Part shown: positions 1 to 64,000 of the stretch, in pieces
How positions within the stretch are numbered: the first letter of the stretch is position 1
How the letters are laid out: each line of letters opens with the position of its first letter
Source of the DNA: Chloroflexota bacterium
GTDB lineage: Bacteria; Chloroflexota; Dehalococcoidia; UBA2979
Direction of reading: 5' to 3'
Length of the DNA: 64,000 nucleotides
Assembly (NCBI GenBank): GCA_947472995.1
Contig: CANJBO010000006.1
Coordinates: 1-64,000, forward strand
The notes under the pieces: model-generated
Databases searched by the model: none
What the model saw: only the letters and a program-made list of their open reading frames with translations
Told to the model about the DNA's origin: nothing
Made by a program: the position numbers and the translations under genes

Positions 1-2
1 CC

Positions 3-152
3 AGTCCAGAAGGCCATAGGGTTTGGACGATCTCCGGGCCGGTGGATGCGCAGAACGGTTTCGGGGCGATGCTTCGTTCGACTTACACGGTCGAAGTAAC
101 TGACCTCGGCGACGGCAATCACACGCGCAGCCGCGTTATTTCCATCAGGTAG
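3..152 (+). CDS. C-terminal fragment of an unidentified protein
   Basis: An open frame enters from the left window edge and ends at TAG 150-152, giving 49 residues. The tail reads as an ordinary mixed peptide (ending TRSRVISIR) with aromatic and beta-branched residues, unlike the Arg/Ala-rich shadow frames here. The 5' part and any family signature lie outside the window, so no function can be given. It could be the end of a secreted or beta-sheet protein, but that is a guess. About 145 bp separate it from the tRNA gene. Confidence 0.5.
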   Translation, partial: SPEGHRVWTISGPVDAQNGFGAMLRSTYTVEVTDLGDGNHTRSRVISIR

Positions 153-253
153 CCCCGGGCCGCCCGTGCCAGAAACGGTGGTGCCCCCGACTGACGACCG
201 CACACCGACACCGCGCCATCACCGCGACTCACAGCCCCCGAACGCCCCCCGGT

Positions 254-283
254 TTGAGCGAGTACGCCGTGCGTCCGTATACT
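254..283 (+). promoter_or_regulatory. Promoter of the tRNA-Thr gene
   Basis: A -35-like TTGAGC (254-259), an 18-nt spacer and a -10 TATACT (278-283) lie directly before the tRNA. Initiation about 7 nt after the -10 would leave a 5' leader of only a few bases. Confidence 0.6.
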
Positions 284-297
284 CTCAGGACGGATCC

Positions 298-372
298 GCC
301 GCTGTAGCTCAGTGGTAGAGCAGCTGTTTCGTAAACAGCAGGTCGTGAGTTCGAGTCTCACCGGCGGCTCCA
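298..372 (+). tRNA. tRNA-Thr, anticodon CGT
   Basis: A full cloverleaf can be drawn. The acceptor stem GCCGCTG (298-304) pairs with CGGCGGC (362-368) with one G-U pair. The anticodon arm GCTGT / ACAGC encloses loop TTCGTAA, so the anticodon is CGT, reading the threonine codon ACG. The T arm is GTGAG-TTCGAGT-CTCAC. The discriminator is T and the 3' CCA (370-372) is encoded. No intron is present. Confidence 0.97.
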
Positions 373-464
373 GCAGTCCTCCACACCACTGTCCACTGCG
401 GCCCGTGATCCCGAGGGACCCCTCTGTCCCGAGGAACGGTCGGCCGCGTGAAGGGCGTCGCACC

Positions 465-1202
465 ATGAGCAAGCTCCGCAACCGCATCCGCGACCTCGGA
501 CGCACGCCGTCGGGCTTCGGCTTCGCCGCGCTCGCCCGCTCGGAGGCCGCGCGCCACATGCTCGTCGTCGCCGAGGCGACCGACGCCGCGTCCGCGACCG
601 CTGCGATCGAGGTCGGCGCCGACGCGATCATCGTGCGCGGCTCCGCCGCCGCCCTCGCCAGTATCGACACGAAGGGCGCGCTCGTGGGCCTCTGGCTGGA
701 GGACGCCACGGGCGCCGAGGTCACCGCCGCGAAGGACGCCGGCGCGGACTTCTTCCTCTTCGACGACGGCCGCGCGCAGGCCAGCGCCCTCACCCCGACC
801 GAGATCGGCCGCGTCCTGCTGCTCGGCCCCGACCAGGAGATGGAGCGCCTCCGCTCGATCGCCGTCATCGACCTCGACGCCGTCGTCGTGACGGGCGAGG
901 TTGGCGCGACCACGGTGCGCGACCAGCTGGCGCTGCGCCGGGTCGCCTCGCTCACCGGTGCGCCACTGCTCGTCGCCGCGAACGCGACGCCCGACACCGC
1001 GACCCTCGAGGCGTGGCGCGACGCCGGGGCGGCCGCCGTCCTCGTCGCCAGCAACGCGGACCTGCGCGCCACGGTGCAGGCCGCGCTCGCGGTACCCGCG
1101 CCGAAGCGCCGGGACAGCAGCGAGCGCGGCGCGATGCCGCTCATCGGTGCGCTCCGCAGCAATGACCACGATCACGACGACGACGAGGACGACGACCTCT
1201 AG
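465..1202 (+). CDS. TIM-barrel-like conserved hypothetical protein with acidic tail
   Basis: This 245-residue protein starts at ATG 465; the frame stays open upstream through the tRNA, so the upstream codons are not coding. The body has alternating strands and helices with recurring Val/Ala-Gly-Ala-Asp turns (IEVGADAIIV, AKDAGADFFLF, WRDAGAAAVLVAS), the pattern of a beta/alpha barrel related to aldolase or phosphate-binding folds. I see no complete catalytic motif. The last 12 residues are a His/Asp/Glu tail (DHDHDDDEDDDL) that could bind metal or be disordered. It is a single gene between a tRNA and a MerR regulator. No specific function is recognised. Confidence 0.7.
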   Translation: MSKLRNRIRDLGRTPSGFGFAALARSEAARHMLVVAEATDAASATAAIEVGADAIIVRGSAAALASIDTKGALVGLWLEDATGAEVTAAKDAGADFFLFDDGRAQASALTPTEIGRVLLLGPDQEMERLRSIAVIDLDAVVVTGEVGATTVRDQLALRRVASLTGAPLLVAANATPDTATLEAWRDAGAAAVLVASNADLRATVQAALAVPAPKRRDSSERGAMPLIGALRSNDHDHDDDEDDDL

Positions 1203-1221
1203 CCATATCTCCCTGTTTCCG

Positions 1222-1258
1222 CCCCCTCCCCCCTCGCGGGGGAGAGCCGGGGTGGAGG
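1222..1258. repeat. Family A G/C hairpin repeat, single unit
   Basis: C-rich and G-rich arms around a CTCGCGGG centre, followed by the family's GCCGGGGTGG tail. It lies just after the TIM-barrel-like gene and could act as a transcript-end hairpin. It matches units found at about fifteen other gaps in the window. Confidence 0.7.
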
Positions 1259-1387
1259 CTTCCCTCGACGATTCGACGAGGCGCCAGATTTCGAGCCCCG
1301 TCGCCCCTCGATCCCCCCACAAGCGCGGCGCGATCCGCCACAATGCTGTTGACGCTCCAGCCGGGGCGTCCAGAGGATGCCCGCCTG

Positions 1388-1885
1388 ATGACCAACGTTG
1401 AGCCGATCGACAGCGCCACCGCCCGATTCCAGATCGGCGAGGTCGCCGATCGCACTGGCGTGACGCAGCGCACGCTCCGCTTCTACGAGGAACGCGGTCT
1501 CCTTCGCCCGCCGGAGCGCATGGACGGCGGCTTCCGCCTCTACTCCGAGAACGACGTCACCCGCATCGGCTACATCAAGCAGCTGCAGGACCTCCTGGGC
1601 TTCTCCCTGTCCGAGATCAAGGACATGGTCGAGGCCGAGGAGCTGCTCCAGCAGATCAGCTCGACCCGCCGCCCGGACCGCCAGCTCCCCGAGCGCCTGA
1701 AGCGCACCGAGCAGATCATGGGCGCGCTCACGCGTCAGCTCGATGTCGTCGACCACAAGGTCGAGCACCTCGCCGCCCTGCGCGAGGAGATCCACGCCAA
1801 GATCGAGCGCGTCTCCTCGCGTCACGCGGAGATCCTCACCGCGATGGAGCAGGAACCCGCCACCCCGGCGAAGCATCGCAACTAG
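1388..1885 (+). CDS. MerR-family transcriptional regulator
   Basis: This is a 165-residue DNA-binding regulator. Residues 15-85 form the winged HTH typical of MerR (QIGEVADRTGVTQRTLRFYEE, then GLL and GFRLYSENDV). A long amphipathic helix follows (residues 95-150), the usual dimerisation coiled coil. The protein has no cysteine, so it is not a classical metal or redox sensor; the effector is unknown. I chose ATG 1388, which has AGAGG 11 nt upstream; an in-frame ATG at 1343 would add 15 residues of poor character. The gene is followed by a strong hairpin and stands alone, so its target is not evident. Confidence 0.9.
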   Translation: MTNVEPIDSATARFQIGEVADRTGVTQRTLRFYEERGLLRPPERMDGGFRLYSENDVTRIGYIKQLQDLLGFSLSEIKDMVEAEELLQQISSTRRPDRQLPERLKRTEQIMGALTRQLDVVDHKVEHLAALREEIHAKIERVSSRHAEILTAMEQEPATPAKHRN

Positions 1886-1918
1886 CCACCTCGACCGTTT
1901 CCCGGCACAAATCGAACA

Positions 1919-1944
1919 AACGGCGCACCCTCAGGTGCGCCGTT
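1919..1944. terminator. Bidirectional hairpin terminator
   Basis: AACGGCGCACC (1919-1929) pairs with GGTGCGCCGTT (1934-1944) around a CTCA loop, giving 11 perfect pairs. It lies between the convergent MerR gene and the small membrane protein gene. Read on the minus strand it is followed by a T-rich tail (TGTTCGATTTG). Confidence 0.8.
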
Positions 1945-1971
1945 CGCGTCTGCGACTCGGGAGCGAGGGCG

Positions 1972-2310
1972 CTAGTGCGCCGAGGGCGCGTGAGGAGCGG
2001 CGGACGCGGCGGACGCGGCAGCCGAGGCGGCGTGCGCGGCGTCGTGATGGTCGTCGTGCGGGACGGCCGGCGCCTGGAACGCCCAGTCGAGGTTGCGCTC
2101 GCGGCGGTACAGGTAGCCGAGCGTCGTGACCACGAACAGCCCGGTGAGGCCGAGGAGCGTGTAGAGCAGCGTCGAGCCCATGTCGGCGGGCGGCGGGATC
2201 GTGCGTGACGCGGCGGCCACGCCCGCGTGCGTGGGCTCGGCGGCCATCGCGATCACCGGCAGCAGCGCCGCACCGGCGCCCGACACCACCGCGCTGATCC
2301 GTCGCCTCAT
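1972..2310 (-). CDS. Small exported single-span membrane protein, His-rich tail
   Basis: The 112-residue product begins MRRRISAVVSGAG and has a signal-peptide-like hydrophobic stretch ending at AMAAEP (about residue 24). One transmembrane helix follows (STLLYTLLGLTGLFVVTTLG, about residues 44-63), then YRRER on the probable cytosolic side. The tail from residue 80 is rich in His, Ala and Ser (DDHHDAAHAAS). The ATG at 2310 is fixed by GGAGG 6 nt upstream; the longer frame lacks such a site. It diverges from rpmH. Small proteins of this shape often assist respiratory or transport complexes, but nothing here proves that. Confidence 0.7.
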   Translation of the reverse strand: MRRRISAVVSGAGAALLPVIAMAAEPTHAGVAAASRTIPPPADMGSTLLYTLLGLTGLFVVTTLGYLYRRERNLDWAFQAPAVPHDDHHDAAHAASAAASAASAAPHAPSAH

Positions 2311-2340
2311 CGCCTGCCTCCACACCCTGCGCGCATCCCG

Positions 2341-2357
2341 TTCGAGGAATCCTCGAA
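2341..2357. promoter_or_regulatory. 17-bp palindrome between divergent genes
   Basis: TTCGAGGAATCCTCGAA is a perfect 8-bp inverted repeat around one base. It sits in the divergent gap between the small membrane protein gene (starting at 2310, minus) and rpmH. It could be an operator, or a relative of the family C hairpins. No known box is matched. Confidence 0.4.
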
Positions 2358-2444
2358 CGGCCCCAGTCTACCGCGCGCGCGGCTCTCGGGGGAGCCACCT
2401 CGGCCCGCCCGGGGCGCGCGAGGCCGTGACGCATACGGGGCGCG

Positions 2445-2473
2445 TTGCCCGAGGCCCACCGGTTGCCTATACT
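2445..2473 (+). promoter_or_regulatory. rpmH promoter
   Basis: TTGCCC (2445-2450), a 17-nt spacer and TATACT (2468-2473). It leaves a leader of about 25 nt before the rpmH start and is the likely promoter for the rpmH-rnpA-yidD run. Confidence 0.7.
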
Positions 2474-2504
2474 AACCCGGCTAAGAGCAGCGATCGGAGC
2501 GACG

Positions 2505-2639
2505 GTGAAGAGGACCTGGCAGCCCAAGCGCAAGCCGCGCCAGCGCAAGCTGGGATTCCGCGCGCGCATGGCGACGAAAGACGGGCGAGCGATCATCGCG
2601 CGGCGGCGCGAGCGTGGTCGCGCGCGATTGACGGTCTAG
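2505..2639 (+). CDS. rpmH: 50S ribosomal protein bL34
   Basis: Ribosomal protein of the large subunit, 44 residues, the normal length. It has the family signature [19 protein letters not shown] and the basic tail [12 protein letters not shown]. The start is GTG 2505, placed by GGAG five nt upstream; the longer ATG frame upstream is not protein-like. It is first of the conserved rpmH-rnpA-yidD-yidC-jag gene order found next to many bacterial origins. Confidence 0.97.
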
Positions 2640-2735
2640 TACCCGGACGCCCCCGACCGCATCGAGTCACGCACATCCTGACCCCCTCATCATTCCTCTC
2701 GCGCCCGCCGGCATCGACGCTCGCGGGACGGTGAC

Positions 2736-3182
2736 ATGACACAGGGCCGGCACACGCCACCACCCGCGACGGCGCTCGAGCTTCGAGACGTCCCGGAACG
2801 GCTGCGGCGGAGCCAGGACTTCGCGGCGACCATGCGGACTGGGCGGCGTGCGAGGCATGCGCTGCTGACAGCAGTGGCGCTCAGAACACACGGGCCTGGC
2901 ACTCGGATCGGCTTCGCAGTGAGCCGCCGGGTCGGGGGTGCCGTGGTGCGCAACCGCGTGAAGCGGCAACTGCGCATGATCATCCGCGCGGCCCGCTGGC
3001 AAGGCGGCTACGACGTGGTGATCGTCCCACAACCGACCTGCGCGAGCGCTCGATTCGACGAGATTGCGGGCGCTCTCGCGAGCACGTGCGAGAAACTGGG
3101 CATCCTCATGGGCCGCAACCTCGCAGGGAACCCCCCTGCTGGCCGGAGTTCAACGACGCGGAGCCAGGACACGACTTCGTGA
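2736..3182 (+). CDS. rnpA: Ribonuclease P protein component
   Basis: Protein subunit of RNase P, which helps the catalytic RNA bind and cleave the 5' leader of pre-tRNA. The 148-residue product carries the hallmark RNA-binding segment ([20 protein letters not shown], then RQLRMIIR, about residues 57-84). The N-terminal 20 residues and the Ser/Thr/Asn-rich last 25 are extra compared with the usual 110-125 residues. Its TGA stop overlaps the GTG start of yidD by 4 nt (GTGA), so translation is probably coupled. Confidence 0.95.
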
Positions 3183-3418
3183 CCGGGCTCCTGCTCGCGC
3201 TCATCCGCACGTACCAGCGATACGTCTCGCCGGCCCTCGGCATCGCCTGCCGCTACGAGCCCTCCTGCTCCCACTACGGCTACGAAGCGATCGAGCGGCA
3301 TGGCGCGCTCCTCGGCTCGTGGCTGACGATTCGACGACTCGCCCGCTGCCGTCCCGGTGGCGGCGAGGGCTACGATCCCGTCCCCACGACGATCACCTCC
3401 GAAGGACGCGCCGCATGA
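3179..3418 (+). CDS. yidD: Membrane protein insertion efficiency factor YidD
   Basis: A 79-residue YidD-family protein that helps insert membrane proteins alongside YidC. It has the full signature: [14 protein letters not shown], then [19 protein letters not shown] and the [17 protein letters not shown] end, with the three conserved cysteines. GTG 3179 is chosen because it overlaps the rnpA stop as GTGA and gives the normal length; the frame stays open upstream inside rnpA. The stop overlaps the following ATG by 4 nt. Confidence 0.95.
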
Positions 3419-4551
3419 CGATGTTTCACGTGAAACATCCCCGGACGCTCCTCGCGAGCGTGCTGCTCGCCTCGACGTTGCTCGTGGGCTGCACCGGGGA
3501 GCTGACGCCGGCGAAGGGCTGGGCGCCGCCGGTCGCGGGGCCGAACAACACGCTGCTCATCCAGTCCGGCGCGGGCCGCATCGCCGCCATCAAGACCGAC
3601 GGCTCTCCTGTCGCCAGCTTCGAGCTGAAGGGCGCGAAGACCCGCGACTTCATCGGCCGCGAGAGCCAGGCCGCCGCGACCCCGTTCTACGCCACCCCGA
3701 TCGTCGAGGGAAACACCGCCTACATCGTCTCGTACCAGGGCCGCGTCGCCCGCCTGAACCTGGAGGGCGGCTCGATCACGGAGCGCTGGGTCGTCGACCT
3801 GAACCACCACGTCGTCGCGACGCCCGTCCTGCGCGACAACCGCCTCTACGTCTCCACCGAGAACGGCCGTCTTGCCGTCGTGAACGTCGAGAACGGCAGC
3901 ATCGTCGGCGAGACCCGCCCGACCCCCGGTCGTGTCTGGGGCTCGCCCGCCGCCGCCGATGACCGCGTGTTCATCGGCACCCTCGACAGCAGCGAGATCC
4001 TCGCGGTGCAGGCCGGCAACGGCAGCACGCTCTGGCGCTACGACGGCGACGGCGCCACGGCCGCCGACCTGGTCGTGGACGGCAGCACGCTCCTCGTCCC
4101 CTCGTTCGACCGCGCCATCCACGCCCTGGACCTCGCCTCCGGCAAGGAGTCGTGGGCGTTCCCGGGCGACGGCTGGTTCGTCGGGAAGCCGCTGGTCACC
4201 CCCGGCGCCATCTACGCGGGCACGATGTCCGGCTCGCTCTACGCGATCGACCGCTCCGGCAAGCAGCAGTGGCAGTTCCACCGAGCCGGCCTGGAGTTCC
4301 GCGCCACCCCGCTCCTCGCCAACGGCACGCTGGTCGGCGTGAGCCGCAACGGCACGTTCGTCGGCCTCGACGCCGCCACTGGCGCCGAGAAGTGGTCACG
4401 CACGTTCGAGGGCGTCGAGATCGACGCGAACGGCCTGATGCTCGACAACGCGATCTTCTTCACCACGCACACGTACCGCCTGCTGCGCCTCGACCCGGCG
4501 ACCGGCGAGATCCAGCCCGTCAACGTCCAGCCGCCTTCGAGCGGCAACTAA
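3415..4551 (+). CDS. Lipoprotein with PQQ-type beta-propeller repeats
   Basis: A 378-residue exported lipoprotein. The N-terminus has basic residues, a hydrophobic core ([15 protein letters not shown]) and a lipobox LVGC. Repeats of PQQ/BamB type follow from about residue 60 ([61 protein letters not shown]), consistent with a beta-propeller. ATG 3415 overlaps the yidD stop (ATGA) and has GAAGGA 8 nt upstream. The gene sits between yidD and yidC, so it may act with the insertion machinery, perhaps in a BamB-like scaffold role; this is inferred from position only. Codons 3-8 (MFHVKH) are written in a parS site. Confidence 0.88.
3421..3438. promoter_or_regulatory. parS: parS centromere site inside a coding sequence
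   Basis: ATGTTTCACGTGAAACAT is a perfect 18-bp palindrome whose core TGTTTCACGTGAAACA matches the bacterial parS consensus bound by ParB. It lies at codons 3-8 of the lipoprotein gene and so encodes MFHVKH. parA and parB are about 4.3 kb downstream. I saw no second copy in the window. Confidence 0.93.
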
Positions 4552-4568
4552 CCGCGGAGTAGCCGAGC

Positions 4569-5555
4569 ATGCCGCAGATCACCGCCATCTGGCAGATCGC
4601 GCTCGAGACGCCGCTGATCAACATCATGGTCCTGCTGACCGTGGTGCTCGGCGGGTCGTACGGGCTGGCGATCCTCGCCTTCACCGTCATCTCCCGCGCG
4701 CTGATGTTCCCGCTCACGCTCCGCATGCTGAACTCCATGAAGGGGCTGCAGGAGATCCAGCCCCAGATGGCGGAGATCCAGAAGAAGTACACGGATCCCA
4801 AGCGGCGCCAGGAAGAGGTGATGAAGCTCTACCGGGAGGCCGGGGTCAACCCGCTCGGCTGCCTCGGCCCGCAGCTCGTCCAGTTCCCCATCTTCATCGC
4901 CGTCTACCAGGTCATCCGCATGACCCTCGGCTCCACCCCGGAGGGCATGCTCGCCCTCTCCGGCCGCCTCTACGACTACCCGATCATCCAGAACGCCATC
5001 CCGCTGTCCTCGACGTGGCTCGGGATGGACCTCGCGGCGCAGGGGAACTACTTCCTCGTCGCGGCCGTGTTCGCCTCCATGTGGCTCCAGCAGCGCATCT
5101 CCAGCAGCCGGCCGATGGCCACCACGCAGGCCGCCAGCGACCAGCAGCGCCAGATGAACACGATGATGCAGTGGCTGATGCCGGCCATGTTCGCGTGGTT
5201 CGTGATCGCGACGCCGGCGGGCGTGGGCCTCTACTGGGCCTCCAGCACCATCATCGGCATCATCCTGCAGTGGATCTTCGTCGGCCCCGGTGACTTCACC
5301 TGGGGCTCACTGATCCCGAACGTCGTGCGCGAGCGGCTGGGCATGCCCCGCCTCGCCACCCCAGACCAGCGGCGCCTTGCGTCGCGAGCGGCACTCACCC
5401 AGCACGCGGAGGTCCCCGGCGGGGACCGGACCGAATCGAGGACCACAGATGAGGGTAGCGGAGACGAGCGGGAAGACAGTCGACGAGGCAATCGGGCGGG
5501 CGCTCGACCAGCTCGACCTGCGCCGAGACCAGGTCGACGTCGACGTAATCACTGA
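4569..5555 (+). CDS. yidC: YidC/Oxa1-family membrane protein insertase
   Basis: Inserts and folds membrane proteins in the cytoplasmic membrane. The 328-residue protein is the short Gram-positive-type form without a large periplasmic domain. The groove arginine is in FTVISRALMFPLT (residue 43). The cytosolic hairpin (QEIQPQMAEIQKKYTDPKRR) and the helices around GVNPLGCLGPQLVQFPIF and PAGVGLYWASSTIIGII are canonical. The last 45 residues are strongly basic (ending RPAPRPGRRRRNH), as in YidC proteins that bind ribosomes through the tail. GGAG lies 9 nt before the ATG. The 3' end overlaps jag by 107 nt. Confidence 0.95.
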   Translation: MPQITAIWQIALETPLINIMVLLTVVLGGSYGLAILAFTVISRALMFPLTLRMLNSMKGLQEIQPQMAEIQKKYTDPKRRQEEVMKLYREAGVNPLGCLGPQLVQFPIFIAVYQVIRMTLGSTPEGMLALSGRLYDYPIIQNAIPLSSTWLGMDLAAQGNYFLVAAVFASMWLQQRISSSRPMATTQAASDQQRQMNTMMQWLMPAMFAWFVIATPAGVGLYWASSTIIGIILQWIFVGPGDFTWGSLIPNVVRERLGMPRLATPDQRRLASRAALTQHAEVPGGDRTESRTTDEGSGDEREDSRRGNRAGARPARPAPRPGRRRRNH

Positions 5556-6795
5556 GGGTAAGGCGGGCTTCCTGGGCTTCGGCTCGGAGGACGCGATCGT
5601 CCGCGTCACCGCGAAGGACTCCGTGATGACCACCGGCGGCGGCAACCGCTCGCGCGGCGGCCGGGGTGGTCGCGGCGGCGGCGGTGCTGGACGCGGCGGA
5701 CGCCCCGAGGCGGACCGCAACCGCCAGCCGGAGGTCGCGCGTCCGCGTGACTTCGACGACGAGGACGACCACGAGGACGACGGCGACGACGCGCCCCCGA
5801 GCCTGGGCCCGAACGACGCGCCCCGCGCGGGCGGCCGACGTGACGACGCGACGACCGGCGACGGGACGACTGGCGAGGCGACCGGTGGCACTGGCGAGGG
5901 CGGCGACGAGGCACGCCGACGCCGCGGCCGTCGTGGTGGCCGTGGGCGGCGTGGCGGTGGTGGCGAGGGCGGCGGCGAGGGTGGCGAGCGCGCTCCCGAG
6001 GCCGGTGCCGCAGTGGGAGCCGCCTCGAGCGCCCCGCGTGGCGGACGCCGCGACGACGGCGCCGGCGATGACCGCGCCCCGCGCGAAGACCGAGGTCCCC
6101 GTGACGACCGTGCCCCCCGCGAGGACCGCGGCGGCAGCCGTGGCGGACGCGGCGGGCGTGGTGGCGGGCGAGACCGCGACGACGGGCCTCGTGGCGAGCG
6201 CGTCGAGCGACCGCGCGGCTACAGCGTCCCCGCGAACGAGGAGGTCCGCATCCCGGACGTCCCGGAGGACGCCCCCGACCGCCCCGCGGCGGAGTACGCG
6301 GACGAGCTGGACCTCGCCGGGAGCGCGCTGCGCGACCTGCTGAACCTGCTCGGCCTCACGCACACGGAGATCAGCGCCCGCGACCCGGAGACCCCCGGCG
6401 ACGGCGCCGGCCTCGTGGCGCAGGTGCTGGACGTGTACGGCGAGGACGACGCGACCTCGGACGAGCTCGGCCTGCTCATCGGACGCCGCGGCGAGACGCT
6501 CTCGTCGCTGCAGTACCTGGTGAACACGATCGTCGGCCGGACGGGCGAGGACGCCCCGGTCTACGGCCTGGACATCGAGGGCTACCGCCGCCGCCGCGAG
6601 CAGACGCTGGTCGACCTCGCGCACGAGGTGGCACAGGAGGTCCGCGAGACCGGCGACGTGATCACGCTGGAGCCGATGCCGGCCTCCGAGCGACGCATCG
6701 TCCACCTCGCGCTGGAGACGGAGGCCGGCGTGCGCACCGAGAGCGTGGGCTCCGGCGACCGCCGCCAGGTCGAGGTCCTGCCCGCAGACGAGTAG
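5449..6795 (+). CDS. khpB: Jag/KhpB RNA-binding protein with long Gly/Arg/Asp linker
   Basis: Cytosolic RNA-binding protein of the Jag (KhpB/EloR) family, 448 residues against the usual 200-250. Jag_N is residues 1-55 (MRVAETSGKTVDEAIGRAL, then GKAGFLGFGSEDAIVRV). A KH domain follows with loop IGRRGETL inside LGLLIGRRGETLSSLQYLVN (about residues 340-360), then an R3H motif (EPMPASERRIVHLAL, about residues 405-419). Residues 60-265 are a low-complexity Gly/Arg/Asp/Glu linker with RGG-like runs. ATG 5449 has GAGGA 7 nt upstream and begins exactly at the Jag_N domain, although it lies inside the yidC frame. Confidence 0.93.
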   Translation: MRVAETSGKTVDEAIGRALDQLDLRRDQVDVDVITEGKAGFLGFGSEDAIVRVTAKDSVMTTGGGNRSRGGRGGRGGGGAGRGGRPEADRNRQPEVARPRDFDDEDDHEDDGDDAPPSLGPNDAPRAGGRRDDATTGDGTTGEATGGTGEGGDEARRRRGRRGGRGRRGGGGEGGGEGGERAPEAGAAVGAASSAPRGGRRDDGAGDDRAPREDRGPRDDRAPREDRGGSRGGRGGRGGGRDRDDGPRGERVERPRGYSVPANEEVRIPDVPEDAPDRPAAEYADELDLAGSALRDLLNLLGLTHTEISARDPETPGDGAGLVAQVLDVYGEDDATSDELGLLIGRRGETLSSLQYLVNTIVGRTGEDAPVYGLDIEGYRRRREQTLVDLAHEVAQEVRETGDVITLEPMPASERRIVHLALETEAGVRTESVGSGDRRQVEVLPADE

Positions 6796-6839
6796 CATTC
6801 GACAGCAGAGCGCGGCACTCGACGCCACTACCAACGGTC

Positions 6840-7760
6840 ATGGCCCGAGAGCAGCCGACGATGCCTGAGAACGCCTCTCCCGAGCCCGTGCTGATCGTCG
6901 GCGCGGTGACGTGGGACGTCGTGGGTGACGAGCGCCGCGCGGGCGGGGCGGCGACCTTCGCCGCCCGCGTCGCGACCGCGCTCGGCGTGCGCGCGCACGT
7001 GCTCGTCCTGGCCGGGCCTGACGCGGGCCTCGACGCGTTCTTATTGCACGAATGTGCAGTGGTGCCGGTTGCGCGCACGCTGACCCTCGAGCACCGCTTC
7101 GTCGAGGGTGAGCGGCACCAGCGCGTGCTCGTCGGGCCGGAGCGCGCGCTCACGCCCGGCGATCTGCCTGCTGGCTGGCCCGCCGCCTATCGCACGATCG
7201 TGCTGGCACCGCTGCTCCCCGACGATATCGACGTCCCCGCGTTCCTCGACGCCTGCGCGGCGGGCCCGACGATCGAGGTGGCGCTGCTCGCGCAGGGACT
7301 GGGCCGCCAGGTCGCCGCTGACGGCGCGATCACCGACCGCGCGAGCCCGTCGCAGGTGTTCTTCGACGTCGCGCGCCCGAACGTCACGCTGTTCCTGTCC
7401 GCCGAGGAGACCGCCGGCTGGGCGCCGGGCGACCTCGACGCGCTGGTCGCGCGATCGAAGCGCGTCGTGCGCACCTTCGGGCGTGACGGCGCGGAGATCC
7501 GGACAGCCGCGGGCGTCCACGCCATCGAGGCGCTCCCGGCGACGCTGGTCGATGCGACCGGCGCGGGCGACGTGTTCGCGACCGCCCTTATACTCGCGAT
7601 GCGTGCGGGGGATGACGTGGCCGGCCGGCTCGCTGCCGCCTGCGCGGCTGCGTGCGTGGAGCGCATCGGCTCCGCGCCCCTTCCTGCACGCACGGAACTC
7701 GAAACCCGGGCTGGCATCGCCGCCTCGGATAGATCGCGTGCGCAGGGGGAACGAACGTGA
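6840..7760 (+). CDS. PfkB-family carbohydrate/nucleoside kinase
   Basis: A 306-residue ribokinase-fold protein. The C-terminal PfkB signature is clear (DATGAGDVFATALILAMRAG, about residues 239-258), with the catalytic Asp and the anion hole GAGD. An N-terminal GAVTWDVVGDERRAGGAATFAA segment matches the usual substrate-binding GG region. The substrate cannot be named; relatives phosphorylate ribose, fructose phosphates, inosine or adenosine. ATG 6861 is a possible alternative start. The stop overlaps the parA GTG by 4 nt, so it may be transcribed with the partition genes. Confidence 0.85.
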   Translation: MAREQPTMPENASPEPVLIVGAVTWDVVGDERRAGGAATFAARVATALGVRAHVLVLAGPDAGLDAFLLHECAVVPVARTLTLEHRFVEGERHQRVLVGPERALTPGDLPAGWPAAYRTIVLAPLLPDDIDVPAFLDACAAGPTIEVALLAQGLGRQVAADGAITDRASPSQVFFDVARPNVTLFLSAEETAGWAPGDLDALVARSKRVVRTFGRDGAEIRTAAGVHAIEALPATLVDATGAGDVFATALILAMRAGDDVAGRLAAACAAACVERIGSAPLPARTELETRAGIAASDRSRAQGERT

Positions 7761-8677
7761 GCGTCGTGATCGCGCTGGCGAACCAGAAGGGCGGCGTCGG
7801 CAAGACGACGACCACGGTGTCGCTCGCCGCCGCACTCGCCGCGCGTCACCTGCGCGTGCTGATCGTCGACGCCGACCCGCAGGCCAACGCCACCTCCGCC
7901 GTCGGCGCGACGAAGGACGACGAGGGCGGACTGTACGAGGCGCTCGTCGACGAGCGCCCCCTCGGCGACGCGGTGCGCGACACGAACATCGCGAACCTCG
8001 CCGTGCTCCCGACGACGCCGGCGCTCGCGGGCGCGGAGGTCGAGCTGGTGTCGGTGATGGCGCGCGAGTACCGCATGAAGCGCGCACTCGACGCATTGCG
8101 CCCGCGGTTCGACGTGATCCTCGTCGACTGTCCGCCGTCGCTCGGCCTGCTGACGGTGAACGCGCTCGCCGCGTGCGACGAGGTGATCATCCCCGTGCAG
8201 TGCGAGTACTTCGCGCTCGAGGGGCTGAGCCACCTGTCGCACACGATCGAGCTGGTGCAGCGGAACCTCAACCCCCGCCTGGTGATCCGGGGTGTCGTGC
8301 TGACGATGTTCGACGGCCGCACCAACCTCTCGCGCGAAGTGGAGACCGAGGTGCGCACGCACTTCAAGCAGACGTTCCGCGCCGTCATCCCTCGATCGAT
8401 CCGCCTCGCGGAGGCGCCGAGTCACGGCGAGCCGATCAACGTCTTCGATCCGCTGAGCGCCGGCGCGAAGGCGTACGACGATCTCGCGGACGAGCTGATC
8501 GAGGCACTGCGCGCGCGCGACCTGCTGCCGCCGCTGCCCGTGAAGGTCACGCCGCCCGGCCTGCCCGTCGCGATCACCGCGACGCCGACCGCGATCATGA
8601 CCACCCCCGCGCCGACCTCGACGGCGATCACCTCGACGCACAACTCGCAGACGGAGCAGGCACATGGCGGCGCGTAA
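7757..8677 (+). CDS. parA: Chromosome partitioning ATPase ParA (Soj)
   Basis: ATPase that moves ParB-parS complexes during chromosome segregation. The 306-residue protein opens with the deviant Walker A (ANQKGGVGKTTTTVSLAAALA), followed by IVDADPQANATSAVG and Walker B DVILVDCPPSLGLLT. GTG 7757 overlaps the previous stop and has a GGGGGAA ribosome site. The last 45 residues are a Pro/Thr-rich extension (TATPTAIMTTPAPTSTAIT) not usual for ParA. It overlaps parB by 14 nt. No N-terminal HTH is present, which fits a chromosomal rather than a P1-type plasmid ParA. Confidence 0.96.
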   Translation: MSVVIALANQKGGVGKTTTTVSLAAALAARHLRVLIVDADPQANATSAVGATKDDEGGLYEALVDERPLGDAVRDTNIANLAVLPTTPALAGAEVELVSVMAREYRMKRALDALRPRFDVILVDCPPSLGLLTVNALAACDEVIIPVQCEYFALEGLSHLSHTIELVQRNLNPRLVIRGVVLTMFDGRTNLSREVETEVRTHFKQTFRAVIPRSIRLAEAPSHGEPINVFDPLSAGAKAYDDLADELIEALRARDLLPPLPVKVTPPGLPVAITATPTAIMTTPAPTSTAITSTHNSQTEQAHGGA

Positions 8678-9557
8678 GGGCGGACTGGGACGCGGGCTGT
8701 CGGCGCTGATCCCGGACGCGGAGCAGGCGCCACGCGACGAGCGCGTGCCCACCTCGGAGGTCGCGCTCGCGGACATCGTCCCGAACCCCCAGCAGCCGCG
8801 CACGGTCATGGACCCGGCGCGCCTCGAGGAGCTCGCGGCCTCGATCCGCATGTACGGGATCATCCAGCCGCTGCTCGTCACGCAGGAGACCGGCGTCGAC
8901 GGACGCACCGTGTACCAGCTGATCGCCGGCGAGCGCCGCTTCCGCGCCGCGAAGGCGGCCGGCCTGGAGACGGTGCCCGTCACGATCCGCCAGACGACGC
9001 CGCAGGAGCTGCTCGAGATCGCGATCGTCGAGAACGTGCAGCGCGCCGACCTCAACCCCATCGAGGAGGCGATCGCCTACCAGCGGCTGATGGAGGAGTT
9101 CGGCCTGACGCAGCGCGAGGTCGCCGAGCGCGTCGGCAAGTCGCGCACCGCCGTCGCGAACACGCTGCGTCTCACCGAGCTGCCCGCCGACGTGCGCGCC
9201 TCGATCACCAACGGCGAGATCAGCGAGGGCCACGGCCGCGCGCTGCTCGGCCTGCCGACGGAGGGCGAGCGGATCGCCGCGTGGCAAGTGGTGGTGAAGC
9301 AGGAGTTGAACGTCCGCGAGACGGAGCGCATGGTACGCGAAGGCGTGAAGCCGAAGCGGACGACCGCACCGGCCCCGCCCGAGCGCGGCCCCGCCGCGAT
9401 CACGTCGGGGTTCGAGGCGGCGCTCCAGCGCAGCCTGGGCACGAAGGTCGCGTTGAAGCGCACCCAGAAGGGGCGCGGCACGCTGACGATCCACTTCTAC
9501 AGCGACGAGGAGCTGACCGGCGTCCTCGAGCGGATTCTCGGAGAGGACGCACTGTGA
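8664..9557 (+). CDS. parB: Chromosome partitioning protein ParB (Spo0J)
   Basis: CTP-dependent DNA clamp that loads at parS. The 297-residue protein has the N-terminal ParA-stimulating segment (KGGLGRGLSALIPD), the ParB/Srx CTPase motifs (PNPQQPR; GERRFRAAKAAGL, about residues 91-103; VENVQRADLNPIEEA), the central HTH (LTQREVAERVGKSRTAVANT, about residues 150-169) and a C-terminal dimerisation domain (KRTQKGRGTLTIHFYSDEEL). Its target site lies at 3421-3438. The stop overlaps the next gene as GTGA. Confidence 0.97.
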   Translation: MAARKGGLGRGLSALIPDAEQAPRDERVPTSEVALADIVPNPQQPRTVMDPARLEELAASIRMYGIIQPLLVTQETGVDGRTVYQLIAGERRFRAAKAAGLETVPVTIRQTTPQELLEIAIVENVQRADLNPIEEAIAYQRLMEEFGLTQREVAERVGKSRTAVANTLRLTELPADVRASITNGEISEGHGRALLGLPTEGERIAAWQVVVKQELNVRETERMVREGVKPKRTTAPAPPERGPAAITSGFEAALQRSLGTKVALKRTQKGRGTLTIHFYSDEELTGVLERILGEDAL

Positions 9558-10015
9558 GCACTGTCGCGGACCGCCTGAAGGAACTCGGGATCGAACTGCC
9601 GCCCGTGCCGCAGCCGCTGGCGATCTACCGCCCCGCGGTGCGCACCGGGAACTACGTCTACATCTCCGGGCAGCTCCCCACCGTCGACGGCAAGATGGGC
9701 GTCACAGGCCGCCTCGGCGCGGGCGTGAGCATCGAGGACGCGAAGGAGAGCGCGCGCATCGCCGCGATCAACGCGCTCGCCGCCGCGAACACGCTGCTCG
9801 GCAGCCTCGAGGGATGCCGCGTGATCCGCACCGTCGGCATGGTCGCGTGTGCGCCGGAGTTCACCGACCACCCGCAGGTGGTCAACGGCGCGAGCGAGCT
9901 GTTCCGCGACGTCTTCGGCGAGGAGCGCGGCATCGGCGTGCGCCTCGCGTACGGCATCGCATCGCTGCCGCTGAACTCCCCGGTCGAGGTGGAACTGCTG
10001 CTGGAGATCAGCTAA
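9554..10015 (+). CDS. RidA/YjgF-family protein
   Basis: A 153-residue member of the RidA (YjgF/YER057c/UK114) superfamily, whose best-known members deaminate reactive enamine/imine intermediates of PLP enzymes. Seen are GNYVYISGQLPTVDGKMGVTG, the helix AAINALAAANTLLGSLEGC and the end GIASLPLNSPVEVELLLEIS. It is the longer (about 150-residue) type with an N-terminal helix (ADRLKELGIELPP). GTG 9554 overlaps the parB stop, and the TAATG junction joins it to the next gene. The exact substrate is unknown. Confidence 0.88.
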   Translation: MSTVADRLKELGIELPPVPQPLAIYRPAVRTGNYVYISGQLPTVDGKMGVTGRLGAGVSIEDAKESARIAAINALAAANTLLGSLEGCRVIRTVGMVACAPEFTDHPQVVNGASELFRDVFGEERGIGVRLAYGIASLPLNSPVEVELLLEIS

Positions 10016-10530
10016 TGCCCGGCCAGGGGAACCGCATCGACTTCGTGACCGGCGCGCCCGAGAAGTACGCCGCGCTGGTCGACGCGCTCTCCGTGGCGCC
10101 GAACCAGTACCGCGCCGCCCTCGGCCGCGTGTCCGACGCCGTCATGCGGCAGGAGCCGGCCGAGCCGGCGGGCGCGTGGGCGCCGCAGCGCATCCTCGCG
10201 CACGTCGCGTTCATCGCGGAGGCGAACGACGTGTTCATCCGCCAGATGGCGACGATGACCGAGCCGGTGCGCGCGCCCTTCCCCTCCGGCTTCGAAGCGA
10301 TCGACCTCGAGCCCCTGTCCGTCGAGGCGCTCCTCGATCGCATCGAGGAAGCCGTGAGCCGCACCGTGGAGCTGCTGGGCCACACCCCCGACGCCGCATG
10401 GGGCCGCCCCGGCTACGCGCGCGGGATGCGTCGCTCGCTGAAGCAGATGGTGGCGACCCACGCCGCGCACTTCGACGAGCACCTCGCCGAGATGCTCCGC
10501 CTCCTCGGCGCCCCGGTCACCTCGAGGTAG
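10015..10530 (+). CDS. DinB-like four-helix metalloprotein
   Basis: A 171-residue protein with the DinB/YfiT fold pattern: a helix beginning YAALVDALSVAPNQYRAAL, then the histidine in RILAHVAFIAEANDVF and a last helix QMVATHAAHFDEHLAEML holding the other two histidines. Family members bind divalent metal and act as thiol-dependent transferases or hydrolases; some are damage-inducible. Translation is coupled through TAATG to the RidA gene. The last gene of the parAB run, it is followed by a family A hairpin repeat that may end the transcript. Confidence 0.8.
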   Translation: MPGQGNRIDFVTGAPEKYAALVDALSVAPNQYRAALGRVSDAVMRQEPAEPAGAWAPQRILAHVAFIAEANDVFIRQMATMTEPVRAPFPSGFEAIDLEPLSVEALLDRIEEAVSRTVELLGHTPDAAWGRPGYARGMRRSLKQMVATHAAHFDEHLAEMLRLLGAPVTSR

Positions 10531-10587
10531 ACTCGGCCGCCGACCGAGCACGCGCGGCAGTGCGCGCTCCTCTCCCCTTCGCTCTGG

Positions 10588-10624
10588 CCCCCTCTCCCCT
10601 TGCGGGAGAGGGTTGGGGTGCGGG
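10588..10624. repeat. Family A hairpin repeat, single unit
   Basis: CCCCTCTCCC and GGGAGAGGG arms around a CTTGC loop, followed by TTGGGGTGCGGGG. It lies between the convergent DinB-like and sseA genes and could terminate both. Confidence 0.75.
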
Positions 10625-10663
10625 GTTCCGGATCCTGGCCACGGCCCACTGAGGGGCTCGGGG

Positions 10664-11518
10664 CTAGGACTTGCCGCCGGCCTCGATCGGGAGGTCGGTG
10701 CGGACGGACCACTCGGCCCATGAGCCGTCGTAGTTGCGGGCGTCGAGCCAGCCGAACAGCTCGTACATGACGAACCACGACACCGCCGAGCGGATGCCGC
10801 CGCCGCAGTACGGGAACACCGGCTTCGAACCGTCGAGGCCCGCCGCCGCGTAGAGCGAGCGCAGCTGCTCCATCGGCAGCAGCCGGCCGTCGCCGTCCAC
10901 CAGCAGCTCCCAGTTGAGGTGCACCGCGCGCGGGATGCGGCCGTTCCGCGCCGCGGCGTGCGCACCGGGCAGCCCGGCGAACTCGTCGTCCGTGCGGCAG
11001 TCGAGGACGCTCGCACTGTCGTCGCCCTGCGCGACGGCGAGCACGTCCTGCCACAGCGAGATCACGTTCACGTCGCCTTCGTCGAGGTGGCACGTGGCGG
11101 GCGTGACCTGCGGTGCCTCGAGCGTCGTCGGGATGCCGGCGCGGCCGAGCGCGGCGACGGAGCGGTCGGCGATGTGCACGTTGGGGAAGCGGTAGTACCG
11201 CAGCACCCAGTAGGCGCGGTAGGGCCACATCGACTTCGCCGAGGCCATGAGGACGACCGTCTTCGTCTCGCCGATGCCGAGCCGGCCGAGCGTCGCCTCC
11301 ATCTCGTCGCGCAGCGGCACCAGCGCGCGGATGCCGTCGCGCTCGACGGTGAAGTCGCCGTAGCCGTCGGCCCACACGGCGCCGTGCAGGTGACCGCTCT
11401 CGTACTCCGCGCGTGCGCCGCCGACGTGCACGAACACGACGCTCGGATCGTCGAGGTGCGCGCGCACCCACTCGAGGTCCACGATCGCGCGCGGGTTGAC
11501 CGGTTCGCGTGACGTCAT
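10664..11518 (-). CDS. sseA: Sulfurtransferase with two rhodanese domains
   Basis: Thiosulfate or 3-mercaptopyruvate sulfurtransferase, 284 residues. The N-terminal rhodanese domain (EWVRAHLDDPSVVFVHV to about residue 150) is inactive because its loop reads MASAKSMWPYRA without cysteine. The C-terminal domain holds the active-site loop YCGGGIRSA (about residues 244-252). ATG 11518 is set by GAGGAG 6 nt upstream; the frame extends further but lacks protein character. It is last of the minus-strand run lysA-holB-ricT-sseA, 25 nt after ricT. The choice between thiosulfate and mercaptopyruvate is not decidable here. Confidence 0.9.
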   Translation of the reverse strand: MTSREPVNPRAIVDLEWVRAHLDDPSVVFVHVGGARAEYESGHLHGAVWADGYGDFTVERDGIRALVPLRDEMEATLGRLGIGETKTVVLMASAKSMWPYRAYWVLRYYRFPNVHIADRSVAALGRAGIPTTLEAPQVTPATCHLDEGDVNVISLWQDVLAVAQGDDSASVLDCRTDDEFAGLPGAHAAARNGRIPRAVHLNWELLVDGDGRLLPMEQLRSLYAAAGLDGSKPVFPYCGGGIRSAVSWFVMYELFGWLDARNYDGSWAEWSVRTDLPIEAGGKS

Positions 11519-11543
11519 GCGTGTCTCCTCGTGCGTGCGGGCT

Positions 11544-12881
11544 CTACTCGGTCGCGGGCGTTCCGCCGGCGGGCGCGCCGCCCTCGCCATCGCCGCGTCC
11601 ACGCCCGCCGCGACGGCCACGACGACGGCGGCGACGCTCCGGGTCGCCCTCGCTGTCTGGTCGAGGCGACTCGTCAGCGGTCGCCGGGCGCGGCGGGCGA
11701 GGTGATCGTGCGGCACTGTCGGCGCGCGGCGCACCTGCGGCATCGCCGGCTGCGGCACCGGGGCGCGCGGGACGACGGCCGGCGACGCCGGGGCGGCCGG
11801 GGCGTGCCGTCGAGGATGCGTCGGGCGCGGCGCGTTCGCCGCGCGGGGCGGTGCGGCCGCGCGTTCGCGGGGGGCGCGCAGGGGCCTCGGCGTCGTCGCG
11901 CGCGGGGCGCGGGCGATCCGGACGGCCCTCGGTACGACGGGGCGCGGTGGGGATCGACACCGGCTCGAGGACGGCGAGCAGGTTGTCCTTGCGGTCGCGG
12001 TCCTGCGCGTGCAGCGCCTCCTCGAACTGCTCTTCGAGGTCGACGGGACGCACCGCCGTGCCGTACTGCGCGCGCAGTGCGGCGGCCGGCATCTCGACGA
12101 TCTCGTTGGTGTCGTCCATGCGCATGCGCACGGTCTCCGCGATCGCGTTGATCGAGATCACGCGCGCGCGGCCGACCGGCGTGCTGATGCGCTTGCCGAC
12201 CTTCGGCAGCGTGCCGAGGATCTCGCGGTACGCGTCGATCTCGAACGACAGGCAGCAGAGCAGCCGCCCGCACACGCCCGAGATCTTCGAGGGGTTCGGC
12301 GCGAGGCCCTGGTCCTTCGCCATCTTGATCGAGATCGCGGGGAACTCCACCTGCCATGACGAGCAGCACAGCGCGCGCCCGCACTGGCCGAGGCCGCCGA
12401 GCGACTTCGCGCGGTCGCGGTCGCCGACCTGCTCCAGCTGCACGTTCGCGTTCAGCAGTCGCGCGGCGTCGCGGCGCAGCCACTCCGCCTCGTCCTGATC
12501 GCGCGAGACGAAGGTGATGTCGGCGTGACGCGCGTCGAGGTCGTACATCAGGCTGGCGATGCGGATGCGAGCGTCGCGCTGCGTGGCGATCGCCTGCACG
12601 CGCGTCATGTCCTCGGCGGCGCGCGCCTGCTGGTCGCGGTACGCGAGCACGTCCGCCTCGCTCGCGAGCCGGTCGACGACGCGGATCGGTCCGTCGAACA
12701 CGGTGGCGAGCACCTGGTCGGCGGCGAGCACGACCCAGCCGAGGCGCTCGCCCCGGTCGGTGCGCACGACGACGTAGTCGCCGGTGCCCAGCCGCAGCGC
12801 GGCGGGCGAGCAGTAGGAGATGCGGCCCGCCTCGACGAAGCGGACGCCCACGATGGCGGTGTCGGTGGTCATGTTGGTCAT
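11544..12881 (-). CDS. ricT: RicT/YaaT-like PSP1 C-terminal domain protein
   Basis: Member of the PSP1/YaaT family; the Bacillus homologue belongs to the RicAFT (Y) complex that binds Fe-S clusters and affects RNase Y processing. The 445-residue protein has the diagnostic cysteine block GQCGRALCCSSWQ and GVCGRLLCCLSFE (about residues 166-216). The PSP1 domain covers residues 5-270. Residues 300-445 form a disordered Arg/Pro/Ala tail (RRRRRGRRGGRGRG) not present in the 275-residue Bacillus protein. ATG 12881 and ATG 12872 are both possible and neither has a clear ribosome site. It follows holB by 40 nt, as in Bacillus. Confidence 0.9.
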   Translation of the reverse strand: MTNMTTDTAIVGVRFVEAGRISYCSPAALRLGTGDYVVVRTDRGERLGWVVLAADQVLATVFDGPIRVVDRLASEADVLAYRDQQARAAEDMTRVQAIATQRDARIRIASLMYDLDARHADITFVSRDQDEAEWLRRDAARLLNANVQLEQVGDRDRAKSLGGLGQCGRALCCSSWQVEFPAISIKMAKDQGLAPNPSKISGVCGRLLCCLSFEIDAYREILGTLPKVGKRISTPVGRARVISINAIAETVRMRMDDTNEIVEMPAAALRAQYGTAVRPVDLEEQFEEALHAQDRDRKDNLLAVLEPVSIPTAPRRTEGRPDRPRPARDDAEAPARPPRTRGRTAPRGERAAPDASSTARPGRPGVAGRRPARPGAAAGDAAGAPRADSAARSPRPPRPATADESPRPDSEGDPERRRRRRGRRGGRGRGDGEGGAPAGGTPATE

Positions 12882-12921
12882 CTGTCTGCGCGTCGCCCGT
12901 CCAGGGTGGACGCCGCCGGTG

Positions 12922-14067
12922 CTACCCGGCGGTCGCGGCGATGCGGTCCTCCGTGTTCTCTGTGACCGCACCTGCTGTCACCGCACCGGGCGGAAGCAGC
13001 GGCAGGTCGAGCATCATGATCTCCAGCGCGAGCTGCGCGCTGGTGTTGGCGAGCAGGTGCTCGCGTGCCGTCTGCACCGCGCGCAGCGCGCGCAGGGCGT
13101 CTTCGGCGGTGCAGTCGATGGGCGAGCGCGCGCCGGCCGCGCCCTCGACGCCCGCGCCGGCGAGGAGCGCACCGCGCCACCACTCGCGCCACAGGTCGAT
13201 CGTCGCGAGCACGCTCTCGCGCTCGCGGTACCACGCGTTGCCGAGGCGATCCGCGACGTCGAAGCGCTCGTTGCGGTCCGCGGTCGCGAGGCGCCCGGCT
13301 TCGGCCTCGGCCGACTCGCGCAGGACGGCCATCGTCGGGTCGGCGTGCATGCGCATCGCGAGCCCGTACCGCCCGTGCGCGAGGTGCGCGAGCGTCGCGG
13401 CCTCCTCGGCGGGCAGTCCGGCGTCCTCGACGAGCGCGGCGGCGAGCGCGGCGTGGGGCAGCGGGCGCAGCGTGAACTCCTGGCAGCGCGAGCGGATCGT
13501 CGGCAGCAGCGCGTCGACGTCCGCGGCGACGAGGACGAACAGCGCGCTCGCCGGCGGCTCCTCGAGCGTCTTCAGGATCGCGTGCGCGGCCTCGGGCTGC
13601 AGATCGTCGGCGGCGTCGATGATGAACACGCGGAACGGCGCGCCGAACGGGGCGAGCGAGGCGACCCGCTCGAGGCGACGCACCTGGCAGATGCGGATGC
13701 GCGTGGAACGGTCACCGGCGTGGTCGTGCGAGGTCTCGTCGCAGACGCCGCCGATGGTGATGCGCTCGATGTCGGGGTTCGTCCCTGCTTCGATCTGGCG
13801 CACGGCGCGCGACTCGAAGTCCGGCACCGTAGAGTCATCGGCGCTCGGCGCGGCGAGCGTGGCGGCGAGGCGACGCGCGAGCGCCGTCTTGCCGACGCCC
13901 GGCGGCCCGCCGAGCAGGAACGCGTGCGCGAGGTGCCCCGATCGCATCGCGCGGCGCAGCGCCTCGACGGTCGGGTCGTGCCCTCGTAGGCCCCACGCGT
14001 TTCGTCCCCCCTCCCCCTCGACGGGGGAGGGCTGGGGTGGGGGCGCTCCGCCGACCTCGCTCGTCAT
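12922..14067 (-). CDS. holB: DNA polymerase III delta' subunit
   Basis: Clamp-loader subunit, 381 residues. Seen are HAFLLGGPPGVGKTALARRL (Walker A, about residues 47-66), the sensor and DEAD-like VFIIDAADDLQPEAAHAILK, TLEEPPASALFVLVA and the SRC-type TIRSRCQEFTLRPL. The start ATG directly follows the lysA stop with no gap. Residues 9-21 (PPPQPSPVEGEGG) are encoded by an intergenic family A repeat, and no start codon exists between it and the conserved NAWGLRGHDPTVEAL, so the repeat peptide appears to be translated. The zinc module cysteines typical of some homologues are replaced (a single CDETS remains). Confidence 0.92.
   Translation of the reverse strand: MTSEVGGAPPPQPSPVEGEGGRNAWGLRGHDPTVEALRRAMRSGHLAHAFLLGGPPGVGKTALARRLAATLAAPSADDSTVPDFESRAVRQIEAGTNPDIERITIGGVCDETSHDHAGDRSTRIRICQVRRLERVASLAPFGAPFRVFIIDAADDLQPEAAHAILKTLEEPPASALFVLVAADVDALLPTIRSRCQEFTLRPLPHAALAAALVEDAGLPAEEAATLAHLAHGRYGLAMRMHADPTMAVLRESAEAEAGRLATADRNERFDVADRLGNAWYRERESVLATIDLWREWWRGALLAGAGVEGAAGARSPIDCTAEDALRALRAVQTAREHLLANTSAQLALEIMMLDLPLLPPGAVTAGAVTENTEDRIAATAG
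14006..14044. repeat. Family A repeat inside the holB coding region
   Basis: CCCCCTCCCC and GGGGGAGGG arms around a CTCGAC centre with the family tail GCTGGGGTGGGGGC. In frame on the minus strand it encodes PPPQPSPVEGEGG near the HolB N-terminus. Confidence 0.8.
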
Positions 14068-15384
14068 CTACTCGTCCACGTCCAGCGCGCCGAGGTCCTC
14101 GAACGTCTGGCGGCGGCGGATGAGGCGCGCGACGCCGTCCTCCACCATCACGACGGCGGGGCGCAGCGCGAGGTTGTAGTTCGACTCCATCGCGACCTGG
14201 TACGCGCCGGCGGCCGGCATCGCCAGCAGCTCCCCCGCGCGCAGTCGAGGCAGCGCGATGTCCTTGATCAGGATGTCGCCGGACTCGCAGTACTTGCCGG
14301 CGATGGTGACGGTCTCCTCGGCGGGGGCGAGCGGGCGGTCGGGCAGGACGGCCTCGTACTTCGAGTCGTACAGCGCGACGCGGGGGTTGTCCGCCATGCC
14401 GCCGTCCACGCTGACATAGGTGCGGATGCCCGGCACCTCCTTGCGCGCGCCGACCGTGTACACGGCCATGCCCGCGCGCGCGACGATGCTGCGCCCCGGC
14501 TCCAGCGAGATCCGAGGCAGCGCGAACCCGCGCGTGTCCGCCTCGCGCTGGAGGGTGGTGGCGATGACGTGGGCGTACTCGGCGTAGGCGGGGGCCTGCT
14601 GGTCGTCGCGGTAGGCGACGGCGAAGCCGCCGCCCGGCGAGAACTCCGGCACCTCGACGCCGATCTGCTTCCGCACGACCTCGTCGATGAACTCCGCCAT
14701 CACCTCGATCGCCTGCCCGTACGGCTCCATCTCGAAGATCGGCGATCCGAGGTGCATGTGGATGCCGCGGAAGTCGAGGTGCGGCGCGGCGACGATCGCG
14801 CGGATGGCGCGCTCGGCGGCGCCCGTGACGATCGGCAGCCCGAACTTGCTGTCGAGGATGCCGGTGGTGGTCTTCTCGTGCGTGTGCCCGTCGATGCCGG
14901 GCGAGACGCGCACCAGCACGCGCTGGGTGACGCCCGCCTCGGCGGCGACGCGCTCCAGCAGCTCGATCTCCCACTCGCCGTCGATGACGATGCGGCCGAC
15001 GCCGGAGGTCACGGCGTAGCGCAGCTCCTCGGGCGTCTTGTTGTTGCCGTGCAAGTACACCCGCCCCAGGTCCACCCCCGCCGAGGCGAGCGTGGCGATC
15101 TCCCCGCTGGAGACGGCATCGAACCCGAACCCCTCGGAGGCGATGAAGCGCGCGAACGGGCGGTTCAGGAACGCCTTGGAGGCGTAGAGCAGCTCGCTGT
15201 CCGGGTAGGCCGCCGTGAACGCCTCGCGGTACCCGCGCAGCTGGGCGCGCAGGGTGGCGGTGTCGTAGACGTAGAGGGGCGTCCCGAACTGGTCGGCCAG
15301 GTCGCGCAGATCACACCCGCCCACGGACAGCCGCCCGGCGGCGTTCACCTCGGCGGTCACAGGCAGGACGTGCGCCAGCGGCAT
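14068..15384 (-). CDS. lysA: Diaminopimelate decarboxylase
   Basis: PLP enzyme that decarboxylates meso-diaminopimelate to lysine, 438 residues. The PLP lysine is in LLYASKAFLN; the barrel has GFGFDAVSSGEIATL, VRVSPGIDGHTHEKT and GIHMHLGSPIFEMEPY; the C-terminal domain has SLEPGRSIVARAG, YVSVDGGMADNPRVALY and the active-site GKYCESGDIL. ATG 15384 has GGAG 8 nt upstream; GTG 15411 would add 9 residues. It heads the run with holB (zero spacing), ricT and sseA, an arrangement linking lysine/cell-wall precursor synthesis with replication genes. Confidence 0.96.
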   Translation of the reverse strand: MPLAHVLPVTAEVNAAGRLSVGGCDLRDLADQFGTPLYVYDTATLRAQLRGYREAFTAAYPDSELLYASKAFLNRPFARFIASEGFGFDAVSSGEIATLASAGVDLGRVYLHGNNKTPEELRYAVTSGVGRIVIDGEWEIELLERVAAEAGVTQRVLVRVSPGIDGHTHEKTTTGILDSKFGLPIVTGAAERAIRAIVAAPHLDFRGIHMHLGSPIFEMEPYGQAIEVMAEFIDEVVRKQIGVEVPEFSPGGGFAVAYRDDQQAPAYAEYAHVIATTLQREADTRGFALPRISLEPGRSIVARAGMAVYTVGARKEVPGIRTYVSVDGGMADNPRVALYDSKYEAVLPDRPLAPAEETVTIAGKYCESGDILIKDIALPRLRAGELLAMPAAGAYQVAMESNYNLALRPAVVMVEDGVARLIRRRQTFEDLGALDVDE

Positions 15385-15547
15385 CGCCGAGGCTCCAGGA
15401 GCAGTCGTCACGTGTCACAACCCCGCGAGATGCGGGTGCGTCAGTCCTCGAGGATCGCCGGGCCCCGCCGCGACGCACCAAGCGGCGCGAGGCGCGATCG
15501 GTGACCAGTATCGCATGGGGAGGGGAGAGGCGGAGGGGCCGGCTCGG

Positions 15548-16475
15548 TTAGCTCCGATGGATATCGGTCTGAAGGAACTCGATGACCGCTTGGTTGAATT
15601 CGATCATCGTGTCATTGGTGACGCCGTCGCGTTCTCCGCGATGCACTATGCGATTGCGGAGGCGATATGCCTCCCTGAACGTCGTGAGCATGGTCGCGCG
15701 CCTCGTTGGAGAGACCGGAAGCAAGGAGAGGTAATCCTCAACATGCTCCATCTGGGTACGGGTAGCGTCCGACGCATGACCGAACCGCTCGGACGAGTAG
15801 CCGGAGTCGACCACAACTACAACCGCAAACCAGAGATTGACGAGTCGGATGGGAAGAGTGTCGCTAAGTACGCGCCTCCGCGAGCCACTCCAGCGCGAGT
15901 TCGTGCTTCGGCTCGAGCGAACCAAGTGCCATCTCAGCAGTTGCGTCGCGGCTCTTGATGAGGCCCGCGTCACTCACTCGTAGTTCGTATCGAGTGGCTC
16001 CAGCGCCTACCAATAGCGTCCCATCGAGGCGAATAATTGCTGGGCCTTCCCATACCAGCCGAGAACCGGTGAACAGATCCGTCCGAAGATGCATGTACCC
16101 GACGAGCGCTCGAACTCGATTTCGACCGATATCCCGCGCGCCAGACACTGTGGTGGCGTGTGTCTCCACTTGGACGGCCGCCAATGGTGCACCGCTCGCC
16201 CTCAGTGGCTCTTTGGCTCCAGCTAAAACGGGAGCATCAAAACTCTCGGGGAACCCGATCATCCAGTCCTTGCCACCCCAACCGGGATTGGGCGCAGGAC
16301 CTGGTTGAGCCAGTTCGTAGACACCAATCCACACGATCGGCGAACCATCAGCGAAATCAGGGAATGCCGCGTCCAAATCGGTTCTCGCAAGGGCGTCAGC
16401 TCCGACCCCATCGAATGGAATTTCCGTTCGAGTTGCCGTTTGTCGCTCGCGATCGGCTTGGTCACCGTTGGTCAA
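15548..16475 (-). pseudogene. Frameshifted gene with C-terminal HEPN motif
   Basis: Two minus-strand frames appear to form one gene. The first (TTG 16475 to TAG 15864, 203 residues) has a perfect AGGAGG six nt before TTG and a mixed alpha/beta sequence (IPFDGVGADALARTDL, GSPIVWIGVYELAQPG, LFTGSRLVWEGPAIIRLDG) ending KHELALEWLAEA. The second, in another frame from about 15875 to 15548, continues LSDTLPIRLVNLWFAVVVVVD and contains FREAYRLRNRIVHRGERD, where RNRIVH fits the RNxxxxH-type active site of HEPN ribonucleases. Joining them requires a +1 shift near 15870. GC content is clearly lower than in neighbours, suggesting transfer. It could be a decayed gene, a sequencing error or true frameshifting. 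HEPN proteins often act in toxin-antitoxin or defence systems; no partner is adjacent. Confidence 0.6.
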
Positions 16476-16544
16476 AGGCAGGCCTCCTCGCAGATATTAC
16501 CCGCGCGGAGAGTTGCCCTGTTTCGAATTCGCCTCGTTCATCCC

Positions 16545-17951
16545 TCACCCACACCCGCTTTGCCCCACGAGCAGGTGCCCGCCGTCCGCGAGCCAGCGGA
16601 GCGTGATCGCGCCGCACGAGGTGCTGGCCGCGACGATCGAGGTGGTGCGGGCGGTCGAGGGGTCGAGGGTGTGGACGGTGGCGAGGCCACCGTCGTAGGT
16701 GGCGTAGGCGAGGCGGGTGGCGTCGGGGGACCAGGCGGGGGATGCGCCGCCGGGGACGCAGAGCTCGCCGCTCGCAGCGCCGTTCGAGGCGCGCGCGGCG
16801 GGGTGGATGACGAGCATGCCGGCGCAGCCGTGCCTCGGCGGGGTGCGCAGCGTGGCGAGCGTGGCGGCGAGCGCGACGACCGGCTCGTCGCCGGCGAGTG
16901 ACAGCGCGTCGTCGGGGCCGGCCGGGAGGTCCCAGCGGCGCACCTCGTGCCCGTCGAGCGCGCTGACGACGCGCGTCGAGGCGCCGTCGCTCGCGAAGAC
17001 GGCGCGCCCACCGTCCACGAAGCGCGCGTATCCTCGAGGCCCCGCGAGCACGACGGGCGCGCCCCCGGTCGGGTCGACGAGCCGCACGCCGCGATCCTCG
17101 ACGAGCAGGAGATCGCGCACGCCCCACGGGGCACCGCCGCGCAGCACGCTGCCGACCGTGCGCACCACGTTGGTGGTGGTGTCGTAGACCCACGCGGTGG
17201 ACTGGCCGGCCGGGCCGGCCTCGTACAGCAGGAAGCGCCCGCTCGGCGACCACGTCACCGGCGAGGGCGCCGGGCCGCAGCGGCACAGCGCGAAGTGCTG
17301 CGGCACCACGGTCTCCGCCCCCGTCACGACATCGCGCACGACGATCCGTCGAGGCGCGGGCGCGGGGTCCTCGGGCAGGTCGATGGCGACGCGGCGGCTG
17401 TCGGGCGCGAACGCGACGTTCGTCCACGGCGGCAGCACGCGGTCCACGACGCCGCCGACGCTGAGCACGGTCTCGCCGGAGATGCGGCGCAGCAGGCGGA
17501 TGCGGCCGTCGGGCGACTCCTCGACGCGGGCGAGCGTGCCGGCGATCGAGGTCTCCCGCGCGACATGCTCGACGACGCGCCCGTCGGCTGCGCGGCGGTC
17601 GACGCCATCGCCGGCGGGGATCCAGAGCGTCGCCCCATCGCGCGCGACCGTCGCCGCGTAGCGCACGCCACCCGCATCGACGCTCGGCACGGTGACGACC
17701 GCGCACGTCGCGACGTCGATGACCAGCGTCGCGCGGCCCACGTCGGCGCGCGTCGCCGCGCACGGCGGCGTCGAGGATGCCGCGACGATCTCGGGCGGCC
17801 TCGACGGCACGCCCGCGGCGGCGGTCGCCGTCGCGGGCGCGGTGCCGCGCGGCGGGGTGGCGCGAGGGGCGGTCTCGCGCGTGCACGCGACGAGCGCGCT
17901 CGCGAGGAGCGCGGCGATGAGCACGATGCTGCGCGCGCGGACGTTGGGCAT
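16545..17951 (-). CDS. Lipoprotein with WD40/TolB-like propeller
   Basis: A 468-residue exported lipoprotein: basic N-terminus (MPNVRARS), hydrophobic core and lipobox ALVAC near residue 22, then an Ala/Pro/Thr-rich linker to about residue 55. The rest shows repeats of the type WSPSGRFLLYEAG, FAPDSRRVAIDLP and WSPDATRLAYATYDGG, typical of TolB/WD40-like beta-propellers. ATG 17951 is chosen because GAGG lies 8 nt upstream; GTG 17960 is the alternative. The 69-nt gap after its stop leads to the HEPN-type gene. Function unknown; a surface scaffold or sensor is plausible. Confidence 0.8.
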   Translation of the reverse strand: MPNVRARSIVLIAALLASALVACTRETAPRATPPRGTAPATATAAAGVPSRPPEIVAASSTPPCAATRADVGRATLVIDVATCAVVTVPSVDAGGVRYAATVARDGATLWIPAGDGVDRRAADGRVVEHVARETSIAGTLARVEESPDGRIRLLRRISGETVLSVGGVVDRVLPPWTNVAFAPDSRRVAIDLPEDPAPAPRRIVVRDVVTGAETVVPQHFALCRCGPAPSPVTWSPSGRFLLYEAGPAGQSTAWVYDTTTNVVRTVGSVLRGGAPWGVRDLLLVEDRGVRLVDPTGGAPVVLAGPRGYARFVDGGRAVFASDGASTRVVSALDGHEVRRWDLPAGPDDALSLAGDEPVVALAATLATLRTPPRHGCAGMLVIHPAARASNGAASGELCVPGGASPAWSPDATRLAYATYDGGLATVHTLDPSTARTTSIVAASTSCGAITLRWLADGGHLLVGQSGCG

Positions 17952-17970
17952 CCTCGACACCTCGTTCCGG

Positions 17971-18067
17971 AGGCCCTCACCCTGCCCTCTCCCATGAATG
18001 GGAGAGGGTTCTGAGTCTGCACCCGGCCCCCTCGCCCATGTATGGGAGAGGGCTGGGGTGAGGGCCT
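17971..18067. repeat. Family A double-hairpin element (paired inverted ends)
   Basis: The 97-bp unit begins AGGCCCTCACCC and ends GGGGTGAGGGCCT, and each half is itself a hairpin (CTCTCCCAT-ga-ATGGGAGAG). The middle carries GGTTCTGAGTCTG. It fills the gap between the divergent lipoprotein and mutY-like genes. Confidence 0.8.
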
Positions 18068-18090
18068 CTGCCGCCGAAGATACGGACGCT

Positions 18091-18119
18091 TTCGATCCGC
18101 CACGTTACTGACCTACGCT
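18091..18119 (+). promoter_or_regulatory. Leaderless promoter of the MutY-like gene
   Basis: TTCGAT (18091-18096), a 17-nt spacer and TACGCT (18114-18119). The -10 ends six nt before ATG 18126, so transcription should start at or next to the start codon. Confidence 0.6.
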
Positions 18120-18125
18120 CACCGC

Positions 18126-19091
18126 ATGTCTCCCGTATCCGCGCCCCGATCCACGAAGGCCGCGCCCCCGACCGACCTCGGCCTCACGCCGGGGCGCATG
18201 CGCACGATCCGCTCGCGCCTCCTCGAGTGGCACGAGGCGCACCAGCAGCCGTTCCCGTGGCGCACGGCGCGCGACCCGTACTCCGCGCTGGTGGCGGCGG
18301 TCGCCGCGCAGCAGACCCAGATGGCGCGCGTCATCGAGATCCACGAGCGGTGGATGCGCGCGTTCCCCACGCTGGGCGACCTCGCCCGCGCCGACCGCGC
18401 CGACGTGCTCCGGGTGTGGGGGCGCGCGGGCTACCCGCGCCGCGCGGTCGCGCTGCACGAGACGGCCCTGCGCTGCATGAGCGAACACGACGGCGCGCTG
18501 CCTCGCGACCCGGTCGCGCTGCTTGCGCTGCCGGGCGTCGGGCCGTTCACGGCGGCGATCGTGCGCACCTTCGGCTGGGACGACGACGCCCCCGCCGTGG
18601 ACACCAACGTCGTGCGCGTCCTCGGCCGGTTGGTCTGCGGCGACCTGCAGCCGGCGCGCGAGACCTCGCCCGCGGCGATCGAGGCGATCGCGGCGCGGCT
18701 GTTCCCGCCCGGCGACGGCGCGCGCTGGAACCCCGCGCTGATGGACTACGGCGGGCGGGTCTGTCTGCCTCGACCGAAGTGCGACGAGTGCGTGGTCGCG
18801 TCGCTGTGCGCGGCGCGTCCGCGCTTTGCCGCTGGCGAGGTCGCCGAGCCGGTGCGCGCACAGGGGCGCTGGGCCGGCTCCGACCGCGAGGGCCGCGGCC
18901 GCATCATGCACGCGCTGCGCACGTCGAACGACGCCGAGGTGCGCGAGACGACGCTGCTGCGCCGCCTCGACGGCGGCGACGCCGAGGAGCGCGCGCGGCT
19001 GCGCCGGCTGCTCGGCACGCTCGTCGCCGACGGCCTCGCGTGGCGCGCGGGCGGTCGCTGCGGGCTGGGGACGGCGCGGGCAACGGAGTAG
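18126..19091 (+). CDS. MutY-like adenine DNA glycosylase lacking the catalytic Glu
   Basis: A 321-residue HhH-GPD DNA glycosylase closest to MutY: FPWRTARDPYSALVAAVAAQ, QTQMARV, HhH LPGVGPFTAAIVRTFGWD, Asp in AVDTNVVRVLGR and an Fe-S loop (CLPRPKCDECVVASLC, about residues 216-231). In MutY the block is PYxVWLSEVMLQQTQ with the catalytic Glu; here the aligned position is Ala (DPYSALVAAVAAQQTQ), so base excision chemistry may be altered. There is no NUDIX-like 8-oxoG recognition domain; the C-terminus (GSDREGRGRIMHAL onward) is a short winged-helix-like end seen in actinobacterial-type MutY. The start is leaderless. It may be a non-canonical glycosylase or a lesion-binding protein. Confidence 0.85.
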   Translation: MSPVSAPRSTKAAPPTDLGLTPGRMRTIRSRLLEWHEAHQQPFPWRTARDPYSALVAAVAAQQTQMARVIEIHERWMRAFPTLGDLARADRADVLRVWGRAGYPRRAVALHETALRCMSEHDGALPRDPVALLALPGVGPFTAAIVRTFGWDDDAPAVDTNVVRVLGRLVCGDLQPARETSPAAIEAIAARLFPPGDGARWNPALMDYGGRVCLPRPKCDECVVASLCAARPRFAAGEVAEPVRAQGRWAGSDREGRGRIMHALRTSNDAEVRETTLLRRLDGGDAEERARLRRLLGTLVADGLAWRAGGRCGLGTARATE

Positions 19092-19192
19092 GCTTGCACC
19101 GCAAGGCACCACCGCGGGCGGCCCCCTTGCCCCTCCCGGCGCGGGAGGGGTTCTCAGAAGAGCGCGCTCAGCACGCTCCGGGAGTGACGAAC

Positions 19193-19840
19193 ATGAGCGA
19201 GATCGTCTACGACGCAACGCCGTACCTCGTCGAGGTCGTGGCGAACATCGGCTCGTACGGCAACAACGCGTACATCCTCAGCGGCGCGGACCGCGACCGC
19301 GTCACGATCGTCGATGCGCCCGAGGGCGCCGAGGCGATCATCGACGCCGTCGGCGCGCGGACGATCGAGCGCATCGTCGTGACGCACGCCCACTTCGACC
19401 ACTGGCTCGGCTTCGACGTGCTGCGCGCCGCGACCGACGCCCCGGTCCACGCCGGCGCCGACGAGGACGGCCTCGACGTCACGCGCGGCGCGCTGCCGCT
19501 CGTCCACGGCGACACGATCAGCGTCGGCGGCACGGACGCAACGGTGGTGCACACCCCGGGACACACGCCGGGCTCGATCTGCATCCGCTTCGGTGACGTC
19601 GTGCTGACCGGCGACACGCTGTTCCCCGGCGGCCCCGGCCGCACGCGCGATCATGCCGCGCTGCTCCAGGAGATCGAGTCGATCACCTCGAGGCTGCTCA
19701 CGCTCCCGCCCTCGACGCTCGTCCTGCCCGGCCACGGCCCGACGACCACGATCGCCCGCTCCGTCGAGGAGCACGCCGCGTTCGCGCGCAGGCCGCACGA
19801 CCCCGATCTGCACGGCGACGTGCTGTGGCTGGAGTCGTAG
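19193..19840 (+). CDS. MBL-fold metallohydrolase, glyoxalase II-like
   Basis: A 215-residue metallo-beta-lactamase-fold enzyme. All zinc motifs are present: THAHFDHWLG (HxHxDH, about residues 64-73), VHTPGHTPGSIC, GDTLFPGGPGRT with the bridging Asp, and LPGHGPTTT. The short length and the last two motifs resemble YcbL/glyoxalase II hydrolases that split thioesters such as lactoylglutathione. GGGAG lies 8 nt before ATG 19193. A half-copy of a family B repeat precedes it, and it is probably a single gene. Substrate not known. Confidence 0.88.
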   Translation: MSEIVYDATPYLVEVVANIGSYGNNAYILSGADRDRVTIVDAPEGAEAIIDAVGARTIERIVVTHAHFDHWLGFDVLRAATDAPVHAGADEDGLDVTRGALPLVHGDTISVGGTDATVVHTPGHTPGSICIRFGDVVLTGDTLFPGGPGRTRDHAALLQEIESITSRLLTLPPSTLVLPGHGPTTTIARSVEEHAAFARRPHDPDLHGDVLWLES

Positions 19841-19921
19841 CCACCGCCGCGACCGCGTTTGAATCCCGGATAGCCGAGGACTACGATCCCTCGAATATCC
19901 CGCAATCACCATTGGAGACCC

Positions 19922-21217
19922 GTGGCGACGACTGACGCCCCTGCCCTTGCGCCGGTCGCGCACACCCTGAGCAACGGCCTGCGCCTCCTGGTGACGCCGA
20001 TGCCCTACGCGCGATCCGTCTCCATCTCCGTCTACTTCGCCGCGGGCTCGCGGTACGAGCCCGCCGAGGCCGACGCGGGGCTGTCGCACTTCCTGGAGCA
20101 CCTGTGCTTCAAGGGGACGACGCGGCGGCCGAAGCCCCTCGACATCTCGATGGAGCTGGACGCGACGGGCGGCAACATCAACGCCGCCACGCACCGCGAG
20201 CTGACGGTCTACTACGCGAAGGTCACGCCGGAGCACCTGGAGCAGGCGACCGACGTGATGGCGGACATGCTCCGCAACTCGCTGCTCGCCGACTCCGAGA
20301 TCGAGCGCGAGCGCGGCGTGATCCTCGAGGAGCTCGCCGCCGTCGAGGACTCCCCGACGGAGCAGGTGAGCGTGCTGCTCGACGGGCAGCTGTGGCCGGG
20401 CCAGCCGCACGGCCGCGACGTCGCGGGCACGGAACAGTCCGTCACCGAGCTGCCGAACGCGCGCATCGTCGACTACTACCACCGCCAGTACGTGCCCAAC
20501 GCGACGGTCGTCTCGCTCGCGGGCGCGATCACCGTCGAGGCGGGCCTCGACCTGATCCGCCGGCACTTCGACGACTGGGCGCCGGGCACGCCGCTCGACT
20601 GGGTGCGCAGCGTGGACGCGCCGCGCGGGCCGCGTCTCGCGCTGCTGGAGAAGGACACGGAGCAGGCGCACGTCGCGTTCGGCATGCGTGCGCTGTCCTC
20701 CGGCGACGAGGACCGCTACGCGCTCGACCTGTACTCGGTGATCCTCGGCGAGGGCATGTCGTCACGGCTGTTCTCGCGGCTGCGCGAGGAACTCGGGCTC
20801 TGCTACGACATCCACTCGTACATGTCGACGCTGCTCGACACGGGGATGTTCGGCGTCTACGCCGGCGTCGATCCCGACAACACCACGGAAACCGTGCGCG
20901 AGATCTCGCGCGAGCTGGCGCGGTCGCTGACGACGATCGGCGACGACGAGCTGGCACGCGCGAAGGCCGTGTCGCGCTCGCGCACGCAGCTGCGGCTGGA
21001 GGACACGCGCTCCGTCGCCGCGATGTACGGATCGCTCGCGATCCTCGGCCTGCCGATGCGCACGCCGGAGGAGGCGCTGGCGCGATCGCAGGCGGTGACG
21101 GTCGAGGACGTGCAGCGCGTCGCCGAGCGCGTGATCACCGAGGACGCGCTGCAGCTGGCGATCGTCGGGCCGGTCGACGGCGATCCCCTCGACGCCGCGC
21201 TCTCGCTCGGCGCATGA
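19922..21217 (+). CDS. M16-family zinc peptidase (PqqL/MPP-like)
   Basis: A 431-residue processing-peptidase homologue. The inverted zinc site is HFLEH (in AGLSHFLEHLCFKGT, about residues 57-71), with the downstream Glu cluster ERERGVILEELAAVEDSP. The second half-domain has the RxxLGLCYDIHSYM-type segment (LREELGLCYDIHSYMSTLLD) expected for substrate closure. Both halves are in one chain, as in bacterial mitochondrial-processing-peptidase relatives. GTG 19922 has GGAG 5 nt upstream. No signal peptide is seen, so it is probably cytosolic. It overlaps the next gene by 4 nt (ATGA). Confidence 0.92.
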   Translation: MATTDAPALAPVAHTLSNGLRLLVTPMPYARSVSISVYFAAGSRYEPAEADAGLSHFLEHLCFKGTTRRPKPLDISMELDATGGNINAATHRELTVYYAKVTPEHLEQATDVMADMLRNSLLADSEIERERGVILEELAAVEDSPTEQVSVLLDGQLWPGQPHGRDVAGTEQSVTELPNARIVDYYHRQYVPNATVVSLAGAITVEAGLDLIRRHFDDWAPGTPLDWVRSVDAPRGPRLALLEKDTEQAHVAFGMRALSSGDEDRYALDLYSVILGEGMSSRLFSRLREELGLCYDIHSYMSTLLDTGMFGVYAGVDPDNTTETVREISRELARSLTTIGDDELARAKAVSRSRTQLRLEDTRSVAAMYGSLAILGLPMRTPEEALARSQAVTVEDVQRVAERVITEDALQLAIVGPVDGDPLDAALSLGA

Positions 21218-21678
21218 ACCCGCGCTTCGACGTTCCGGGGTTCTACGCCGGAGAGGCCGCGTCGCCGCGCGATCCCGAGCGCCTGATCATCGTCCCCCGT
21301 CGCGTCGAGGACGGCCGCTTCCTCTTCGCGCGCTGGGGCGACTGGCCGCACCCGACGATGCTCTCCACGCTCGTCCCGTCCGAGGACGAAGGGCTCGCGG
21401 ACGGCATCGAGTCGCTGCTCTACGCGCGGATGCGCGTGCGCGTCGCCGGCACGCCTCGACCGGCCGAGGAGCGCGTGACGGTGCGCATGCCGCACCCCCG
21501 CGGCGGTGGCCCGATGCTCGGCTGGCTGCGCCCCGTCGCCGTCGAGGTCTCCGGCGACCCCACCGCCGACGCGCTGCTCGAGGGCGTCGACGCGCTGACG
21601 CGACAGGAGGCGCTCGCCGGCCTCGCGACGGACGTGGAGCGCGCAGCGTTCCGCGCGGGCGCCGACGCGTTCGCGTAG
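21214..21678 (+). CDS. Conserved-looking hypothetical protein coupled to M16 peptidase
   Basis: A 154-residue soluble protein. It begins MNPRFDVPGFYAGEAASPRD and has ERLIIVPRRVEDGRFLFARW and EGLADGIESLLYARMRVRV. The strand-rich first half and the acidic helix loosely recall a NUDIX fold without its catalytic box; this is speculation. There are no cysteines, signal peptide or membrane segment. The start codon overlaps the M16 stop, so the two are probably translated together and may function together. A family A double hairpin follows. Confidence 0.6.
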   Translation: MNPRFDVPGFYAGEAASPRDPERLIIVPRRVEDGRFLFARWGDWPHPTMLSTLVPSEDEGLADGIESLLYARMRVRVAGTPRPAEERVTVRMPHPRGGGPMLGWLRPVAVEVSGDPTADALLEGVDALTRQEALAGLATDVERAAFRAGADAFA

Positions 21679-21698
21679 CCACACCCGACGACGTCCGC

Positions 21699-21792
21699 CG
21701 CCCCCATCCCAGCCCTCCCCCGCGAGGGGGAGGGGGCCGGAAGCAGATCAGAACCCTCTCCCCGTTTGGGGAGAGGGCAGGGTGAGGGCCTC
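21699..21792. repeat. Family A double-hairpin element, inverted orientation
   Basis: Two G/C hairpins (CCCTCCCC-cgcga-GGGGAGGG and CCCTCTCCCC-gttt-GGGGAGAGGG) are separated by GGCCGGAAGCAGATCAGAA, the reverse complement of the spacer in the copy at 35691-35784. Confidence 0.8.
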
Positions 21793-21808
21793 GGCCTGCT
21801 GCCTCCGC

Positions 21809-21814
21809 TACACT
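21809..21814 (+). promoter_or_regulatory. -10 box of the leaderless alpha/beta hydrolase gene
   Basis: TACACT ends seven nt before ATG 21822, and no ribosome site is present between them. No good -35 is seen. Confidence 0.5.
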
Positions 21815-21821
21815 CCCCCGC

Positions 21822-22592
21822 ATGACAACCACCGACACCACCCCCTCCAACTTCGCCTGGGGCGCCGAGGCGTCCGCCGAGACCGGCGTGCGCGAGCGCG
21901 ACTTCACCGTGACCGTGGACGGCGAGGCGATCCCCGGCGTGCTGTGGAGCCCGGAGGGCGCGACCGGCCCGTTGCCGCTGGTGCTGATGGGCCACGGCGG
22001 CCAGTCCAACAAGCGCGCCGACCGCATGCAGTCGATCGGCCGGCGGCTCGCGCGGCGGCAGGGGTTCATGGCCGCCTCGATCGATCAGATCGAGCACGGC
22101 GACCGCGGGACGATCACCCTCGACGATGACACCGACTACCGCGCGATGTGGAAGCGCGACGGGCTGATGGCCGCCTCGACGCGCGGGTGGCGCGGGGTCG
22201 CCGCGGCGCTCACCGCGCTGCCCGAGGTCGACGCGGACCGCCTCGGCTACTGGGGCCTGTCGATGGGGACGATGTTCGGCATGGCGTTCGTCGCAGAGGA
22301 GCCGCTGATCCGCGCGGCGGTCCTCGGCCTCGCGAGCCTGACCGGGCCGAGCGTGGACCGCAGCGGCATCCGCCCGACGTTCGAGGCGTACGCGCCGCAG
22401 GTGACGTGCCCCGTGATGTGGGTCGTGCAGTGGGACGACGAGCGCTTCGACCTCGACGGCTCGATCGAGCTGTACAAGCTGCTGGGCAGCAAGAACAAGC
22501 GCCTGATCGCGTTCCCCGGCCTCCACGCCGAGGCCCCCGACGAATCGACCGCCCTCACCCGCGAGTTCCTCGGCCGCGAGCTGACGCGGTAG
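21822..22592 (+). CDS. Alpha/beta hydrolase, dienelactone hydrolase-like
   Basis: A 256-residue serine hydrolase. The oxyanion region is LVLMGHGGQSNKR, the nucleophile elbow GLSMGTMFG (Ser about residue 149), the acid Asp is in VVQWDDERFDLD and the base His in FPGLHAEAPDE. The short cap segment and the CPVMWVVQWDDERF layout resemble dienelactone hydrolase/acyl-peptidase relatives. The N-terminal 30 residues hold TTDTTPSNFAWG without a signal peptide. The gene appears to be leaderless and is followed by a MITE-like element. Substrate unknown. Confidence 0.85.
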   Translation: MTTTDTTPSNFAWGAEASAETGVRERDFTVTVDGEAIPGVLWSPEGATGPLPLVLMGHGGQSNKRADRMQSIGRRLARRQGFMAASIDQIEHGDRGTITLDDDTDYRAMWKRDGLMAASTRGWRGVAAALTALPEVDADRLGYWGLSMGTMFGMAFVAEEPLIRAAVLGLASLTGPSVDRSGIRPTFEAYAPQVTCPVMWVVQWDDERFDLDGSIELYKLLGSKNKRLIAFPGLHAEAPDESTALTREFLGRELTR

Positions 22593-22627
22593 GCGAGCCT
22601 CCTGTGCGCCGACCTCGACGCAAGTAG

Positions 22628-23053
22628 CGATCGAGGCACCACGTTGGCGGCCCATCCCCTGCCCCTTCCCTGCGCGGGAAGAGGTTGTTTCTGATGGGGT
22701 TGCACCCCATCAGGGCGTTGCCCCGCTTGAGTGAACAGGCCCGGTCATCGCCCCTTGCAGCATCGAGAGCGACATCAGCGTCGCGAGCTCCGCCGGTGTC
22801 ACGACGCGCGAGGCGATGCAATGAGTTGTGTTCGTGCGCGACTGCCGCGCGTAGCCCTCGGTCGAGATCGGTCAGGACGCGCGAGACGAGTGCGTCGCGA
22901 TCACGCCGACGAACGTGCGTCGGGATCGGCGACGCCACACAAGTTCGTTGGTCTGCATCATGGATGTTTGAAGGACGAAGTCCTTCAATGTTCATCCCCT
23001 TCCCGCGCAGGGAAGGGGCAGGGGATGGGCCGCCCCACGTGGTGCCTCGATCG
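22628..23053. mobile_element. MITE-like element with about 53-bp inverted ends (family B)
   Basis: The 426-bp gap between two genes is bounded by nearly perfect inverted repeats: 22628-22680 starts CGATCGAGGCACCACGT and goes on through GGCGGCCCATCCCC to CTGCGCGGGAA; 23000-23053 is its reverse complement with one substitution and one indel. Inside the ends lie hairpins CTGATGGGG-TTGCA-CCCCATCAG (22691-22713) and TTGAAGGAC-GAA-GTCCTTCAA (22968-22988). No transposase is encoded. The centre contains a decayed minus-strand frame (22731-22959, one in-frame TGA) reading MMQTNELVWRRR and, later, VVTPAELATLMSLSMLQGAM. The element thus looks non-autonomous. Confidence 0.7.
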
Positions 23054-23105
23054 GAACTGGCTGCAGCGACGCCACTCAGGACGCACTCGCACCGCCGCCT
23101 CACGA

Positions 23106-24224
23106 CTACTGCTCGATGCGCTGCCAGAGGACGCGGTCGTCGATCTCCATGCGGCGCACGCGGCCGTCCTCGACGAGCACCTGCAGGTGCGACAGCGTCT
23201 CGCCGAGAGCGGCGCGGCGCTTGTAGATGCTGAACGTGTTCCACGGCTTGCTCCACGTCACGCCCTCGGCGACCTCGGTCGCGGAGAGGCGCGAGACGCC
23301 GAGCGCCGTGTCGACCTCGTCGAGGCGCTGGTCGTGGTGCTCGAGGATCTCGAGACAGCGAGCGGGCAGGTTCTCGATCGTGTCCTGGTGCGCGGGCAGG
23401 CCGAGCACAGTATCGAGCGCGGCGACCTTCTGCAGCGACTCGCGGAACTCGCGCAGCGGCGAGCGGGCGATGTCCTCGTCCTCCGCCGACACCGAGACGT
23501 TCGGGGTGATGCGCGAGAGCACGTGGTCGCCGGTGAACGTGAACTTGCGGTTGGGCTCGTGCAGGCAGAGGTGGCCGGGCGTGTGGCCCGGCGTCCACAC
23601 CGCCTGCAGCGTCCACCCGTCGAACGAGTACTCCTCGCCGTCGCGCAGCCGCACGTCCGGCTCGATGCGGCCCATCGCGCGCGTCGCCATCTCCGACTCG
23701 GTCGCGGTGTCGGACGTTCCGGCCGCGCGGCGCGCCGCCATCTCCTGCTCGACCTCGCGCTCCTCGCGGAAGCGCTGGTTGAAGCCGTCGTCGATGTCCG
23801 TCTCGCGCACCGACATGTCGAGGCCGTGGCGGAACGCCCACGCGTCCCCGCCTCGACGTGCCGCGTCCGGGTCGGTGTAGTGCGTGTGGGGGAAGCGCTC
23901 CTGCCCCATCATCACCAGCTCGCACCCGGGCGACTGCGACTTGATCCAGCGCGCCATGCCGAGGTGGTCGCCGTGTGCGTGCGAGACCAGCAGCCGCTTG
24001 ATGTCGGAGACCTCGCCGCCGATCTCGCGCACCTGCTCGGTCAGCGCGTCGATCGCGCCTCGCGTCCCGTAGCCGCAGTCGAAGAGCGTCAGCCCGTCGT
24101 TGCCGCGGAACACGTACGGCGTCGTCCAGCCGAGGCCGCCGGCGACCATGGGGATGCTGAGCCGGAACAGGCCGGGAATGATCTCTTGCACCACGGGACG
24201 GGCCTTTCCAGTCGACGCGCTCAT
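23106..24224 (-). CDS. MBL-fold hydrolase with C-terminal helical domain
   Basis: A 372-residue metallo-beta-lactamase-fold enzyme. Zinc motifs: VSHAHGDHLGMARW (about residues 80-93), WTPGHTPGHLCLH, TGDHVLSRITP and GLPAHQDTIENL. An insertion of about 70 residues (RHGLDMSVRETDIDDGFNQ onward, acidic/Arg-rich) separates the first and second motifs. The C-terminal 90 residues carry a winged-helix-like LGETLSHLQVLVEDGRVRRME, as in LACTB2/thioesterase-type MBL proteins. The start at 24224 has no strong ribosome site. It is a single gene after the groEL terminator region. Substrate unknown. Confidence 0.88.
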   Translation of the reverse strand: MSASTGKARPVVQEIIPGLFRLSIPMVAGGLGWTTPYVFRGNDGLTLFDCGYGTRGAIDALTEQVREIGGEVSDIKRLLVSHAHGDHLGMARWIKSQSPGCELVMMGQERFPHTHYTDPDAARRGGDAWAFRHGLDMSVRETDIDDGFNQRFREEREVEQEMAARRAAGTSDTATESEMATRAMGRIEPDVRLRDGEEYSFDGWTLQAVWTPGHTPGHLCLHEPNRKFTFTGDHVLSRITPNVSVSAEDEDIARSPLREFRESLQKVAALDTVLGLPAHQDTIENLPARCLEILEHHDQRLDEVDTALGVSRLSATEVAEGVTWSKPWNTFSIYKRRAALGETLSHLQVLVEDGRVRRMEIDDRVLWQRIEQ

Positions 24225-24315
24225 GCATCGCCGCTGCGGGAGGTTCGGCCTTCCTTATAGCAGATGCCCTGTTACGAACCTCCGCGCGCGATCTGAGCGA
24301 TCGCCGGACAAGCAG

Positions 24316-24339
24316 CAGGGCCGCCTTGCGGCGGCCCTG
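24316..24339. terminator. Hairpin terminator downstream of groEL
   Basis: CAGGGCCGCC (24316-24325) pairs with GGCGGCCCTG (24330-24339) around TTGC, ten perfect pairs. It lies 28 nt past the groEL stop on the minus strand and also faces the MBL gene's promoter region. Confidence 0.75.
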
Positions 24340-24366
24340 TGCGAATCAACGGACTGAGCGAGGTGG

Positions 24367-25998
<1,632 letters not shown>

Positions 25999-26062
25999 TC
26001 AGGTCCTTCGTTCACCGCCCCGCGCATGACGCGGGGCGGGCTCGCGTGCGGTCGCGCGCTGA

Positions 26063-26392
26063 CTAGCGGCGCTTGGAGGCGGCCGCCGGGGTCTTCACGT
26101 CCTCGAGCTTCGCGAGCACGTCCTGGAAGCGGATCACGATGTACTCGACGGAGTCGACCGTGACCTCCTGGCCCGTGTACTTCTGGTACAGGACGTGGTC
26201 GCCGGCCTGCAGCTCGATGGTCTCGAGCTTGCCCTGCTCGTTGACCTTGCCGGGGCCGACCGAGATCACGTTGCCGTGCTGCGGAGCCTCCTTGGCGGAG
26301 TCCGGGATCACCAGCCCGGAGGCAGTGACCTCTTCGGCTTCCACGGCCTTGAGCACAATGTGATCCGTCATCGGGACAACGTTTGTCGCCAC
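26063..26392 (-). CDS. groES: Co-chaperonin GroES
   Basis: Heptameric lid of the GroEL cage, 109 residues. Seen are the N-terminal DHIVLKAVEAEEVTASGLVI with the mobile loop SGLVIPDSAKEAPQHGNVISVGPG, and the end DHVLYQKYTGQEVTVDSVEY, IVIRFQDVLAKLE. The tail KTPAAASKRR extends past the usual length. GTG 26392 is placed by GAGGAG 9 nt upstream; ATG 26371 is a possible shorter start. The leader from the CIRCE site is about 120 nt. Confidence 0.97.
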   Translation of the reverse strand: MATNVVPMTDHIVLKAVEAEEVTASGLVIPDSAKEAPQHGNVISVGPGKVNEQGKLETIELQAGDHVLYQKYTGQEVTVDSVEYIVIRFQDVLAKLEDVKTPAAASKRR

Positions 26393-26512
26393 AGCACCAG
26401 TCTCCTCGTTGCGTCGGGGTTGATTGTGTAGGGGTCGATTGCGCGCACCAGGACCGCCGTGGCCCGCGCGAGCGCCCGCACCCGTGGATGCGGCATCTCT
26501 CCGATGGGCGGG

Positions 26513-26542
26513 ATGTTAGCACTCACCCGGGGAGAGTGCCAA
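26513..26542 (-). promoter_or_regulatory. CIRCE operator overlapping the groESL promoter
   Basis: TTAGCACTC (26516-26524), nine bases, GAGTGCCAA (26534-26542): the CIRCE inverted repeat with one mismatch to the usual GAGTGCTAA. On the minus strand TTGGCA, an 18-nt spacer and TAACAT form a promoter lying inside the operator. This predicts repression by HrcA, which is not encoded in this window. Confidence 0.9.
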
Positions 26543-26580
26543 CCCCTTTTTTCTTGGGACGGTCGATACCTGAAATCGTG

Positions 26581-26586
26581 TAACCT
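26581..26586 (+). promoter_or_regulatory. -10 box of the leaderless Xre-type regulator gene
   Basis: TAACCT ends six nt before ATG 26593, with no ribosome site in between. Confidence 0.45.
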
Positions 26587-26592
26587 CCCGGC

Positions 26593-26898
26593 ATGCCAGA
26601 ACGTATCGACGAGGACTGGACACCCGACGAGGTGCAGCGGCTGCGCTCCTACCTCGACGTGTCGCAGGCGGAGCTCGCGGCGCGGGTGGGGACGCGGCAG
26701 CAGACGATCTCGGAGTGGGAGACCGGCACGCGCGCGCCTCGTCGCATGTCGCGACGCCTGCTCCACCTCGTCGCCGAGGCGTCCGGGTTCTACGCAGTCG
26801 TTCAGGAGGCGAACGCCGGGATACCCGGCACGCCTCCGGCGGACCTGCGGGCGTCGAGCGGCACCGACAGCACACCCCCCGCACCCCCGACTGCATGA
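26593..26898 (+). CDS. Xre-type HTH transcriptional regulator
   Basis: A 101-residue DNA-binding protein. Residues 12-65 form an Xre/Cro HTH (VQRLRSYLDVSQAELAARVG, TRQQTISEWETGTRAPRRMS). The last 30 residues (NAGIPGTPPADLRASSGTDS, TPPAPPTA) are encoded by a family C repeat and low-complexity sequence, so the original C-terminus has probably been replaced or extended. It diverges from the groESL operon and its start codon lies about 50 bp from CIRCE. The stop overlaps the DUF2851 start as ATGA. Confidence 0.85.
   Translation: MPERIDEDWTPDEVQRLRSYLDVSQAELAARVGTRQQTISEWETGTRAPRRMSRRLLHLVAEASGFYAVVQEANAGIPGTPPADLRASSGTDSTPPAPPTA
26815..26829. repeat. Family C hairpin inside the Xre-type gene
   Basis: GCCGGGATACCCGGC, followed by CGCCTCCGGCGGACCTGCGG. 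It encodes AGIPG of the regulator's tail. A close copy with the same GACCT-CGGGC flank precedes ileS (53921). Confidence 0.7.
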
Positions 26899-28037
26899 CC
26901 GCCGCGATGATCCGCGTCGTGCGCGAGGACGCCGCCGAGTACGCGCCGGGCGTCGCGCACGGCGTCGCCTCGCCCGGCTCGTCACCGTTCCCGGAGCACG
27001 CGCTGGTCGCGCTGTGGCTGCTCGGGCGGACACCGGCGGCGGCGTTGCCGTGGCCGCTGCTGCGCGCCGGCCGGGCGGGACCCGGCCCCGGCCCCGACGT
27101 GCGCGAGGCGACCGTGCTGCTGCCCAGCGGCGTGACGCGCACCGGGGACGTGGAGATGCACCTGCGCGCCTCGGACTTCGCGCGGCACGGGCACGCGACG
27201 GACGCCGCGTACGCGGGCGTGATCCTGCACGTCGTGTGGGAGGACGACCGGCCGCCGGGCGAGCGCGGCACCCCGACCGTGCTGCCACCCGCACCGGGCG
27301 CCGCGCCGGGACAGCCCGGCGGCAGCGCCGCGATCGTCGAGGTCGCGCCGCACCTGAGGCACGACCCGGCGCGCCTGGAGGCACTGGTCGCGCGCGGGCC
27401 GACGGGCGCCGAGCCGTGCGCGGAGATCGCAGCGATGCGCGGCGTCGAGGCGACCGCCGCGCTCGTGCGGCGCGAGGGGCAGCGGCGGCTCGCCGAGCGG
27501 GCGTGGCGCGTGGGCCACCTCGCCGCGCGCTACGACTGGCCGGGCGCGTGGGCGCTGCTGCTCGACCGCGCCGTGCGCGCGACCGCAGGACGGCGACGCG
27601 AGAGCGAGGCGGCACACGCCGCGCACCTCGCGGCGATCGAGGTGCGCCTCCGTGCGGAGCCGCTCGCCGGGCTGATCGCGGCGGCGCGGCTCGCGCGCCC
27701 GCACGCGCTGATCGAGGCGGTGCGCGCGCCGGGGATGGGCGCCGGACGCGCGGCGGAGATCGCGTGGAACGCGGCGCTGCCGCTGCTGATCGCTGCCGCG
27801 GCGGAGTTCAGCGACCTCGACCTCGCGCGCGCGACGGCGACGCTGGCCGGGGCGTGGCCGACGCCGCGGCCGTACGGGCGCACGCTCGCACTCGCGCGGC
27901 TGCTCGGTCCGGCGCCGGCGCGGCCGGGGGCGCTGCATGCGCAGGGGCTGCTGCACCTGCAGGACCTGTGGTGCATGCGCGGCGGCTGCGGGGCGTGCCC
28001 GCTGTCCTCGACGAGCGGGGAACCAACGGGCGACTAG
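26895..28037 (+). CDS. DUF2851 family protein
   Basis: A 380-residue protein of the DUF2851 family, function unknown. Recognisable parts are the N-terminal LVALWLLGR, the GPGPGPDVREATVLLPSGVT segment, TGDVEMHLRASDFARHGHAT, VILHVVWEDDRP and the C-terminal cysteine motif LHLQDLWCMRGGCGACPLSS, which could bind metal or an Fe-S cluster. The histidines and acidic residues of the first half could form a nuclease-like or hydrolase site, but that is conjecture. ATG 26895 overlaps the regulator's stop by 4 nt, so the pair is probably co-translated. Confidence 0.85.
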   Translation: MTAAMIRVVREDAAEYAPGVAHGVASPGSSPFPEHALVALWLLGRTPAAALPWPLLRAGRAGPGPGPDVREATVLLPSGVTRTGDVEMHLRASDFARHGHATDAAYAGVILHVVWEDDRPPGERGTPTVLPPAPGAAPGQPGGSAAIVEVAPHLRHDPARLEALVARGPTGAEPCAEIAAMRGVEATAALVRREGQRRLAERAWRVGHLAARYDWPGAWALLLDRAVRATAGRRRESEAAHAAHLAAIEVRLRAEPLAGLIAAARLARPHALIEAVRAPGMGAGRAAEIAWNAALPLLIAAAAEFSDLDLARATATLAGAWPTPRPYGRTLALARLLGPAPARPGALHAQGLLHLQDLWCMRGGCGACPLSSTSGEPTGD

Positions 28038-28082
28038 CGCGGCGGGGAACATCGAGGATCGGGGCGGGTAAGTCGACCCCGA

Positions 28083-28206
28083 GCCCCCACCCCAGCCCCT
28101 CCCCCGCGAGGGGGAGGGGCTGGACGCCCCAGGATCACCGGCCGACGCGCGAGTAGCGCCCTTCAGAACCCTCGTCCATTGATGGGAGAGGGCAGGGTGA
28201 GGGCCG
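28083..28206. repeat. Family A double-hairpin element, longer spacer
   Basis: CCCCTCCCCC-gcga-GGGGGAGGGG at one end and CCCTCGTCCAT-tg-ATGGGAGAGGG at the other, separated by about 55 bp. It fills most of the gap between the convergent DUF2851 and tsaD genes. Confidence 0.7.
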
Positions 28207-28284
28207 CTTCAACTCGAGATCGGCACGAGGAACACCGCGAGATCGCACGAGCAGCGGCAGCCCGAGGAGCGGCGTGCCGCCCGA

Positions 28285-29307
28285 CTAGGAGAAGCGGCGG
28301 CCGCGGCGGACGGCCGTCGGGGTGATGTCGAGCGGGGACTCCGGCGCGACCGCGTCGTCGAGGTGGCGGAAGGCGGCGGCGGCGATCATCGCGGCGTTGT
28401 CCGTGCAGAGCACGGGCGGGGGGATGTGCACCGGGACGGGGGAGCGCTCGACGACGCGCTCGCGCAGGCGGCGGTTCGCGGCGACGCCGCCGGCGACGAG
28501 CATCGAGGCGACACCCTCGCGCTCGGCGGCGCGCGCGGCCTTCTGCGACAGCACGTCGACGACCGACTCCTCGAACGCCCACGCGATCTCGGCGGGGGGC
28601 GGCGCGTCGCTGGACTGGACGAGGTGCAGGACCGCGGTCTTCAGCCCGGAGAACGAGAAGTCGTCGCCCGTGCGGAGCCACGCGCGCGGGAGGCGCAGCT
28701 TGCGCACCTCGGCAGTGGCGGCGAGGTGCGAGATCGGCGGGCCGCCGGGGTACGGGAGGTCGAGCAGCCGCGCGACCTTGTCGAACGCCTCGCCCGCCGC
28801 GTCGTCGCGCGTGCCGCCGAGGCGCTCGAAGCGGCCGTGCTCGCGCATCAGCAGCAGCTCGGTGTGCCCGCCCGACACGACGAGCGCGAGCGCCGGCAGC
28901 TCGGGCGGGGCGCCGTGGCCGCTCGGCGCGCCGGTCGCGGCGTCCAGCCAGTTCGCGCAGACGTGGCCCTCGATGTGGTCGACGGGGATCAGCGGCAGGC
29001 CGCGCGCGTAGGCGAGGCCGCGCGCGCCGTTCAGGCCGATGACCAGCGCGCCGGGGAGTCCGGGGCCAGCCGTCGCCGCGATCGCGTCGATGTCGTCCCA
29101 CGTGCACTCGGCGTCGGCCAGCGCGCGACGGACGACCGGGACGAGCGCGCGCAGGTGGGCGCGCGCAGCGACCTCGGGGACGACGCCACCGGTCTCCTCG
29201 TGCAGCGCGGTCTGGGAGGCGACGACGTTGGAGAGCATGCGCGTGCCATCCGCGACGACCGACGCGGCCGTCTCGTCACACGAGCTCTCGATGCCGAGGA
29301 TGCGCAT
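28285..29307 (-). CDS. tsaD: tRNA threonylcarbamoyladenosine synthase subunit TsaD
   Basis: Transfers the threonylcarbamoyl group to A37 of ANN-decoding tRNAs together with TsaB/TsaE. The 340-residue ASKHA protein shows ILGIESSCDETAASVV, the metal histidines in EVAARAHLRAL and HIEGHVCANWL, GPGLPGALVIGLNGARGLAY, VVSGGHTELL and VAGGVAANRRLRERV, with DNAAMIAAAA near the end. Length and motifs are standard. No tsaB or tsaE is adjacent. GC-rich repeats flank it on both sides, so it is probably monocistronic. Confidence 0.97.
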   Translation of the reverse strand: MRILGIESSCDETAASVVADGTRMLSNVVASQTALHEETGGVVPEVAARAHLRALVPVVRRALADAECTWDDIDAIAATAGPGLPGALVIGLNGARGLAYARGLPLIPVDHIEGHVCANWLDAATGAPSGHGAPPELPALALVVSGGHTELLLMREHGRFERLGGTRDDAAGEAFDKVARLLDLPYPGGPPISHLAATAEVRKLRLPRAWLRTGDDFSFSGLKTAVLHLVQSSDAPPPAEIAWAFEESVVDVLSQKAARAAEREGVASMLVAGGVAANRRLRERVVERSPVPVHIPPPVLCTDNAAMIAAAAFRHLDDAVAPESPLDITPTAVRRGRRFS

Positions 29308-29383
29308 CGGTCGAGTCTAGCGCGCGGGCGGCGCAGCGGCTTCGGGGGTGCGTGCAGGGTGCTGTGTGGTTCGGATCGGGATC

Positions 29384-29572
29384 GGACCCTCCCCCTTTAC
29401 GGGGGAGGGCAGGGTGGGGGTTCCGCTTCGGCGAGTCGGCGACGAGGACCACGTCACCGCCCCGCCGCCGTCGACGCCGTGCGGTCCGCGCGGGCCGACA
29501 AGCGGCATGTGCGAGTCGGTGGGGTGAGCGCCCCCCACCCCAACCCTCCCCCGCGAGGGGGGAGGGGGCGGA
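29384..29572. repeat. Two family A hairpin units
   Basis: CCCTCCCCC-ttta-CGGGGGAGGG (29387-29412 region) and CCCTCCCCC-gcga-GGGGGGAGGG (29543-29570 region) in the 288-bp gap between tsaD and the PP2C-like gene. Nothing else is recognisable in this gap. Confidence 0.7.
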
Positions 29573-29595
29573 GCACGCTGCGAGATGGGGTGCCG

Positions 29596-31737
29596 CTAGC
29601 GCGCGGGCGTCGCAGCGGCGCCTGCCCCGACGGGGGTGCTCGCGGCGACGGGCGGCGTGGGGCTCGAGGACGCGCCGTTGGCGGGCGTGCCGGAGGGGGA
29701 CGCAGACGGGGAGCCCGAGGGCTGGACCGGCGGCTGGCCCGCCGGGGCGACGTCGAAGTAGCTGATGCCGTCGCCGCTCAGCAGGAACAGCCGCGATCCG
29801 TCCGCCGAGATGGCGAGGCCGCGCAGGTCGCCGAAGCTCGGGTTGCGGTACTGCCGCACGAACCTGCCCTCGCGGTCGCCGACGACGATGCGCTTGTTGC
29901 CGCGGTCGGCGAGGAACAGCAGCGAGCGCTGGAGGTCCTCGACCAGCGCGACCGGGCCCTTCGGCGGCGTGTCGATGCCGTCGAGGAGCGGGGCGGTCTC
30001 CTTGCCGGAGCGGAAGCGCCGCAGCCGGCCCTGGTCGACGACGTACACATCGCCGTCGACGACGAGCCCGGTCGCGGTGCCGAGGTCGACACCACCGAGC
30101 ATCCCGGTGCGCTCCGAGTCGTAGCCCTCGGACGCCGGGAAGTATTTCCAGATCTCACCCTTGCCGGGGTCGAGGATGTAGAGGCTGCGCTGGTAGACGG
30201 CGATCGCGTTCGGCGAGCCCAGCTCGGGCGCGCCGCGCAGCACCACCGGCACCGGCGTCTTCGCCGTCTCCGACATGGTGAACAGGCTGCGCCCCTCGTC
30301 GAGGAGCAGCAGGCGTCCGCTCTGCGCGTCCCACGCGATGCTCTTCGGGTCGCGCGCCGGCGTGCCGCCGTAGGTCGATCCGGCGCGGTACACCTCCTCC
30401 GGCGTCGAGGGCTGCGCGGCGTCCATGCGGAAGACGCGGCCGCGGTCCGACTCCACGAACCAGATCGAGCGGCCGCCGACGACGACGGTCTGCGGGTTCA
30501 CCGGCGCGGTCACCGTGCCCTCGAACTTCAGCAGCTGCGTCGCGGTGCCGACGTCGCTGACAGCGTCGAGCTTCGACAGCTCCGCCTGCGCCTGTGCCGC
30601 GTACGTGCGGACGCGCGCATCGTCGGGCGCGATGGCGCGCGCCTTCTCGGTCGCCGCGAGGACGGCCTGCAGCGCCTTGCGTCGATCGTCCGCGCGCTGC
30701 GCCGCGGTGGCGGTGGTGAGCTGCTGCTGGGCCGTCGCGAGCACCTTGTCCAGCTCGGCGGCGCGGTCCTGCGTCAGCAAGCCGGGGCCGATCGTCCACG
30801 AAAGGAGCCCGACCGCCAGCAGCGCGCCGACCGCGAGTGCGATCCAGCGCCAGGGCAGCTGCGCCTCCAGCGGCGTGCGACCGACGGTGCGCGCGGGCCG
30901 GCGGATCGAGGGGAACGGGATCGGCTGCGAGGACTGCGGCCCCCAGCGCCGCCGCGCCGTCGGCTCCGGCGCGCGCTCCGCCTCGAAGCGCGGGGCGGCC
31001 GTGCGGTGGCCGGAGTCGATGTCCGGCAGCACGACCTCGCGCCCCTCGATGTCGTCGAGGTCCATGTCCAGCGGGGCGGGCATGCCGCCGTCCTCGATGT
31101 CGAGGTCGGCGACCAGCACGGCGGTCATGTCCGTGACGTCGCGCGTGCGGCGGAACAGCTCCGCGAGCGCGCCCTCCGGCCCGGCGGCGAGCGACTCCTC
31201 GACCTGGCGCAGGCCGATGATCTCCTCGACGGTCGAGGTGAGCAGCAGCACCTCGCGGCCGGAGATGTCGGTCGCGGTGAAGCGCGGCTCGATCTCGTCG
31301 GGACCGCCGAGGGGCGCGGCGGCGGGGAGGCCCTCGGTGGAGAGGCGCGTCATGCTGTGCTGGCCGGAGACGTAGGCGAGGCCGGGGCCGACCTGCACGA
31401 TCGTCGCCTCGCCGTCGCGGATGACCACGCACGTGACGCCGACGGCGACACGGTGCTCGCGCAGGGAGCGGCGGTTCCACTCGGCGAGGTTCGTGTGTGC
31501 CTGCTGGAGCGCGCGGAGCAGGCCGCCGGTGATCGAGAGCGACTCCCGCGCGAACAGCGCGGCGACCGCCTCGGCGACCTCGGAGCAGAACTCGGCGGAG
31601 CGGCGATCGGCCGGCTCGGCGAGGACCAGCAGGCGGATCGTCTCGTCCTCGCGCTCGCGGCGGCGATCCACGAGCCACGGCCCGTGCTCGCGCACCTGCC
31701 CGTCGACGATCGCGTAGCGGCCGACCCACGTGCCCAC
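29596..31737 (-). CDS. PP2C-like membrane protein with extracytoplasmic beta-propeller
   Basis: A 713-residue three-part protein. Residues 1-220 resemble a PP2C/SpoIIE-type phosphatase fold (LLVLAEPADRRSAEFCSEVA; HRVAVGVTCVVIRDGEATIV; VGPGLAYVSG; LLLTSTVEEIIG), but the metal-binding DG and GD/DN pairs are missing, so catalysis is doubtful. A transmembrane helix (WRWIALAVGALLAVGLLSW, about residues 297-315) follows a Pro/Arg linker, then an external coiled coil (DRAAELDKVLATAQQQLTTA). Residues 400-680 form an NHL/YVTN-like propeller (GRLLLLDEGRSLFTM; QRSLYILDPGKGEIWKY). The Ser/Pro/Ala tail is disordered. GTG 31737 follows an in-frame stop. It may pass outside signals inward. Confidence 0.8.
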   Translation of the reverse strand: MGTWVGRYAIVDGQVREHGPWLVDRRREREDETIRLLVLAEPADRRSAEFCSEVAEAVAALFARESLSITGGLLRALQQAHTNLAEWNRRSLREHRVAVGVTCVVIRDGEATIVQVGPGLAYVSGQHSMTRLSTEGLPAAAPLGGPDEIEPRFTATDISGREVLLLTSTVEEIIGLRQVEESLAAGPEGALAELFRRTRDVTDMTAVLVADLDIEDGGMPAPLDMDLDDIEGREVVLPDIDSGHRTAAPRFEAERAPEPTARRRWGPQSSQPIPFPSIRRPARTVGRTPLEAQLPWRWIALAVGALLAVGLLSWTIGPGLLTQDRAAELDKVLATAQQQLTTATAAQRADDRRKALQAVLAATEKARAIAPDDARVRTYAAQAQAELSKLDAVSDVGTATQLLKFEGTVTAPVNPQTVVVGGRSIWFVESDRGRVFRMDAAQPSTPEEVYRAGSTYGGTPARDPKSIAWDAQSGRLLLLDEGRSLFTMSETAKTPVPVVLRGAPELGSPNAIAVYQRSLYILDPGKGEIWKYFPASEGYDSERTGMLGGVDLGTATGLVVDGDVYVVDQGRLRRFRSGKETAPLLDGIDTPPKGPVALVEDLQRSLLFLADRGNKRIVVGDREGRFVRQYRNPSFGDLRGLAISADGSRLFLLSGDGISYFDVAPAGQPPVQPSGSPSASPSGTPANGASSSPTPPVAASTPVGAGAAATPAR

Positions 31738-31987
31738 GGGCTAGCGACCCACCGCGTGCGACGCGCGATGGAAGCAGGGTGCGAGGAGGCAACGCGGACG
31801 ATGAGCCACGGGTGGTCCTGGAATCCCCGCCCGGGGAGGCGCCGTCATGATAGCGACCGCCCGGGACGGGCGTCGATCCGCGAGCCTCGTGTGGACGTGA
31901 TGCAGCGTGCGTGACGCGCGGGCGGGAGCAGGCGGCACGCTCTCAGAACGAGCACGCACCGCCCGACGTTCGCGGCTGGCCGGCGTG

Positions 31988-32470
31988 CTAGCTGGCTTGA
32001 TAGTCGCCCGAGCGGCCGCCGGACTTCGCGACGAGGCGGATGGCCTCGATCGCCATGCCGCGCTCGACGGCCTTGCACATGTCGTAGACGGTCAGCGCGG
32101 CGACGGAGACAGCGGTGAGCGCCTCCATCTCGACGCCGGTGCGCGAGGTGACGCGGACGGTCGCCTCGATCTCGATCGACGTGCCGTCACCGGACGGTTC
32201 GAGGTTCACCTCGACGCCGGAGATGGGGAGCGGGTGGCAGAGCGGGATCAGCTCGTGGGTGCGCTTCGCCGCCATGATGCCGGCGATGCGCGCGGTCGCG
32301 AGCACGTCGCCCTTCGGCAGACGTCCCTCGACGATCAGCGCGAGCGTCGAGGGCTCCATGACGACACGCCCGCGTGCGGTCGCCTCGCGCTGCGTGACGT
32401 CCTTGTCGGAGACGTCGACCATCCGCGCGTGGCCCTGCGCGTCGAGGTGCGAGAGGGCGTCAGAGGTCAT
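31988..32470 (-). CDS. moaC: Cyclic pyranopterin monophosphate synthase MoaC
   Basis: Second enzyme of molybdenum cofactor synthesis, converting the MoaA product to cPMP. The 160-residue protein has the signature [38 protein letters not shown], the catalytic [16 protein letters not shown], and [20 protein letters not shown] with AVSVA. ATG 32470 lies four nt after the moaA stop, so the two are one operon; upstream residues in the same frame are noncoding. The 250 bp downstream hold no gene that I can see. Confidence 0.97.
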
Positions 32471-32474
32471 CTCG

Positions 32475-33548
32475 CTAGCCTCCGATGTACGACATCTCGA
32501 CGCGGCGGAGGCCGGCGGTCGAGGCGGAGCGCTGCTCCGAGTAGCGATCCTCGCGCGCCGTCCACGTGGCGTCGATGAGCGCGAGGAGATCTTCATCGGT
32601 CGCGCCGCTGCGCATCGCGGCGCGGAAGTCGGCGCCGGCCTCGGCGGCGAAGAGGCAGGTGTAGATCGATCCCTCCGCGGAAAGGCGGGCGCGGGTGCAG
32701 GTGCCGCAGAACGGCTGCGTCACGGAGGTGATGACGCCGATCTCGCCGGCGCCGTCGCGGTAGCGATAGCGCCGCGCGACCTCGCCCTCGTAGCTCGCCT
32801 CGATCGGCTCCAGCGGGAACTCGGCGTCGATCTGGCGCACGAGGTCGGCGGCCGGGACCACCTCGTCCATCTGCCAGCCGTTGGTGCTGCCGACGTCCAT
32901 GAACTCGATGAACCGCACGATGTGCGGCGTGCCGCGGAAGTGCCGCGCGAGGTCGAGCAGCGTGTGGTCGTTCACGCCGCGGCGCACGACCGCGTTCACC
33001 TTCACCGGCAGCCCGGCGGCCTCGGCGGCGTCGATGCCCTCAAGCACCATCGCCACCGGGAAGTCCATGTCGTTCATCGAGCGGAACACCGCGTCGTCGA
33101 GGGAGTCGAGGCTCACGGTGACGCGATCGAGGCCGGCGCGGGCGAGCGGCTCCGCCATCGTCTTCAGCAGCGTGCCGTTGGTGGTCATCGCAATGTCCAT
33201 GCCGGGGATCGCGTCGAGCATCTCCACCAGCGCCGGAAGCTGGGCGCGCAGCGTCGGCTCGCCCCCGGTGAGGCGGAGCTTCCTCACGCCGCGCGAGGCG
33301 AACAGGCGGGCGATCCGCGCGATCTCCTCGAACGTCATGATCTCGGCGCGCGGGAGGAAGGCGAAGTCCGCGCCGAAGACTTCCTTGGGCATGCAGTAGC
33401 GGCAGCGGAAGTTGCAGCGGTCGGTGACCGAGATGCGGAGATCGTGCAGCGGCCGCCCGAGCCGGTCCACGAGGACAGGCGCGCCCGAGGATGCCTCGAG
33501 GGGCGCGTGCCCCTCGATCTCCGAGGAGTCGAGGTCTGGGTGGGGCAT
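32475..33548 (-). CDS. moaA: GTP 3',8-cyclase MoaA
   Basis: Radical SAM enzyme that cyclises GTP in the first step of molybdenum cofactor synthesis. The 357-residue protein has the SAM cluster motif [10 protein letters not shown] (about residues 47-56), [33 protein letters not shown]-type [13 protein letters not shown], and the C-terminal cluster [20 protein letters not shown] with C following. It ends in IGG, the conserved Gly-Gly tail. ATG 33548 is chosen because a TACACT box lies six nt upstream, indicating a leaderless transcript. moaC follows. Confidence 0.97.
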
Positions 33549-33554
33549 GCATCC

Positions 33555-33560
33555 AGTGTA
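33555..33560 (-). promoter_or_regulatory. -10 box of leaderless moaA
   Basis: On the minus strand TACACT ends six nt before ATG 33548. Confidence 0.5.
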
Positions 33561-33606
33561 ATCCCTGTCGTGCGCTGGACCGGAGGCGGGAGGGACGGAA
33601 GCGGAA

Positions 33607-33655
33607 GCCCTCACCCCAGCCCTCTCCCACAGGTGGGAGAGGGGGCCGGATGCTC
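33607..33655. repeat. Family A hairpin repeat, single unit
   Basis: GCCCTCACCCCAGCCCTCTCCCAC with its complementary GTGGGAGAGGG arm, between the divergent moaA and rsmJ genes. Confidence 0.7.
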
Positions 33656-33663
33656 GTTCCCGC

Positions 33664-33669
33664 TACGAT
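33664..33669 (+). promoter_or_regulatory. -10 box of leaderless rsmJ
   Basis: TACGAT ends six nt before ATG 33676. Confidence 0.5.
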
Positions 33670-33675
33670 CACCTG

Positions 33676-34506
33676 ATGGACGACCTGACCGAGGCCTCCG
33701 AGCGCGCAGTGGTGGTCGTCGTCACCTCGACCGACCCGGCGCTGCGCGCGACGGCCGCCGCCCGCGCCGAGGCGCTCGGCCTGTCGTTCGTCAACGACGC
33801 CGCGGGGCTCCCCGCGGGGACGCTGCTGCTCACCCTCGACGCCGACGGCTGGTCGCTGGCCGACCCGGCGCCGGGCGCACCGGGGGCGGTCCGCGCCGAT
33901 CTGATCGGGGGCGGGCTGGGCGAACGGCTGCGGCAGGGGGGGCGCGGCGAGGGCCGCCTGGCGTCCGCGCTGGGCCTGAAGCGCCACCCGGGCGCGCGCG
34001 TGCTGGACGCGACGGCCGGCCTCGGGCGGGAGAGCGCGCTCGCGGCGGCGCTCGGCTGCACGGTGATCGCCTGCGAGCGCTCGCCGATCGTCGGCACGCT
34101 GCTGCGTGACGGCTTCGACCGCGCCGCCGAGGAGCCCGGCCTCGCGCTGGTCCTCGATCGCATCGACCTGCGCGTCGAGGATGCGCGCGACGTGCTGGCG
34201 TCGCTCGCCGCGGGCGACGACGAGGCGCGCCCGGACGCGGTGATCGTCGACCCGATGTTCCCCGAGCGCAGCAAGGCGGCACGCGCGAAGAAGGAGATGC
34301 AGCTGCTGCAACGGCTGCTCGGCCCGGACGACCCGCGCGACACGATCGCGCTGATCGAGGCGGCGCTCGCGACGGCGCGGCGACGCGTGATCCTCAAGCG
34401 CCCCGCGCACGCGCCGCAGGTGGCCGGCGTGCGCGCGCCCGACCTCGAGGTGCCCGGGCGCTCGGCGCGCTACGACGTGTACCTGATCGCCCCGCCGCGG
34501 CTGTAG
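33676..34506 (+). CDS. rsmJ: 16S rRNA (guanine1516-N2)-methyltransferase-like RsmJ
   Basis: SAM-dependent methyltransferase of the RsmJ (YhiQ) family, 276 residues. The SAM motif is VLDATAGLGRESALAAALGC (about residues 109-128), followed by VIACERSPIVGTLLRDGFDRA, the catalytic region DAVIVDPMFPERSKAARAKKE, and VILKRPAHAPQ. The order and spacing match RsmJ closely; in E. coli it modifies G1516 of 16S rRNA. The N-terminal 60 residues are less conserved. The gene is leaderless. It converges with the GNAT gene with a 6-nt gap. Confidence 0.9.
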   Translation: MDDLTEASERAVVVVVTSTDPALRATAAARAEALGLSFVNDAAGLPAGTLLLTLDADGWSLADPAPGAPGAVRADLIGGGLGERLRQGGRGEGRLASALGLKRHPGARVLDATAGLGRESALAAALGCTVIACERSPIVGTLLRDGFDRAAEEPGLALVLDRIDLRVEDARDVLASLAAGDDEARPDAVIVDPMFPERSKAARAKKEMQLLQRLLGPDDPRDTIALIEAALATARRRVILKRPAHAPQVAGVRAPDLEVPGRSARYDVYLIAPPRL

Positions 34507-34512
34507 CGGTCG

Positions 34513-35052
34513 CTAGGACAGCGCGCGGCGCATGCGGAACTCGCGGTACGCGGGACGGCCGGGCAGCGGCTCCACGTACCCGGTGAACGCGAACCCGCAC
34601 GACTCGTACAGCGCGATCGCCGGCGCGTTGCCTTCCGTCACCATCAGCTGCAACGCGCCTGCGCCGCCCTCGACGGCCCACGCCGTGACGGCGTCGAGGA
34701 GCCCGCGCGCGATGCCGAGGCGGCGGGCGGGCGGGTCGATCCACATCGAGATCACGTCCCACGGGGCGGCCGGGTCGAGCGGCGCGTCATCGATCAGCCC
34801 GCCCTGCGCGCCGCCGATCAGCCCGCACCAGCCCTCGGCGGTCTCCGCGATGAACAGCGCCGAGGCGCTCCCGGTCGCGCAGTCACGCACCCGCTCCTCC
34901 CACCACTCGGGTGGGCGGGCCAGCGCCTCCTCGATCGTCGAGCCGAACGCGAGCGGCTCGCCCTCCAGTGCGCGCAGCCGGATCGCGCGGTAGGGCACAG
35001 CCTCGCCGGCGCGGATGCGGCGGATCGTGACGCTCGGCATCTCGCCGGCCAT
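34513..35052 (-). CDS. GNAT-family N-acetyltransferase
   Basis: A 179-residue acetyltransferase. The acetyl-CoA motif A is ISMWIDPPARRLGIARGLLDAVTAW (R-x-x-G-x-A, about residues 101-125), motif B is LQLMVTEGNAPAIALYESCGF, and the end GYVEPLPGRPAYREFRMRR is typical. The N-terminal ALEGEPLAFGSTIEEALARP occurs in many GNATs related to RimJ/RimL and antibiotic resistance. The substrate is not known. ATG 35052 is six nt after the rdgB stop; ATG 35040 is an alternative. It is probably transcribed with rdgB. Confidence 0.9.
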   Translation of the reverse strand: MAGEMPSVTIRRIRAGEAVPYRAIRLRALEGEPLAFGSTIEEALARPPEWWEERVRDCATGSASALFIAETAEGWCGLIGGAQGGLIDDAPLDPAAPWDVISMWIDPPARRLGIARGLLDAVTAWAVEGGAGALQLMVTEGNAPAIALYESCGFAFTGYVEPLPGRPAYREFRMRRALS

Positions 35053-35058
35053 CGAGGG

Positions 35059-35667
35059 CTACGCCTGCGCGCGCAGCTCGGCGAGCAGCGGACGCAGTGC
35101 CGCCAGCGCGAGCGCGCGGTGGCTGATGCGGTCCTTCTCCTCGCCGATCTCGGCGGTGGAGCGGCCGTCGGGCAGCAGGAAGATCGGGTCGTAGCCGAAG
35201 CCGTTCGCCCCCTGCGGCGCGAGCGCGATGCGCCCCTCGATCACCCCTTCGCGCGTGAACACGCGGTCGCCGGGGAACGCCAGCGCGACGACGGCACGGA
35301 AGCGCGCGGTGCGCTTCGCCGCCGGCACACCCTCCAGGCGGCGCAGCAGCAGCGCGTTGCGGTCGAGGTCGTCGCGCATCGAGGGGCCGCCGAAGCGCGC
35401 GCTGGTCACGCCGGGCTGCCCGTCCAGCGCGTCCACCTCGATGCCGGAGTCGTCTGCGATCGCGGGGAGGCCGCTGGCGCGCGCCGCCGCCACCGCCTTC
35501 GCGATCGCGTTCTCGCTGTACGAGCGCCCGCTCTCCGCGACGGGCGCCAGCGCGACGCCTGCCTCGGCCGGCGTGACGATGCGCCACCCCGCGTCGCCGA
35601 GGATCGCGCGTATCTCGCGCACCTTGCCCGCGTTGCCGGTGGAGAGCATGAGCGTGGGGTCGGTCAT
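35059..35667 (-). CDS. rdgB: XTP/dITP diphosphatase (RdgB/HAM1)
   Basis: House-cleaning pyrophosphatase that hydrolyses non-canonical purine nucleoside triphosphates. The 202-residue protein shows LMLSTGNAGKVREIRAIL, the ESGRSYSENAIAKAVAAARA substrate loop, IADDSGIEVDALDGQPGVTS with the metal Asp pair and SARFGG, then GANGFGYDPIFLLPDGRSTA and ISHRALAL. ATG 35667 has GAGGA 5 nt upstream. It is followed by the GNAT gene. Confidence 0.96.
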   Translation of the reverse strand: MTDPTLMLSTGNAGKVREIRAILGDAGWRIVTPAEAGVALAPVAESGRSYSENAIAKAVAAARASGLPAIADDSGIEVDALDGQPGVTSARFGGPSMRDDLDRNALLLRRLEGVPAAKRTARFRAVVALAFPGDRVFTREGVIEGRIALAPQGANGFGYDPIFLLPDGRSTAEIGEEKDRISHRALALAALRPLLAELRAQA

Positions 35668-35690
35668 CGTGTCCTCGTTCGTTGCGCGGA

Positions 35691-35784
35691 GGGCCCTCAC
35701 CCTGCCCTCTCCCCAAACGGGGAGAGGGTTCTGATCTGTTCCGACCCCTCTCCCCGTTTCGGGGAGAGGGTTGGGGTGAGGGCT
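35691..35784. repeat. Family A double-hairpin element (best preserved)
   Basis: GGGCCCTCACCC ... GGGTGAGGGC ends enclose two hairpins, CTCTCCCC-aaac-GGGGAGAG and CTCTCCCC-gttt-CGGGGAGAG, separated by GGTTCTGATCTGTTCCGACC. It sits between rdgB and the upstream fbp gene. Confidence 0.8.
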
Positions 35785-35795
35785 TCTGCTTCTGC

Positions 35796-36890
35796 CTAGA
35801 TCTCGCTCCAGCGGCTGGCCATCTTCGCGGCGACCGCGGGCATCGTCGTGTACTCCATCTCGTCGAGCGGGAGGCGGTGCGGCTCGAAGGGGCCGTGCAG
35901 CCGCAGGAAGTCCGCGATGTCGTTCGCCTTCTGGCGCGCGTTGTCATACGACGGGTCGTCGAAGAGGTCGCGCGGGCCGATGAGCTTGCCGTTCGCGAGC
36001 TGGAACCCGAGCGCGACGATGCGCGGCGGGCCGTCGAAGCGCGCCGGGTGCGCATCGCGCTGCGCGGTCGGCATCCACGGGCCGATGTGCGAGCCGCGCA
36101 TGAAGCCCTCCACGAGGTACGGCGTGGTGAACGGCTCGATCACCTCGCCCACCGCGGGGAACTGGTTCTGGCAGCGCACGATCGCGGTCGGGTCGTCCTT
36201 GCCGACGTAGCGACCGGCGATCAGCGAGAGCTTGTCCGTCGAGGACACCGCGGCGACCTCGCCGGTGGAGCGCGCGATCACGCGCTTGACCGCGTAGCGC
36301 GAGGGCGATCCGATGAACGCGAGCAGGTCGTACAGCTCCTCGGGCGCGGTGAACATGATCTTGCGGTGCTGCTTGAGATCGTGCACCTCGAACGCGAAGC
36401 CCGCGTGCAGCGACTCCGCGATCACGAGGCCGGCCGTGTTGAAGGGGTCCGCGAACATCTTGTAGAGGGGGAGGTTGAACGACCCCGACGAGGTCTTGTC
36501 GCCCATGAACACGACGATCGGCTCGGACGGCCGCTCGACCAGCTCCAGCTCCGCCGAGCCGGGCCCCATGCCGCGGATGTTGCCGGAGAACGCGTCGACG
36601 AGGAGGTCCTGGCCGGCGCCGTAGAGCTTCAGCTTCTTCGCGACCTCCGTGCCGGCGGTGAACGTGTCCCATGCGTACTCGTGCAGCGTCGGGTCGTCCT
36701 GCCCGTGCTCGTGCGACATGACGAGGAACAGGTCGTCGCCGCAGGCGTGCGCCTGCCCGTCGATCAACAGCCCGCTCTGCACGGCCTGCGCCATGCGCTC
36801 GCGGCCGCGGTCGAGGACCTCGGGGTGCATCGCAGAGTGGCCGACCCACCCGCCGACGTCGGCCTTGATCACGCTCAGGGTCTGGGGCAT
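35796..36890 (-). CDS. fbp: Archaeal-type fructose-1,6-bisphosphate aldolase/phosphatase
   Basis: Bifunctional gluconeogenic enzyme (FBPase class V) that condenses triose phosphates to FBP and removes the 1-phosphate. The 364-residue protein starts at the catalytic N-terminus (TLSVIKADVGGWVGHSAMHP), with metal sites in ACGDDLFLVMSHEHGQDD and VVFMGDKTSSGSFNLPLY. YVGKDDPTAIVRCQNQFPAV carries the Tyr-x-x-Lys pair that in archaea forms the Schiff base. GLVIAESLHAGFAFEV and FMRGSHIGPWMP are further family blocks. AAGGAG lies 5 nt before ATG. A 10-nt gap joins it to the upstream gene. It suggests an anaerobic or thermophilic heritage. Confidence 0.95.
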   Translation of the reverse strand: MPQTLSVIKADVGGWVGHSAMHPEVLDRGRERMAQAVQSGLLIDGQAHACGDDLFLVMSHEHGQDDPTLHEYAWDTFTAGTEVAKKLKLYGAGQDLLVDAFSGNIRGMGPGSAELELVERPSEPIVVFMGDKTSSGSFNLPLYKMFADPFNTAGLVIAESLHAGFAFEVHDLKQHRKIMFTAPEELYDLLAFIGSPSRYAVKRVIARSTGEVAAVSSTDKLSLIAGRYVGKDDPTAIVRCQNQFPAVGEVIEPFTTPYLVEGFMRGSHIGPWMPTAQRDAHPARFDGPPRIVALGFQLANGKLIGPRDLFDDPSYDNARQKANDIADFLRLHGPFEPHRLPLDEMEYTTMPAVAAKMASRWSEI

Positions 36891-36900
36891 CGGGTCTCCT

Positions 36901-37668
36901 TCATGCGCGGCCGTTCGTCGACGGGCCGTTCGCGAACGGACCCTCGGGCACGTCGAGGCGCTCGCGCAGCACCGTCACCGCGGCGTCGGCGAGCGGGCGC
37001 ACCAGCGCCTGCACGCCCCAGTCGAGATCGCGCGTCGCGGGGATGAACGCCTCCAGCGCCGCGAGCATCTCGCGGCCGCGGCGATCCTCGTGCGCACCGT
37101 TCGCCGCACGGAAGCCCTGCAGCTTGCGCGCGCCCTCGCGGCCGCCCTCGGCGATGTACCAGTCGGTGAACGCGACGCCGCAGCCGGCGGCGAACATCAT
37201 CGCGCCGAGGGGCGTCGCGACCGGCGGGACGTTCGCCATCAGCGCGCGCGCGGTGCTGTCGCGGTGCGGCGCGTCGTACTCGATCATCAGGTGCCCGCCG
37301 CGCGGGACGAGCGAGGCGAGCGCATGGACGATCTGCAGCTCCACGCCCTCCGGCACCTCGACGGCGTCGCCGCTCTCCAGCGTGACGCGGTTGGTGGAAT
37401 CGGTGACCTCGACCCAGTTGTAGCCGGGGAACGGGCCGCGGTTGATCAGCCCGCGCAGCACCGGCTCGGCGGTGCGCCCGAGCGAGTCGCTGACGAGGAA
37501 CGCACAGAAGTAGTCGCTGCCGACGGCGTTCTTCGGGCCGACCTCGACCGCCAGCCGCACGCCGTTACCGACCTCGACGCCGTCGATGGCGCACAGCGGG
37601 TGGCCGGGCGCGGCCGACAGCGGTCGCCACGGGGTGTTGGTGTTGTCGCTGGAGCGGGGGATGGTCAT
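36901..37668 (-). CDS. Unidentified conserved-looking protein upstream of fbp
   Basis: A 255-residue soluble protein that I do not recognise firmly; it may belong to a family such as DUF1122, but I am unsure. Visible features are AIDGVEVGNGVRLAVEVGPK, PVLRGLINRGPFPGYNWVEV, LVPRGGHLMIEYDAPHRDST and TPLGAMMFAAGCGVAFTDWY. The GGHLMIEYD part recalls a methyltransferase-like fold (strand followed by acidic end). The start ATG 37668 is placed by a leaderless TAATCT box; a GTG at 37677 lies directly against that box. It is in one operon with fbp, so a role in sugar phosphate or central carbon metabolism is possible. Confidence 0.75.
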   Translation of the reverse strand: MTIPRSSDNTNTPWRPLSAAPGHPLCAIDGVEVGNGVRLAVEVGPKNAVGSDYFCAFLVSDSLGRTAEPVLRGLINRGPFPGYNWVEVTDSTNRVTLESGDAVEVPEGVELQIVHALASLVPRGGHLMIEYDAPHRDSTARALMANVPPVATPLGAMMFAAGCGVAFTDWYIAEGGREGARKLQGFRAANGAHEDRRGREMLAALEAFIPATRDLDWGVQALVRPLADAAVTVLRERLDVPEGPFANGPSTNGRA

Positions 37669-37677
37669 CGTCCGCAC

Positions 37678-37683
37678 AGATTA
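37678..37683 (-). promoter_or_regulatory. -10 box upstream of the fbp operon
   Basis: On the minus strand TAATCT ends nine nt before ATG 37668. Confidence 0.45.
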
Positions 37684-37708
37684 CACGCCTGTATCGTGCG
37701 AGCCGCAG

Positions 37709-37765
37709 GTCGGGATACCCGGCCCGGCCTCCGGGAGGTCGCGAGGCGTTTCGGCCACTCGTTGC
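37709..37765. repeat. Family C repeat between fbp operon and folC
   Basis: CGGGATACCCG (37711-37721) followed by GCCTCCGGGAGGTCGCGAGG and CGTTTCGGCCACTC; the same CCTCCGG-AGGTCGCGAGGCG order occurs at 59890-59925 before proA. Confidence 0.7.
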
Positions 37766-37790
37766 TCGCGCGCTCGCGAAGACGAGGCGG

Positions 37791-37796
37791 TAGAGT
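37791..37796 (+). promoter_or_regulatory. -10 box of leaderless folC
   Basis: TAGAGT ends eight nt before GTG 37805. Confidence 0.4.
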
Positions 37797-37804
37797 CGCG
37801 GGGC

Positions 37805-39253
37805 GTGGTGCGCGCCATCGAGAAGGGCAACCGTCGAGTGACCACTGCTCCCTCCGAGGCTGACCTCGCCGCGTACGCCGACGTGATGCGGCGGCTGCTG
37901 GCGCACGGCGGCTACGAGCGCACCGGTCGCACCGCCGAGGCCGCGCGCTGGGACCTGGACCACGTCGTGGCGTACCTCGACGCGCAGGGGCGGCCGGACC
38001 GGCGCAGCACGGTGCACGTCGCCGGGTCGAAGGGCAAGGGCTCGGTCGCCACGATCACGGAGGCGATCCTGCGGGCCGCCATCTCCGAGACGGGCGCGCA
38101 CACGCTGCTCATCACCTCCCCCGACCTGCACTCCGCGCGCGAGCGGATCGCGATCGACGGGCAGCCCGTCGCCCCCGCGACGTTCGCGCGCGCGGCGTCG
38201 AGGCTCCTCGGCGACCCGGCCACCGCGAGCTGGTCGTACTTCGAGCTGCTGACGGTGATGGGCTGGCTCGTCGGGGCGGAGGCGCAGTGCGACTGGCAGG
38301 TCGTCGAGGTCGGCCTCGGCGGGCGGCTCGACACGACCAACGCAATGGCCGCGTCGAGCAAGGCCGCGACCGTGATCACGCCGATCGACCTGGAGCACAC
38401 GGAGATCCTCGGCGACACGATCCCGCTGATCGCGGCGGAGAAGGCGGGGATCATCGTCAGCAACGCCCCCGTGATCGCGGCGCCGATGCGCGCGAGCGCG
38501 CTCGAGGTGGTGTGCGCGCGCGCCCTCGAATTCGGTGCGCCGCTGCACTCCGTGCCGGACGAGTGCGCGATGCGCGTCACCGCGCACAGCCTCGAGGGGC
38601 AGACGCTCGACCTGAAGACGCCGGTGCGGACCTACCGCGGGCTCAAGTCGCCGCTGATCGGGCCGCACCAGTCGGAGAACATCGCCACCGCCGTGCGCGC
38701 CGCCGAGGAAGCGTTCGCGTTCCGGGCGCGTGGTGGCGCATCGGCGGGGAGCGAGGGGGACGCCGCGATCGCGATCCCCGAGGCGGCCGTGATGCGCGGC
38801 GTCGCGGGCGCGCGGATGCCCGGACGCTTCGAGGTGGTGCGGCAGCGTCCGCTCACGATCCTCGACGGGCTGCACACGCCGCTGGCGGCGCGCCGGTTCC
38901 GGCAGGCGCTCGACGGCGTCTCGGTGCCGCGGCACCGCGTGTGGGTGATCGGCATGCTCGCGGGCAAGGACGCCCCGGCGATCCTCGAACCGCTCGTGGG
39001 CGAGGGCGACGAGGTGATCGTCGCGCCGCCGCCGACCCAGCGCGCCGCCGACGTCGCCGACCTCGTGCGGGCCGTCCGCGATCGCGGCGCCAGCGCGCAG
39101 CGCGCGAGCACGATCGGCGCCGCGATCGACCTCGCCAGCGAGCAGGCGGGCGAGCGCGGCGCGGTGATTGTCGCGGGCAGCCTGTACACCGTCGCCGCCG
39201 CGCGCGAGCATCTGCTGGGGATCACCGGCGACCGACTGCTCGGTCTGCGCTAG
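37805..39253 (+). CDS. folC: Folylpolyglutamate/dihydrofolate synthase
   Basis: Mur-ligase-family enzyme that adds glutamate to folates (and in many bacteria makes dihydrofolate). The 482-residue protein has the ATP loop TVHVAGSKGKGSVATITEAI, the SPDLHSARERIAIDG substrate region, EVGLGGRLDTTNAM with the metal His/Glu neighbourhood, ITPIDLEHTEILGDTI and the C-terminal LTILDGLHTPLAARRF, where a His follows ILDG as in DGAHN motifs. GTG 37805 is suggested by the -10 box; GTG 37838 (VTTAPSEAD) is also possible. The next gene begins 20 nt downstream. Confidence 0.93.
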   Translation: MVRAIEKGNRRVTTAPSEADLAAYADVMRRLLAHGGYERTGRTAEAARWDLDHVVAYLDAQGRPDRRSTVHVAGSKGKGSVATITEAILRAAISETGAHTLLITSPDLHSARERIAIDGQPVAPATFARAASRLLGDPATASWSYFELLTVMGWLVGAEAQCDWQVVEVGLGGRLDTTNAMAASSKAATVITPIDLEHTEILGDTIPLIAAEKAGIIVSNAPVIAAPMRASALEVVCARALEFGAPLHSVPDECAMRVTAHSLEGQTLDLKTPVRTYRGLKSPLIGPHQSENIATAVRAAEEAFAFRARGGASAGSEGDAAIAIPEAAVMRGVAGARMPGRFEVVRQRPLTILDGLHTPLAARRFRQALDGVSVPRHRVWVIGMLAGKDAPAILEPLVGEGDEVIVAPPPTQRAADVADLVRAVRDRGASAQRASTIGAAIDLASEQAGERGAVIVAGSLYTVAAAREHLLGITGDRLLGLR

Positions 39254-39273
39254 CCCGAATCGAGGAGACCGCC

Positions 39274-39681
39274 ATGACCGAGGAACTGAAGAGCATCGCG
39301 CGCCGCTACGTCCTCGACGTGTGGGGCCGGGGCGACTACGACACGGAGCGCGAGATCATCGCGGTGGACGCGATCGACCACCACCCGACCTCCGGCGGTG
39401 CGGGCGGCCTCGAGGGTCACCACGCGACGGTGGCGGCGGTACGCGCGGCGTTCCCCGACATGACGATGACGATCGACGAGATCCTCGCGGAGGGCGACCG
39501 CGTCGTGGACTGCTGGACGGCGACCGGCACGCACCTGGGCGACTTCTTCGGCATCCCGCCGACCGGGCGCTCGTTCTCCTTCACGGGCATCGACGTGCTC
39601 CGCGTCGCGGACGGCAAGATCGTCGAGTTCCGGCACGTCGAGGACATCTACGGCCTGGTACTCCAGCTGACCGCGGACTAG
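39274..39681 (+). CDS. SnoaL-like ester cyclase/polyketide cyclase-fold protein
   Basis: A 135-residue protein of the SnoaL/NTF2-like fold. Typical features are the N-terminal helix ARRYVLDVWGRGDYDTEREI, IDHHPTSGGAGGLEGHHATV, FPDMTMTIDEILAEGDRVVD and the ending DVLRVADGKIVEFRHVEDIY. Such proteins cyclise esters or act as isomerases or binding proteins; here no substrate can be named. GAGGAG six nt upstream sets the start. It probably shares a transcript with folC. Confidence 0.88.
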   Translation: MTEELKSIARRYVLDVWGRGDYDTEREIIAVDAIDHHPTSGGAGGLEGHHATVAAVRAAFPDMTMTIDEILAEGDRVVDCWTATGTHLGDFFGIPPTGRSFSFTGIDVLRVADGKIVEFRHVEDIYGLVLQLTAD

Positions 39682-39720
39682 CCGCGCGACCGCGACGGGA
39701 GCGGGCGCGCGCGCCTGCGG

Positions 39721-39726
39721 TACGAT
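39721..39726 (+). promoter_or_regulatory. -10 box upstream of fabF-like gene
   Basis: TACGAT lies 29 nt before ATG 39756, so this gene would have a short leader rather than none. Confidence 0.4.
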
Positions 39727-39755
39727 CGACCAGGTTCAATCGTCGACGAGTCCGG

Positions 39756-41027
39756 ATGGGGTGCAGCGTGGTGAATCCAGCGGACCGTCGACGTGTCGTG
39801 ATCACCGGCATGGGCGCGATCACTCCGCTGGGCGTGGGCGTCGAGCAGTTCTGGGAGAACGCGGTCGCCGGGCAGTCCGGCATCCGCCGCATGACGCTCG
39901 CCGACCCCTCCAACTACCCGTGCCAGGTCGCCGGCGAGGTGCCCGACTTCGACTACACGCAGTTCATGGACCGCAAGGACGGGCGGCGCATGGCGCGCTT
40001 CTCCCAGTACGCGGTCGCGGCGACCAGGATGGCCGTGGACCACGCCGCCCTCGACCTCGACCACGTCGACCGCGAGCGCGTCGGCGTCATCATCGGCAAC
40101 GGCGGCGGCGGCATCCCGAACGATGACGAGGCGATGCGCACGCTGTTCGAGCGCGGCGGCATGAAGGTCGACCCGTTCTACATCTCGAAGCGGCTGAACA
40201 ACATGGCGGGCGGGAACATCTCGATCCAGTTCGGCCTGCTCGGCTACAACAACACCGTCGCGACCGCGTGCGCCGCCGGCACGCAGGCGATCGGCGACGC
40301 GACCGAGGTGATCCGGCGCGGTGCCGCGGACGTGATGATCGCGGGCGGTGCGGAGGCCGGCGTGTGCGAACTGGGCCTCGCCGGGTTTGCCTCGATGCGC
40401 GCGCTGGCGTCGGCGCACAACGGCGACCCGGCGCACGCCAGCCGCCCGTTCGACCGCGACCGCGACGGCTTCGTCCCCGCCGAGGGCGCGGGTATCCTCG
40501 TGCTGGAGGCGCTGGACCACGCGCTCGCGCGCGGCGCCGTGCCGCTGGCGGAGCTGATCGGCTACGGCGTCAGCGCGGACGCCGCGTACCTCGTCGCGCC
40601 GGCGGACAACGGCAGCGGCGCGGCCCGCGCGATCAAGACCGCGCTCCGCGACGCCGGCATCACGCCCGACGAGGTGGACTACGTGTCGGCCCACGCCACC
40701 GCCACCGACGTCGGCGACGTCGCGGAGACCGGCGCGCTGAAGACCGTCTTCGGCGAGCGCGTGTACGAGGTGCCGGTGTCCGCGCTGAAGTCGCAGATCG
40801 GCCACCTGCTGGGCGGCTCGGGCGGCGTGGAGACGATCGCCGCGATCCAGACGATCCGCACCGGCATGATCCTGCCAACGCTGAACCTCGAGCACCCCGG
40901 CGAGGGCTGCGACCTAGACTACGTGCCGCTGACGGCGCGCGCCGCCGACGTGCGGACGGTCGTGAAGAACTCGTTCGGCTTCGGCGGACAGAACGCCGTG
41001 CTGGTGCTGCGCCGCTACGACGCGTAG
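39756..41027 (+). CDS. fabF: 3-oxoacyl-ACP synthase II-type condensing enzyme
   Basis: Elongating ketosynthase of fatty acid synthesis, 423 residues. The N-terminus is RRVVITGMGAITPLGVGVEQ. The active-site Cys is in NTVATACAAGTQAIGDATEV (about residue 173). The first His is in VDYVSAHATATDVGD, where the usual HGT is HAT, and the second in ALKSQIGHLLGGSG; the end is KNSFGFGGQNAVLVL. ATG 39756 and GTG 39771 are both possible starts. It is not in a fab operon, so it could also serve a specialised pathway. Confidence 0.93.
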   Translation: MGCSVVNPADRRRVVITGMGAITPLGVGVEQFWENAVAGQSGIRRMTLADPSNYPCQVAGEVPDFDYTQFMDRKDGRRMARFSQYAVAATRMAVDHAALDLDHVDRERVGVIIGNGGGGIPNDDEAMRTLFERGGMKVDPFYISKRLNNMAGGNISIQFGLLGYNNTVATACAAGTQAIGDATEVIRRGAADVMIAGGAEAGVCELGLAGFASMRALASAHNGDPAHASRPFDRDRDGFVPAEGAGILVLEALDHALARGAVPLAELIGYGVSADAAYLVAPADNGSGAARAIKTALRDAGITPDEVDYVSAHATATDVGDVAETGALKTVFGERVYEVPVSALKSQIGHLLGGSGGVETIAAIQTIRTGMILPTLNLEHPGEGCDLDYVPLTARAADVRTVVKNSFGFGGQNAVLVLRRYDA

Positions 41028-41049
41028 CGCACGCGATCCGTTCGAGGGC

Positions 41050-41120
41050 CACGTGGGGCGGCCCACCCCTGCCCTCCCGGCGCGGGAGGGGTTGAGATTG
41101 ATGAGCTTCCACCCTCATCG
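41050..41120. repeat. Half copy of a family B element
   Basis: CCACGTGGGGCGGCCCACCC, then CCCTCCCGGCGCGGGAGGGG, followed by hairpin GATGAG-CTTCCACC-CTCATC (41100-41119). It lies between convergent fabF and the SWIM protein gene. Confidence 0.7.
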
Positions 41121-41208
41121 GCTCCCGGATCGGTACCCGAGAGCCCCCGCGGACACTGAGAACGAAGCGCCGGGGTAGCCCGCGGGGAGAGCGGGCTCCT
41201 CGACGTCT

Positions 41209-41463
41209 CTACGCGACCGCGGCGGCCTGCTCACGTCGCATGCCGGTGCCGTCGAGCATCACCTCGAGGGCGATCGTGTGGGCGCAGGCGCGGTGGAGCT
41301 GGTAGTAATCGCAGTCGCAGGACCACCGGTCGCCGTCGAAGTGGACGGTGTGGTCACTGTTGTTGCCGTGCACGGTGACGACCATCGACTGGAACTCGAA
41401 GCGGCTGCGCTCCTCGGCGTAGCGGTGCGCCTTCTCGATCTTGCCGATCATGCCTGACTGCAA
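41209..41463 (-). CDS. Small SWIM-type zinc finger protein
   Basis: An 84-residue protein with a SWIM zinc motif CDCDYYQLHRACAH (CxC...CxH, about residues 48-61), preceded by SMVVTVHGNNSDHTVHFDGD and followed by TIALEVMLDGTGMRREQ. SWIM fingers bind DNA or protein. The start is taken as TTG 41463, which has a perfect AGGAGG six nt upstream; the in-frame ATG at 41451 lies too far from it. It stands alone, after the thpR terminator on the same strand. Confidence 0.75.
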   Translation of the reverse strand: MQSGMIGKIEKAHRYAEERSRFEFQSMVVTVHGNNSDHTVHFDGDRWSCDCDYYQLHRACAHTIALEVMLDGTGMRREQAAAVA

Positions 41464-41525
41464 TCGAAGCCTCCTCCCCGCGACGCGGTCGCGGGTACTG
41501 CGAGGGGCCGTCCCACGAACACAAA

Positions 41526-41549
41526 ATCGCCGCGGCAAGCCGCGGCGAT
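41526..41549 (-). terminator. Rho-independent terminator (minus strand)
   Basis: ATCGCCGCGG pairs with CCGCGGCGAT around CAAG. On the minus strand the stem is followed by TTTTGTGTT, so it should end transcription coming from thpR. The 304-bp gap 41464-41767 otherwise holds one family A hairpin (41718-41757) and no gene. Confidence 0.8.
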
Positions 41550-41717
41550 CAACGTCGTGAACGGTCTCGAATGCTGGAAGGAAGTGCGTCCATCGACCAC
41601 CCCTGCGCGCAACCTAGACCTGCCCTCGGCGGCCCGTCAACTTCGTGCGCCGGCGCACAGACCGCACTCCTGCGCACTCCCGTCATACCTCGCAATACCG
41701 GGCGACAGAACGCGGAA

Positions 41718-41757
41718 CCCCCACCCAACCCTCCCCCGCGAGGGGGAGGGGCCAGAG
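41718..41757. repeat. Family A hairpin repeat, single unit
   Basis: CCCACCCAACCCTCCCCC-gcga-GGGGGAGGGG just downstream of thpR. Confidence 0.7.
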
Positions 41758-41767
41758 TCCGCGCCCG

Positions 41768-42337
41768 CTACGGGTGGCGCGAGAGCACCTCGTAGCGCGG
41801 CGACGGGCCGTCGAGGTGGGAGCGCACGAGCAGCAGCTGCGACGCGATGAACGGCGCGAGCGGCGGCGGCTCCAGCGACTGCACGGCCTCCGCGACCAGC
41901 CGGCGCTCCTCCGGCGTCGCGCCGCGGGCGAGGCGAGCCAGCGTGAGGTGCGCGGTGAACGGGCGCTCCTCCGCGCGCATGCCGACGAGCCGGACGGCGC
42001 GCTCCACGTCCCGCGCGAGCACGCGCAGCGCGCGCATCTCGCCCTCCACACCGAGCCACGCGACGCCGGTGCGCGCCGGCGGGCCGAACGTGCCGGCGCG
42101 GTCGAGCGACAGCGTGATCGCGAACGGCAGCACGACGTCGAGCGCCGCCTGCAGCGGCATCAGCGCGGCCTCGTCCAGCTCGCCGAGGAAGCGCACGGTG
42201 AGGTGCATCAGGTCGCCGCGCACGGGACGCAGCACGCGACGCACCTCCAGCGGCAGCAGCTCCTCGAGCGCCTGCTGCTGGATCGCGGCGGCGGCGCGCC
42301 ACGCGTCCGGGACGTCGATCGCGATGAAGAGGCGCAT
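41768..42337 (-). CDS. thpR: RNA 2',3'-cyclic phosphodiesterase
   Basis: 2H phosphoesterase (LigT/ThpR family), 189 residues. It has the two HxTx motifs, HLTVRFLGEL (about residues 45-54) and HLTLARLARG (about residues 130-139), and the N-terminal MRLFIAIDVPD. Family members open 2',3'-cyclic phosphates in RNA. The region between is of normal length. It is nine nt downstream of the amidohydrolase gene, so the two are probably cotranscribed. Confidence 0.93.
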   Translation of the reverse strand: MRLFIAIDVPDAWRAAAAIQQQALEELLPLEVRRVLRPVRGDLMHLTVRFLGELDEAALMPLQAALDVVLPFAITLSLDRAGTFGPPARTGVAWLGVEGEMRALRVLARDVERAVRLVGMRAEERPFTAHLTLARLARGATPEERRLVAEAVQSLEPPPLAPFIASQLLLVRSHLDGPSPRYEVLSRHP

Positions 42338-42346
42338 CGCGACGCG

Positions 42347-43153
42347 CTACTCGCGCCGCAGGTCGAGGAAGCGCACGGCGTTGCCGCCGAGCACGGCGGC
42401 GCGCTCCGCGGGATCCGGCAGCGCCGCCTCGATCAGCGCGCGGTCGGCGGCCTGGTCACGCAGCGGGAAGTCCGACCCCCAGCACACGGCGCCGGCCCCC
42501 GCGAGGTCGAGGCCGCGGCGCACCGCCTCCGGCGCGTACAGCAGCGACGACGCGGCAGTGTCGAACACCAGCCGGCCCGCCTCGATCACCGTGCGCACCT
42601 CGGGCATCAGCGCGTAGAACGGGAAGCCGCCGCCCCAGTGCGCCGCGATCACGCGCGCCCCGGGCTGCGCGTCGAGCAGCCGCCACAGCGCGCCCGGCGT
42701 GAGCCCGCCGGGCTTGCCGGGGTACGCGTGGCCGACCTCCTCCGAGCAGTGCACGAGGATCGGCAGATCGTCGACGTCGAGGCTGGCGGGATCGGCCACA
42801 CGGACCTCCCCGCGACCGGCGGCGCCGGGCAGCGCGTCGCCTGCGGACTGCGGCACGAACGGGACGATGCGATCGGGGTAGCGCAGCGCACTGGCGAGGA
42901 GGTACGCGGCGTGCTCGCCTCGGCGGGCGCGGTCCCGCCACCAGAAGCCGGCGGCGACCGCCACGTCCACGCCCGCCGCGTCCATCGAGGCGATCAGGTC
43001 CTCGGCCGTCGCCATCTGCGCCCGCGCGGATCCGTACATCTCGCCGAACGCGGCGTCGGAGCCCGACAGGCGCGCGCGATCCTCGATGAAGTGTGGCGGG
43101 AAGATGTGCGTGTGGATGTCCACGACGAGCGGGTTCGGGGTGGTGGATGCCAT
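42347..43153 (-). CDS. Amidohydrolase-2-type metal-dependent hydrolase
   Basis: A 268-residue TIM-barrel hydrolase. The metal site begins with VVDIHTHIFPPHFIED (HxH), a second group is ILVHCSEEVGHAYPGKPGGL, the third is ARVIAAHWGGGFPFYALMPE and the last Asp is in AVCWGSDFPLRDQAAD. This is the pattern of the amidohydrolase-2/decarboxylase (ACMSD-like) family. The start ATG 43153 has a TACGAT box six nt upstream (leaderless). Substrate unknown. Confidence 0.9.
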   Translation of the reverse strand: MASTTPNPLVVDIHTHIFPPHFIEDRARLSGSDAAFGEMYGSARAQMATAEDLIASMDAAGVDVAVAAGFWWRDRARRGEHAAYLLASALRYPDRIVPFVPQSAGDALPGAAGRGEVRVADPASLDVDDLPILVHCSEEVGHAYPGKPGGLTPGALWRLLDAQPGARVIAAHWGGGFPFYALMPEVRTVIEAGRLVFDTAASSLLYAPEAVRRGLDLAGAGAVCWGSDFPLRDQAADRALIEAALPDPAERAAVLGGNAVRFLDLRRE

Positions 43154-43159
43154 GCTCGA

Positions 43160-43165
43160 ATCGTA
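43160..43165 (-). promoter_or_regulatory. -10 box of leaderless amidohydrolase gene
   Basis: On the minus strand TACGAT ends six nt before ATG 43153. Confidence 0.5.
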
Positions 43166-43254
43166 CGACCGCGGCGGCCCGGGCGTGCCCGTGCGGCTCA
43201 CGCGCGGGCATGGGACGATGCGCTCGACGGGTGTCGATGACCGGGAGCGAGCGG

Positions 43255-44229
43255 ATGACGACGGACGACGAGGCACGCGACGCGCAGGACGGCGAGCCGC
43301 AGGAGCGCCCGCGCATGACGCCCCCGCGCGCCTTCGACGAGGAGCAGGCCGAGGCCGCCGCGCCCGCCGTCGCGGAGCCCGAGGCCGATGAGCCGCCCGC
43401 CGACGAGCTCACGTTCGAGGTGCTCGCGGAGGGCGTGGAGCCGGAGCAGGCCGCGCTCTTCGACGACTTCGCCGGGCTGCCGATGGTGATCGAGTCGCTG
43501 CTGTTCGTCGCCGACCACCCGATCGAGGAGTCCTACCTCGCACGTGCGCTTGACGTCACGTCCACGCGCATCGAGCGCGCGCTCGACGACCTCGGCGAGA
43601 CGCTGCGCGCCGGCGACCGCGGCATCCGCCTGCAGCGCGGCCCCGAGGGCGTGCAGCTGGTCACCGCGCCGGAGGCCGCCGGGCGCATCGAGCACTTCCT
43701 CGGCCTCGAGGCCAGTCGCAAGCTCAGCACGGCGGCGCTGGAGACGCTCGCGATCATCGCGTACCGCCAGCCGATCACGCGCGGCCAGATCGACACGATC
43801 CGCGGCGTCAGCAGCGACGGCGCGGTCGCCACGCTGCGCGCACGCGCGCTCATCGCGCCGGCCGGCTATGCGGCTGGGCCGGGCCGCCCGATGCTGTTCC
43901 AGACCACGCAGCGCTTCCTGGAGCACTTCGGGCTGGAGCGCGCGGGCCAACTGCCGCCGCTCCCCGAGGACATCGACCTGCCGCCCGGCGAGATCAGCGA
44001 GCAACTCGGCCTCGCCGAGCAGGACGTCCTCGACGCGCTCACGCCGCTCGAGCCGGAGCCCTCCGGCGACGAGCCGGTCGTCGAGGCGGGCGCGGACGAC
44101 GAGGTGCGCGACGACGAGCGCGTCGAGATCCCCGCGGACCTCCAGGCGCTGAGCGAGGCCGCGGAGGCCGCGCTCGCGCACCCGGCCGAGACGCCCGACC
44201 TCGACGACGACGACAACGCCGAGGCGTAG
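43255..44229 (+). CDS. scpB: Segregation and condensation protein B
   Basis: Non-SMC subunit of the bacterial condensin (SMC-ScpAB). The 324-residue protein has two winged-helix domains, residues 75-220: VIESLLFVADHPIEESYLAR, RGPEGVQLVTAPEAA, the highly conserved LSTAALETLAIIAYRQPITR, QIDTIRGVSSDGAVATLRAR and GRPMLFQTTQRFLEHFGL. Both N-terminal 70 and C-terminal 90 residues are acidic and disordered, making it longer than the usual 180-200. GGGAG lies 7 nt before ATG 43255; ATG 43237 is an alternative. scpA is not adjacent. Confidence 0.94.
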   Translation: MTTDDEARDAQDGEPQERPRMTPPRAFDEEQAEAAAPAVAEPEADEPPADELTFEVLAEGVEPEQAALFDDFAGLPMVIESLLFVADHPIEESYLARALDVTSTRIERALDDLGETLRAGDRGIRLQRGPEGVQLVTAPEAAGRIEHFLGLEASRKLSTAALETLAIIAYRQPITRGQIDTIRGVSSDGAVATLRARALIAPAGYAAGPGRPMLFQTTQRFLEHFGLERAGQLPPLPEDIDLPPGEISEQLGLAEQDVLDALTPLEPEPSGDEPVVEAGADDEVRDDERVEIPADLQALSEAAEAALAHPAETPDLDDDDNAEA

Positions 44230-44244
44230 CGCGCCGCGGTCGCG

Positions 44245-44541
44245 ATGATCACGGTCAGCGTCCTCGTAACGATCGATATCCCCTGGGCACGGTCGTTGAA
44301 GGACAAGCGGGGCGTCGTGCGGTCGCTGGTCGAGCGGTTGCGGCAGCGCCTCCACGTCGCGGCGGCGGAGACCGGGATGCAGGACGACGTGCGCGCGGGC
44401 GAGGTCGGCTTCGCCGTCGTCTCCGGCAGCCGAGCCGCCGCGCGCCACCAGGTCGACGAGACGCTCCGCTTCATCGAGTCGGAGCTCCTCGGCCGCGCCG
44501 AGGTCCGCGACGTCGCGCAGGACGAGACCGAACTGGAGTAG
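44245..44541 (+). CDS. DUF503/YlxP-like protein
   Basis: A 98-residue protein of the DUF503 (YlxP) family. The signature is SLKDKRGVVRSLVERLRQRL, then HVAAAETG and GEVGFAVVSGSRAAARHQVD. In Bacillus ylxP sits in the nusA-infB-rbfA operon and is linked to ribosome biogenesis; here it lies 15 nt after scpB. The typical Trp after the AE(V/T)G segment is replaced (MQDDVRAG). Precise function is unknown. Confidence 0.88.
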   Translation: MITVSVLVTIDIPWARSLKDKRGVVRSLVERLRQRLHVAAAETGMQDDVRAGEVGFAVVSGSRAAARHQVDETLRFIESELLGRAEVRDVAQDETELE

Positions 44542-44552
44542 GGGGGAGCCGG

Positions 44553-44747
44553 AGGCCCTCACCCCAACCCTCTCCCCGAACGGGGAGAGGGGGCCGGAGC
44601 AGGTACCTCGACACGGCTACGCGCCTCGACATCGCCGGGCGCGGGCAGCCATCGATGGTCTCCGGAGGTGGCAGAGGCGCCCCGCGACCTCTCGCCAGCC
44701 GGGTATCCCGGCATCGCAGAGATGCTGCCGGCGCGGGTATCCCGCGC
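44553..44747. repeat. Family A unit followed by two family C hairpins
   Basis: This is the main content of the 328-bp gap 44542-44869. First CCCTCTCCCC-gaa-CGGGGAGAGGG (44563-44590 region), then minus-strand family C material with GCCGGGTATCCCGGC (44698-44712) and GCGCGGGTATCCCGCGC (44731-44747). No gene is seen. Confidence 0.7.
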
Positions 44748-44776
44748 TTCGGCCGCAAGAAGAAAAGCACAGACGC

Positions 44777-44808
44777 GAAGAGCGCCCCGCGGGGACGGGG
44801 CGCTCTTC
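44777..44808. terminator. Strong hairpin terminator
   Basis: GAAGAGCGCCCCG (44777-44789) pairs with CGGGGCGCTCTTC (44796-44808), 13 perfect pairs. It probably ends the minus-strand transcript of the 46-residue protein gene. Confidence 0.8.
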
Positions 44809-44869
44809 AAAGGGTTCGACCGGGAATCCCGCGGCGGGGGAGGGGTCCCTCCGCGAGCGGCCTACCGTG

Positions 44870-45010
44870 CTAGGCGCGAGCCTCGAAGCTGACGCGGTCG
44901 AGGATCTCGCTGCGCGTCTCGCGCTTGACCTCGGCGTACGTCGGCACCGAGCGGGTGCCGCGGGCGACGATGGCGTTATAGAGGCGCTGTACCTGGTTGG
45001 TCTCAATCAT
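44870..45010 (-). CDS. 46-residue hypothetical protein
   Basis: A small basic protein beginning MIETNQVQRLYNAIVARGTR and continuing SVPTYAEVKRETRSEILDRV, SFEARA. It is helical in character, with no cysteine or membrane segment. The codon mix and the well-formed terminator downstream support a real gene. The upstream 220 bp are unusually AT-rich for this window and contain a stem-loop. The ribosome site is weak (GGAACGACAG). No family is recognised; a small regulatory or ribosome-associated protein is possible. Confidence 0.55.
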   Translation of the reverse strand: MIETNQVQRLYNAIVARGTRSVPTYAEVKRETRSEILDRVSFEARA

Positions 45011-45060
45011 CTGTCGTTCCAACTCTCTCCGGTTCGGCAAGGGCCTACACCCCGACCGCC

Positions 45061-45106
45061 CAGACTTCGCTCGAGATTCGGGTTCAGTGGTGAATCTCGA
45101 TGTCTG
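45061..45106 (-). ncRNA. Structured leader candidate of the 46-residue protein gene
   Basis: CGAGATTC (45072-45079) pairs with GAATCTCG (45092-45099), extended by CAGAC (45061-45065) with GTCTG (45102-45106). It lies 50-100 nt upstream of ATG 45010 in a 246-bp AT-richer gap that has no other gene. No known riboswitch class is matched. Confidence 0.4.
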
Positions 45107-45256
45107 TAGTTTCCCCCTGCCGGGAGGCCTTCGCAAGTGAATGTGCGCACAATCACGTAAATTCGACGTTAAATCGCGGCGAAACATCCCGGCAGCGTCA
45201 GGGGCCACCCTGACACCGGGACGGGAGATCACCTAGCGGGCAATGGCACGAGGGGG

Positions 45257-46564
45257 CTAGGAGCGGGCGAGGGCCTCGACCGGCGTGCAGAGCAGGTCGT
45301 ACGGGAGCGCGCCATCGATGTGGACGCGCACCATCGAGCCCATCGGGTAGGTGCCCTTCACGAGCGCGAGGCCGTCGACCTCCGGGGCGTCGCGGGCGGT
45401 GCGGCCGACGACGATCGCCTCGCCGGTGGCGGACTGGCCGGGCTCGCGTGACTCGATCAGCACGTCGACCTCGCGACCGACCTGTGCGCGGTTCGCGGTG
45501 TGCGAGATGCCCTGCGCCAGCTCCATCAGGCGGCCGTAGCGCTCCTGCTTCACCGCCTCCGGCACCTGGTCGGCGTACGCGGCCGCGGGCGTGCCGACCT
45601 GCGGCGAGTACGTGAACGCGCCGACGTGGTCGATGCGCTCCTCCTCGACGAAGCGCAGCAGCTCGCGGAACTCCTGCTCCGTCTCACCGGGGAAGCCGAC
45701 GATGAACGTCGAGCGCAGCGTCACGTCCGGGATCGCGCGGCGGATCGTCTCGATGCTCCGGTAGGACTTCGCCAGCGTCGGCCGCTTCATGCGCCGCAGC
45801 ATCGAGTCGCTGCCGTGCTGGAGCGGCATGTCGAGGTACGGCACGACGTTCGGCAGCGACGCCATCGCCTCCGCGAGGCGCGGCGTGACGCGGCCGGGGT
45901 ACGCGTACATCAGGCGGATCCACGGCACTTCCGGCACGCCGGCCGAGAGGTCCTCGAGCAGCGCGGCGAGGCCGTCGCGCATGCTCTCGTCCTCGGCGTA
46001 CGCGGTGGAGTCCTGCGCGACCAGCACCAGCTCCTTCGCGCCGGCGGCGGCGTACATGCGCGCCTCGGCGACGAGGCGACCGACGGGCGCCGAGTGCATG
46101 CCACCCTTGATCGTCGGGATGATGCAGAACGTGCACGGCCGGTCGCAGCCGTCGGAGATCTTGAGGTACGCGCTGGGCGCGCCGAGCACCGGCAGCGCGA
46201 CGGCCGGGATGTCGTACGTCTCGCTCGCCGCGCCGATCGAGGCGGAGATCTCGTCCCACTGCTCCACGCCGAAGGTCGCGTCGATGTTCGGGACGGCGGC
46301 ACGCACCTCGTCCTCCGCGATCTGCGTCATGCAGCCGACGACGTAGAGCTTCTGGTCCGCGCGACGGTTCGCATCGAGCTGGCGAACGACGTCGACGGAC
46401 TCGTCCTTCGCGGCGTCGATGAAGCCGCAGGTGTTGACCACCAGCAGGTCGGCATCCTCGGGCGTGGTGACGCCGACGTGGCGGCCCGTGCGCAGCGCGT
46501 GCTCCAGTCGCATCGAGTCGACGGTGTTCTTCGCGCAGCCGAGGGTGACGAGGTGGTACTTCAC
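45257..46564 (-). CDS. rimO: Ribosomal protein uS12 methylthiotransferase
   Basis: Radical SAM enzyme that methylthiolates Asp88 of ribosomal protein S12. The 435-residue protein has the UPF0004 domain (VTLGCAKNTVDSMRLEHAL, VNTCGFIDAAKDES, VVGCMTQ), the SAM cluster SDGCDRPCTFCIIPTIKG and a C-terminal TRAM domain. RimO-type rather than MiaB-type marks are the short N-terminus LGCAKNTVDS, the VAQDSTAYAED segment and LMYAYPGRVTP. Length and order are normal. The downstream 246 bp contain the leader described separately. Confidence 0.95.
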   Translation of the reverse strand: MKYHLVTLGCAKNTVDSMRLEHALRTGRHVGVTTPEDADLLVVNTCGFIDAAKDESVDVVRQLDANRRADQKLYVVGCMTQIAEDEVRAAVPNIDATFGVEQWDEISASIGAASETYDIPAVALPVLGAPSAYLKISDGCDRPCTFCIIPTIKGGMHSAPVGRLVAEARMYAAAGAKELVLVAQDSTAYAEDESMRDGLAALLEDLSAGVPEVPWIRLMYAYPGRVTPRLAEAMASLPNVVPYLDMPLQHGSDSMLRRMKRPTLAKSYRSIETIRRAIPDVTLRSTFIVGFPGETEQEFRELLRFVEEERIDHVGAFTYSPQVGTPAAAYADQVPEAVKQERYGRLMELAQGISHTANRAQVGREVDVLIESREPGQSATGEAIVVGRTARDAPEVDGLALVKGTYPMGSMVRVHIDGALPYDLLCTPVEALARS

Positions 46565-46642
46565 AGAACCACCAGTCTACGGCCGCACGGGTTCAGGGCG
46601 CGATTCGGGTGCGCGAGGACAATCGCGGGTCGTCAGAGGGAA

Positions 46643-46690
46643 CCCCCTCACCCTCACCCTCTCCCCCGTGAAGGGGGCGAGGGGATCAGA
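46643..46690. repeat. Family A hairpin repeat, single unit
   Basis: CCCTCACCCTCACCCTC, then CCCCC-gtga-AGGGGGCGAGGGG. It lies between rimO and the RodZ-like gene (both minus strand). Confidence 0.65.
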
Positions 46691-46725
46691 GCGGAAGAAT
46701 CGAGCAGAACAGCAGCCCTTCGAAG

Positions 46726-47493
46726 CTACCGGGCGGGCGTTGCGCTCGGCGTGGGCGTCGAGGCGCCGCCGGCGGCCTGCGAGATGAACAGCGTGATCAC
46801 GTCGCCGCGCTTCACCGGCTGGCCGGCACCCGGCGACTGCCGGAAGACCGTCCCGGCGGGGGCGCTGTTCTGCGACTCGAAGATCAGCGGGGTCAGGCCG
46901 GCGCTGGCGAGCGTGGCGGTCGCCGCCTCGCGCGTCGCACCCACGAGGTTCGGCGCGTCGAGGTCGACCTGGAGCGCGGCGGTCGCGGTGGGCGTCGGGG
47001 CGCTGTCCGTGCCGGTCGTGCCGCGGAGCCGGGGCACCACCACGAAGCCGGCGATCAGCAGCACGGCCGCCGCGGCGAGGCCGATCAGCATCGGCGGGCT
47101 GAGCGTGGGCAGCGTCGGCAGCGAGGCGGGAGCCGAGCGGCGCAGGCCGGGCATCGGGTCGAGCTCGGTCGGGCGTGGTAGGTCGCGCGGGACGGCCCGC
47201 ACGGCCTCGTCCGGGTCGAGGCCGAGGTAGCGCGCGTAGGAGCGCATGAACCCGCGCGCGTAGACCGGCGCCGGCAGCGCGTCGAAGCGCGCGTTCTCCA
47301 GCGCCTCGATGTACGTGCGGTTGATGCGGATGTCCTGCTCGACGTCGGACAGCGTGATGCCGCGCTCCGTGCGCGACTGGCGCAGGACGTCGCCGGTGCG
47401 GCGAGCACGCTCGCGCGCCTCGCCGGCGCTGGCGGCCGCGCGCTCCTCGGCCTCCGCGCGCTGCGCCCGCTCGCCGCGTCCCGGCCAGTTCAT
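46726..47493 (-). CDS. RodZ-like HTH membrane protein with external PASTA domain
   Basis: A 255-residue bitopic membrane protein. Residues 35-100 form the HTH_25 domain of RodZ (LRQSRTERGITLSDVEQDIR, NRTYIEALENARFDALPAPV, YARGFMRSYARYLGLD). A transmembrane helix follows (MLIGLAAAAVLLIAGFVVVP, about residues 134-153). The outside part, residues 175-240, is a PASTA domain (APNLVGATREAATATLASAG, then TVFRQSPGAGQPVKRGDVIT), the module that senses muropeptides in Ser/Thr kinases and PBPs. RodZ usually ends in a different beta domain, so this looks like a fusion linking MreB-type shape control to peptidoglycan. The Arg/Ala/Glu-rich N-terminus is helical. Confidence 0.88.
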   Translation of the reverse strand: MNWPGRGERAQRAEAEERAAASAGEARERARRTGDVLRQSRTERGITLSDVEQDIRINRTYIEALENARFDALPAPVYARGFMRSYARYLGLDPDEAVRAVPRDLPRPTELDPMPGLRRSAPASLPTLPTLSPPMLIGLAAAAVLLIAGFVVVPRLRGTTGTDSAPTPTATAALQVDLDAPNLVGATREAATATLASAGLTPLIFESQNSAPAGTVFRQSPGAGQPVKRGDVITLFISQAAGGASTPTPSATPAR

Positions 47494-47518
47494 CGGATCT
47501 GCCTCGACAGGAGCGTCA

Positions 47519-48568
47519 CTAGGCGGGGTCGACGCCGGCGAACTGCACGAGCGACTTCAGCCCGTTCATCGCGAGACGCGCGGTGTAGGCCTCGGGCGAC
47601 GTCTCGACGGTGTAGCGGTTCGTCACCACCTCGTCGATGTGGGGGGTCGTGCGGAGCAGGCGCAGCGTGCGGCGGTACTGGTCCGTCGTCGCGTTCTGGC
47701 TGCCGGTGAGCGACACCTCGGAGTAGTGCACGAGGTTCGGGTCGAACGGCACCGCCGCACCGCCGCGCGGGAAGCCCGCGAACAGGTTGATCACCGCTTG
47801 CGGTCGCGCGAGATCGAGGGCCGGCGCGACCAGCTCGGCGATCCCGACCGAGACGATCACCGCGTCCGCGCCCAGCCCGCCGGTCGCGGACTTCACGGCG
47901 CCCTTCACGTCGTCCGTCGCCGGGTCGAGCACGAGGTCCGCGCCCCAGCGCTTCGCGATCTCGCGGCGCTCCGCGATCGGCTCGCTGACGATGATCGGGC
48001 CGGCGCCCAGCGCCTGCGCCATGATCAGGTGCAGCAGCCCCATCGGCCCCGCGCCGACGATCGCCATCGAGGTGCCCGCGCCCACCTGGCACAGCTCCAG
48101 TGAGGCGAGCGTGCACGCGGCGGGCTCGGTCAGCGCCGCGATGTCCAGCGGCAGGTCCGACGAGACCTCGAACACCTGCCCCGCGGAGACGATCGACGCC
48201 GGCACGACGAGGTAGTCGGCGAACCCGCCGTCGAGGTCGTAGCCGAGCGTGAGCCGCTTCGAGCAGCGGTTGCGCCGGCCGAGCTGACAGTAGAGGCACT
48301 GGTTGCATGCGACGATCGGGCAGACGATCACCCGCTGGCCCTCGCGCAGCCCCGCGACGCCCTCCCCGACCTGGTCGATGACGCCCGACACCTCGTGACC
48401 GGGGATGACGCCCGCGGCGGCGTACTTCTCGCCGCGGTACACGCGCACGTCCGAGGCGCAGAGCGAGGCCGCGGCGATGCGCATCCGGATCTCGCCCGGC
48501 CCGGCGGTCGGCTCGGGGCGATCCTCGACGGTGACGTTGCCGGGGGCGTTGAAGATCGTGGCGCGCAT
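47519..48568 (-). CDS. Zinc-dependent medium-chain dehydrogenase
   Basis: A 349-residue alcohol/polyol dehydrogenase-type MDR. Catalytic zinc ligands are in SLCASDVRVYRG, PGHEVSGVIDQVGEGV and the Glu of ALTEPAACTLAS; the structural zinc loop is CNQCLYCQLGRRNRC (about residues 90-104). The nucleotide fold is TSMAIVGAGPMGLLHLIMAQ with SEPIAERREIA, where Glu suggests NAD preference. It resembles threonine or sorbitol dehydrogenases; substrate unknown. ATG 48568 has GAGG 6 nt upstream. Confidence 0.9.
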   Translation of the reverse strand: MRATIFNAPGNVTVEDRPEPTAGPGEIRMRIAAASLCASDVRVYRGEKYAAAGVIPGHEVSGVIDQVGEGVAGLREGQRVIVCPIVACNQCLYCQLGRRNRCSKRLTLGYDLDGGFADYLVVPASIVSAGQVFEVSSDLPLDIAALTEPAACTLASLELCQVGAGTSMAIVGAGPMGLLHLIMAQALGAGPIIVSEPIAERREIAKRWGADLVLDPATDDVKGAVKSATGGLGADAVIVSVGIAELVAPALDLARPQAVINLFAGFPRGGAAVPFDPNLVHYSEVSLTGSQNATTDQYRRTLRLLRTTPHIDEVVTNRYTVETSPEAYTARLAMNGLKSLVQFAGVDPA

Positions 48569-48668
48569 GGGTACCTCGTCGAATGGCAGGGGGGTGAAGC
48601 GCAGTATCGCAGTCCGCGAACGCCCGCGCATCGTGGGCCTGAGCATGGCGCGGTGAACAGCGCCCGGG

Positions 48669-49106
48669 CTAGCCGAGCTTCTCGGCCAGCTCGACGATGA
48701 TCCCCTCGGGACCGCGGACGTAGCAGAGGCGGTAGCTGTCCTCGTACTGCTCGATCTCGCCGACGAGGTCTCCGCCGTGGGCGCGCACGGTGGCGACGGC
48801 GGCGTGGACGTCATCGACGCCGAACGAGAGGTGCCGCAGGCCGAGGGTGTTCGTGGGCGCGCCCGGGTCACCGGGAAGCGTCACCGGGCTGTGGAACTTC
48901 GAGAGCTCGAGGCGGCTGTGGCCATCCGGCGTCTCGAGCATCGCGATCTCCGAGCGGACATCCTGGACGCCGATGATGCGCTCCACCCAGCCACCCTCGA
49001 CGGTGGCCCGATCCACGAGCCGCAACCCGAGCGCGACGAAGAACTCGATCGCCGTGTCCATGTCGTTGACCACGATGCCCACGTGGTCCATGCGTTGAAT
49101 CGTCAT
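48669..49106 (-). CDS. VOC-family (glyoxalase/dioxygenase-like) protein
   Basis: A 145-residue vicinal-oxygen-chelate protein with two beta-alpha-beta-beta-beta modules. The metal residues are in RMDHVGIVVNDMDTAIEFF, LRHLSFGVDDVHAAVATV and the end YVRGPEGIIVELAEKLG (Glu). Members include lactoylglutathione lyase and aromatic dioxygenases; methylmalonyl-CoA epimerase has a similar length. GGAGG lies 5 nt before ATG. It is 100 nt upstream of the dehydrogenase gene on the same strand. Confidence 0.9.
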   Translation of the reverse strand: MTIQRMDHVGIVVNDMDTAIEFFVALGLRLVDRATVEGGWVERIIGVQDVRSEIAMLETPDGHSRLELSKFHSPVTLPGDPGAPTNTLGLRHLSFGVDDVHAAVATVRAHGGDLVGEIEQYEDSYRLCYVRGPEGIIVELAEKLG

Positions 49107-49200
49107 GCTGCCTCCAGCGCGAAATGGTGCTGCCTCGACGATACCGCCCGTCGAGGCACTCCCGCGTGCGCATCACCTCGCAGCGTCCGGACACGAAGAA

Positions 49201-49218
49201 CCCCCGCTCGCGCGGGGG
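49201..49218 (-). terminator. Terminator downstream of rpsT
   Basis: CCCCCGC and GCGGGGG around TCGC. On the minus strand the stem is followed by TTCTTCGTG. It lies 29 nt after the rpsT stop. Confidence 0.75.
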
Positions 49219-49246
49219 CTCATCGACGTCTTGCGGAGGTCGCGGA

Positions 49247-49522
49247 CTAGGCCGCGACGGCCGTCTGCTTCGCCTTCAGCTGCTGCGCGAGGCGCGACTT
49301 GCGGCGGGCGGCGGCGTTCGCGTGGATGACGTTGCGGCGCGCGGCGCGGTCGAGCGCGGACTGCGCGGCGCGGACCAGCTCGGTCGCATCGTCGGCGTTG
49401 CGCTGGATCGCGGTGCGGGCGTCACGCACGGCGTGGGCCGCGCGGGTGCGGAACGGCTTGTTGCGCTCCGTGTGGGTAATGGTCTGACGGACGCGCTTGC
49501 GCGCCTGAAGCGAATGAGCCAT
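49247..49522 (-). CDS. rpsT: 30S ribosomal protein bS20
   Basis: Small-subunit ribosomal protein that binds 16S rRNA, 91 residues. The family pattern is seen in MAHSLQARKRVRQTITHTER, NKPFRTRAAHAVRDARTAIQ and the C-terminal basic helix NVIHANAAARRKSRLAQQLK. ATG 49522 has a perfect AGGAGG 8 nt upstream; the extra upstream frame is noncoding. It is monocistronic with its own terminator. Confidence 0.96.
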   Translation of the reverse strand: MAHSLQARKRVRQTITHTERNKPFRTRAAHAVRDARTAIQRNADDATELVRAAQSALDRAARRNVIHANAAARRKSRLAQQLKAKQTAVAA

Positions 49523-49618
49523 CGAGCAATCCTCCTGAAGACGGACGAACATCGTAGGCGAGCCGCGCGGGCTGCGTCTATCCGCCCCCGCCCCGGGCCT
49601 GGAGCAGCGCCGAGGCTC

Positions 49619-49810
49619 TTACCGCTCCCGGCCGTCGAGGGTCGCCACGAAGGTATCCCACTCCGGGATGTCGAAGACGATCTGGTTGTCGCGGGCGGTG
49701 CGGCCGTGCTGCGTGCGGATGTGCACCTCGTGCCCGGCGGCGATGTACGAACGCAGGGCGTCGCAGAGGCCCATGAGGTACTGCTGCCGCAGCTCATCCC
49801 TCCTGGACAT
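49619..49810 (-). CDS. 63-residue hypothetical protein
   Basis: A small soluble protein (MSRRDELRQQYLMGLCDALR, SYIAAGHEVHIRTQHGRTAR, DNQIVFDIPEWDTFVATLDG). A helix followed by strands could make a compact beta-alpha unit. ATG 49810 has GGAGG 6 nt upstream, which supports translation; the upstream MEGA extension is not needed. It is divergent from murJ across a 211-bp gap in which no other feature is seen. Family not recognised. Confidence 0.6.
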   Translation of the reverse strand: MSRRDELRQQYLMGLCDALRSYIAAGHEVHIRTQHGRTARDNQIVFDIPEWDTFVATLDGRER

Positions 49811-50021
49811 CGCGCCCTCCACGTCTGGACCGCACCCGTGATGCGGTGGTTCACCCTGCCTATCGAGGCTATCGCCTCTCCCGGTCCGGTCCGGCGACCG
49901 TCACCCACGTGTGCGATGCAGATCGATGGCAGACGCGGAATCGCCTTGCAGAGACCTTTCGCGGAACGGCGAACACGCATCATCGACGCCCGGTTTGCCC
50001 CCCCGACGGGCGAGGTCGATC

Positions 50022-51809
50022 ATGGCGGACATGCCGGACGTGCCGCCCCTCGACTCCTCGCCGCGCTCGCGGGACCCGTTCGACGACGGCACGCCGACGC
50101 CCGGAGAGCAGCCCGGTGACCGCCGGCGCGACCTGCTGCGGCCCGCCGAGATCCCGGACGCCCCCGATGGCCCGACGCCGTACGAGGAGCACCAGCGTGA
50201 CCGCGGCCGCCTGCGCCGCTACCTGATCGGCGAGCCCGCGGCGCCGCAGCGCGGACGGCTGGGGATGCTCGCCGGCGCGGCCGGCATCGTCGCCGCGGGG
50301 TTCCTGCTGTCGAGGCTGCTCGGCGTGGCGCGCTCGGTGGCGATCGCGAACGCCTTCGGCACCGACCCGGAGCTGTCCGCGTACTGGGTGGCGTTCCGCC
50401 TGCCCGACCTCGTGTTCCAGCTGCTCGCCGGGGCCACGCTGTCGTCGGCGTTCATCCCCACGTTCAGCCGCCTCCGCCTCGAGCGCGGGTCGCGCGAGGC
50501 GTGGCGGATGGCGTCCAGCGTGCTGCACCTGGTCAGCGTGGCGACGTTCGTCGCGACCGGCCTCGCGTTCCTCGCCGCGCCGACGATCGTGCCGTGGCTC
50601 GCGCCGGGCCTCGGCCAGGCGACGGGGCGCGAGGTGGAGCTGACGGCCGACGCGGTGCGCCTGACGCGGCTGATGCTGCTGTCGCCGCTGTTCTTCGGCA
50701 TCTCCGGGATGCTCACGGGCATCCTGAACGCGCGGCAGCACTTCCTCGCGCCGGCGCTCGCGCCGCTGATCTACAACCTCAGCATCATCTTCGGCGCGGT
50801 GTTCCTCGCGCAGCCGTTCGGCGTGACGGGGCTCGCGTGGGGCGTGGTGATCGGCTCGGCGGGCCACCTGCTGGTGCAGCTCCCCGCGCTGTCGAGCGTG
50901 GGCATGCGCTGGACGCCGAGCCTCGACGTGTTCGCCGAGGGCGTGCGGGACGTGATGGCGCTGATGGCGCCGCGCGTGATCGGCCTCGCGGCGTCGCAGG
51001 TGAACTTCCTCGCGGTGATCTTCTTCGCCTCGTTCGTCTCGGACGAGGCGATCAGCGCGATGAACTACGCGTTCCTGATGATGATGCTGCCGGTGGGCGT
51101 GATCGGGATGGCGATCTCGACAGCGGTCTTCCCGACGCTGGCGCAGCACGCCGCCGCGCGCGAGACGATGCTGCTGCGCAACGCGCTCACGCACGCGCTG
51201 CGCACGATCCTGCTGCTGGCGATCCCCGCGTCGGTGGGCCTGATCCTGCTCGCCGGCCCCGCCGTGCAGCTCTTGCTCGAACGAGGCGCATTCGATGACC
51301 GCTCGGCGGACCTCGTGGTGAGCGCGCTGGTGGTGTACGGGGTCGGCATCTTCGCGCACAGCGGCGTCGAGATCCTGAGCCGCGGCTTCTACGCACTCTC
51401 CGACACGCGCACGCCGGTGGCCGCGGCGGTCGTCGCGATGATCCTCAACGTCGCGCTCGCCGCGCTCCTCGTGAGGCCGTTCGAGCTGCGCGGCCTCGCG
51501 GCGGCGGCGACGATCACCGCGATCATCGAGTTCGGGCTGCTGGTGCTGGCGCTGCGCGGTCGCATCGGCGGCCTCGACGCGCCGGTGCTCACCCGCTCCG
51601 TGCGCAGCACGCTGATCGCGAGCGCGGTGATGGGCGGCGCGATCGTCGCGACGCGGTTCGGGCTGGGGTACCTTGGCGTGCGGGCGGACGGCACGCTCGG
51701 CGCGTTCGCCGTGCTGCTCGTCGCGGGCAGCCTCGGCGCCGTCGTCTTCGCCGCCGTCTCGTACCGCCTCAACCGCCAGGACTTCGAGGCGCTCCTGGCC
51801 CTCCGCTAG
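50022..51809 (+). CDS. murJ: Lipid II flippase MurJ (MviN)
   Basis: Polytopic MOP-family flippase that moves lipid II across the membrane for peptidoglycan synthesis. The 595-residue protein has an N-terminal 80-residue cytosolic disordered stretch and then about 14 transmembrane helices. Family segments are LLSRLLGVARSVAIANAFGT, AYWVAFRLPDLVFQLLAGAT, LSSAFIPTFSRL, FFGISGMLTGILNARQHFLA, PLIYNLSIIFGAVFLA and the DTRTPV segment YALSDTRTPVAAAVVAMILN. ATG 50022 has CGAGG 7 nt upstream. The presence of this gene and LysA supports a peptidoglycan wall. Confidence 0.94.
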   Translation: MADMPDVPPLDSSPRSRDPFDDGTPTPGEQPGDRRRDLLRPAEIPDAPDGPTPYEEHQRDRGRLRRYLIGEPAAPQRGRLGMLAGAAGIVAAGFLLSRLLGVARSVAIANAFGTDPELSAYWVAFRLPDLVFQLLAGATLSSAFIPTFSRLRLERGSREAWRMASSVLHLVSVATFVATGLAFLAAPTIVPWLAPGLGQATGREVELTADAVRLTRLMLLSPLFFGISGMLTGILNARQHFLAPALAPLIYNLSIIFGAVFLAQPFGVTGLAWGVVIGSAGHLLVQLPALSSVGMRWTPSLDVFAEGVRDVMALMAPRVIGLAASQVNFLAVIFFASFVSDEAISAMNYAFLMMMLPVGVIGMAISTAVFPTLAQHAAARETMLLRNALTHALRTILLLAIPASVGLILLAGPAVQLLLERGAFDDRSADLVVSALVVYGVGIFAHSGVEILSRGFYALSDTRTPVAAAVVAMILNVALAALLVRPFELRGLAAAATITAIIEFGLLVLALRGRIGGLDAPVLTRSVRSTLIASAVMGGAIVATRFGLGYLGVRADGTLGAFAVLLVAGSLGAVVFAAVSYRLNRQDFEALLALR

Positions 51810-51829
51810 GGGCGCTGCGGCAGGACTGC

Positions 51830-51835
51830 TAACGT
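51830..51835 (+). promoter_or_regulatory. -10 box of leaderless methyltransferase gene
   Basis: TAACGT ends seven nt before ATG 51843. Confidence 0.4.
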
Positions 51836-51842
51836 CGTCGGC

Positions 51843-52580
51843 ATGCACGACGATGGCTACTTCGACGAACGCATCGCCGCCCGCTACGACGAGTCCTCCG
51901 CCGAGATGTTCGAGGCGGCGAGCGTCGATCCGGTGGTCGATTTCCTCGTGCCGCTTGCGGGCGACGGCCGCGCGCTGGAGCTGGGCATCGGCACGGGGCG
52001 GATCGCGCTGCCGCTCGCGCGTCGCGGTGTGCCCGTGCACGGCATCGACCTGTCGAGCGCGATGATCGCGCGGCTGCGCGCGAAGCCGGGCGGCGCGGAC
52101 ATCGGGGTGACGGTCGGCGACTTCGCGACCGCGCGCGCGGAGGGGACGTTCGCCCTCGCGTACCTCGTCTTCAACACGATCATGAACCTCACGACCCAGG
52201 AGACGCAGACCGCGTGCTTCCGCAACGTCGCGGCGCACCTCGAACCCGGCGGCACGTTCGTGATCGAGACGATGCTGCCGGACCTCCAGCGCCTCCCGCC
52301 CGGCGAGACGGTCCGCCCCTTCCGCGTCGCCGAGGACCGCTGGGGCTTCGACGAGTACGACGTCGCAAACCAGGGCCTGACGTCGCACCACTTCGCCGTC
52401 GTGGACGGCCGGCTGGAGCGCTTCTCCGCTCCGTTCCGCTACGTGTGGCCCGCCGAGCTGGACCTGATGGCGCGCCTCGCCGGGATGACGCCACGCGAGC
52501 GGTGGTCGGGCTGGCAGCGCGAGCCGTTCACGAGCGACAGCCGACGCCTCGTGGCGGTCTGGGAGAAGCCCCGCGACTAA
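51843..52580 (+). CDS. Class I SAM-dependent methyltransferase
   Basis: A 245-residue Rossmann methyltransferase. Motif I is ALELGIGTGRIALPLARRGV (about residues 44-63), followed by VHGIDLSSAMIARLRA, ALAYLVFNTIMNLTTQETQT and LEPGGTFVIETMLPD. The beginning IAARYDESSAEMFEAASVDP is common to small-molecule methyltransferases. The substrate is unknown. The gene starts 33 nt after murJ and has its own -10 box. Confidence 0.9.
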   Translation: MHDDGYFDERIAARYDESSAEMFEAASVDPVVDFLVPLAGDGRALELGIGTGRIALPLARRGVPVHGIDLSSAMIARLRAKPGGADIGVTVGDFATARAEGTFALAYLVFNTIMNLTTQETQTACFRNVAAHLEPGGTFVIETMLPDLQRLPPGETVRPFRVAEDRWGFDEYDVANQGLTSHHFAVVDGRLERFSAPFRYVWPAELDLMARLAGMTPRERWSGWQREPFTSDSRRLVAVWEKPRD

Positions 52581-52627
52581 GCGACGGCGGTGCGCAGCGT
52601 TCTTCGAGTACCGACGGGAGACTGCGA

Positions 52628-52825
52628 GGGGCGGCCCACCCCTGCCCCTCCCGGCGCGGGAGGGGTTCTGAACTTCAGAGATGATGCGAGGAGCTGCGCC
52701 CTCACACTCCCGGCGGATTGGTCAGACTCCGACTCTGCGTTCGGATCAGGATGCTCGAAGGGGCTACGCCCCTTCGAATCTCATCCCCTTCCCGCGCAGG
52801 GAAGGGGCAGGGGATGGGCCGCCCT
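52628..52825. mobile_element. MITE-like family B element, about 200 bp
   Basis: Left end GGGGCGGCCCACCCCTGCCC, right end GGGGCAGGGGATGGGCCGCC (inverted). Inside lie a GAGGAGCTGCGCCCTCACA stem-loop and hairpin TCGAAGGGG-CTACG-CCCCTTCGA (52756-52778). It makes up most of the 440-bp gap 52581-53020 and contains no gene. The stems differ in sequence from the copies at 22628 and 62534 but stay paired. Confidence 0.7.
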
Positions 52826-52914
52826 GCGGTTGAACTTCGACCGCTCTCGTAGCCACGCCATCCACCGACCGGCCCGCTGCACGGCTGTGACGGCGTCGCA
52901 CTTCGACGGGCTGC

Positions 52915-52979
52915 TATACTGACAGCGCCCCCACCTTCACAAGGGAGCATCGGAAAGCGGACGCGCGGTGCGTCCGCTT
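52915..52979 (+). promoter_or_regulatory. -10 box and leader stem-loop of zinc-ribbon gene
   Basis: TATACT (52915-52920) is followed by a leader of about 95 nt containing hairpin AAGCGGACGC-GCGGT-GCGTCCGCTT (52955-52979), ten pairs. The hairpin could be an attenuator or an mRNA stabiliser. No clear -35 is seen. Confidence 0.5.
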
Positions 52980-53020
52980 CTTGGCGTGTGCTTCCGCGTG
53001 AAGCGCGATAGGAGCCTCGA

Positions 53021-53548
53021 ATGGCATTCAACGACCGCGAACTGGCATGCCGCGACTGCGGGTCGACGTTCGTCTTCACCTCCGGTGAGCAGGAGTTCTA
53101 CGCGACGAAGGGCCTCCAGCACGACCCCGTGCGCTGCCCGTCCTGCCGCCAGACCCGCAAGCTGCTGCGCCCCGAGGACCGCGAGGAGTCGCCGACCTTC
53201 GGCGTGTACGTCTCGTGGGGCGGGCGCACGCCGCGCCAGCTGCACGTCGCCGCCTGCCACCAGTGCGGCCAGACGACCGAGGTGCCGTTCGTGCCTCGTG
53301 GCGACCGCCCGGTGTACTGCTCGAACTGCTACAACGACGTCCGCCAGAAGCTCGAGGCGCAGGAGGCTGTGGAGGCCGAGGCCGCCGCGGCCCGCATCTC
53401 CGCCGCCGCCGGCCACGCCGCTGCCGCCCTGGAGGGCAACGGCCCGCCGCGTGTCGTCGTCATGGACACCGACGCCGACCGCATCGAGGTGAGCAGCGCG
53501 TCGGTCGCCGTCGTTGATCCGGAAGAAGCCGAAGACCTAGACTCGTAG
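53021..53548 (+). CDS. Double zinc-ribbon protein
   Basis: A 175-residue protein with two zinc ribbons. The first is CRDCGSTFVFTSGEQEFYAT with CPSCRQTRK (residues 10-48), the zinc-ribbon domain of the kind found in many small bacterial proteins. The second is CHQCGQTTEVPFVPRGDRPV, YCSNCY (residues 87-110), the CxxC-x17-CxxC type. An Ala/Glu helix (VEAEAAAARISAAAGHAAAA) and an acidic end follow. AGGAG lies 6 nt before ATG. Binding to nucleic acid or an RNA polymerase-like role is plausible but unproven. The ileS T-box promoter lies inside its 3' end. Confidence 0.82.
   Translation: MAFNDRELACRDCGSTFVFTSGEQEFYATKGLQHDPVRCPSCRQTRKLLRPEDREESPTFGVYVSWGGRTPRQLHVAACHQCGQTTEVPFVPRGDRPVYCSNCYNDVRQKLEAQEAVEAEAAAARISAAAGHAAAALEGNGPPRVVVMDTDADRIEVSSASVAVVDPEEAEDLDS
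53514..53543 (+). promoter_or_regulatory. Promoter of the T-box-ileS transcript
   Basis: TTGATC (53514-53519), 18-nt spacer, TAGACT (53538-53543), inside the last codons of the zinc-ribbon gene. It would start the leader near 53550. Confidence 0.5.
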
Positions 53549-53574
53549 CCAGCAACGCAGACACAGACAACAGC

Positions 53575-53895
53575 GACGACGGAGACAAGTAGTCCTGCAG
53601 CGACCGGTGAGCGAACCCGGGACGGTGTGAGCCGGGGACGAGCCGCGCAGGACGAAGATCCCTCCCGAGCTGCCGCCCGAACCCCTCGACCGCTCCCGGA
53701 GTCATCGCTCCCCGGAGCCGTCGAGGACAGTAGACGCGGCCGGAGCGCCCACCGTTACCAGGGGCAGCGCGGTGACTGCCGCGCAGTGAGCGGCGCGATG
53801 CACGAGAGTGCGCGCGCAACGCGGGTGGTACCGCGGGTGTTCGATCTTCGAGCGCTCGTCCCGCACCAGACATGGTGTGTGGACGGGCGCTTTTT
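53575..53895 (+). promoter_or_regulatory. T-box riboswitch upstream of ileS
   Basis: The conserved T-box sequence GCGGGTGGTACCGCGG is at 53821-53836. Stem I is formed by GGAG/CTCC and GTCCTGC (53592-53598) with GCAGGAC (53647-53653). The loop between them has AGTA on one side (53588-53591) and GAA on the other (53654-53656), the usual loop-E arrangement, followed by ATC (53658-53660), an isoleucine codon in the specifier position. The terminator is GCGCTCGTCC (53852-53861) with GGACGGGCGC (53881-53890) and then TTTTT. Uncharged tRNA-Ile should stabilise the antiterminator and turn on ileS. Confidence 0.95.
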
Positions 53896-53920
53896 GTTGC
53901 GCGCATTTCATCGGGCGAAG

Positions 53921-53965
53921 GCCGGGATACCCGGCCCGCCCGAAACAGACCTACGGGCTACGAGG
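53921..53965. repeat. Family C repeat between T-box and ileS
   Basis: GCCGGGATACCCGGC (53921-53935) followed by CCGCCCGAAACAGACCTACG. It lies between the terminator and the ileS ribosome site, so it is in the ileS leader. Confidence 0.75.
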
Positions 53966-53977
53966 ATCGAGGGTTCG

Positions 53978-57346
<3,369 letters not shown>

Positions 57347-57442
57347 GCCCCTCGCCCTGCCCTCTCCCGACCGGGAGAGGGTTCTGAGTTCGGAAGTCTG
57401 GCCCCCTCTCCCCGTTCGGGGAGAGGGCTGGGGTGAGGGCAT
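57347..57442. repeat. Family A double-hairpin element
   Basis: CTCTCCCG-acc-GGGAGAG and CTCTCCCC-gtt-CGGGGAGAG hairpins with GGTTCTGAGTTCGGAAGTCTGG between them and complementary outer ends. It lies between the convergent ileS and BrkB-family genes. Confidence 0.8.
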
Positions 57443-57451
57443 CCCCGCTCG

Positions 57452-58603
57452 CTACCGCCGCATCCCCGGATCGGCCTCGTGCGGCGCGGGGGCGCCGGGG
57501 GCGCCGACGGGCGGCAGGCCGACGACGGAGCGGTCGTCTGCGAAGACGAGGCCGCGCAGCAGCGACAGCGCAGACATGCGCCAGTCGCCCTCGCCGTCGG
57601 GGCCGCTGCCCCAGCGGCCGTGTCGCGGCTCGCCGCGCAGGACGTGGGGCACCTCGGCGGCGACCTCGCCACCGAAGATGACGAGGTTCGCGACGAGGTA
57701 GACCCAGAACAGCAGCACGATCACGGAGCCGAGCGACCCGTAGATCAGGTTGAACGAGCCGAACTGCTCCACGTACCAGGCGAATCCGGCCTTCAGCGCC
57801 TCGAACCCCACGGCGGCGAGGAGCGCGCCCGGCCACATGTCGCGCACGCGCACGCGGCGGTTCGGCAGCAGCCGGTACATCAGCAGGAACGCGACGAACG
57901 ACAGCGCGAACGGGACGACCAGCGCGCCGATCGCGGAGGCGATGCCCGTGTCCGCGAACGGCACCTGCACCGGGCTGTCGAGGTACGCCCACGCGCGGCC
58001 GAACTCGGTGCGGACGACGCGCCACGCGGCCGTCAGCACCACGCCACCGAGCAGCGGCAGACCGATGATCGGCAGCAGCGCGTAGTCGATCAGCTTCGCG
58101 CGCAGCCACGGCCGCCCCACGGTCACATCGAACGCCACGTCGAGCGCGGAGCGCACCGCCGCGGAAAGCGCGCCGGCGGTCCAGATCGAGCCGAGCGCGG
58201 AGACGATCGTGAGCGTCGGGCCGAGCTTGGCGACGTTCCGCAGCGAGTCGGCGATACTCTGGTCCTGCGTCGGGAGGAACGTGATGATCGCGTTCAGCAC
58301 CTGCTCCTGCACCCCGGGCGCGCGCAGCACGATGCCGAAGATCGAGACGGCGAGCAGGGTGATCGGGAAGAGCGAGAACAGCGCGTAGTAGGAGATGGCC
58401 GCCGCCATCCTCGACCCGCCGTCATCGATGAAGTTGGTGAGGGCGCGGCCGAGGATCCGCAGGGGGACTCGCCACTGGGCGCGGATCAGGCGCACGATCG
58501 GGATCGGTCGGGTCTGACCCGGCTCGGTCGGGCTCGGTCGGAGCAGCGTCGGCCTCCCGCGGTTCACCGGCCCGTTCCGCCGGAACATCGTAGCCGGTCG
58601 CAT
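57452..58603 (-). CDS. YihY/BrkB-family membrane protein
   Basis: A 383-residue inner membrane protein of the YihY/BrkB family (once called RNase BN). About six transmembrane helices are seen, with the conserved block MAAAISYYALFSLFPITLLA, then SALGSIWTAGALSAAVRSAL, FLLMYRLLPNRRVRVRDMWP and GSLGSVIVLLFWVYLVANLV with FGGEV. The family may transport an unknown substrate; function is unproven. The C-terminus is a Gly/Pro-rich cytosolic tail. ATG 58603 has GGGAG 7 nt upstream; the longer start at 58633 would run into proB, which is divergent. Confidence 0.88.
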   Translation of the reverse strand: MRPATMFRRNGPVNRGRPTLLRPSPTEPGQTRPIPIVRLIRAQWRVPLRILGRALTNFIDDGGSRMAAAISYYALFSLFPITLLAVSIFGIVLRAPGVQEQVLNAIITFLPTQDQSIADSLRNVAKLGPTLTIVSALGSIWTAGALSAAVRSALDVAFDVTVGRPWLRAKLIDYALLPIIGLPLLGGVVLTAAWRVVRTEFGRAWAYLDSPVQVPFADTGIASAIGALVVPFALSFVAFLLMYRLLPNRRVRVRDMWPGALLAAVGFEALKAGFAWYVEQFGSFNLIYGSLGSVIVLLFWVYLVANLVIFGGEVAAEVPHVLRGEPRHGRWGSGPDGEGDWRMSALSLLRGLVFADDRSVVGLPPVGAPGAPAPHEADPGMRR

Positions 58604-58631
58604 TCCAACGCTCCCGAGGGGGGAGCGCGCC

Positions 58632-59795
58632 ATGACGGGACAGCGCCTCCAGCCACAGCACGTCGCCTATCGCCGCGTCGTGGTGAAGGTCGGCTCCAAC
58701 GTGCTCACGGGCGGCACCGATCAGATCGACACGGTCGCGATCGCGGCGATCGTCGAGCAGATCGCGGGCCTCGTCGGGCGCGGCGTGCAGACGATCGTCG
58801 TCACCTCGGGCGCGGTCGCCGCGGGGCGGCATCGCGTGCGGGCGCACCACGAGGCGCGCGCGCTCGCGCTGCGCGAGGCGCAGTCGAGGCAGGCGCTCGC
58901 GGCGATCGGGCAGTCGCGACTGATGGCGCTGTGGGACCAGCTGTTCGAGCAGCACGACGTGCCCACCGCGCAGGCGCTGCTGACACGCCGTGACCTCGCG
59001 GACCGCCTCGGCTACCTCAACGCGCGCAACACGCTGCTCGAGCTGGTCGAGCTCGGCGTCGTGCCGATCGTCAACGAGAACGACGTCGTCTCCGTCGAGG
59101 AGCTGCGCGAGCTGACGGTGATCGGCGACAACGACAACCTCTCCGCGCAGGTCGCGAACCTCGTCGACGCGGAGCTGCTGCTGATCCTCTCGGACATCGA
59201 CGGCCTCTACACCGCCGACCCGAACCGCGACCCCGCCGCGCGCCGGATCGAGGAGGTCCCCGTCATCGACGACGCGATCCTCGCGGCGGCGCAGGGCGGC
59301 ACCGGGAGCAGCCGCGGCACCGGCGGGATGCTGACAAAAATCCAGGCGGCGCGCATCGCGACGCAGGGTGGGACGCACGTCGTGATCGCGGCGGGCGCGG
59401 CGCGCGAGGTGGTGCTGCGCGCCGTCGCCGGCGAGCCGATCGGCACGCACTTCCTCCCCGTGGGCGACCGCCTCGAGAGCCGCCGGCGCTACCTGCTCTC
59501 CGGCCTCCAGTCGCGCGGCTCCGTGACCGTGGACGACGGCGCGGCGGGGGCGCTGCTGCGCGGGGGCTCCTCGCTCCTCCCGGCCGGCGTGACCGGCTGC
59601 GACGGGACGTTCGTCCGAGGCGACGTGGTGCACGTGATGACGCAGGCGGGCCGCCACCTCGCCAGCGGCATGGCGAACTACTCCCGCGAGGAGGTCACGC
59701 GGATCCTCGGCCGGAAGTCGGATCAGATCGCGGAGCTGCTGGGCTACGAGTTCGGCGCGGAGGTCATCCACCGCAACAATCTCGTGCTCGTGTAA
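58632..59795 (+). CDS. proB: Glutamate 5-kinase with PUA domain
   Basis: First enzyme of proline synthesis, phosphorylating glutamate. The 387-residue protein has an amino acid kinase domain (VVVKVGSNVLTGG, VVTSGAVAAGRHR, LGYLNARNTLLELVELGVVP, IVNENDVVSVEEL, LSDIDGLYTADPNRDP, GTGGMLTKIQAARIAT) and a C-terminal PUA domain (SVTVDDGAAGALLRGGSSLL onward, about residues 300-385). A G-rich ribosome site lies 7 nt before ATG. proA is 165 nt downstream across a family C repeat. Confidence 0.95.
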   Translation: MTGQRLQPQHVAYRRVVVKVGSNVLTGGTDQIDTVAIAAIVEQIAGLVGRGVQTIVVTSGAVAAGRHRVRAHHEARALALREAQSRQALAAIGQSRLMALWDQLFEQHDVPTAQALLTRRDLADRLGYLNARNTLLELVELGVVPIVNENDVVSVEELRELTVIGDNDNLSAQVANLVDAELLLILSDIDGLYTADPNRDPAARRIEEVPVIDDAILAAAQGGTGSSRGTGGMLTKIQAARIATQGGTHVVIAAGAAREVVLRAVAGEPIGTHFLPVGDRLESRRRYLLSGLQSRGSVTVDDGAAGALLRGGSSLLPAGVTGCDGTFVRGDVVHVMTQAGRHLASGMANYSREEVTRILGRKSDQIAELLGYEFGAEVIHRNNLVLV

Positions 59796-59810
59796 CCTTC
59801 TTCATGCGGG

Positions 59811-59945
59811 CGCAAGCGGGGATACCCCGCCCGCCCTCCGAGAGGTCGCATCTCTCTTGCGGGCCTCATGCGAGGAATACCTCGCCGGCCCTCCGGAGGT
59901 CGCGAGGCGCCTCAGCCACTCTCGGATCTCGCTTGCGGTCTCACG
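59811..59945. repeat. Family C repeat cluster between proB and proA
   Basis: Hairpins GCGGGGATACCCCGC (59816-59830) and GCGAGGAATACCTCGC (59870-59885), with CCTCCGAGAGGTCGC and CCTCCGGAGGTCGCGAGGCG between and after. The 164-bp gap holds no gene. Confidence 0.75.
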
Positions 59946-59959
59946 CAGAGGAACGACCG

Positions 59960-61255
59960 ATGACCAGCACCATCTCCCGCCCCCAGGACACCGCGGAGTC
60001 CGAGGCGACCCGCAAGGCAGCGCTGGCACGCGCCGCGAGCCGCCGCATGTCCGCCGTCACCAGCGACCAGCGCAACGACGCGCTACGCCGCATCGCCGAC
60101 GCGATCGAGGCGGAGACGCCGCGCATCCTCGCCGTCAACGGGCCGGAGGTCGAGCGCGGGCGCGCGAACGGGATCATGGCGGCGTTCATCGACCGCATGG
60201 AGTTGAACGAGGCGCGCCTGAAGGCGATCGCGAACGACACGCGCGCGGTCGCCGCACTGCCCGATCCGATCGGCGTGATCGAGGAGATGGTGACGCGCCC
60301 CAATGGCCTGCAGATCGGGCGCATGCGCGTGCCGCTGGGCGTGATCGCGACGATCTACGAGTCGCGACCCAACGTCACCGTCGACATCGCCGCGGTGTGC
60401 CTGAAGTCCGGCAACGGCGTCGTGCTGCGCTCCGGCACCGACGCACATGCGACCTCGGCGGTGTTCGCCGAGATCATCGCGCGCGAGGCGGTCGCCGCCG
60501 GGCTGCCCGACGGCATCGTGCAGTTCATCGAATCGACGGACCGCGAGGAGGTCGGCGCGCTGCTGAAGGCGGGCGCGCTGGTCGACCTGATGGTGCCTCG
60601 AGGCGGCGCGGACCTGATCCGGCGCGTGCAGCAGGAGGCGACGATGCCCGTCGTCGCCGGCGGCATCGGCGTATGCCACACCTTCGTCGATGAGGACGCG
60701 AGCCTCGACATGGCGCGCGACATCGTGATCAACGCGAAGACCGTGCGCCCCTCGGTGTGTAACGCGATGGACACGCTGCTCGTGCACGCGGCCGTCGCAG
60801 AGCGCTTCGTGCCGATGATCGCGGAGGCGCTGGGCGCGAAGGGCGTGACGCTGCACGCCGACGCGCGCGCACTGCCGCTCGCGCAGTCCGCGCGCGGCGT
60901 CGACGTCGTGCCGGTGCGCGACGAGGACTACGACCGCGAGTGGCTCTCGCTCGACTGCTCCGTGCGCATCGTCGACACCCTCGACGACGCGCTCGGCCAC
61001 ATCGAGGTGCACGGCAGCGGGCACTCCGAGGCGATCGTGACGGACTCATGGGCCGCGTCGCAGCGCTTCCTGCGCGACGCCGATGCCGCCGCGGTGTTCG
61101 TGAACGCCTCGACGTACTTCAACGACGGCGCGCAGTTCGGCCTCGGCGTGGAGGTCGGCATCTCGACGCAGAAGATGCACGCGCGCGGGCCGATGGGCCT
61201 GAAGGAGCTGACGTCCTACAAGTGGATCGTGCTCGGCAACGGCCAGACGCGGTAA
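59960..61255 (+). CDS. proA: Gamma-glutamyl phosphate reductase
   Basis: Second enzyme of proline synthesis, reducing glutamyl phosphate to the semialdehyde. The 431-residue aldehyde-dehydrogenase-fold protein shows VPLGVIATIYESRPNVTVDI, SGNGVVLRSGTDA, DLMVPRGGADLIRRVQQEAT, the active-site region NAKTVRPSVCNAMDTLLVH (Cys) and STYFNDGAQFGLGVEVGIST, HARGPMGLKELTSYKW. ATG 59960 has AGAGGAA 6 nt upstream. With proB this makes the proBA pair; proC is not here. Confidence 0.96.
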   Translation: MTSTISRPQDTAESEATRKAALARAASRRMSAVTSDQRNDALRRIADAIEAETPRILAVNGPEVERGRANGIMAAFIDRMELNEARLKAIANDTRAVAALPDPIGVIEEMVTRPNGLQIGRMRVPLGVIATIYESRPNVTVDIAAVCLKSGNGVVLRSGTDAHATSAVFAEIIAREAVAAGLPDGIVQFIESTDREEVGALLKAGALVDLMVPRGGADLIRRVQQEATMPVVAGGIGVCHTFVDEDASLDMARDIVINAKTVRPSVCNAMDTLLVHAAVAERFVPMIAEALGAKGVTLHADARALPLAQSARGVDVVPVRDEDYDREWLSLDCSVRIVDTLDDALGHIEVHGSGHSEAIVTDSWAASQRFLRDADAAAVFVNASTYFNDGAQFGLGVEVGISTQKMHARGPMGLKELTSYKWIVLGNGQTR

Positions 61256-61384
61256 CGGCAGACGCGGTAGCAACCGCCGCCAGCAAGCAGCCCGCGACCG
61301 CCTCGGCGGTCCGCACACACCACCCACCGCACAGCCAGCCACCCGCATATCCCACCCACCGCCGAGAACGAAGCGAGACGCACC

Positions 61385-61780
61385 GTGCCCTACACCTTTG
61401 AACGCATCGCCCGCACGCCGCACTCCGAGGAGTGGCGCGTGGACGCCGAGGCCGGCGCGATCGGCCGCGTCGACCTGCACTTCACCGGGTCGAAGGTCTA
61501 CGGGACGCTGGTCGTCCAGACCGCGATCGCGGAGGACGAGATCGAGGACCTGATCGGCGAGATCGACGCGCGTCTCGTCTCCACCGCCGACGAGTACCGC
61601 GAGGACTTCGTGGTCACCGTCTGGCGCGGCGTCGAGTTCGGCACGTATGCCGAGGACGGCCCGCGCGTGCTCGACGACTTCGAGGACGACGCCGTCACGG
61701 TCGACGATGTCGATGACGAGCTCGACGAGGAAGACATCGACGACGACGAGCTGGACGAGGACGACGACGCCCGGCGATAG
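61385..61780 (+). CDS. Hypothetical protein with strongly acidic tail
   Basis: A 131-residue protein. The first 95 residues look folded (PYTFERIARTPHSEEWRVDA; GRVDLHFTGSKVYGTLVVQT; IEDLIGEIDARLVSTADEYR; FVVTVWRGVEFGTY). The end is an Asp/Glu run (DELDEEDIDDDELDEDDDAR). It starts at GTG 61385 with only a weak ribosome site. It is 129 nt after proA, in front of the HAD gene. No family is recognised. Confidence 0.65.
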   Translation: MPYTFERIARTPHSEEWRVDAEAGAIGRVDLHFTGSKVYGTLVVQTAIAEDEIEDLIGEIDARLVSTADEYREDFVVTVWRGVEFGTYAEDGPRVLDDFEDDAVTVDDVDDELDEEDIDDDELDEDDDARR

Positions 61781-61793
61781 CGCGCGCCTCGAC

Positions 61794-62525
61794 TTGCCCG
61801 CGTTCGACGCGGGGCGCATCGAGGTCGTCTCGTTCGACCTCGACGGCACGCTGCTCGACTCACGCTCCGCATGGCGACGCGGGTTTGAGGCGCCGTTCGC
61901 GCGCCTCGCCGAGCGACACCCCTCGCTGCTGACGCTGGGCGACTTCGCGCACGTGCACGACCACGTGTTCCAGCCGTTCCTCATGGCGCTCTGGGAGCGC
62001 GACCGCGGCGAGTGGACGCCCGACTACGTGCGGGACGGCTGGCGCCTGCTCCTCGATCACCACGCAACGACCGACCACGCCGCGGCCGACGCCGCGTTCG
62101 AGGAGTACGAGTCGACGTGGCCCGGCCTGATGCAGCTGTTCGAGGAGTCGCTCGCCGTCCTCGAGGCGGTGCAGGCGCGCTACCCGATGGTGCTGCTGAC
62201 GAACGGCAACACCACGCAGCAGCGCATGAAGATCGTCGCGCACGACCTCGAACGGTGGTTCCGGCACGTCGTGGTGTCGGAGGAGGTCGGGCTGCTCAAG
62301 CCGGACCCGGCGATCTTCGCGCACGCGATCGCGCCGCTCGGCGCGCTGCCGCATGCAGCGCTGCACATCGGCGACACGCGATCGCAGGACATCGCGGGCG
62401 CGCGCGCGGCGGGCTGGCAGTCCGCGTGGATCAACCGCAGCGGCACCCCCGCCACCGACGAGGATCACCCCGACGTCGAGATCACGTCGCTCGATGAGCT
62501 GGTGGTGTTGCTCGGGTTGCGGTAA
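61794..62525 (+). CDS. HAD-superfamily hydrolase
   Basis: A 243-residue haloacid-dehalogenase-type phosphatase. Motif I is VVSFDLDGTLLDSRSAWRRG (DxDGT, about residues 11-30), motif II is MVLLTNGNTTQQRMKIVAHD, motif III is the Lys in VGLLKPDPAIFAHAI and motif IV is LHIGDTRSQDIAGARAAGWQ. A helical cap lies between I and II, as in subfamily I (phosphoglycolate phosphatase-like). TTG 61794 is the nearest start after the previous stop; an ATG upstream would overlap the acidic tail gene. Substrate unknown. Confidence 0.85.
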   Translation: MPAFDAGRIEVVSFDLDGTLLDSRSAWRRGFEAPFARLAERHPSLLTLGDFAHVHDHVFQPFLMALWERDRGEWTPDYVRDGWRLLLDHHATTDHAAADAAFEEYESTWPGLMQLFEESLAVLEAVQARYPMVLLTNGNTTQQRMKIVAHDLERWFRHVVVSEEVGLLKPDPAIFAHAIAPLGALPHAALHIGDTRSQDIAGARAAGWQSAWINRSGTPATDEDHPDVEITSLDELVVLLGLR

Positions 62526-62533
62526 CCCGTGCA

Positions 62534-62776
62534 GGGCGGCCCACCCCTGCCCCTCCCGGCGCGGGAGGGGTTCTGAATCAGAAAGATGTTGTGAGGAGCT
62601 GCGCCCCTCACACTCCCGGCGGAGCCAGAACCGGGAGCCAAATACCGCCGGAATCGGTCGTTCACAACGAGCGACCGGGTCCTGAACAGCGGGGCGCAGT
62701 GCTGATGGGGTGCAACCCCATCAGAGAACCAAACCCCTTCCCGCGCAGGGAAGGGGGGCAGGGGGATGGGCGCCCC
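62534..62776. mobile_element. MITE-like family B element, 243 bp
   Basis: Left end GGGCGGCCCACCCCTGCCCC, right end inverted (GGGGGATGGGCGCCCC). Internal hairpins are TGTGAGG/CCTCACA (62590-62612) and CTGATGGGG-TGCAA-CCCCATCAG (62702-62724); the second matches the hairpin at 22691-22713 apart from the loop. It fills the gap between the convergent HAD and transketolase genes. Confidence 0.7.
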
Positions 62777-62794
62777 GCGATACCTCGACGGTGG

Positions 62795-63745
62795 TTAGCG
62801 CTTGCGGGCGACGACGCGGCGGACGGCCTGCTCCACGCCCTCGGCGGTGAGGCCCATGATCTCCAGGACCTCGTCCCACGTGCCCGACTCGCCGTAGCGG
62901 TCGTTCACGCCGACGAACTCCATCGGCACGGGCTGCGTGCTCGCGGCGATCGCCTGCGCGCACATCGCGCCGAGGCCCGAGTGGGTCAGGTGCTCCTCCG
63001 CGACGACGATCGCGCCGGTGTCGCGCGCGGCCGCCTCGAGCGCCGCGACGTCGAGGGGGCGGATCGTGCCCATGTTCAGCACGCGCACGGAGATGCCCGC
63101 GCGCTCCAGCACCTCGGCCGCGTCGAGCGAGCGGCCGACGAGCAGCCCGCACGCGACGATCGTCACGTCAGAGCCGTCGCGCAGCATGTTCGCCTTGCCG
63201 ACCTCGAAGCGCGGGCCGTCCGTGTAGATGACAGGGATCTTGGGGCGGCCGGTGCGGATGTACCACGGGCCGGGCGTCGCGATCGCGGCCTCGACCATCG
63301 CCTGCGCCTCGACGACGTCGGCGGGGACGCACACCGTGAAGTTCACGAGCGAGGAGAAGAGCGCGTAGTCCTCGACGGACTGCGCGGACGCGCCGTCCTC
63401 GCCGGTGGAGACGCCGCCGTGGCTGGCGACGATCTTCACGTTGAGGCGGGGCTGCGCGACGGACATGCGGAGCTGGTCGAACGCGTGCTCCGCGAACACC
63501 GCGAACGTCGAGGCGACGACGGTGTGCCCGGTGGTCGCGAGGCCGCCGGCGGCGGAGATCATGTTCTGCTCGGCGACGCCGAACGAGAAGAAGCGCTCGG
63601 GGAACACGTCGCGGAACGTGCGCGCCGACGTGGACTTCCCGAGGTCCGCATCGACGACGACGATGTCGGCGCCCTCCTGCTGCATGCGGACGAGCGTGGG
63701 GCCCAGGGCCTCGCGGGTGGCGGCGGAGGGGAGCGTGGTGGTCAT
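62795..63745 (-). CDS. Transketolase, C-terminal subunit
   Basis: Pyrimidine-binding and C-terminal half of a split transketolase, 316 residues. Seen are VVVDADLGKSTSARTFRDVF, the catalytic Glu region FFSFGVAEQNMISAAGGLAT, FAVFAEHAFDQLRMSVAQPR, VKIVASHGGVSTGEDGASAQ and the C-terminal VTIVACGLLVGRSLDAAEVL. It works with the N-terminal subunit next to it: its ATG shares one base with that gene's TGA stop. Transketolase moves C2 units in the pentose phosphate pathway. Such two-gene forms occur in Chloroflexota, Firmicutes and archaea. Confidence 0.94.
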   Translation of the reverse strand: MTTTLPSAATREALGPTLVRMQQEGADIVVVDADLGKSTSARTFRDVFPERFFSFGVAEQNMISAAGGLATTGHTVVASTFAVFAEHAFDQLRMSVAQPRLNVKIVASHGGVSTGEDGASAQSVEDYALFSSLVNFTVCVPADVVEAQAMVEAAIATPGPWYIRTGRPKIPVIYTDGPRFEVGKANMLRDGSDVTIVACGLLVGRSLDAAEVLERAGISVRVLNMGTIRPLDVAALEAAARDTGAIVVAEEHLTHSGLGAMCAQAIAASTQPVPMEFVGVNDRYGESGTWDEVLEIMGLTAEGVEQAVRRVVARKR

Positions 63746-64000
63746 CAGTCAGCCAGTTCCTGCATCGCGAGCGCGAACTGCTCGGCGTTCGGGGCGGCGC
63801 CGTGGAACCCCGGGTTGTTCTCCATGAAGGAGACGCCCTTGCCCTTCACGGTGTCGAAGATCACCAGCGCCGGCTTGCCGCGCACGTCGCGCGCCCAGGC
63901 CAGTGCCTCCTCGATCGCCTCGTGGTCGTGGCCGTCGATGCCGGCGCGCACTTCCCAGCCGAACGCGCGGTACTTCTCGTCCAGCGGCTCGGTGCGCATC
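63745..64000 (-). CDS. Transketolase, N-terminal subunit (partial at window end)
   Basis: The last 84 residues of the thiamine-diphosphate-binding half: EKYRAFGWEVRAGIDGHDHE, then PALVIFDTVKGKGVSFMENN and GFHGAAPNAEQFALAMQELA. The FDTVKGKG and GFHG pieces are typical of the N-terminal subunit. The gene continues beyond base 64000; the Met at 63999 is internal. Confidence 0.93.
   Translation of the reverse strand, partial: MRTEPLDEKYRAFGWEVRAGIDGHDHEAIEEALAWARDVRGKPALVIFDTVKGKGVSFMENNPGFHGAAPNAEQFALAMQELAD

Follow-up and report, generated by a model that had tools for sequence, protein, structure and literature searches.

TAnnnT boxes at a fixed distance from start codons point to leaderless genes in a GC-rich Chloroflexota genome

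Introduction

In Mycobacterium tuberculosis, about a quarter of the genes with a primary transcription start site (TSS) are leaderless (Cortes et al. 2013, PMC3898074). ATG and GTG are used similarly in leaderless and leadered genes of that organism, whereas leaderless initiation in E. coli requires ATG (PMC3898074). In Deinococcus-Thermus, a -10 motif adjoins ~30% of open reading frames (ORFs), an arrangement that has been reporter-tested (Zhong et al. 2025, PMC12340547). Within the Chloroflexi, TA-led genes have been predicted in 4 of 12 genomes, at a mean of 4.7% of genes (Zheng et al. 2011, PMC3160421). Leaderless genes of the TAnnnT type are a known kind, with Actinobacteria and Deinococcus-Thermus as established cases and Chloroflexi as a predicted one.

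We analyzed the genome of an uncultured Chloroflexota bacterium (assembly GCA_947472995.1; 1.78 Mb, 55 contigs, 73% complete, 72% GC), with particular attention to a 64,000-nt window, positions 1-64000 of contig 6. One protein from the window shares 78% to 52% identity with its counterparts in the nearest Chloroflexi/Dehalococcoidia metagenome genomes, so the lineage probably belongs to the Dehalococcoidia. An earlier note on this DNA had listed nine genes or operon heads in which a TAnnnT box ends 6-9 nt before the start codon, described leaderless genes as widespread, and proposed a genome-wide count of such boxes relative to starts. The statistics below come from 840 of 1779 kb of the genome and 717 called genes. 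Genes were called with a codon model trained on codon-position GC, which is blind to upstream motifs. As the caller is home-made, its start calls carry errors, and we complemented it with annotation-free counts that are independent of it; start codons are predicted throughout.

Results

TAnnnT is enriched at two spacings before ATG

The proposed count, run on 840 kb, gave a sharp peak. TAnnnT lies 6 or 7 nt before an in-frame ATG in 66 cases where ~6 are expected (717 genes): 43 ATG starts carry it at spacing 6 and 23 at spacing 7, against ~3 per spacing elsewhere (Poisson P ~3e-34 and ~2e-13, respectively). Decoy ATGs within genes (4520) yielded 0-1 TAnnnT per spacing at the same positions. 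Counting the pattern on both strands without gene calls gave 63 occurrences at spacing 6 and 32 at spacing 7, compared with ~11 at other spacings, and in this annotation-free count the spacing histogram was flat when GTG, TTG, CTG, ATC or ACG was substituted for ATG. Spacings 8 and 9 showed no genome-wide enrichment among the 717 genes. That the nine listed boxes are a chance selection from many TAnnnT sites, as the two of them at the non-enriched spacings 8-9 might hint, is extremely improbable: the excess at spacing 6 holds irrespective of the examples chosen, it recurs in all GC-rich relatives, and the spacing histogram already refutes this explanation.

The signal is specific in sequence as well as position. 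When the motif was permuted or altered at similar composition, no comparable peak appeared, and strong enrichment was limited to the T, A and T of box positions 1, 2 and 6. Positions 4 and 5 favor A and C, and the motifs T..A.T (12) and T...AT (15) showed lesser peaks at spacing 6 that fit the preference for A at the boxes' inner positions. A search for a -35 element in 58 boxes returned no motif, with a mere trace of T and G where one would be expected, so it is by the -10 box that these putative promoters are recognized. With TAnnnT-N6-ATG, the box would occupy -12 to -7 and +1 would fall on the A of the start codon.

Box-bearing genes lack Shine-Dalgarno sites and lie at operon heads or after short gaps

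None of the 58 genes with a box at spacing 6-7 carries a Shine-Dalgarno (SD) 5-mer, which is found at 4% of control positions; with a 4-mer criterion, the count is 3 of 58 against 326 of 652 other genes (P 1e-12). Internal operon genes, to which the earlier note had assigned GGAGG-type sites, do have SD 5-mers in 25% of cases, but these are almost equally common among operon heads without a TA box (24%) and so do not set internal genes apart. A congener has an intact anti-SD sequence, CCTCC, in its 16S gene, a gene absent from this assembly, so SD-led and leaderless modes would coexist.

Fifty-five of the 58 box genes are operon heads or follow gaps of 26-79 bp, and the box occurs in just 3 of 177 tightly spaced operon-internal genes. 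This distribution bears on the idea that the boxes are not promoters but mark an S1-type site, or unstructured AT-rich sequence, that aids translation. For other phyla, S1 binding has been discussed as a meaning of AT-rich sequence near -10 (PMC5397173), but operon-internal genes would need translational help equally, the T, A and T of positions 1, 2 and 6 keep a fixed spacing, and other AT triplets of equal composition show no strong enrichment; we regard this explanation as very improbable.

It is also unlikely, though a little less so, that the boxes are promoters whose true protein starts lie downstream, behind a short SD-bearing leader. The start codons are predicted, and a few N-terminal extensions differ among orthologs, which would suit such a reading. 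Against it, in-frame starts within the next 60 nt that follow an SD are not commoner in box genes (2 of 58) than in others (75 of 652), and the fixed distance between box and ATG would be without reason. In tsaD orthologs, moreover, the protein starts with the conserved MRILGIESSCDE motif just behind the box. Coding bias in the box genes begins at the predicted ATG.

We estimate that leaderless genes make up 8-9% of all genes and ~10% of promoter-proximal genes or operon heads, a sequence-based figure that takes in exact TAnnnT boxes only, with background subtracted. The signal behind the description "widespread" is thus real, on a more modest scale than that word conveys.

Leaderless candidates in the window

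All nine boxes of the earlier note are present at the positions it gives, and its gene identities agree with the domain matches (Table 1). Its range of 6-9 nt stands for the seven boxes at the enriched spacings of 6-7; the remaining two have spacings of 9 nt (fbp operon head) and 8 nt (folC) and, those spacings not being enriched, are not distinguishable from chance by spacing alone. A TAnnnT kept nearby in their orthologs would fit a very short leader, and at best these two genes would have one of one to three bases. The gene encoding tsaD is a further case in the window, absent from that list. The operon headed by the DUF1122 gene includes fructose-1,6-bisphosphate aldolase/phosphatase.

Table 1. 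TAnnnT boxes and the genes that they precede in the window
Gene	Box	Box positions	Strand	Spacing (nt)	Gene or start positions	Remarks
mutY-like	TACGCT (-10)	18114..18119	+	6	18126-19091	HhH-GPD domain
dienelactone-hydrolase-like	TACACT (-10)	21809..21814	+	7	21822-22592	
Xre-type HTH	TAACCT (-10)	26581..26586	+	6	26593-26898	
tsaD	TAGACT (-10)	29314..29319	-	6	28285-29307	PF00814, 294.6 bits
moaA (GTP 3',8-cyclase)	TACACT (-10)	33555..33560	-	6	32475..33548, ATG at 33548	TIGR02666, 374 bits (cutoff 284); no SD 5-mer; predicted leaderless
rsmJ-like (SAM-dependent methyltransferase)	TACGAT (-10)	33664..33669	+	6	33676..34506, ATG at 33676	PF04445, 179.9 bits; predicted leaderless
DUF1122 gene, fbp operon head	TAATCT	37678..37683	-	9	start 37668	
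folC	TAGAGT	37791..37796	+	8	start 37805	GTG start; Mur ligase domains
amidohydrolase	TACGAT (-10)	43160..43165	-	6	42347-43153	Amidohydro_2
rimO	TAGACT	46574..46579	-	9	45257-46564	GTG start; same box at spacing 6 in congener G001
methyltransferase	TAACGT (-10)	51830..51835	+	7	51843-52580	Methyltransf_25

The divergent genes moaA and rsmJ are separated by exactly the 127 bp described earlier (33549-33675), with a box on each strand. Between their predicted promoters, at 33620-33643, lies a REP-like palindrome, CCCTCTCCC-N6-GGGAGAGGG; 839 kb contain 25 strict copies of it, each of them intergenic, and nine of these are inside the window. We searched the window for known structured leaders, such as a molybdenum-cofactor riboswitch upstream of moaA, and found none, a tRNA being the sole match. 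In several related genera (L060-L063, L068), moaA has a GCAC-N-GTGC-type inverted repeat ~10-25 nt ahead of its -10 box; no such repeat is evident upstream of moaA in this genome. Across the genome sample, divergent gaps with leaderless starts on both sides number 4 pairs where 1.9 are expected, which is not significant (P 0.12). Two divergent pairs on contig C4 (G000, 25346-25383 and 23660-23706), both predicted to be leaderless on each side, are separated by gaps of 38 and 47 bp, in which the two promoters must overlap if the prediction holds.

Elsewhere in the window, GAAATCGTGTA (26560-26592) overlaps the -10 box of the Xre-type gene and is kept in G001, as the palindrome ACACGATTTCGTGT, and in G006; it is a possible self-repression site. 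A 713-aa protein encoded at 29596-31737 has no NCBIfam match and four matches in the genome collection, all in Chloroflexota metagenome genomes.

The box moves with the start codon in relatives

In 13 of 30 family orthologs of moaA, a start is preceded by TAnnnT at spacing 6-8. Several begin 21-39 bases further upstream on the aligned protein, the box having shifted along with the start; no box was seen in the remaining orthologs, a number of which appear to lie closely behind another gene. Most GC-rich tsaD orthologs in the family have a box at spacing 6-7, directly ahead of the conserved N-terminus. G001, G005 and G019 retain the rsmJ box, TACGAT, in front of a GTG start, TAnnnT-N6-ATG is found at the Xre-type gene of G001 and G006 as well, and the amidohydrolase of G001 has TAGGAT-N6-ATG at a shifted start. 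In moaA, tsaD, rsmJ and the amidohydrolase, box and start codon are in register across orthologs. The two boxes at wider spacing have counterparts too: TAATCT-N9-ATG is retained before the DUF1122 gene of G001, and a folC ortholog in G016 is preceded by TACACT-N8-ATG.

Whole-genome counts at spacing 6 versus spacing 12 were 132 and 23 in this genome, and spacing 6 exceeded spacing 12 by 2-6x in each of the 28 GC-rich genomes of the family. Its AT-rich members are uninformative, their TAnnnT background being too high, and for that reason we dropped the notion that they have lost leaderless genes. Among 150 further genomes of Chloroflexota, some families (e.g. f36, f48, f56, f66) share this excess and others lack it.

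Predicted leaderless starts are strongly biased toward ATG

The 58 predicted leaderless starts comprise 54 ATG and 4 GTG (93% and 7%), and GTG makes up 30-39% elsewhere: 46 of 157 starts among SD 5-mer genes, where 107 are ATG, and 29 of 74 among overlapping genes, the other 45 being ATG. GTG use differs between leaderless and SD genes with P 2e-4. GTG is thus less frequent in leaderless than in other genes, departing from the similar use of both codons seen in M. tuberculosis. We considered a strict absence of GTG leaderless starts and dropped it, given clear GTG cases in relatives and a small genus-level excess at GTG (58, versus 545 at ATG). The estimated GTG share, which has large errors, is 0.10 in this genus and up to ~0.3-0.4 in sister genera (0.4 in g14). 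As sister genera appear to use GTG more, GTG avoidance among leaderless starts is a bias and not a rule.

Discussion

Position-specific enrichment, the lack of SD sites, the limitation to promoter-proximal genes, conservation in orthologs and the signal in GC-rich relatives together support a leaderless reading. On this sequence evidence, TAnnnT is very probably a SigA-type -10 element from which transcription starts at the A of the ATG, with leaderless initiation operating beside SD-led initiation. The housekeeping (SigA-type) sigma factor would bind TAnnnT as the -10 element, and RNA polymerase would start at the first base of the ATG or at the base just upstream. The resulting mRNA would have neither leader nor SD site, and the ribosome would recognize the 5'-terminal AUG directly, by a 70S or a 30S route.

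Through the ATG bias, the ways in which ribosomes accept a start codon at the 5' end can be compared in a natural setting. It is conceivable, though we hold the idea only tentatively, that leaderless starts in this genus are almost exclusively AUG, resembling E. coli and differing from M. tuberculosis, while sister genera also use GTG. If so, the start-codon tolerance of leaderless initiation would have shifted within one family, and its ribosomal or factor basis would be accessible by comparison. There is also a practical consequence: gene callers that expect an SD site misplace leaderless starts, which bears on the annotation of many uncultured Chloroflexota genomes.

Our results would add high-GC Chloroflexota, in which the share varies by lineage, to the groups that use a mode for which Actinobacteria and Deinococcus are the best-known cases. 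Zheng et al. (2011) studied members of the same phylum and read a TA-like signal ~10 bp before the start as leaderless; theirs were medium-GC genomes with TAtaaT, whereas here the lineage is uncultured, 72% GC, and carries TAnnnT at ~8-9% of genes. The arrangement resembles that of Deinococcus-Thermus in its ORF-abutting -10 box, fixed spacing and, here as judged from sequence, leaderless promoter, but the share is lower than the ~30% of ORFs reported there. As in M. tuberculosis, we find a TANNNT -10 element, no conserved -35, predicted transcription from the start codon and SD-led genes alongside (PMC3898074). Unlike the roughly one quarter in that organism, leaderless genes here account for ~10% of promoter-proximal genes, and the one departure from the M. 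tuberculosis pattern that is less expected is the strong bias toward ATG, which begins 93% of leaderless genes.
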